DNA of 29,014 bases from Thraustochytrium sp. TN22 (taxonomy: Eukaryota; Sar; Bigyra; Thraustochytrida; Thraustochytriidae), in assembly GCA_013306675.1 (NCBI GenBank), contig JABLUY010000349.1, positions 1 through 29,014 of the forward strand. Direction: 5' to 3'. Position 1 is the first letter of the stretch; each line of letters opens with the position of its first letter. The notes below the pieces were generated by a model. That model did not search any database. It was not told the origin of the DNA and worked only from the letters and a program-made list of their open reading frames with translations. A program made the position numbers and the translations under genes. Positions 1 through 29,014 of the stretch are shown piece after piece.

Positions 1-630
<630 letters not shown>

Positions 631-1045
631 ACGTCCATCCTTTCTTCCTTTTCGTTCTGACATTTGCCGAGCTCTGTCTCACGATGCCTGACATGAGACA
701 ACGTAACGACAGTGAGAGAGTTAGCGAGGTTTTACCATTTTTTTCCTTCTTTGTTGACGACACGCGGTCTCTTCGCTGCTTTTCTTTGCATGCGCAACTT
801 GAACTCTCGCGTGTGGTTGGTTGGGACCAAAGAAAAAAGAAAAGAAGCTCTGAGTTGCACGCACGCATGCGCAAGTCTCACGTGTGATTGAATTGATTTG
901 CACGCACGAGTTTGCCACCCGCCAGGTTTCTCTTCTTCATTGGCAGTGCTTGCATTTCCGTCTTCACCTCCTCATCTCCGTGGTACGTCTTTTTTTCTTG
1001 ACTTGTACGTCTTTTCTTTTGACTTGTTCTTGGTCTCTTTCTTTC
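631..1045. other. Convergent intergenic region (Arf / ankyrin-U-box)
   Basis: This tail-to-tail interval should hold the 3' UTRs of both flanking genes. It is less GC-rich than its surroundings and has T-rich stretches. No AATAAA is evident on the plus strand. Near the U-box gene end there are two imperfect copies of a T-rich 21-22-mer beginning GTACGTCTTTT and ending TTGACTT or TTTGACTT (983-1004 and 1005-1025). No coding or RNA gene was recognised. Confidence 0.6.
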
Positions 1046-2788
1046 TTACTCAAAGTCGTACATGTCGTCGCTACTGCCGCCAGCGCCCGAGCCGGAAGAA
1101 ACGGCCGGGCCCTTGTTTCCAGACTCGGAGGAGATCTCCTGGTTCTGGGTCTTCTTCTTGGTGTCTTCCGCAGAGGCGAGCGCGCGCTTGAGCTGCCAGT
1201 CGTTGATCTCAATGCGCAGGTCGCGGTCCACCACCATCTCCGAGGCGGAGAGCGGCTGGCCCGTGATGGGGCACAGGTTGCCCTGGCTCTTGATCCACGC
1301 CTGCAAGGCGCTGCGCTCAAAATGGTGGCCAAACATGGTGGTGACCGGGTCCACAAGCAGCTTGCCCGTGAGCTGGCACGCGTACTCGGGCGGGACGCCT
1401 TCCTCGGGTGGCGCCGCCGCGTTGCGCGCCTTGTGCTGCTGTTGCCGCAGGCGTTTGCGCTCCGCGATGCGCTTGCGTGCCGCCTCTTCGTCGTCCTCGC
1501 CGTCGGCGCCCGGCGTCGTGCGCATGAAGGAGTTCGCCTTGAAGTCCGGCAGATCGCCAAGCAGCCGGTACTCGGGGCGCGCGGCGGGCTCCGCGGCCTT
1601 GGCCTCGCCCTCGTCCGTGTCGAGCGCTCCCTCTTCGGTCTTGGACTCCCTCTGGCTCGTGCCGGCGGCCTCGAGCTGCTGGCGCGCCGGCGGCCCGGGC
1701 TGCGCAAAAGTCTCGCGCTCGTCCGGCCGCAAGCGCGCAAGCAGGAGCTCGCGGATCGCATCGGCGCTCTCAAAGTGCATGGCCGTGTAGCCCTGCGAGG
1801 TCTCCAGCCGCAGGTCGCAGTCGTGGTCCAGGAGAGCGCGCACGCAGTCCTCGTTGCGGAAGAAGACGGCCTCGTGCAGCGCGGTCCAGCCGCCCTCGTT
1901 CTGCGCGTCCACGCGCGCGCCGGCTTCCAGCAGCGCGCGCACCGTCTCGGGGTGGCTCTGCCGGCACGCGTGCGCAAGCGGGTACTGCGCGTGGTACGGC
2001 GCGATCATGGACGCCGGGATGATCTCGTCCGCCGTGGCCGTGGCCTTGAGCAGCAGGCGCGCAATCTCCGTGTACCCGCGGTGCACGGCCTCGTGCAGCG
2101 GCTTCCAGCCGGTCGAGTTTGTCGTCTCCACGTCGGCGCCGGCCGCGAGCAGCGCCGACACCACGGGCGTGAGGCCGTAGGCGCACGCCATGTGCAGCGG
2201 CGTCCAGCCCGTGGCGTACGACCCGGGGCCGCGCCGCGTCTTGCGGTCCAGGTCCATGCCGCGCTCCACCATGGCGGCGATCACCTGCTCCGCGGCCGCC
2301 ACCGTGCCCTGCTGGTGGCAGCAGGCGTGCAGCGCGGTCCAACCGGCCTCGTTCGGCTCGCCCAGGGTCTCCAGCCGCAGCGGCACCTGGCGGCCCTGGT
2401 AGTCCACCACGAGGCAGTCCGCGAGCGGCACCTCGTCCTGCTCGCCGGCCCAGGAAGCCTCCTCCTGCTCCTCGACTTGGTCCTCCTCCTCGCGCCCGCT
2501 GCCGTCGCTGCCGTCGCCGCCGTCGCCGCCCTCGACCGGGTTTCCCTGCGCGTCCACGAACCGCACGGGCGTCACGGTTCCGTCTGGGCTCAAAAACACC
2601 ATGGGCACGGCGCCTCTCATCTTGCGTCTCTCCTCGCGCTGCATCTCCCTGCGCAGCGCGTCCTTGTTCGCGTGGAACTCATTCAGCGTGTAGATCTCCG
2701 GAAACGCCCTGCTCAGCGCCTGCCCCAGCAGGAACGTGCACGCCACCATCTGCTGCAGCTCCGCCTGCGCCGACGCCGCGCCGCCCAT
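1046..2788 (-). CDS. Ankyrin-repeat U-box protein (probable E3 ubiquitin ligase)
   Basis: The predicted 580-residue protein likely transfers ubiquitin to substrates chosen by its ankyrin repeats. Residues about 147-350 hold ankyrin units with the hallmarks GWTALHACC, GWTPLHMACAYG, GWKPLHEAVHRG and GWTALHEAVF. A charged linker (about 430-455) leads to a U-box at about 466-534, with PEYACQLTGKLLVDPVTT and LCPITGQPLSASEMV, that is, the U-box fold without zinc-binding cysteines. An acidic stretch lies at about 87-120. The start is the first ATG of the open frame (2788, A at -3 and G at +4); the frame stays open upstream to 2911 but without another ATG. The N-terminus MGGAAS fits the minimal N-myristoylation pattern (Gly2, Ser6), which is unproven. 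It is divergent from the kinase gene across 773 bp. The E3 role is inferred from the U-box; substrates are unknown. Confidence 0.92.
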   Translation of the reverse strand: MGGAASAQAELQQMVACTFLLGQALSRAFPEIYTLNEFHANKDALRREMQREERRKMRGAVPMVFLSPDGTVTPVRFVDAQGNPVEGGDGGDGSDGSGREEEDQVEEQEEASWAGEQDEVPLADCLVVDYQGRQVPLRLETLGEPNEAGWTALHACCHQQGTVAAAEQVIAAMVERGMDLDRKTRRGPGSYATGWTPLHMACAYGLTPVVSALLAAGADVETTNSTGWKPLHEAVHRGYTEIARLLLKATATADEIIPASMIAPYHAQYPLAHACRQSHPETVRALLEAGARVDAQNEGGWTALHEAVFFRNEDCVRALLDHDCDLRLETSQGYTAMHFESADAIRELLLARLRPDERETFAQPGPPARQQLEAAGTSQRESKTEEGALDTDEGEAKAAEPAARPEYRLLGDLPDFKANSFMRTTPGADGEDDEEAARKRIAERKRLRQQQHKARNAAAPPEEGVPPEYACQLTGKLLVDPVTTMFGHHFERSALQAWIKSQGNLCPITGQPLSASEMVVDRDLRIEINDWQLKRALASAEDTKKKTQNQEISSESGNKGPAVSSGSGAGGSSDDMYDFE

Positions 2789-3561
2789 CCTGCCGTCCGC
2801 GTCTCCGCCTGGGCGCTCGCCGCGGCGAGGCCGCTTGCGGACAGCTCGAAGACCGCCCTGGTCCCGACGCCTTCGAGCGCGGCGAGGCGCCGTTCCCCGC
2901 GACCGGAACAATTAAGGCGCGCGCGCGGTCGTTGGCTTAAGGCGGCCGCGCGCCAGGCCAAAAAAGCGAGAAAGAGCAGAGCAGAAGCCAAAGCAGCCCA
3001 GCCGCAGAGGCAGAACAGGTTCCGCCGCCCGCGCCGCCCGCGCCCCGCCGCGCGGCGCCGCGCCAGCCGCGCCGAGCGCCCGCAGGCCCCGCCAGCGCAG
3101 CGCCAGCGCCGCCGCCCGCGAGGCGAGGCGAGGCGAGGCGAGGCGAGGGATCCGGCATCCTCCATCCCGGGCGCCGCGCGCGTCGCGGGCTCCGGCCCCG
3201 TCCCGCGCGCGCGGCCTCCGCCGGCCAGAAGCGGCGGCGAGCGCCGGGCGCCGGGCGCGCGGGCAGCGCCGGCGAGCCGCGCCGCGCCGCGCCGCGCCGC
3301 AAGGCAGGCGCCAGCCAGGCAGGCGGCGCCGCGCCGCGCCCCGCCGCGCCGCGCCGCGCCGTGCGTGACGGCCCCGACCGCGGGGAGCGCGGGCGAGCGG
3401 GCGAGGAACGGCCGCGCCGCCGTTGCCGCCGCCGCCGCCGCGGATCGCGCCGCCTCGGCGAGGGCTCCGCGCTCCGCGCTTCGCGCCCCGCGCCCCGCGC
3501 CCCGCGTCCCGCGCCCCCGCGCTCGCTCGCGCGGTCTCCGTGCGCGCCGCGAGTGGAAACC
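2789..3561. other. Divergent, very GC-rich region between U-box and kinase genes
   Basis: This head-to-head interval must contain the upstream regions of both neighbours and may act as a bidirectional promoter. It is almost pure G/C with runs of GCCGC and GCGCC (for example 3276-3300 and 3327-3362) and the GAGGC array listed separately. No TATA-like element was found near either start codon. Long open frames cross it on both strands, but they encode Arg/Ala/Pro-rich low complexity and look like composition artefacts. Confidence 0.6.
3120..3149. repeat. (GAGGC)6 pentanucleotide tandem repeat
   Basis: Five perfect GAGGC units are followed by GAGGG, in the divergent upstream region of the U-box and kinase genes. 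The reverse-complement unit GCCTC recurs near 28497-28523 upstream of the RRM gene. Confidence 0.9.
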
Positions 3562-4515
3562 ATGGTGAACCCGACGAGCGTGTACGAGCTGGTGCAGCTC
3601 ATCGGCGAGGGCACCTACGGGACGGTGTGGAAGGCGAGGCACCGGCGCGACCGCCGGGTGGTGGCCATCAAGGTCATCCCCATCGAGGAGAACTCCAACG
3701 AGCTGGAAGAAGAGATCGACATCCTGCGCCGCTGCGAGTCCGAATACTGCGTCGAGTACCTGGGCGCCTACGAGAAGGATGACACCGTGTGGATCGTCAT
3801 GGAGTACTGCGCCGCCGGCTCCGTGGCGGACCTCATGAGCTACTGCGGCACCACCCTCGACGAGGATTACATCAAGGACGTCGTCGCGTTTGTGCTGCTG
3901 GGGCTCAACTACCTCCACGACCAGAACCTCATCCACCGCGACATCAAGGCCGGCAACATCCTGCTCACGGCCCTGGGCCAAGCCAAACTCGGCGACTTTG
4001 GTGTGGCCGCGCGTCTCAGCACCTTGCGCTCCAAGCGCTCCACCATGACGGGCGCGCCCTTTTGGATGGCGCCCGAGGTCATGCAAGAGGAGCGCTACGA
4101 CAGCAAGTGCGACATCTGGTCGCTCGGGATCACCATCATCGAGATGGCCCAGGGAAAGCCGCCCTACTCGGAGATCCACCCCATGCGCGTCGTCTTTGTC
4201 ATCCCCTCGCGCCCGCCGCCCGAGCTCGACAGGCCGGACGACTGGTCCGACGACATGCGCGACTTCCTCAGCAGGTGCCTCGTCAAGGACCCGGCCGACC
4301 GCAGCACCGCGGCCGACCTCCTCACGCACCCGTTCATCTCGGACCGCGTCGACCACTTCGACGCCGGCAACCCTTCGGATCGCCTCCGCGAGCTCGTCGA
4401 GGTCAGCATGGACACCATTGAGCAGCGCCGCCACGAGCAGGGCGCCAACGTCGACTCCGCCACGCTCCCCTCCTCCATTCAGGACACGCTTCGCACCTCC
4501 TCCTCCACCACCTGA
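3562..4515 (+). CDS. Ste20-group (GCK-II / MST-Hippo-like) serine/threonine kinase
   Basis: The 317-residue protein is almost entirely kinase domain (about 8-260). It has the glycine loop IGEGTYGTVW (14-23), the VAIK lysine K37, catalytic HRD (125-127) within LIHRDIKAGNILL, DFG (145-147), and the activation segment STMTGAPFWMAPE with T163 as the likely activating threonine. GAPFWMAPEVMQE and CDIWSLGITIIEMAQGKPPY are typical of the Ste20 group, closest in feel to MST1/2 and their protist relatives. The start at 3562 has a strong context (AAACCATGG) and begins MVNPTSVYEL just before the kinase fold. The tail after the kinase domain is only about 55 residues, and I see no SARAH domain, unlike canonical Hippo kinases. 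Assignment to the Ste20 group is firm; the subfamily is less sure. Confidence 0.95.
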   Translation: MVNPTSVYELVQLIGEGTYGTVWKARHRRDRRVVAIKVIPIEENSNELEEEIDILRRCESEYCVEYLGAYEKDDTVWIVMEYCAAGSVADLMSYCGTTLDEDYIKDVVAFVLLGLNYLHDQNLIHRDIKAGNILLTALGQAKLGDFGVAARLSTLRSKRSTMTGAPFWMAPEVMQEERYDSKCDIWSLGITIIEMAQGKPPYSEIHPMRVVFVIPSRPPPELDRPDDWSDDMRDFLSRCLVKDPADRSTAADLLTHPFISDRVDHFDAGNPSDRLRELVEVSMDTIEQRRHEQGANVDSATLPSSIQDTLRTSSSTT

Positions 4516-5022
4516 TGATCTGACCACTACGAGTCCTCCTTCAAACTGGCCGCGGCCTCCAGCCTGCACGCACGCTCGCTCGTTCGCTCGCGCCACCCAC
4601 GCCCTCCAGCGATCTCCTTCGCTTGCCACATACCCTTTCTTGCCTGCTTCCTGTTCTCATTTTATGTTGTCCCTTTTCTTCGTGATCTTTTCAGGCTGCA
4701 GCTTGACACGATGCCCGACGCACGAGCACGAGCACCGTGACGGGCCACTCGCCAAACTTAAGTTAGTGAACGAACCGGCCTCGTCCTCCTCCCCGCCGCA
4801 ACACGCCGCAACACGCCGCAACTTGTAGGGCCGCAACACGCGCCGCCGGCGGCGGCCGAAAGATAGATTTGGTCCCCTGGCCAGGCTGAGCCTGAACTCG
4901 AGTCCGAACGGCCGCGCCGCCAGAGCCGCAGACCCAAAACGCGAGCGCCCGCAAGCGGACTAGCGGCTCGGCGGCGGCGGCGGCGGCGCGGCGCGGCGGC
5001 AGGGCGCGGAGGGGCAGGCAGC
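4516..5022 (+). other. Intergenic region, kinase to dipeptidase
   Basis: It holds the kinase 3' flank (pyrimidine-rich) and the dipeptidase upstream region. A 10-bp direct repeat GCCGCAACAC occurs in tandem at 4795-4804 and 4805-4814, with a partial third unit at 4815 and another CCGCAACACG near 4830. GCGGC runs (4970-5000) directly precede the dipeptidase ATG. No coding or RNA gene was recognised. Confidence 0.55.
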
Positions 5023-6576
5023 ATGGCGCCGGCGGACGCCGCGGCGCTGGGCAAGTGGGTGGACGCGGCGTGGAAGGACGAGTGCATCCCGAAGCTGTGC
5101 GAGTACGTGGAGATCCCGAACCAGAGCCCGCTCTTCGTGGACAAGGACGATGCCGAGGCGAAGGAGCTGCAGGACAAGGCCATGGCGCTCGTGCACGAGT
5201 GGGTCAAGGCGCAGGACATCAAGGGCATGACGACGGACCTCGTGCAGCTGCCGGACCGCACGCCGCTGCTCTTCATCGAGGTGCCGGCGAGCGAGGGCGT
5301 CGACGTGGACAAGGCCGGCACCGTCCTGCTCTACGGGCACATGGACAAGCAGCCGCCCTTTGAGGGCTGGGAGGAGGGCCTGGAGCCGTACAAGGCGGTC
5401 ATCCGCGATGGCAAGCTCTACGGCCGCGGCGGCGCCGACGATGGCTACGCCGTCTTCACGGCGCTCACGGCGCTGCGCGCGCTGCAGACGCAGGGCGCCC
5501 CGCACGCGCGCTGCGTCGTGATCGTCGAGGCCTGCGAGGAGAGCGGCAGCCCGGACCTCTCCGCCTACGTGGAGCACCTCAAGGACCGCATTGGCAGCCC
5601 CAACCTCGTCGTCTGCCTCGACTCCGGCGCCGGCAACTACGAGCAAATGTGGATCACCACCTCCCTGCGTGGCGTCTGCGTCGGCAACCTCACCGTGGAG
5701 ATTGCGCGCGAGGGCGTGCACTCGGGCGACGCTTCCGGCATCCTGCCCGACACCTTTCGCATCGCGCGCCAGCTGCTCGACCGCCTCGAGGACGGCAAGA
5801 CCGGCGAGGTCACGCTGCCGGCGCTCCGCGTCGACATCCCGGACAAGGTTCGCCAGCAGGTGGCGCAGTCTGCCGCCGTCCTTGGCCGTCCGGGCATGAT
5901 CGACTGCTTCCCCTTTGTCGATGGCGCCGTCCCGGTGGAGCCCGAGGGCGACGAGCAGCTCACCGAGCTCGCGCTCAACCGCTGGTGGCGCGCGCAGCTC
6001 ACCGTCACCGGCGCCGACGGCCTGCCGCCCGCCAGCAGCGCCGGCAACGTGCTGCGCCCCAAGACCACGCTGCGCCTCTCCATGCGCCTGCCGCCCACGC
6101 TGCCCGGCGACACCGTGGCGGCAGACATGGAGGCCGCGCTCACCCGCGACCCGCCCTACAACGCCAAGGTCTCCTTCTCCGGCCACGCCGGTGCCGGCTG
6201 GGCCGCGCCGCCCATGGCCTCCTGGCTCGAGTCCTCGGCCAGCACCGCCTCCAAGGCGCACTTTGGCAAGGACGCCATGATCATGGGCGAGGGCGGCTCC
6301 ATTCCCTTCATGGGCATGCTCGGCGCCATGTTCCCCAAGGCCCAGTTCCTCATTGTCGGCGTCCTTGGCCCGGGCTCCAACGCGCACGGCCCGAATGAGT
6401 TCCTCCACATCGACTTCTCTTCCAAGCTCACCAGCTGCATCGCCTCGGTGCTCGGCGACCACTGCGCCGCCAACGTCGAGGAGCTTATCGCCTCCGCCGA
6501 CTCCACGGACGAGCAGCCCGCCAAGCGCGCCAAGGTCGAGGACTACGGCCGCAACGCCGACGGCACCAAGCTCTGA
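5023..6576 (+). CDS. M20-family metallodipeptidase
   Basis: The 517-residue di-zinc M20 peptidase is expected to cleave dipeptides. Family metal ligands are in place: H106 in YGHMDKQPP, bridging D139 in GRGGADDGYA, catalytic base E172 and ligand E173 in EACEESGSPDL, D200 in VCLDSGAGNY, and H455 in SNAHGPNEFLH. The dimerisation-domain motif EGVHSGDASG is present. The protein reads more like the bacterial-type M20 dipeptidases (GRGGADDGYA, SLRGVCVG, MGEGGSIPFMGMLG) than animal CNDP2, which has GRGSTDDKG at that site; this comes from memory of the families. There is no signal peptide, so it is probably cytosolic. About 45 extra C-terminal residues include PAKRAKVED, resembling a monopartite nuclear localisation signal. 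The ATG at 5023 starts a plausible N-terminal helix. It is convergent with the next gene, only 78 bp away. Confidence 0.95.
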   Translation: MAPADAAALGKWVDAAWKDECIPKLCEYVEIPNQSPLFVDKDDAEAKELQDKAMALVHEWVKAQDIKGMTTDLVQLPDRTPLLFIEVPASEGVDVDKAGTVLLYGHMDKQPPFEGWEEGLEPYKAVIRDGKLYGRGGADDGYAVFTALTALRALQTQGAPHARCVVIVEACEESGSPDLSAYVEHLKDRIGSPNLVVCLDSGAGNYEQMWITTSLRGVCVGNLTVEIAREGVHSGDASGILPDTFRIARQLLDRLEDGKTGEVTLPALRVDIPDKVRQQVAQSAAVLGRPGMIDCFPFVDGAVPVEPEGDEQLTELALNRWWRAQLTVTGADGLPPASSAGNVLRPKTTLRLSMRLPPTLPGDTVAADMEAALTRDPPYNAKVSFSGHAGAGWAAPPMASWLESSASTASKAHFGKDAMIMGEGGSIPFMGMLGAMFPKAQFLIVGVLGPGSNAHGPNEFLHIDFSSKLTSCIASVLGDHCAANVEELIASADSTDEQPAKRAKVEDYGRNADGTKL

Positions 6577-6654
6577 GTAGAGTACCAGGTAGGTAGTTAG
6601 GACAAGTCACGAGCCCTGCGGTGGTAGACAAGAGTATATTCCAATGTTGACAGC

Positions 6655-8331
6655 TCACGATACGAGGCTTCTTGTGCCCACCAAGGCCACGACGTGCGCC
6701 AGTCGGCACGCCGAAGCCTTGGCCTGAGCGAGGAGCCGCTCCGCGAGCCGCCGACGAGCCTGCGGCGCACTCGGCCACCGCGACGCGTCGTCCAAAACCT
6801 GCAGCTCCTTCCAGCGATGCCACACGTTGTGCGAAGGCTCCATCAGAATTGCCGCCTGCTCGCCGCGGCGGGCCAGGTGGCCCTGCAGACGCTTGCCCGC
6901 AGACGCGGACACCATGACCACCGGCACGGTCACCTCACTCGGCAGCACGCCCTCGAGCCGCTCCAGCACGGTGCCGCGCGAGACCACCACGACGCACGCC
7001 AGCCGTGGCTCCGACCGCTGCATCCGCACGAGGCGCCGCAGCTGCTCCTCGTCACTGGACTCGCGGCTCACCATCACGCAGGCACCCGCCCTGGGCGCCG
7101 TCGACAGCGCCACCGCCGCCCCGACCGGGAGAGGTGCCGAGTAGGTGGCGCTCAGAAAGTCCACTGCTTCCACTCCTTCGGAGTGCGGCTCGGCGTCCTC
7201 GTCTTCCTCCAGCAGCACGAGGCGGCCGGCCGGTGCCAGCGCGCCGTGCAGGCGGTGGCCAGGCGCCGCCGCGTCCACCTCCTCGAGCGCACCGCGCGAC
7301 TGGAAAAAGGACTTGTCGCCAGTCGCCTTGGCCCGCGCGCGCTCCTCCTGCTCGGCCTCCAAGGCCTCACAGTCCTGCGAAGCGACGAGCTTGGCGCGGA
7401 GTAGACTGCCCAGCTCGGGCGACCGCAGCGCAAACAACCGCCGCAAGGCCTCACCATCCACGGATGTGAGCATCGCCACCGGCAGGTCCACCTGTTCAGG
7501 GGCCAGCGCGTCCAGCGTCATCCCAAAGAGGCGGTCCTCCGAGTTCACCACCAGGACGCCGCTCGCGCCCAACGCGCGCATAGCGGTCGCCTTCCGCTGG
7601 AACGAGCACTTGCCGCGCTTCACGACCGCCAGCGCGCCCTCCACCATGGACGCCGGCGTGCGTATGGCCTCCTCGTCGCAGCCGTCGCTCGGATCCATCA
7701 GCACCAGCGGCCTCATCTCGCAGCTCGTTGGCTCGGTTCCGAGCTCCGGCGCCGACAGCATCACGCGCAGCGTGTGTTCGTGTCCGTCGGCGTCCAGCAC
7801 GTCCAGGTGCTGCATGACCGCGTCCGGGTCGACCAGCTGCCGCGCCTCCTCGGCGCGCAAAAGGTCCGCCGGACCTGGCTCGCCGCCGCGCTTGAACCGG
7901 AAGCGCCGCGGCACGCCCTGCGCGGCGCTTTGCATGGCCGCCTCTTGCAGGACCTGGAAGGCGTCCGACGTCGTCAGCTCCGTCACCGCGTCGCCATTCA
8001 CCGCGATGAGCCGATCGCCCACGTGGAGGAGGCCGCTGCGCTCCGCGGCGCCCAGCCGCCCGCCCTCCACCTCACGGAACGCCATAATGCTCAGGTCCTC
8101 CTTGAACTGCATGCCCAGGGGGCCCTGAACGTGGAAGATCACCTCGACCTCGTCCGCTTCGCGGCCCGCCACGACCTCCACCTCGCGCTGCTCCTCCACC
8201 GTGCGCTCGCGCAGCGCCTCTGCGTGTGCCGCGCCATGACGGTGGTCATGCCTGTGCTTGTTGGGCTGCCGCCCGCTTGCGCCATGCGACGCCAGCGCCA
8301 GCGCCACCAGGGCGGCGGCGAGCAGGCGCAT
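6655..8331 (-). CDS. Secreted PDZ and protease-associated (PA) domain protein
   Basis: The 558-residue protein starts with a clear signal peptide (about 1-20, MRLLAAALVALALASHGASG), then a His-rich stretch HRHDHRHGAAH (26-36). Residues about 62-148 look like a PDZ domain, with GPLGMQF as the ligand-binding loop and SGLLHVGDRLIAVNGDAV as the core. Residues about 185-300 resemble a PA domain: PTSCEMRPLVL..DGCDE, then GALAVVKRGKCSFQRKATAMRALGASGVLVVNS. A weaker second PA-like segment spans about 395-490. I see no protease, transferrin-receptor or RING domain and no C-terminal membrane anchor, so the partner is unknown. PA domains commonly act as lids or cargo-binding modules in proteases and sorting receptors. 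It is convergent with the dipeptidase and divergent from the sulfatase. The start is the first ATG and the only one that gives a signal peptide. Confidence 0.85.
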   Translation of the reverse strand: MRLLAAALVALALASHGASGRQPNKHRHDHRHGAAHAEALRERTVEEQREVEVVAGREADEVEVIFHVQGPLGMQFKEDLSIMAFREVEGGRLGAAERSGLLHVGDRLIAVNGDAVTELTTSDAFQVLQEAAMQSAAQGVPRRFRFKRGGEPGPADLLRAEEARQLVDPDAVMQHLDVLDADGHEHTLRVMLSAPELGTEPTSCEMRPLVLMDPSDGCDEEAIRTPASMVEGALAVVKRGKCSFQRKATAMRALGASGVLVVNSEDRLFGMTLDALAPEQVDLPVAMLTSVDGEALRRLFALRSPELGSLLRAKLVASQDCEALEAEQEERARAKATGDKSFFQSRGALEEVDAAAPGHRLHGALAPAGRLVLLEEDEDAEPHSEGVEAVDFLSATYSAPLPVGAAVALSTAPRAGACVMVSRESSDEEQLRRLVRMQRSEPRLACVVVVSRGTVLERLEGVLPSEVTVPVVMVSASAGKRLQGHLARRGEQAAILMEPSHNVWHRWKELQVLDDASRWPSAPQARRRLAERLLAQAKASACRLAHVVALVGTRSLVS

Positions 8332-9385
8332 GGCCGCTGCCTGCCCGGCCAGGCCGGTTGCGCGGCCCGCGCAGGCGCTTTGGCCCTGGTGCGATCGTAG
8401 AAGTCCGAGACCGAGTCACGCGGCGCCGCCTGCCAGGATGGTTACGTTACGTTGTGACTCGAAGCGAGCCTCACAGTCAGCCCATGGCAGAAGCGCTTCA
8501 AGCCCTTGAGCATTGAATGATGAGAGCACCATGCGTGTGGCTGCTCTCCTGCCACGCAAGATGTGCAAGCTGAGCTACGCAGACGCTCGTGAGTATCGAT
8601 CGCGCCTGGGCGGCCGGTGCGCGAGCGCGCCTGCGAGCCGGCCAGGTTTCGCTTACGGAGAGCGAGCCGCGTTGTGCAAGCACTGGCAGCCCCCCTCTCA
8701 CCAAGTCTGCGCTCTCCAGTTACGGCTTATCCCATTCAGAACCGATCAAGTAACCTTGCGTTTCGGATGGGGTATCCTTTGTTGGACGGTGGGCAGTCGG
8801 TTCGCTGGCAAGGTGGATGGATGGATGATGCCTCGGCTTCTCGAGCCTGCAAAGGAAACGTAGTTATGCGACGCTCGGCCAACTCCCTCTCGAGTCTCGA
8901 GCTCGATCCGCTGGTCAGCAATAAAAAGATCAAGCCTCTTGCCCACGCTTCCTTGTTTGCCTGGGACGCTGGTAACTTCATGATCATGGAGAGGGAGCCG
9001 TGACGCCGTCACCTCCCACCGTGACCCACCCGGAATTCGGTGAGACGATCTGCCTGCGTGCTACCCGCACCTCTCTCTCCCCGTCTCTCTGCCACTCACC
9101 TTTCCCATCGGTCAGCGCGACGAGACTGGACTGTCTCCGTCGCGCAGCTCTTTCAGTGTGACTTGCTCGCCACAACTCGGTTCGACCCGGCCGACGTCCT
9201 GGGGTCAAAACCTCATCTCGTCACGCCCACGGGCAGACGCACGGCGCGCGAGCGGGCTTGCGCGCGCAAGCGCGCGCAAGGGTGAGGCAAGCGCGCCGTG
9301 GCGCCAGCGAGGCATGCGCACGGCGCTCCAGGCAGAAGTCGGCGTTTGCCGGTGAAAGAGTAGAAACAGAAACAAGGAGGCGACG
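8332..9385. other. Divergent intergenic region, PDZ/PA gene and sulfatase
   Basis: This is a 1.05-kb head-to-head interval, with GC content lower in its middle than in other upstream regions. An AATAAAAAG lies near 8930 on the plus strand. Short open frames (for example 8513-8863 and 8617-9003, plus) have no recognisable domain or biased codon use, and I do not call them genes. The palindrome-rich block 9240-9300 is listed separately. No tRNA-like T-arm survived checking. Confidence 0.5.
9240..9300. repeat. Inverted repeat with inner palindrome upstream of the sulfatase
   Basis: Perfect 10-bp arms CACGGCGCGC (9240-9249) and GCGCGCCGTG (9291-9300) enclose a perfect 14-bp palindrome CTTGCGCGCGCAAG (9257-9270), followed by a further CGCGCGCAAG. 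The block ends 85 bp before the sulfatase ATG, so it could be a 5' UTR hairpin or a promoter element; the function is unknown. Confidence 0.7.
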
Positions 9386-11512
9386 ATGGCGCTCCAGACC
9401 TGGCCTGCGGCGCTGCTGCTGCTGCTGCTGCTGCTGTCCTGCGTGTTGGCGCCGCACAGCGTAGAGGCCGTCTCGCCTTTGACGCAGGAGCGCGCCAAGG
9501 AGGTCCTTTTGAAGCATGCGGAGCTGGCCGACGAGCTGGACGACGACGAGATCGCGGCCATCAACGCAAGTAGCACCGAGGGCAACAACCTGCTGCGCAG
9601 TGCGAGCATCTCGCTCAAAAGCACGTCCACCAGCTCCTCGAGCAGTGACTCGGAGTGGCTGCGACAGCACGACGCCGTGGACCCGCCCAGCTCGCTGGAC
9701 GGCGAGGAGGCCGCAGCGAGCGATGCAGAGGCGCAGGCCGCCGTCGGCAGCAAACCGCACATCTTGGTCTTTCTCATGGACGACCTCGGGATGGCCGACG
9801 TCGGCTACGCGCCGCAGGCGCGCGAGGAAACCGCGGGGTCCACGCCTTTTATCACGCAGCTCGCGCAATCCGAGGGCGTCATCTTGACGCGGCACTACGC
9901 CTCCTGGCACTGCTCGCCCTCGCGCCGCTCCTTTCTTACCGGCCGCCTCACGGTGCACGCGGGCGGCGACGAGCTGACAGACTTTGAGGACGACGACATG
10001 GATATGCGCATGACCTGGATCTCCGAGAAGCTCTCCGGCGCCGGGTACTACAACCTCTTCTTCGGCAAAGGCCACATTGGCACGCGGTCCGTTCGCATGC
10101 TGCCGCGGCACCGTGGCTTCGACGAGCACATGGGCTTTTTGGGTGGCAGCCAGACCTACTACGGCTCGGGTGGCCGCTGGAAAGACCTCGAGCCGGACAG
10201 CTCCACCAAATACAGCGCTCTGTACTGGGGCAACGAGATGGTCTCGCTTATCAAGGCAGAGCTGGCTGAGCAAGACCCCCGACCCATCTTCCTCTTCTCC
10301 TCCATGCAGGCGCCGCACACGCCGCTACGTGCCATCCCGTCCAACAGCCGCTACACGAGCGCAAACGGTAGCTCCACCTACTACAATTCGTACCTGGACA
10401 GCACCGAGGAGAACTTTAACCTGCTGCAGTGGAACATGTATGCCGCGGACGTGGAGATTCAGCGCGTCGTGGAGCTCTTCCAGGCGGACGAGGCCGTCTG
10501 GAACCGCACGCTTGTCGTCTACATGAGCGACAACGGCGGCTCCAGCCGCAAGTCGCCTGGCAACAACTACCCTCTCCGCGGTGAGAAGGGGAGTGCCTTT
10601 GAGGGAGGCTTTCGCACGACGGCCTTTGTGAGCGGAGGGGTCATCCCGGCGCCGCTGCGCGGCACTTCAAACAACAAGATCATGCACATCTCTGACTGGT
10701 ACAGCACCTTTTGCAGCCTGGCCGGCGTTGACGCCGCCGACGACCCGCCACGACCGCCTAAGTTTGCCAATATCACCGCGGCGGATGTTCCAGACCCGCA
10801 GTACCCGAACGTGACAACCGCGACCAACCCTAGCAAGCAGGCCAACGTATTCGGCCTGCTGAGCTACCCGCCCGTCGATAGCAAAAATCTCTGGCCCGCA
10901 CTCATGCAGCCTTCGCAACTTGCAGTCGACGCCGTGCACGAGTACCTCGTCCTGAGCCGCGAGGTGGTCCTCAAGGGCGACCTCAAGCTCATCATCGCAC
11001 AGCCGTGCTCCATGGGCATTCTCAGCAACATCGCCTGCAAGACCGACGTAAGCTACGGCTGGAAGGACCGCGACAATGCCTGGTCCGTGCCCACCAGCGA
11101 CAACGACGCGACCGACGGCAACGACTGCCTGCAGATCTTTGATCCGCGTGATGTCGACGACTTTGTCGACGGCACCTTTCGCTTCAAGCCCTGCCTCTTC
11201 AATCTCACCGCCGACTACCGAGAGACCTCGCCCCTCTCGGACGACGACCTGCAGGCTGACCTCTGGGGCTTTCTCAACAAGACGCTGCTTTATCAGGACA
11301 CCATCCGCCTTCCCGTCAAGGGCGAGTACGGCAACACGCCCTTTTTCTGCAGCGGCCCTTGCTTCGAGTACGACACCGCGCTTAGCTATTACGGTGAGAA
11401 GTCCTCCAGCAACATGATGGTGCCCCAGTGCGGCATTTATCAGACTGACAGCGTTGGCCACGAGTTTTGCCCCTTAGGAGGTCTTCCGGTCCTCGGTTCC
11501 AGCGTCTGGTAG
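9386..11512 (+). CDS. Secreted arylsulfatase (S1 family, arylsulfatase B-like)
   Basis: The 708-residue sulfatase should hydrolyse sulfate esters, perhaps on sulfated polysaccharides. A signal peptide (about 1-28, with a seven-leucine core) is followed by an acidic, Ser-rich region (about 45-120) not typical of the family. The fold begins at KPHILVFLMDDLGMADVGY, with metal-binding D132 and D133. The CxPSR signature is C176-S-P-S-R180 in WHCSPSRRSFLTGR; C176 would be converted to formylglycine, so a formylglycine-generating enzyme must exist elsewhere in the genome. Other active-site residues are K228 and H230 (GKGHIG in place of the usual GKWHLG), H311 (QAPHTP), and D382/N383 (YMSDNGG). Several NxS/T sequons fit a secreted glycoprotein. 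The ATG at 9386 gives the signal peptide directly. The substrate is not predictable from sequence. Confidence 0.95.
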   Translation: MALQTWPAALLLLLLLLSCVLAPHSVEAVSPLTQERAKEVLLKHAELADELDDDEIAAINASSTEGNNLLRSASISLKSTSTSSSSSDSEWLRQHDAVDPPSSLDGEEAAASDAEAQAAVGSKPHILVFLMDDLGMADVGYAPQAREETAGSTPFITQLAQSEGVILTRHYASWHCSPSRRSFLTGRLTVHAGGDELTDFEDDDMDMRMTWISEKLSGAGYYNLFFGKGHIGTRSVRMLPRHRGFDEHMGFLGGSQTYYGSGGRWKDLEPDSSTKYSALYWGNEMVSLIKAELAEQDPRPIFLFSSMQAPHTPLRAIPSNSRYTSANGSSTYYNSYLDSTEENFNLLQWNMYAADVEIQRVVELFQADEAVWNRTLVVYMSDNGGSSRKSPGNNYPLRGEKGSAFEGGFRTTAFVSGGVIPAPLRGTSNNKIMHISDWYSTFCSLAGVDAADDPPRPPKFANITAADVPDPQYPNVTTATNPSKQANVFGLLSYPPVDSKNLWPALMQPSQLAVDAVHEYLVLSREVVLKGDLKLIIAQPCSMGILSNIACKTDVSYGWKDRDNAWSVPTSDNDATDGNDCLQIFDPRDVDDFVDGTFRFKPCLFNLTADYRETSPLSDDDLQADLWGFLNKTLLYQDTIRLPVKGEYGNTPFFCSGPCFEYDTALSYYGEKSSSNMMVPQCGIYQTDSVGHEFCPLGGLPVLGSSVW

Positions 11513-11913
11513 TGGCCTCGTCCCAGCATGGCATTTCGTTCTCCAAGCAAGCGGCTGATCTCGTCCGCCGATGAACAGGACCGCGGCTTGAGATATTGTG
11601 AACAACCTCTCCAGAAGCTCCAGCAACTAGTGGCAGCATGCTCCGGATGTGATGCCAAGCATGAGCGAGCCGAGACCAGCCAGCATGCCTCTTTTTGTCC
11701 TCTGTAAAAACCAGATGAAGCCGTTTGACGAATGACACTTTTGTCAGGCACCGTTTTTTACTTCGTAGCAGCACCATCAACGCAGATGTGTGTTGGGGGG
11801 GGGGTTACTCACAAACCTCTTCACTCACGCTTGATGCGCGCTGTTGCAATCGTGACGTACGAAGCAAGTGCTGGCTTTCCTCCACCGACCAGAGAAGTCC
11901 CCGAGCCCGACGT

Positions 11914-11956
<43 letters not shown>

Positions 11957-12242
11957 GGCTGTGGCAGAGGCCGCTGACCAATCTACTACAAATGTGGTGG
12001 CTGCACGCGGCTGCACTGCCCTGCACATTCCACACTCCACAGGGCGCCGTCCCGGCAGCCCGGCTTGGCTTGACGACCAGGCAGACACTGCAGTGTGCAC
12101 AGCTTTACGACTAAAATTACTTCAGCCTGCACGCGCCAGCCTCACTCGGAGCGGAGACCCGGCTGCTCGTACAGCCTGAGTCGCGCGCGCGCAGCGCCAC
12201 GCCGGGCGGTCGCGACGCGCTGGCCGCGACGCGGCGGTCGCG
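11513..12242 (+). other. Intergenic region, sulfatase to NIPA-like gene
   Basis: It holds the sulfatase 3' flank and the transporter upstream region. It contains a run of ten G (11795-11804), the (CT)20 array, and an AT-rich patch ACTAAAATTAC just before the GC-rich block that leads to the transporter ATG. No coding or RNA gene was recognised. Confidence 0.5.
11915..11954 (+). repeat. (CT)20 dinucleotide microsatellite
   Basis: Forty bases of perfect CT repeat lie about 290 bp upstream of the NIPA-like start codon. CT/GA tracts can act as GAGA-type promoter elements in some eukaryotes, but nothing here proves such a role. Confidence 0.95.
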
Positions 12243-13424
12243 ATGAGCTGCGGCAGCGCAGCGGAGGGCGGTGATGGCGGCGGCGCATCGCTGCTCTGGG
12301 TGGCGGGCGCGGTGGTGTCCCTGAGCACCGGGCTCGTGGAGTGCCTGGGCAACATCCTGTACAAACGCGCGCACGTGGAGCAGCAGGCGCTGGAGGCGGG
12401 TCGCAAGTGGCCCGAGCTGGTGCCGGGGCTGATCTGCTCGCCGCTGTGGCTGGTGGGCTTCTTTTTGCAGAGCGTGCTGACGACGGTACTCAGCATCGTG
12501 GCCTTCGCGCTGGCGGCGCACACGCTCATCATGCCGCTGAGCGCGTCGTCCATCGTCTTCACGCAGATCCTTGGCCCGCGCCTGCTTGAAGGCGAAGAGG
12601 TGACTCGGCGCGCCCAGCTGGCCGGTCTCGTCATCGTGTGCGGCATCGCGCTCTGCATGGGCTTCGGGGTGCACGTGTCGCAGGACTATGGGATCGGCGA
12701 GATCTTCGAGCTGTGGCGGCGGCCCGCAAACGTCTGCGTGCAGGTGCTGACCCTGTGCGCGGCGGCTGCCGGCGTTGCGGTGGTGCGCACGCCGCGCCTG
12801 GTGCGTCGCATCCCTCCAGGGGCGCTCTTTAACCTTTACGCTTGCATCGGCGGCATCGCGAGCGGGCACTTCAACACGCTGCTGAAAATTGTCTCAGAGA
12901 TGATTGCCTCGCCACTCGCTGGTGCCACGGGCTCCTTCATGGCGCGCCACGAGGCTGGCCTGGCCATTGCCGGCGTCGTCTTCTACTGCTTCCTCGCGGG
13001 CGTCTTCGTTCTGAGCTGGATCAACCAGAGCATTTCGCGATTCGACATGACGCTATACATTCCGCTGTACACGGCGCAGTACATTGTCTGGGGCACCTTT
13101 ATTGGGGGCGTCTTCTTTCGTGAGTTTGACTGTATGTCGGCCCTCTCTTGGGTCATGTTCTGCCTCGGCATTGCGCTCATCGCCTGCGGCATGTACATGC
13201 TCACGCGAGCCTCCAAGGCGTCCACCGATAAGGTCGAGGCAGCCGGTACCGTGGGCGTGCCGGCCAAGCAGGAGGACCAGGAAACGATGCCCCAGGGGCG
13301 CGAACGTATCGGGGCTCGCGAGCCGCCATTTCACCCGTCCTCCAAGAGCAGCACCCCGTCTACCTCGGCGACGGCGGCGAAAGATCAAGGGCCATTGAAA
13401 CGAGATGATGGTCAACGCGTGTGA
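12243..13424 (+). CDS. NIPA-like multi-pass membrane transporter (DMT superfamily)
   Basis: The 393-residue protein has about nine hydrophobic segments (roughly 16-38, 62-82, 84-104, 127-143, 165-182, 195-212, 240-260, 270-294, 298-320) and a hydrophilic tail. The layout, an early lysine in NILYKRAH, a small-residue helix with LIMPLSASSIVFTQIL, and the final YIPLYTAQYIVWGTFIGGVFF plus REF followed by a last helix, resemble the NIPA magnesium-transporter branch of the drug/metabolite transporter superfamily. The substrate is inferred only; Mg2+ would be the family guess. The ATG at 12243 is the first in frame. The last 49 residues, Ser/Thr/Pro-rich and basic, lie inside the first copy of a 179-bp tandem duplication, and the stop codon (13422-13424) is within that copy. 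It is convergent with the lipoxygenase gene. Confidence 0.8.
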   Translation: MSCGSAAEGGDGGGASLLWVAGAVVSLSTGLVECLGNILYKRAHVEQQALEAGRKWPELVPGLICSPLWLVGFFLQSVLTTVLSIVAFALAAHTLIMPLSASSIVFTQILGPRLLEGEEVTRRAQLAGLVIVCGIALCMGFGVHVSQDYGIGEIFELWRRPANVCVQVLTLCAAAAGVAVVRTPRLVRRIPPGALFNLYACIGGIASGHFNTLLKIVSEMIASPLAGATGSFMARHEAGLAIAGVVFYCFLAGVFVLSWINQSISRFDMTLYIPLYTAQYIVWGTFIGGVFFREFDCMSALSWVMFCLGIALIACGMYMLTRASKASTDKVEAAGTVGVPAKQEDQETMPQGRERIGAREPPFHPSSKSSTPSTSATAAKDQGPLKRDDGQRV

Positions 13425-13637
13425 TGGATAAAAACAATGAGACTACACCTCCGAACCAGGGAACGATGCCCCAGGGGCGCGATCGTATCGGGCCTCGCGA
13501 GCCGCCATTTCACCCGTCCTCCCCGAGCAGCACCCCGTCTACCTCGGCGACGGCGGCGAAAGATCAAGGGCCATTGAAACGAGATGATGGTCAACGCGTG
13601 TGATGGATAAAAACGATAAGGCTACACCTCCGAACCA
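13276..13637. repeat. 179-bp tandem duplication across a convergent gene junction
   Basis: Two direct copies with an exact 179-base offset and no gaps (13276-13458 and 13455-13637) share all but roughly eight bases. Each copy carries the transporter's last 49 codons with its stop, an 18-bp spacer, and, on the minus strand, the last codons GSEV plus stop of the lipoxygenase. The transporter uses the stop in the left copy and the lipoxygenase the stop in the right copy. The tetranucleotide ACCA occurs at the left end, the joint and the right end. Because 179 is not a multiple of three, the copied transporter tail is open in another frame (13421-13603). Confidence 0.96.
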
Positions 13638-15481
13638 ACAAAGAAGCGAGAGGGAAGAAGCGCCTTGTAGGCGCGAAAGGGCTCGCCCTGTGCGAGGGCC
13701 TTGTCAGCGCGGCGGCTCTCGCGGCGCTCGATGGAGCGCTCCATGGCTTCGAGATCCGAGAGAAAGCGCTTAACTGCGGGCATGCTGGCGCCAAAGGTGT
13801 CCTCGAAGTAATCGCGGAAGGTGGTTTCGGGCAGCACCGAGCGGCAGAACTTGGCGGCCAGTGCGAGCTCCCCAACGACGGCCCTCGCGTCGCCCATGTA
13901 GTCGCGCGGGTTCACCTGGAGGCCCTTGGTCGTGGGCAGCGTGCGATACAGGCCGAGCGGCGCCGCGGCGGTGGAGAAGCCGTCCCAGGTCGCGTTGCCG
14001 TTCATGACGTGGTGCTTGACGCTCTGCAGGTAGATGGAGTTGCTGACGATGTCGACGACCTCGCGCAGCGACTGGAAGGAGGCCGGCACGCCCGGCACGA
14101 CCGGGCTTGCCGCAGCCGCGAAGTTCTGCAGCTCCTCGTCCTGGCGCACGTCGGCGTCACGGTTGCGCCCGCCAGAGCCGTAGTACTGACGCAGCAGGTT
14201 GTTGACAAAGCGGCGGATGATGCGGAAGGCGCGCGTCGCGTCGTCACGGTAATCGTTGGTGTGCATGCCCATCAGGCCGCGCGCGCGGAGGTCGTCGCGG
14301 GGCAGGGTCGCGAGCGAGTAGGTGCGGTTGGCAACCAGGTCGGTGAAGAGCCGCATGGCGCCCTCAGCGCTGAGGCCGGTGACGCGGTCAAAGGTGGTGC
14401 CATCGGTGAAGAGGTTGCGCACACCGAGCACCGCCAGCCCGTGCTGGATCGACAGCGGACCCTGGAGCAGCGCGAACACCGGGTGCTGCTCGCTCACGTG
14501 GCGCTCGAGCGCCACGCGGAGCGGCTCCATCATGAGGTGCTGCTCCGCGAAGTGGTGCTGCGAGTTCCAGTTCCGCTCCAAGCCGAGCACCGCGGCCTTG
14601 GCCAGGGCCCACTCGCCGGTCTGCGCGTCCAGCGGCGAGTACACGAGCCCGTTGCTCAGCTTGATTGCCAGCGGCATGAGCGCGCCCGCCCCGGTCGTGT
14701 ACAGGTACGTCTGCGAGCCCGCCAGATAAGGCTGCCCGGCAGCCACCGCAGCCTCCATGTCGCGCCCGTAGTTCGCCACGTCCATGAGATCCATGGCAAA
14801 GAGCGCCTTGGTCCTGATGAGCTTTCTCAGGGTCTTGCCGGACCCGGCAACGGCCGCCACCACCTCGTCGTCCACTTCAAAGAGTAGCTCGCTCGCAGTC
14901 CGCACGCGCCGCATGTTGAAGCCCGCGTACGTGTGGTGCACCTGGCCGAAGCCCTCGTCCGACTGCAGGCCGTCACGGAAGTAGGGCACGTTCATGGCAT
15001 CCGTGAAGTTCTCGTACATGGCGTCCAGGTCGCTCAACGTCTCGGAAGCGACGCCTACAGGAGCCGGCGCTAGGAGCTTGCCAAACTGCGTCAGCAGCGT
15101 GTCGTCCGGGATGGTGCGCTTCGCGAACTTGGTCGCCTCCATCACCACCACCGAGTATGCGTACGGGAAGCTCGGGTGCGGCAGCGTCGCGTTGTCCGGA
15201 TCGGTCATTGGCACGATTCCGTCCGGGATGCGGTAGCACGGCGGCTCCGGGTTCTGCACCTGCGCGCAGGCGTGGCCCGGGATATGGCTCACTACGCGCT
15301 TGTTGAACGCATAGAACGGGTCGGCCTGCCTCTCCTGCAGCTTCTCGCGCCGCAACACGGCGTTTGTGTTGGCCTCCTCGAAGGGCAGGGAGTAGGAGGC
15401 AGGTTGTGCCTGCGCCACGGCGAGCACCGTCATCAGTGCGAGCAGCACCAGGCAGGGCCGCATCGAGAAGGTTTGCTCCAT
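13622..15481 (-). CDS. Secreted lipoxygenase with C-terminal valine
   Basis: The 619-residue lipoxygenase should oxygenate polyunsaturated fatty acids. A signal peptide (about 1-26, core LVLLALMTVLAVAQA) is followed directly by catalytic-domain sequence; no PLAT/C2-like domain is seen. The metal-binding core is H310 and H315 (HxxxxH) in HHFAEQHLMMEPLRVAL, followed by the family pattern SEQHPVFALL. The third His and Asn are H490 and N494 (HxxxN) in SVKHHVMNGN. The last residue, V619, occupies the position of the C-terminal carboxylate ligand, which is Ile in plant and animal enzymes but Val in secreted fungal manganese lipoxygenases. The start chosen is the first ATG of the frame (15481); M7 (15463) would give an even shorter leader. 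The last codons and stop lie in the right copy of the 179-bp duplication. The family is firm; metal and regiospecificity are open. Confidence 0.9.
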   Translation of the reverse strand: MEQTFSMRPCLVLLALMTVLAVAQAQPASYSLPFEEANTNAVLRREKLQERQADPFYAFNKRVVSHIPGHACAQVQNPEPPCYRIPDGIVPMTDPDNATLPHPSFPYAYSVVVMEATKFAKRTIPDDTLLTQFGKLLAPAPVGVASETLSDLDAMYENFTDAMNVPYFRDGLQSDEGFGQVHHTYAGFNMRRVRTASELLFEVDDEVVAAVAGSGKTLRKLIRTKALFAMDLMDVANYGRDMEAAVAAGQPYLAGSQTYLYTTGAGALMPLAIKLSNGLVYSPLDAQTGEWALAKAAVLGLERNWNSQHHFAEQHLMMEPLRVALERHVSEQHPVFALLQGPLSIQHGLAVLGVRNLFTDGTTFDRVTGLSAEGAMRLFTDLVANRTYSLATLPRDDLRARGLMGMHTNDYRDDATRAFRIIRRFVNNLLRQYYGSGGRNRDADVRQDEELQNFAAAASPVVPGVPASFQSLREVVDIVSNSIYLQSVKHHVMNGNATWDGFSTAAAPLGLYRTLPTTKGLQVNPRDYMGDARAVVGELALAAKFCRSVLPETTFRDYFEDTFGASMPAVKRFLSDLEAMERSIERRESRRADKALAQGEPFRAYKALLPSRFFVGSEV

Positions 15482-17249
15482 GTCGCTGGACGCGGTTCCG
15501 CGCAAGGCTCGGCTTGCTTGTTTCAGGTTGTCTTGGTAGGTCTGGGGTCTCGATTCAGGTTTGCTTTGCTTGGCTTGCTTGAGCAGCTCAGCGAGCGCCT
15601 GTCACGTTGCGAGAGCCCCGGCTGGAGAACGCACTGGCCAGTAGAGGCCTCAAGCGTGGTGCTTGTGCTTGTTGAAGTGGGCCAATCACGCAGGTCGAGA
15701 CGCACGTTCAAGGCTTGCTTCCTTCCTCTGGTCTCGTTTTGGGTTGGTTTGTGACTTCGATTCGTGTTTGCTTGCTCCTGGATGCCTGCCGCTCCGCTCT
15801 GCGTGTCTGCCGCTCGGCCGCTTCGCCCGCCTGTTCCCGAGGAGCTCGCCGGCTGGAGAACTCGCTCCGAAACCTGTCGTGACGCGAGAACAAGCTTTGC
15901 CAGACGAGGGTCCCCAACTTGGTCTCCATCGTTCCTGTGAGCTCAGCGGAAGTAACAGCCAGTTCACGTGCCCGCTGGACTTGGACAGCGCTGACCAGCG
16001 CTGGAGCCAAGTGTTCATTCTCGAGGACTCGAGCCGCCGCGCCGAACCTCCGGCGGGGACCCCGCCCTGCTCGTCCTTGGGAGCGAGGGAGCCCGGACGC
16101 TCACGCGGCTGCGTTGGTGGCGCAGCCCGGCCCGGCCTGGCCAACTTCGGGACGCCCTCGCGCGCGCGCTCACCGGCAGGGAGTCGGAGTCGCGGCCCTC
16201 CTCGCGCTGCGCTCGCAGAAGGACGCCTCGGCAACCTGAAGCCTGAGAATGCGGTGTTGAGCGTCGTTGGCCGCGTGACGTCTGGCAGGACTGGCGGTGC
16301 GCGCCGCGCGCGGCGTACCCGGTCGTGACTGACCCCGTGCTGCGTACCCGGCGGGCTCGGCGCGCGAGCCAGCGGGATGTCATCAACGAGCTGGAAGCCG
16401 GATCTTCGCTGACCTACAGTTAGCGTGTCCGCGAGCATCGGCCCTCTCGGGAGCAGGGAGCGGGTTCGGGCTGCAGCCTGGCTGCTGCGCCGAAGACGAG
16501 CCGAGGTAAGAAACAGATCCCTTTCGTGACATCGTCAGCGTCGTGCGCGCGCAGCAGCAGCCCGAGCCAGGACCGAAACAACAACGCGAGCACTGGCAGA
16601 GGCAGAGGGGAGGCGGCCAAGGGTCCGGGACGCGCGCCTGTCACGGCGCGTCAAGGCAGGGCGGGACAACGCGAGGCGCGAGGCGCGAAGGCAAAAGGCA
16701 AGAAGGCAAGAAGCGCGAAGCGCGAGCGTAGGCTGCAACTTACCTGCGAGGACGCCCATGATGTCGTACTACGCCAAAGGGTCCTCGCAGGGTACGCCGT
16801 GGCTCATGATGTTTACCCTGACTCCGTTCATGCCAATGGTGCGCGCTCGTCATGTCACGAAGCGAGCAGCTCGGCAGGCGCAAAGCGTCGCCGAACTGAG
16901 CTAGCATTCTCATAAAGCGGAGCAGCTCATGGCTTCATGACTTGCGGTCGCTACCGTCAGAACGCGAAGGCACCTGCATTGTTTGAGACTGCGAAGTCGT
17001 TGTCGCCTAATCATTTTTGGCTCTACCACTGACTCGTGTCTTCGTTCTTGCTCAGCCTGCCCAGTCACAGGCTTGCTCATCCTCAAGCTGCATTGCGTTA
17101 CGTTGCGTTCAAGTCAAGTTGATTCTGTGTCTTCGGTCGCCTCTGCCTCTGGTGAGCAACCTAACGACCGGCGCCGTTAGGCTGCGCACGCAAGCAAGCA
17201 AGCAAGCAAGCAAATCAAGACGCGCGGCGCGGCTGGGCGCGGCGGCGCG
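15482..17249. other. Long divergent intergenic region, lipoxygenase and Myb/U-box genes
   Basis: This 1.77-kb head-to-head interval is less GC-rich than other upstream regions. Near the lipoxygenase it has repeated GCTTG and GCTTGCTTG words (15510-15580, 15710-15780), a CCAAT box (about 15682) and a CACGTG E-box (15965-15970). Open frames of 100-250 codons on both strands have no recognisable domain and are not called. A short open frame with an overlapping U1-like or splice-site-like motif (16737-16904) is discussed under findings. The perfect (GCAA)6 array is listed separately. Confidence 0.5.
17190..17213 (+). repeat. (GCAA)6 tetranucleotide repeat before the Myb/U-box start
   Basis: A perfect 24-base array ends 36 bp before the ATG at 17250, so it probably lies in the 5' UTR. 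The same perfect (GCAA)6 array occurs at 21082-21105. Confidence 0.93.
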
Positions 17250-18115
17250 ATGGCGGCGGCGACGGCGGCGGCGGCGGAGGCGGCGGAGAGCCTGCTGGCG
17301 GCCGCGGAGCCGGCGGCTGCGCAGCCGGACGCAACGGCGGGCGCGGCGGCGGACCCGCACGGCGAGGATGCGGCGGGCAGCAGCAGCAGCGACGAGGACG
17401 AGGACGACGAGGAGCAGGCGTCGGAGGACGAGGCGTACGACGTGCTGCTGGGGTGCATGGACCCGGCGCGGCGCAAGGAGGTGCGCGAGCGGCACGAGGC
17501 GCTGCAGAAGGAGTACGAGGACTTTCTGACCAAGCAAGCCGAGGACCGCATCGCGGACGTGGTCAAGGCGACGGGGTTGACGCGGCTGGAGGCGTGCATT
17601 GCCGTGGAGTGCTGCAACGGCGACGAGATCGAGGCGTCCACGCGCATTGCCATGGAGAGCGCCTTTCTGGACACGGTGCGCGACATTGCGCAGGCGGAGA
17701 TGGCGGCGGAGCAGCGCGAAGAGGAGCTCCGCAAGGCCAAGTCCGCCAAGGAACTGCGCAAGGAGGAACGCGCGCGCAAGCGGGAGGAGCGCACAAGGCA
17801 GAAGGCTGAGCGCGACCAGCGCCGTGCGGCCGCGCGCGCCGAGCGCCTGGCCGCCTCTTCGGGCTCCTCGGGCGGCAGCAGCGGCGCCGGCGTGCCGCGC
17901 GAGCCGCGCGAGAAGGTGCAGATCGAGATTCTCGACGATGACGACTTTGAGCTGCAGCGCCGCGCGCTGCGCCGCGTGCGCGCCAACCCGCACGCCTCCT
18001 CCAACCGCCGCGAGTATCGCAAGGGCTACCGCCAGGACGGCGAGAAGCGCGCCACCAACCTCCGCCTCGAGGATGCACTCAAGAAGCTCGAGGCCATGAA
18101 GCGCCGCAAGCTGCA

Positions 18116-18159
<44 letters not shown>

Positions 18160-20048
18160 TGGCGCACACCAGCGACGAGGAGGGCGCCACGGCGATTGGC
18201 ACCCCGGATCCAAGCGAGAGCGGAGCCGAGAGCAAGGCGCCGCCTGCGTCTGAAGACGTTGCCATGCACGCTGCCGAGGCTGAGACGAGCGAGGTGAAGC
18301 CGGCGTCCAACGACACGCAGGAGATGGAGGTGGAGGTGGTTTCTGTGGCGCCGGAGGCGACCGACAAGTGCGAGACGACCGCCGGCGAGGAAGGTCAGGA
18401 AGATGGCATCCAGCAGCAGCTCAAGGCCCAGACGGAGGTGGAGGAGTCGGAACAAGGTCAAGCGCAGGACTCCGGGGCGCCTCAGCCGCAGGAGGGCTCG
18501 GTGGCAAGTGATGCGGCAGTTTCAGAGACGACGATGCCGACGCAAAAGCCACAGAAGCAGCAGACGACGACCAAAAAGGAGGAGCTGGGCGACGAGGAGG
18601 AGATCGAGTACACGGAGGAGGAGCTGCGCGCGCTGAACTGGTCAGAGGCGCGCATCAAGGCCTTTTTGAACCGCAAGTCAAACCCGAACGCATACTATTA
18701 TCGCTTCAATAAGATGGGCGAGAAGCAGCGCACGGGCGAGTGGTCGCTAGAGAACCAGAAGCGCTTCATGGACCTCATTAAGGATGGCGTAGACTACCGC
18801 TGGGGCATCTTGAGCATCAAGATCCCCGGCCGCGTCGGGTACCAGTGCTCGAACTTTTACCGCAAGCTCGTGGCGCAGGGCAAGGTGATCGACCCAAACT
18901 ACCAGATTGACCCGGCTGGCAAGCTCAAGTTCATCCGGCCCAAGGGGCTCAAGCGCGGCGGTGGCACGAGTAGCGCCAAGGAGAGTAGCGCGGCGCCCCC
19001 AAAGCCGGCCCGTGGCAAGAACAAGAAGGCTGGTGCTGGTGCTGGTGCTGGTGCTGGTGCTGGTGCTGGTGCTGGTGCTGGTGCTGGTGCTGGTGCTGGT
19101 GCTGGTGCTGGTGCTGGTGCTGACGCTGCAGTTGCCGATGCTGGACCTGCGGCCAACGCCGACGCTGCCGCTGCTGCGACTAGCGCTGTCGCTCCTGTCG
19201 CTCCTGTTGCACCTGTTGCTAATGCACCTGCAAAGACAACCCTCACATCGGCCGCCGCCCCGGACAAGGCGGTCCAGGGTGCGGGTACGGAAATGGCCAC
19301 GGAGCCGGCCGCGACGGCGCCGACTGCGGGCTCCGAGCCCGAGAACACGCCGGCGAATACTACGAGTTCGGGCAACGGCGGCGGGCTCTCCGCAGGGGCT
19401 CGGCTAAGTGTGCAAAAGGCGAAGGAGGCGCTGGCCGCGAACGTGGCGAGGGACAAGCAGGAGGCGGCGGAGGCGAAGCGGTCGCGTAACTCGCGGTCAC
19501 GCAAGCGCGCAGCAAAGTCGCGCGCCAAGCGCAAGGGCAAGCACACGGACGAGATCTTCGCGGACGAGGTGGACTCGTCGGACGGTGAGATGGACTCGGG
19601 CACCTACGGGTACGGAGGCGCGGCCCACAAGCGGCGACGTAGATCAGATGCGGCCGGCGCGGCCGGCACTGCGGCGGCCGCAGCGGCCGCGGCGACGGCA
19701 AGCCGGCGCGCGCAGGATGAGGGCTGGCCGCAGCTGATTCCGGGCCTGCGGTGCCCGATGACCTTTGAGCTGGTGTACGACCCGGCCCTCTCGCCGTACG
19801 GCCACGTCATGGGCTACGACACGTGGTTGCGCGTCCTGGGCCGCGAGCCGCGAAACACGTGCCCATTCACCAAACAGCGGCTGACGCGCCGCATGCTCAT
19901 CAAGTTGACCGAGGACAACATTGACGAGCACCGACACAAGATCCAGCAGGTCGACACCAACCTCAACTTTGGCCCTTCTTCGTCTGCGTCCACCTCCTCG
20001 ACGACGGCGGAAGCAGCTGCGGTTGCTGCCGCATCCGATGCAAGCTAG
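17250..20048 (+). CDS. UBA-like / Myb-SANT / U-box protein, probable nuclear E3 ligase
   Basis: The 932-residue protein has an unusual set of parts. After an Ala-rich start and acidic run (45-62), residues about 96-137 (VVKATGLTRLEACIAVECCN, then GDEIEASTRIA) look like a UBA-type helix bundle. A charged coiled-coil-like stretch (about 150-200) and a 13-Gln tract (291-303) follow. Residues about 490-545 form a Myb/SANT-like repeat with aromatic anchors W498, W518 and F536/Y537 (GEWSLENQKRFMDLIKDG, PGRVGYQCSNFYRKLV). Then come 15 Ala-Gly dipeptides (594-623), basic clusters that could be nuclear localisation signals (about 745-770, and KRRRRS), and a C-terminal U-box from C835 (RCPMTFELVYDPALSPYGH, NTCPFTKQRLTRRMLIKL). 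It probably ubiquitinates chromatin-associated proteins; this is inference from domains. The start is the first ATG, after a (GCAA)6 leader. No introns are apparent. Confidence 0.85.
18120..18158 (+). repeat. (CAG)13 polyglutamine tract
   Basis: Thirteen pure CAG codons lie in frame within the Myb/U-box gene. Absence of CAA interruptions suggests a young or unstable tract. Confidence 0.95.
19029..19118 (+). repeat. (GCTGGT)15 hexanucleotide array encoding (Ala-Gly)15
   Basis: Ninety bases of perfect GCTGGT are in frame between the Myb and U-box parts. Every unit uses the same two codons, although the flanking alanine codons vary, which points to recent expansion by slippage. Confidence 0.95.
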
Positions 20049-21081
20049 CTGACCAGCCGGCTCTCTGCACAGGAGGGAGAGCTAGCTATCTTGCTCGCGC
20101 CGCGCAGCGCAGCGCAGCGAAGTTTTTGTTGATGACTTTTCAGCGACGGATGATGATACCTCCATCACCATCATCACCAAGTAACAAATGATGCCTTTCC
20201 ATGCCTTACTTGCCTTGCCAAGGATCCTGAACCCAAGGTGATCGTCCAGAAGTTGGCAGAGGTGCACGTCCCCGTGCCGAGAAATGTACGAGGCGCAGGG
20301 ACCGAGCGACTGGCCTACTGGCGGCGGAGGCGCCGCATGGCCGCCGGCAGGGCGGCGGGCGCGGCGTGAGCGGCAATGGGCGCTCTTCGAAGTCCTTTCG
20401 GGCGTGCTGAAAACCCGTTGACCTCTCTTTCTTTCGGGTCCGCGTCGCTTGCTGCCTGCCCGGCGTCGGAAGCTCTTGCCTCCTTGCCGCCACGGTTTCG
20501 CGGCGTGCGGGACTCCTGAGGTGTCGCGACTGCCTGTGCCGTCCGTCTCCAGGCAGCAGCACCGTCCGTGCAGGTCCCGGCCGGCAACCCGACCGGATGC
20601 CCGCCTGCCCTGCTCCGCGTCTCGCAAGGCCAAGGCGTCGGCTAAGATGGCGGGTCGAGAGGAGCGTTGAAGCGTCACGTGACAGCAAGGTGGCGCTCCG
20701 CACGAGGCTCGTGCCTGGCCCTCCCCTCCGCGTCCGCGCTCAGCGTTACACGCCTCGCTCGCCTCGTGGCAGTCGTCATGCCTTGAGCGTAGCGCCTTGC
20801 CGGCGCGCTACGCACTACTGCGCAATGCGACGCTTCGCAAAAGCTTCACAACGCTCCACAAGGCAACGCTTTGCCATCACATCATCCAGCCCGCCGCCGC
20901 CGGGCAGGCATCGCCATGTGCCGCTCGCAAGGCGGCGTCGCAGGCCTCGCGATTGTCCGCCTGGGCTGGGACAGACGGTCGCCTTCTTTCCCCCTTTCTG
21001 CGTTCTCACCGGCACGCCGCGCAAGAAGCGAGCCAAGCCAGCTAGCCTGCCAGTGCATTTGCAAGCAAGCACGCAAGCATC

Positions 21082-21105
21082 GCAAGCAAGCAAGCAAGCA
21101 AGCAA
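21082..21105 (+). repeat. (GCAA)6 tetranucleotide repeat, second occurrence
   Basis: A perfect 24-base array, preceded from 21061 by imperfect GCAAGCAAGCACGCAAGC units. It matches the array at 17190-17213, but no start codon with a convincing gene follows closely. Confidence 0.93.
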
Positions 21106-21330
21106 GGCGCGGTCAAGGCGGCCTCCGCGCGCAGATCCCCAGCGCGCGGCCGCCGCCGCCGAGCTCGGGCCGCCTCGAGGCCGAGGCCCAGCGCAGCAGC
21201 GGCAGCGCCGGAGCGCGAGCGGCATCCGGAGCTGCAAAGCCCAGCCAAGCCACAAGCCAAGCCAAGTTCGCACGCGCGACCGGGCCGGCGAGCGGTCGGG
21301 CATTCAGACGGCCGTGTCGCGCAGCAGGCG

Positions 21331-21355
21331 GCCAGGCCAGGCCAGGCCAGGCCAG
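21331..21355 (+). repeat. (GCCAG)5 pentanucleotide repeat
   Basis: Five perfect units of GCCAG lie about 0.8 kb upstream of the PP2C start codon. Confidence 0.92.
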
Positions 21356-21760
21356 AAGCGCGTGGTCCGCTGGACTAGCTATAGCGAGCGAGGCAAGCCA
21401 CGTACGCAGGCGCCCCATACCGGCATCGCTGCGAGCGAGTGCGGCGCGGCAGGAGGCGGCGCGCCTCGCAGCGAAGGCAGCAGGAGGCGCTGCGTGGCGC
21501 GGCGCAACGCAGCGCGGCGCAGCGCTTGGGGCGAGGACCACTCCGAGTCCGAGCTCGCGAGCGAGTCAGCCGTGTCGCTGAGTGCGGGCCGAGTCGTGTC
21601 CGCGAGGGCCGGCCAGACCCGAGACGGACGACCGCGCCAGGAGCGCGGGCAGACAGCCAAGGCGGAGCGCAAGCGCGCAAGCGCGCAAGCGCGCAAGCCC
21701 ACAAGCGCGCAAGCGCGAGCGAGGCAGCCCGGCGCGCATAGCTACCGCGCCCGGTAGCAG

Positions 21761-21780
21761 GCTCGCTCGCTCGCTCGCTC
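21761..21780 (+). repeat. (GCTC)5 repeat beside a small hairpin
   Basis: Five perfect GCTC units directly follow the hairpin GCTACCG-cgcc-CGGTAGC (21741-21758). A similar GCTC array lies at 27892-27914 upstream of the RRM gene. Confidence 0.88.
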
Positions 21781-22136
21781 ATTAGCGCGCCCGAAGCGAA
21801 GAGAGCCCAGGCCAACCAGCAGCCCAGGCCAGCCCGGCCCTGCCCGGACGAGCCCGGGACCACACGAGGGAGCTCCACGCGACCGAGCCGGGTCAGGCGT
21901 CGCGTGGTGAACGGCGCGGCGAGTCGGCGTGCGGCCATCCGAGCGAGGCGCAGCACGGTCTGGCTGGCTGGCCTCCTGCTCTGGTTAGTAGCTACGAGCT
22001 AGAGCGGGTGCGCACACGCACACGAGCGAGGGTCCGCGCGCGCAGTGTGGGGAAGGGGCGCCACATCGCGAGTGCGCACGGCGCTCGATCGATTGCGAAC
22101 GACCGAAAGTAAGCAAAGTTAGTAGAGACAGACAGC

Positions 22137-23594
22137 ATGGGCTGCACGCAGTCCAAAGCGGGCGAAGGGCCGGGCCCGCGCGCGGTGGTGTCGTCGCCGC
22201 GCGATGCGGCGGGTGGCGGCAAGGGCGGGCGGCTGTGGACGTCACGGCAGCGCGGCGGCAAGAGCAAGCTGCAAAAGCGCGCGACGGACGACGTGGTGGA
22301 GGGCAAGGAGTGCGAGGAGGACGGGACGTCCAAGGACGCGGAGCAGCAGGACACGGCGTCGGCGTCGAGCGGGTCGGAGGCGGCGAGCGAGGCGGAGACC
22401 CCGGAGCGCCAGGGCGTAGACGTGCCGGAGATCGACCTGGAGGGCCTGGTGGCGGAGGTGAACAACGACCGCAAGCGGCTGAGCATCATGAAGTCGAACC
22501 ACCAGGACCCGCGCAAGTTCCGGCCGGGCGTGCGCGCCTTCCACACGCGAGCTGGGTCGAACGGGAGCGCCGAGGTGAACCTCAAGGACCCTGGCGAGGA
22601 CATTGGAAACGGTGCCTTTGGCGAGAACGGCATGAGCGAGGAGCTGCGGCTGGCGTTCTCGTGCGTGACTCGGCCGGGCAACGACCCGGCGAAGCGGCAA
22701 AAGGAGAACCAGGACACCTACTGCATCCAGTGCGGTTTGGAGCGCGACAAGGAGGCCTTGGGCGTGATGGTCTTTGACGGCCACGGCCCGAACGGCGCGC
22801 AGGCATCAGCGTACGTGCGCGACCGCCTGCTGCGACTGTGGCTGGACCTCGGACTGGGGCGCAGCTCGTGCCAGGGCGAGGAGGAGATCCGGCGCATCTT
22901 GCACAACGGGTGCGTGGAGGTGAACCACCGGCTGGCGACGAGCCACATCGACGTGTACGTGAGCGGGAGCACGGGCATTATGGGCGTGCTCAAGCGCAAC
23001 AAGCTGTATGTGGCCAACGTGGGCGACAGCCGCGCGGTGCTGGGCCGCATGAGCCCGGGCGGCCGCCTCGAGGCGGTCGACCTCTCGGACGACCAGAAGC
23101 CGGACCGCCCGGACGAGCACGCGCGCATCATTCGATACGGCGGGCGCGTCTTTGAGTGGGGCGTGCCGCGCGTGTGGCAGCGCGATGTGGACATGCCCGG
23201 CCTGGCCATGGCTCGCTCCTTTGGCGACCTGGCTGCTGAGGCCGTTGGCGTATATGCGGAGCCGGAGATCTCCATGACGGAGCTCGGCAAGGACGACAAG
23301 TTCCTCATTTTCGCCACGGACGGCGTGTGGGAGTTCATGAGCAGCGCCGACGTGGTCAAGGTCATCGGCAAGCACATGGCTAGCAAGCCACCGGGCCTCG
23401 CGGCGCGCGACGCCTGTGTCGAGGTCATCAAGTCCTCCGTTGCCAAGTGGAACGCGGTTGAGGACGTCGTGGACGATGCCACCTGTGTCATTATCGCCCT
23501 GGACTTTTCGGACCCGGATGCGGCTGAGCCCACGACCGTGACCGCCACCGCTACGGCGACAGCCAGTCCGGACCAGACCTCCGAGAGTGCGTGA
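22137..23594 (+). CDS. PP2C-family protein phosphatase with acylation motif
   Basis: The 485-residue Mg2+/Mn2+-dependent Ser/Thr phosphatase begins MGCTQSK, which fits N-myristoylation of Gly2 (Ser6, Lys7) and possible palmitoylation of Cys3, as in many protist and plant PP2Cs; membrane attachment is therefore likely. A variable, charged N-terminal region runs to about 165. The catalytic core shows KENQDTY (D193), VMVFDGHGPNG (D214, G215), SGSTGIMGVL, VANVGDSRAVLG, GLAMARSFGD, FATDGVWEFM (D395) and DDATCVIIAL (D446), covering the family metal-binding acidic residues. A short Thr/Ala-rich tail follows. The start is the first ATG and gives the acylation motif directly. It is convergent with the RRM gene. 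The target is unknown. Confidence 0.95.
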   Translation: MGCTQSKAGEGPGPRAVVSSPRDAAGGGKGGRLWTSRQRGGKSKLQKRATDDVVEGKECEEDGTSKDAEQQDTASASSGSEAASEAETPERQGVDVPEIDLEGLVAEVNNDRKRLSIMKSNHQDPRKFRPGVRAFHTRAGSNGSAEVNLKDPGEDIGNGAFGENGMSEELRLAFSCVTRPGNDPAKRQKENQDTYCIQCGLERDKEALGVMVFDGHGPNGAQASAYVRDRLLRLWLDLGLGRSSCQGEEEIRRILHNGCVEVNHRLATSHIDVYVSGSTGIMGVLKRNKLYVANVGDSRAVLGRMSPGGRLEAVDLSDDQKPDRPDEHARIIRYGGRVFEWGVPRVWQRDVDMPGLAMARSFGDLAAEAVGVYAEPEISMTELGKDDKFLIFATDGVWEFMSSADVVKVIGKHMASKPPGLAARDACVEVIKSSVAKWNAVEDVVDDATCVIIALDFSDPDAAEPTTVTATATATASPDQTSESA

Positions 23595-23614
23595 GGAATG
23601 TGAGCGGTCGATTG

Positions 23615-23648
<34 letters not shown>

Positions 23649-23996
23649 AAGCGAGAGACGGAGAGGAGGCGAGGTTTCCTTTGCGTGGCCTGCCTGCCTG
23701 CCTGCCTGCCTGCCTGCCCTCCTGCCTGCCCAATAGCTTCCGCTGTTTCTGTAATGATGCGAGGAAAAGAGAGACTGTATGTTTGCTTCACTTTCAAGTT
23801 GTGTGAGACGATGCTGTGGCTGATGACTGGCAGTCACATCAAGACGTGAACAAATCTCTGGGGAGAACTTGAAAGAGACTGTATGATGCATCTTATGTGC
23901 TTTGTGTGTGACAATGTGGTCTGCTCTCTAGAGGGAGACTGACTGGAGGGACGGCGACGAGAGAGGGTCGTCGGCCGCGCGCTGCGCAGATGTATT
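23595..23996. other. Convergent intergenic region, PP2C / RRM genes
   Basis: The 3' flanks of both genes meet here. It contains a (GA)14 array (23618-23645), a (CCTG)n array with one break (23689-23730), and a repeated 12-mer AGAGACTGTATG (23770-23781 and 23874-23885). The right half is comparatively AT-rich, as expected for 3' UTRs. No AATAAA was seen. Confidence 0.55.
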
Positions 23997-25332
23997 TCAA
24001 AAGTAAGGCTGGTAGGCGGAGAACTCCGGGGAAAGGGGGTGCGGCTGCTGCTGCGGTTGCTGCGCATGGTACATGTGATGGGCCTTGTCGCCGTGCGCAG
24101 AGGCGTCACGGGTAGGATCGTAGTGGCCATAAAACTGTTGCTGTTGCTGTTGCTGCTGCTGCTGCGGATGATGCTGCGGCGAGAACGCAGAAGGGTGCGC
24201 CTGGTGGTGGTGCTGTTGCTGCTGAGCATGGTGATGGAGCGAGGCCGGCGAGACGAGCGGGCCCATGTCGAGGTGCGAGTCGCTGGCGGCCGAGGCGAGC
24301 AGCGAGCTCTGCGCCGCGCGGTGCTGCGGCGTGGACGTGACGCTGTCGGAAAAGTCGAGGCTGGAAAAGGCCGAGGCGAGTGGATCGTCAAAGCTCGGCA
24401 TGAGCGAGCGTGACTGCGGCTCGTCGCTGAGGCTGGCGTGGCGCGCGAGCGCCGGGCTGGGCAGCGCCGAGAAGGGCGAAGCCGGCATGCTGACCTCGAG
24501 CGAGGCGGTGCGGCGCATGTGCGGTGCGGGGCCGCGCGCGGGCCGCGGCGCTGGCGATGAGAGCACCGGGACGGCGCTGTTGCTCCAAATGCCCGAGCTG
24601 TCCGGCACGGGGCCAGGGGAGGAGGCGCGGAACGAGGGCGAAGCCTGGAGCGAGTCAAGGCTGATGTGAGGCAGTGAAGAGCTCGGCGCCACAGCGTGGC
24701 CCTGGTGCTGCTGGTGCTGCTGGTGCTGCTGCAGGTGCGCCTGCTGTTGCGCCTGCTGGTGCGGCGAGAGCCCGATGCCGCCCATGGAGAAGCTACGGCG
24801 GGTGTGTCCGGGCGCCGCGCCGTAGGAGGAGGCGCCTGCGCCGGCCGCGCTCGACGGCGTGAAGGGACTATGAGGGCCGTCGGCGAGTGTAAGCGAGGAG
24901 CCCTGGAAGGAGCGCGGCGACCCGGGCGACCCGAAGCCGGCGCCCACGGACGAGGCTGACGAGAGCGTCGACAGCGTGCGCTGGAGCGAGTGGTGAAAGC
25001 CTTCGTCGACGGCGGCCGAGGCGGCCGCCGCGTCGTCGCCGAAACCGCCCAGGAGCGACTGCACGCTGTCGATGCTGTTGGAGTGACGCATGTGGTGGTT
25101 GTTGTGAAAGGCCGCGGCATCCAGCATGAAGGGCGGGTGGTTGTCCTCGGCATACTGCTGCTGGCGCTGCTGCATGTGCAGCGCGCGGGCCACCTCCTGC
25201 TGGCGATGCAAGAGGCCCTCCAGATGCGGGGGGCGCGCGGAGCTGGAGCCCCGAAGCGCCGGGATCTCGCGGTCTGTCTGACGCGCAGTGCTGTCCGCGT
25301 TGAGCGCGGCCAGAGGCGACGAGGGCATGACT

Positions 25333-25365
<33 letters not shown>

Positions 25366-26786
25366 TGCTGCAGCACTTGTTGCTGTTGTTGAAGATGCTG
25401 CTTCTGCTGGCGTCCGGACTGCGGCTGGCTGGTGCGGGGGCTCGACTTGGTGGGTGGGGCCGCTCGCGCCCAGGGGTTGGTGTTGCTGCTGCTGGTGCTG
25501 CTGACCGGAGCGGCGACGGGCGAAGCAGGCGCAAGCGCACTGGCGTTGCTGGCGCGCGTGGCAGGGCTGCGCGGGGCGCGGCCGTGGCCCTCCTTCTCCT
25601 CCTCCTCGACGCCGCTGAGGCCGGCCGACGAGGTGCGCCGCTGCTGGTGCTGATGCTGGTGCTGGTGCTGCATCTGCTGCTGTTGCTGGCGGGCGGTCGC
25701 GGACGCGCTGGTGGGCGTGGCGGCCGGGGTCGCGGTGGTGCCGGTGGACTCCTGGCGCGCGACGCAGCGCTTGACCTCGACCTGCTTGCCGTCGATAAAG
25801 TGCATGCCCTGAATGTCCTGCTCCTCGAGAACCTTATCTACAGACTCGTGGTCCCGGAAGACCACGAAGCCGAAGCCGCGCGACTTTTTCGTGTCGCGGT
25901 TGTAGATGACCTCGGCCGACTCTACGGAGCCGAAGCGCTCGAAGAAGTCGCGAAGGGACTCATGGCCGGTCGCATAGAGCAGACCGCCCACGAAGACCTT
26001 GTTGGAAATAATACTGCCGCTCGAGGAAGACGAGGGCGACGCAGGCGGCGCGGCCGTGGAGGCGCCGCCCTTGTTGTTGTTGTTGTTGCCACCACTGCCG
26101 GTTGCGGCGCCGCCGTCCTTGGGCGACTTGGTGGCGTTGGTGTTGGAGTACAGCGCGCGGCCGGCGTCCTTGGACTCGGCGCGCGGGGAGTGGGAAATGG
26201 AGCTCGTGGCAGGCTGGTGCTGTTGCGGCTTGCCGGCGAGGCTGACGCTGGCGGAGCGCGGCTTGGTGGCGGAGCGCGCGTTGCCGGGCGCGGGCGCGGC
26301 GCCGAGACTATCGAGGCTGACCACGCTGCCGATGCTGGCCTTGCGGCTCTTGGCGTGCGCCCCCGGGTGCGGGCCGCGCGGGGAGGACGAGGCGGAGAGG
26401 TGCGAGAGGTCCGGGATGGTGTCGCAGACCTCCTCGCGCGGCTCGCTGCCGTCGTGCGCGGGCGCATGACTGCGGTGGCCCGCGGCGGGCGAGGCGAGCG
26501 GCGCGCGCGTGCCGCCCGTGACGGCCACGCTGTATGGCGCCGGCAGGGCCATGGGCCCGAGGTTGGGCGAGCCGCGGCCGAGCGTGCCGGAAGCGGTGGC
26601 GGCGCGGCTGTGCTGCTGCTGGTGGTTCTGCTGCTGGTTTTGGTTCTGCGCGTGGTTGGACGAGCCTCCGGCCCGGGCCTTGGGTCCGCCCGGGCTGTGC
26701 GGGCCGCCGCTAAGGGAGACCCTGTCAGAGCACGTGGAGGAGAAGGACGCCTTTCGCGCCTTGGCCGAAGCCGGGCTATTCTGCGA

Positions 26787-26826
<40 letters not shown>

Positions 26827-27215
26827 GGCTGGGCGCCCGCGTTGGATGCGTTGCTAGTGCTGGCGGAGCGCGGGACGGCGAACTTGGCCTCGACCTTGCG
26901 GCCGTCGATCATGTGGTGCGTGTATGATACAACCTCGCTGGCGGCCTGGAGCGAGGCAAAGGTGACAAAGCCGAAGCCGCGCGAGCGGAGTGTGTTGGGG
27001 TCGCGCAGGACGACGGCCGCCTCGACCTGGCCGTAGCCTTGGAAATAGCGCTCCAGGCTCTCGTCCGTCGTGTCGTACGAGAGGCCGCCGATGAAGAGCT
27101 TGTTGGGCTGGCCGGCGCTCGGCGCGCCGCCGCTGCCGTTGCTGCTATCGGTGGACTCGCCGCGGCTCTTGCCGCGCGCCTGCCGCCCGCCGCGCGGCGT
27201 GTCGGCGACCGACAT
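23997..27215 (-). CDS. Two-RRM RNA-binding protein (Musashi / hnRNP A-B-like) with polyQ tail
   Basis: The 1072-residue protein has two RNA recognition motifs and very long disordered regions. RRM1 (about 39-116) has RNP2 LFIGGL (40-45) and RNP1 RGFGFVTF (79-86). RRM2 (about 406-485) has RNP2 VFVGGL and RNP1 RGFGFVVF, and ends VEVKRCVAR, a sequence typical of Musashi, DAZAP1 and hnRNP A/B second RRMs. The RRMs are about 290 residues apart, far more than in those families, and are separated by Ser/Pro/Ala/Gln-rich sequence. The C-terminal 580 residues hold several Gln tracts, His/Gln runs and many Ser-Pro sites. Such proteins bind mRNA to control translation or splicing and can enter condensates; which applies here is inference. 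The start is the ATG at 27215, 38 residues before RRM1. Expanded CAG tracts are listed under findings. Confidence 0.93.
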
Positions 27216-29014
27216 CGCCCACGGAGGCGAAGAAGAAGACCGAGACGAAGAAGACGTCGGGGGGGAAGCGAGGGATGTGGTGGATGCGGAGCGAGGGATG
27301 CGCCGGGGCGCCCCGCCTCACACCGCGCGGCGCGCGCGCGCGCGCCGCACCTGTGCTTGTCTCGTTCTCGCGCGGTGCGCTGGGGCGCAGGGGCGCGGCG
27401 CGGCGCGGCGCGCGGCGCGCTGCCGGCCCTGCCCTGCCCTGCGCGACGCGACGCGGCCCCGCCCGCCCGCCCGCGACGACGAGGCGCGGCCTGCGGCGGT
27501 GCGATCCGCGTCCGCTCGGCTCGCGAGGCGCGCGGCGAGCTGAGAGAGAGCCTGAGGCGAGCACGCACGCACGCACGCACGCACGCCCCTTCTCGCCTTT
27601 TCGCTGCCTGCACGCGTGCCGCCCCGGCGGCGGCAGCTGCGTCGGCACGCGGCCGCGGCGGGGCTGCGCGCGCCGCGTCTCCGTGCTGCGCTCTGCTGCG
27701 CTCCCTCGCGCGCGCGCGGGATCAGGCAAGGCGAGCGAGCAGGCAGCAGCAGCAGCAGCAGCAGGCAGCCGCCGCGCTGGGAGCCTTCCCAGCAGCTGTT
27801 GACTCGATGCCGCTGGCCCGCTCCGCTCCGCTCTGCTCCGCTCGCCGCTGCCGCGGAGGCGGCGCGCGGCCCGCGCAGGCGCTCTCGCGCGCGCTCGCTC
27901 GCTCGCTCGCTCGCGCAGGGGCGCGGGCGCGCAGGCGTGCGGGCGGCGCGATCCGCGCTTTCTGCTCGCGGCGACGGTCGATGCCTCTTTGATTGAGGCC
28001 CGTTTGCTCCCCGCCGACGCCGGCCGCAAGTCACTTGCGCTTCCGATTCCGCACTTGCCGCGCCGAGTAAGCCCTGTGTGGGCGCGGCCGTGTAAGTGAG
28101 TGAGCGAGCGAGGCGCGGCGCGGCGCGGCCGAGAGGAGAGAGAGAGACACAGAGACACAGAGAGAGAGAGAGAGAGAGAGAGAGGAAGGCGGGGCCGCGC
28201 CGCGAGCCGAGGCGCGCGAGCCGCCGCTGGCCAGGCGCCGCACCGCCGCAGGGGCGGGCCGAGGCGGGCGCGGCCGCTGCCAGCGTCCGTACGGGCAGGC
28301 CCGGCCGGCCGATCGAGCGCGCGAGCGCGGAGAGCGCCGCGGCGCAGCGCCTGACAGGCAGACGGAGACCTCGAAAGCTGGAGCGCGCGGTTTGAAAATT
28401 CGAATTTGAACGCGCGGCGCAGCGCAGGCGACGGGCACGGGACGTGCGCCGCGCCGCGAGCGCCGCAGCGCCGCGAGCCTGCGAGCCGCGCTCGCTCGCC
28501 TCGCCTCGCCTCGCCTCGCCTCGGCCTGGCGGCTCCGCCGGCTCGGCTCGCGCCGCTCCCACTGTCCGGCGCGCGGGCTCTGCTCGCCTCGCCTCGCCTG
28601 TGTGGCCGCCGCCCCCTCCGCCGCGCACGCGCCCTCGCCTGCCTTCCGAACGGCCGCTGCCGCCTCCCGCGACGACGCCGCACAGGAAGCGCGCGGCGCG
28701 GGCCCAGCCAGCCCTGGCGCCGCCGCCGCCCGCCTCGCCTCGCCGCGCTCGCCGCGCCCGCCGCGCCCGCCGCGCGCGTCCTGCCTGCTGCCGCGCCTCG
28801 CCGCGTCGGCTCCGGCCCGCCGCGCTTCGGGATCTGGCGCGCCGCGGCGCCGCCGCTGCGGAGGGGCCGGGCGGCCTCGCTGCGCGCCTTCCCGCGGCGC
28901 TGCTCTGCGCCGCTCGCAGCCGCGCTCGCCGCGCCGCGCCGCGCCGCGCCGCGCCTCGCCTCGCCTCGCGCCGGCCTGCAGCGCGGGGGCCTGCGCGCCC
29001 GCCGGCGCCGGCGG
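27216..29014. other. Very GC-rich upstream region of the RRM gene, to window end
   Basis: No gene was recognised in these 1.8 kb. The sequence is dominated by G/C-rich tandem repeats: (GCAC)6 (27561-27586), CAG/AGC run (27746-27763), GCTC array (27892-27914), GA/CA-rich block (28131-28185), GCCTC arrays (28497-28523, and again about 28580-28600) and GCCGC runs. One AT-rich island, 28391-28410, holds a 12-bp palindrome AAATTCGAATTT (28396-28407). The open frames here (for example 27145-28683, minus) are Arg/Ala/Ser-rich artefacts that overlap the real RRM start. A divergent gene may begin beyond the window. Confidence 0.5.
28131..28185 (+). repeat. GA-rich microsatellite with GACACA interruptions
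   Basis: GAGA runs interrupted twice by ACACAGAGA, about 0.9 kb upstream of the RRM gene start on the opposite strand. This is the purine-strand counterpart of the (CT)20 tract upstream of the NIPA-like gene. Confidence 0.9.

Follow-up and report, generated by a model that had tools for sequence, protein, structure and literature searches.

In Thraustochytrium sp. TN22, the 3′ ends of two convergent genes, a predicted NIPA-like transporter and a predicted lipoxygenase, lie within a 179-bp segment that is present twice in tandem, with each gene ending in a different copy and both reading frames intact. This arrangement very probably reflects a single small tandem duplication, made by repair or slippage with ACCA microhomology, that spared both frames and was neutral. 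The duplication is real and mechanistically ordinary, and it belongs to a known kind of mutation. The window considered here is the whole stretch of DNA that was analysed, 29,014 bases with a G+C content of 67.5%, and corresponds to an entire contig (C276) of a 37.9-Mb assembly comprising 453 contigs.

The two copies lie head to tail and in register, with 171 of 179 positions identical, eight substitutions and no indels (Table 1). Identity at an offset of 179 is 0.955, compared with a best value of 0.41 among 2000 mononucleotide shuffles of the surrounding 1.1 kb (12900-14000). For the copy structure the assembly sequence was accepted as given. The stop codons of the transporter (13422-13424, plus strand) and the lipoxygenase (13622-13624, minus strand) are 197 bp apart at present, and from the coordinates the corresponding distance inside each unit is 18 bp. 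An earlier note on this DNA had described tandem 179-bp copies with about eight differences and no indels, a stop spacing of 18 bp before the event and 197 bp after it, and two proteins with intact ends in different copies; the alignment, the coordinates and the confirmed frames agree with all of this. Both gene ends are likewise found in each copy as it had claimed, although its figure of 49 transporter codons must be amended to 48 whole codons and part of one. The GSEV-stop that it assigned to each copy is also present, with the qualification that in copy 1 the G is completed by the ACCA common to each boundary. Because this ACCA is shared, the end points of the unit are uncertain by 4 bp, and a microhomology of four bases may itself arise by chance.

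Table 1. Features of the duplicated locus (positions in the window)
Feature	Position	Strand	Content or supporting match
Gene for a NIPA-like transporter (393 aa), terminating in copy 1	12243..13424	+	Pfam PF05653, E 5.6e-10
Copy 1 of 179-bp unit	13276..13454		3′ end of the transporter coding sequence with its stop (+), then the 18-bp spacer, then a relic SEV-stop of the lipoxygenase (-)
Copy 2 of 179-bp unit	13455..13633		Relic of the transporter tail with its stop (+), then the 18-bp spacer, then the SEV-stop ending the lipoxygenase frame (-)
ACCA, 4-bp microhomology	13276..13279, 13455-13458, 13634-13637		Left edge of copy 1, start of copy 2, directly after copy 2
Lipoxygenase stop codon left as a relic within copy 1	13443..13445	-	
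Transporter stop codon left as a relic within copy 2	13601..13603	+	
Lipoxygenase gene, ends in copy 2 with FVGSEV	13622..15505	-	Pfam PF00305, E 2.3e-13; PDB lipoxygenases

The transporter assignment is suggested by a match of residues 22-323 to the PF05653 (NIPA magnesium transporter) profile at 39.3 bits, against a curated cut-off of 26.2. The tail of the protein is weakly constrained, since 10 NIPA paralogs aligned with it have tails of little similarity. Five NIPA-like paralogs, 36-47% identical to the window transporter, are arrayed on one strand over about 11 kb (G000:C231:25268-36637), and two more are found on contig C421. The lipoxygenase matches the PF00305 profile at 50 bits (curated cut-off 23.6) and no other lipoxygenase match turned up in the assembly in a search that took no account of introns. 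Its longest open reading frame encodes 627 aa from a TTG (13622-15505), while the first ATG yields a protein of 619 aa (13622-15481); the GSEV end is encoded intact by copy 2 together with its flank. Long uninterrupted reading frames occur in the genome. A PfaA-type PUFA synthase at G000:C124:26703-41142 has a 3044-residue frame and scores 2539.7 bits including frame neighbours (cut-off 1010.1), and beside it lies a second, divergent frame of 2083 residues whose matches are weaker; a PfaA-type PUFA synthase gene pair is associated with thraustochytrids. No match to the light-harvesting family was found in the assembly. Taken with the long frames and the G+C content of the window, these features give the genome a thraustochytrid-like appearance.

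The ancestral locus would have carried the convergent transporter-lipoxygenase pair in single copy with the stops 18 bp apart. A small tandem duplication probably then arose once, through repair of staggered or nearby nicks or breaks or through slippage, with the ACCA direct repeat that bounds the unit acting as microhomology at the ends of the duplication. The segment copied would be the 179 bp spanning the stop codons of both genes, and the sole new junction, joining the end of copy 1 to the start of copy 2, would fall between the two stops, with the old order kept from the left flank into copy 1 and from copy 2 into the right flank. The transporter would thus come to use the stop of copy 1 and the lipoxygenase that of copy 2, with neither frame altered, because a tandem duplication spanning both stops puts its only new junction between the genes. 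What was left on the inside, a lipoxygenase end within copy 1 and a transporter tail within copy 2, would have become spacer and would now be drifting. A tandem duplication covering the two stop codons always preserves the ends, and the intact gene ends therefore carry no information on selection. The duplication is probably neutral. The transporter-like tail of copy 2 is open for 59 codons from an ATG overlapping the transporter TGA (13424-13603), probably by chance in such G+C-rich DNA. Frame-shift reading into this tail was set aside, 179 not being a multiple of 3 and no slippery site being apparent by eye. Folding of 50 bases at the breakpoints with RNA parameters gave no usable hairpin.

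The differences between the copies bear both on the age of the duplication and on whether it could be an artefact. Eight differences in 179 positions correspond to a Jukes-Cantor distance of 0.046, and the duplication therefore need not be recent; the recent date implied by the earlier note is without support for copies that are 4.6% diverged. Five differences fall in the transporter tail (13282, 13304, 13314, 13344 and 13345), and all five change the amino acid, an outcome with a chance of 0.24 if the sequence is unconstrained. The remaining three (13436, 13439 and 13442) lie inside the 18-bp spacer. The density of differences is consequently uneven, with 3 in 18 positions of the spacer versus 5 in 161 elsewhere (Fisher p 0.035, uncorrected for several looks), and the copies share an identical run of 90 bp (p 0.028, likewise uncorrected for several looks). 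This unevenness and the long identical run leave room for gene conversion, or for constraint on copy 2. Polarising the eight differences with NIPA paralogs was tried and rejected, the 10 aligned paralog tails being too unlike the unit; among the listed NIPA matches some reach into the tail (L004 to residue 373, L009 to 383 and L011 to 382), with low similarity. Searches for relatives gave 10 pattern matches by lipoxygenase in genome_contigs and three by transporter in viral_contigs, none of them confirmed. A difference of 4.5% is also what alleles may show, and two haplotypes or a mis-resolved repeat might have been written head to tail in the assembly sequence on which the analysis is based. 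We consider such an artefact very unlikely. The junction has no run of N and a clean 4-bp microhomology, eight differences rule out that one sequence was simply counted twice, and the change of amino acid at every coding difference (five of five, at the chance given above) is unlike typical alleles. Moreover, the locus has one matching place across the 37.9-Mb assembly, and no second locus was found.

Tandem arrays in a comparison sample indicate that this kind of event is present in the genome. The sample was taken from another contig (200 kb, with 133.5 kb of it readable) and was scanned for two full adjacent copies with a period of 40-1000 and at least 90% identity. The scan returned five rows in the sample and two in the window, compared with none in one plain shuffle of each. 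The five sample rows were a 5-bp microsatellite, a GGC-rich low-complexity run of 48 bp, and complex units of 41, 88 and 147 bp. With the microsatellite and the GGC-rich run left out, four complex-unit arrays were counted in the 133.5 kb, with units of 88 bp (2 copies), 57 bp (1.9 copies), 41 bp (2.6 copies) and 147 bp (6.7 copies), the copy numbers of the last three being those given by TRF. Such arrays therefore occur about once per 33 kb in this sample, and one of the four lies over a gene 3′ end. Only the 88- and 57-bp arrays have about two copies, and the 179-bp case is the longest two-copy one sampled. The proposed explanation of the locus does not depend on this count. The 57-bp duplication (92%, G000:C22:196884-196992) was reported by TRF and lies at a convergent pair, where each of its copies contains the stop codon belonging to the minus-strand gene. 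The other scan row in the window is a hexamer microsatellite, in which GCTGGT repeats perfectly over 94 bp (19029-19122) in a U-box gene.

The effect of the duplication on the distance between the two genes raises the question of whether the wider spacer was itself favored. Spacer lengths were sampled over 162.5 kb among 57 genes called as codon-usage-scored ORFs with introns ignored, and the 15 convergent spacers, including the window locus at 197 bp, span 51-1131 bp with a median of 215 bp. The putative earlier spacing of 18 bp is smaller than all 14 of the others (minimum 51 bp), and the present spacing is near the median. These values would fit a duplication kept by selection for moving crowded 3′ ends apart and giving each gene its own termination zone, and they are the one hint of the relief of convergent transcription that the earlier note had suggested; such a benefit from wider spacing is possible. 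That selection acted in this way is nonetheless very unlikely in our judgment, given that a rank of 1 in 15 has a chance of about 0.07 and that the gene calls behind the comparison depend on ORF scoring with introns ignored. In addition, past the 57 ORF stops no clear five-base word was seen as a poly(A) signal and there was almost no [AG]ATAAA, by inspection with no formal test; because no poly(A) signal was recognised, the termination zones could not be placed.

The unit could also be viewed as a proto-intron on the lipoxygenase strand, since the protein would be the same with one unit spliced out, as in intron gain by tandem duplication, a model set out in PMC4974935. In both copies AGGT lies at the last lipoxygenase codon boundary, between GAG and GTG, and the two occurrences (13447-13450 and 13626-13629) are one unit, or 179 bp, apart. 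However, AGGT is only four bases long, any duplicated AGGT has such spacing, and a second AGGT pair is present in the unit. A GTRAG-type donor is found in neither copy on either strand, and for this reason the proto-intron is given little weight; we regard it as extremely improbable. A combined adaptive reading, in which an 18-bp junction was brought to normal size by copying both stops and the spacer may in addition provide a removable 179-nt proto-intron on the lipoxygenase strand with the protein unchanged, is highly doubtful.

The locus provides a clear example of a tandem duplication that lengthens a convergent intergenic region with neither protein paying for it. It also cautions that gene ends left intact by such a duplication are a matter of geometry and not a sign of selection. 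Should selection on the spacing be demonstrated, compact eukaryote genomes could be used to investigate how convergent gene pairs avoid transcriptional interference. A literature search found no description of such a case among the papers listed, and absence in print is claimed no further than that search.

Comparison with known systems places both the protein end and the mutation in context. In lipoxygenases a metal ligand is the C-terminal carboxylate, usually of Ile and in the fungal manganese enzymes of Val (PMC13059375), and ligand spacing is treated in PMC5437038. The earlier note had taken the C-terminal residue of the window lipoxygenase to be such a ligand, and this fits the family. 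Aligned with manganese lipoxygenase (PDB 5fno), the window protein has His-x4-His in register and HHVMN opposite HHVLN, residues that are candidates for the three His and the Asn which, together with the C-terminal carboxylate, bind the metal in lipoxygenases. Eight residues remain past the aligned part in both chains, and the likeness to the manganese enzymes (5fno, 5fx8) extends accordingly to the distance to the C-terminus and the C-terminal Val. Overall similarity to these enzymes is nevertheless low, and ALOX15B chains score slightly better (93 versus 89 bits).

Intron gain through AGGT-bearing tandem duplication (PMC4974935 and the Rogers model cited there) resembles the window case in having AGGT at unit spacing and the same protein whether spliced or not. 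The window case is unlike that model in being located at a stop codon and lacking a GTRAG donor, and it is known here from DNA alone. Closer parallels are provided by the products of repair and slippage. Insertions in rice arise most often as tandem duplications, which show an enrichment at 50-200 bp and whose share is down to 5% of events by 200 bp (PMC7971508); 179 bp is therefore near the upper limit of this class. Breaks give rise to small tandem duplications, among which the products of TMEJ are larger, with more microhomology (PMC8355091). The window duplication shares with the rice insertions and with the CST/Pol alpha and TMEJ products a head-to-tail copy with no indels, short microhomology and membership in the 50-200 bp class. 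It differs from them in an age sufficient for eight differences to have accumulated, in its putative polarity, and in its position at the upper end of the size range.
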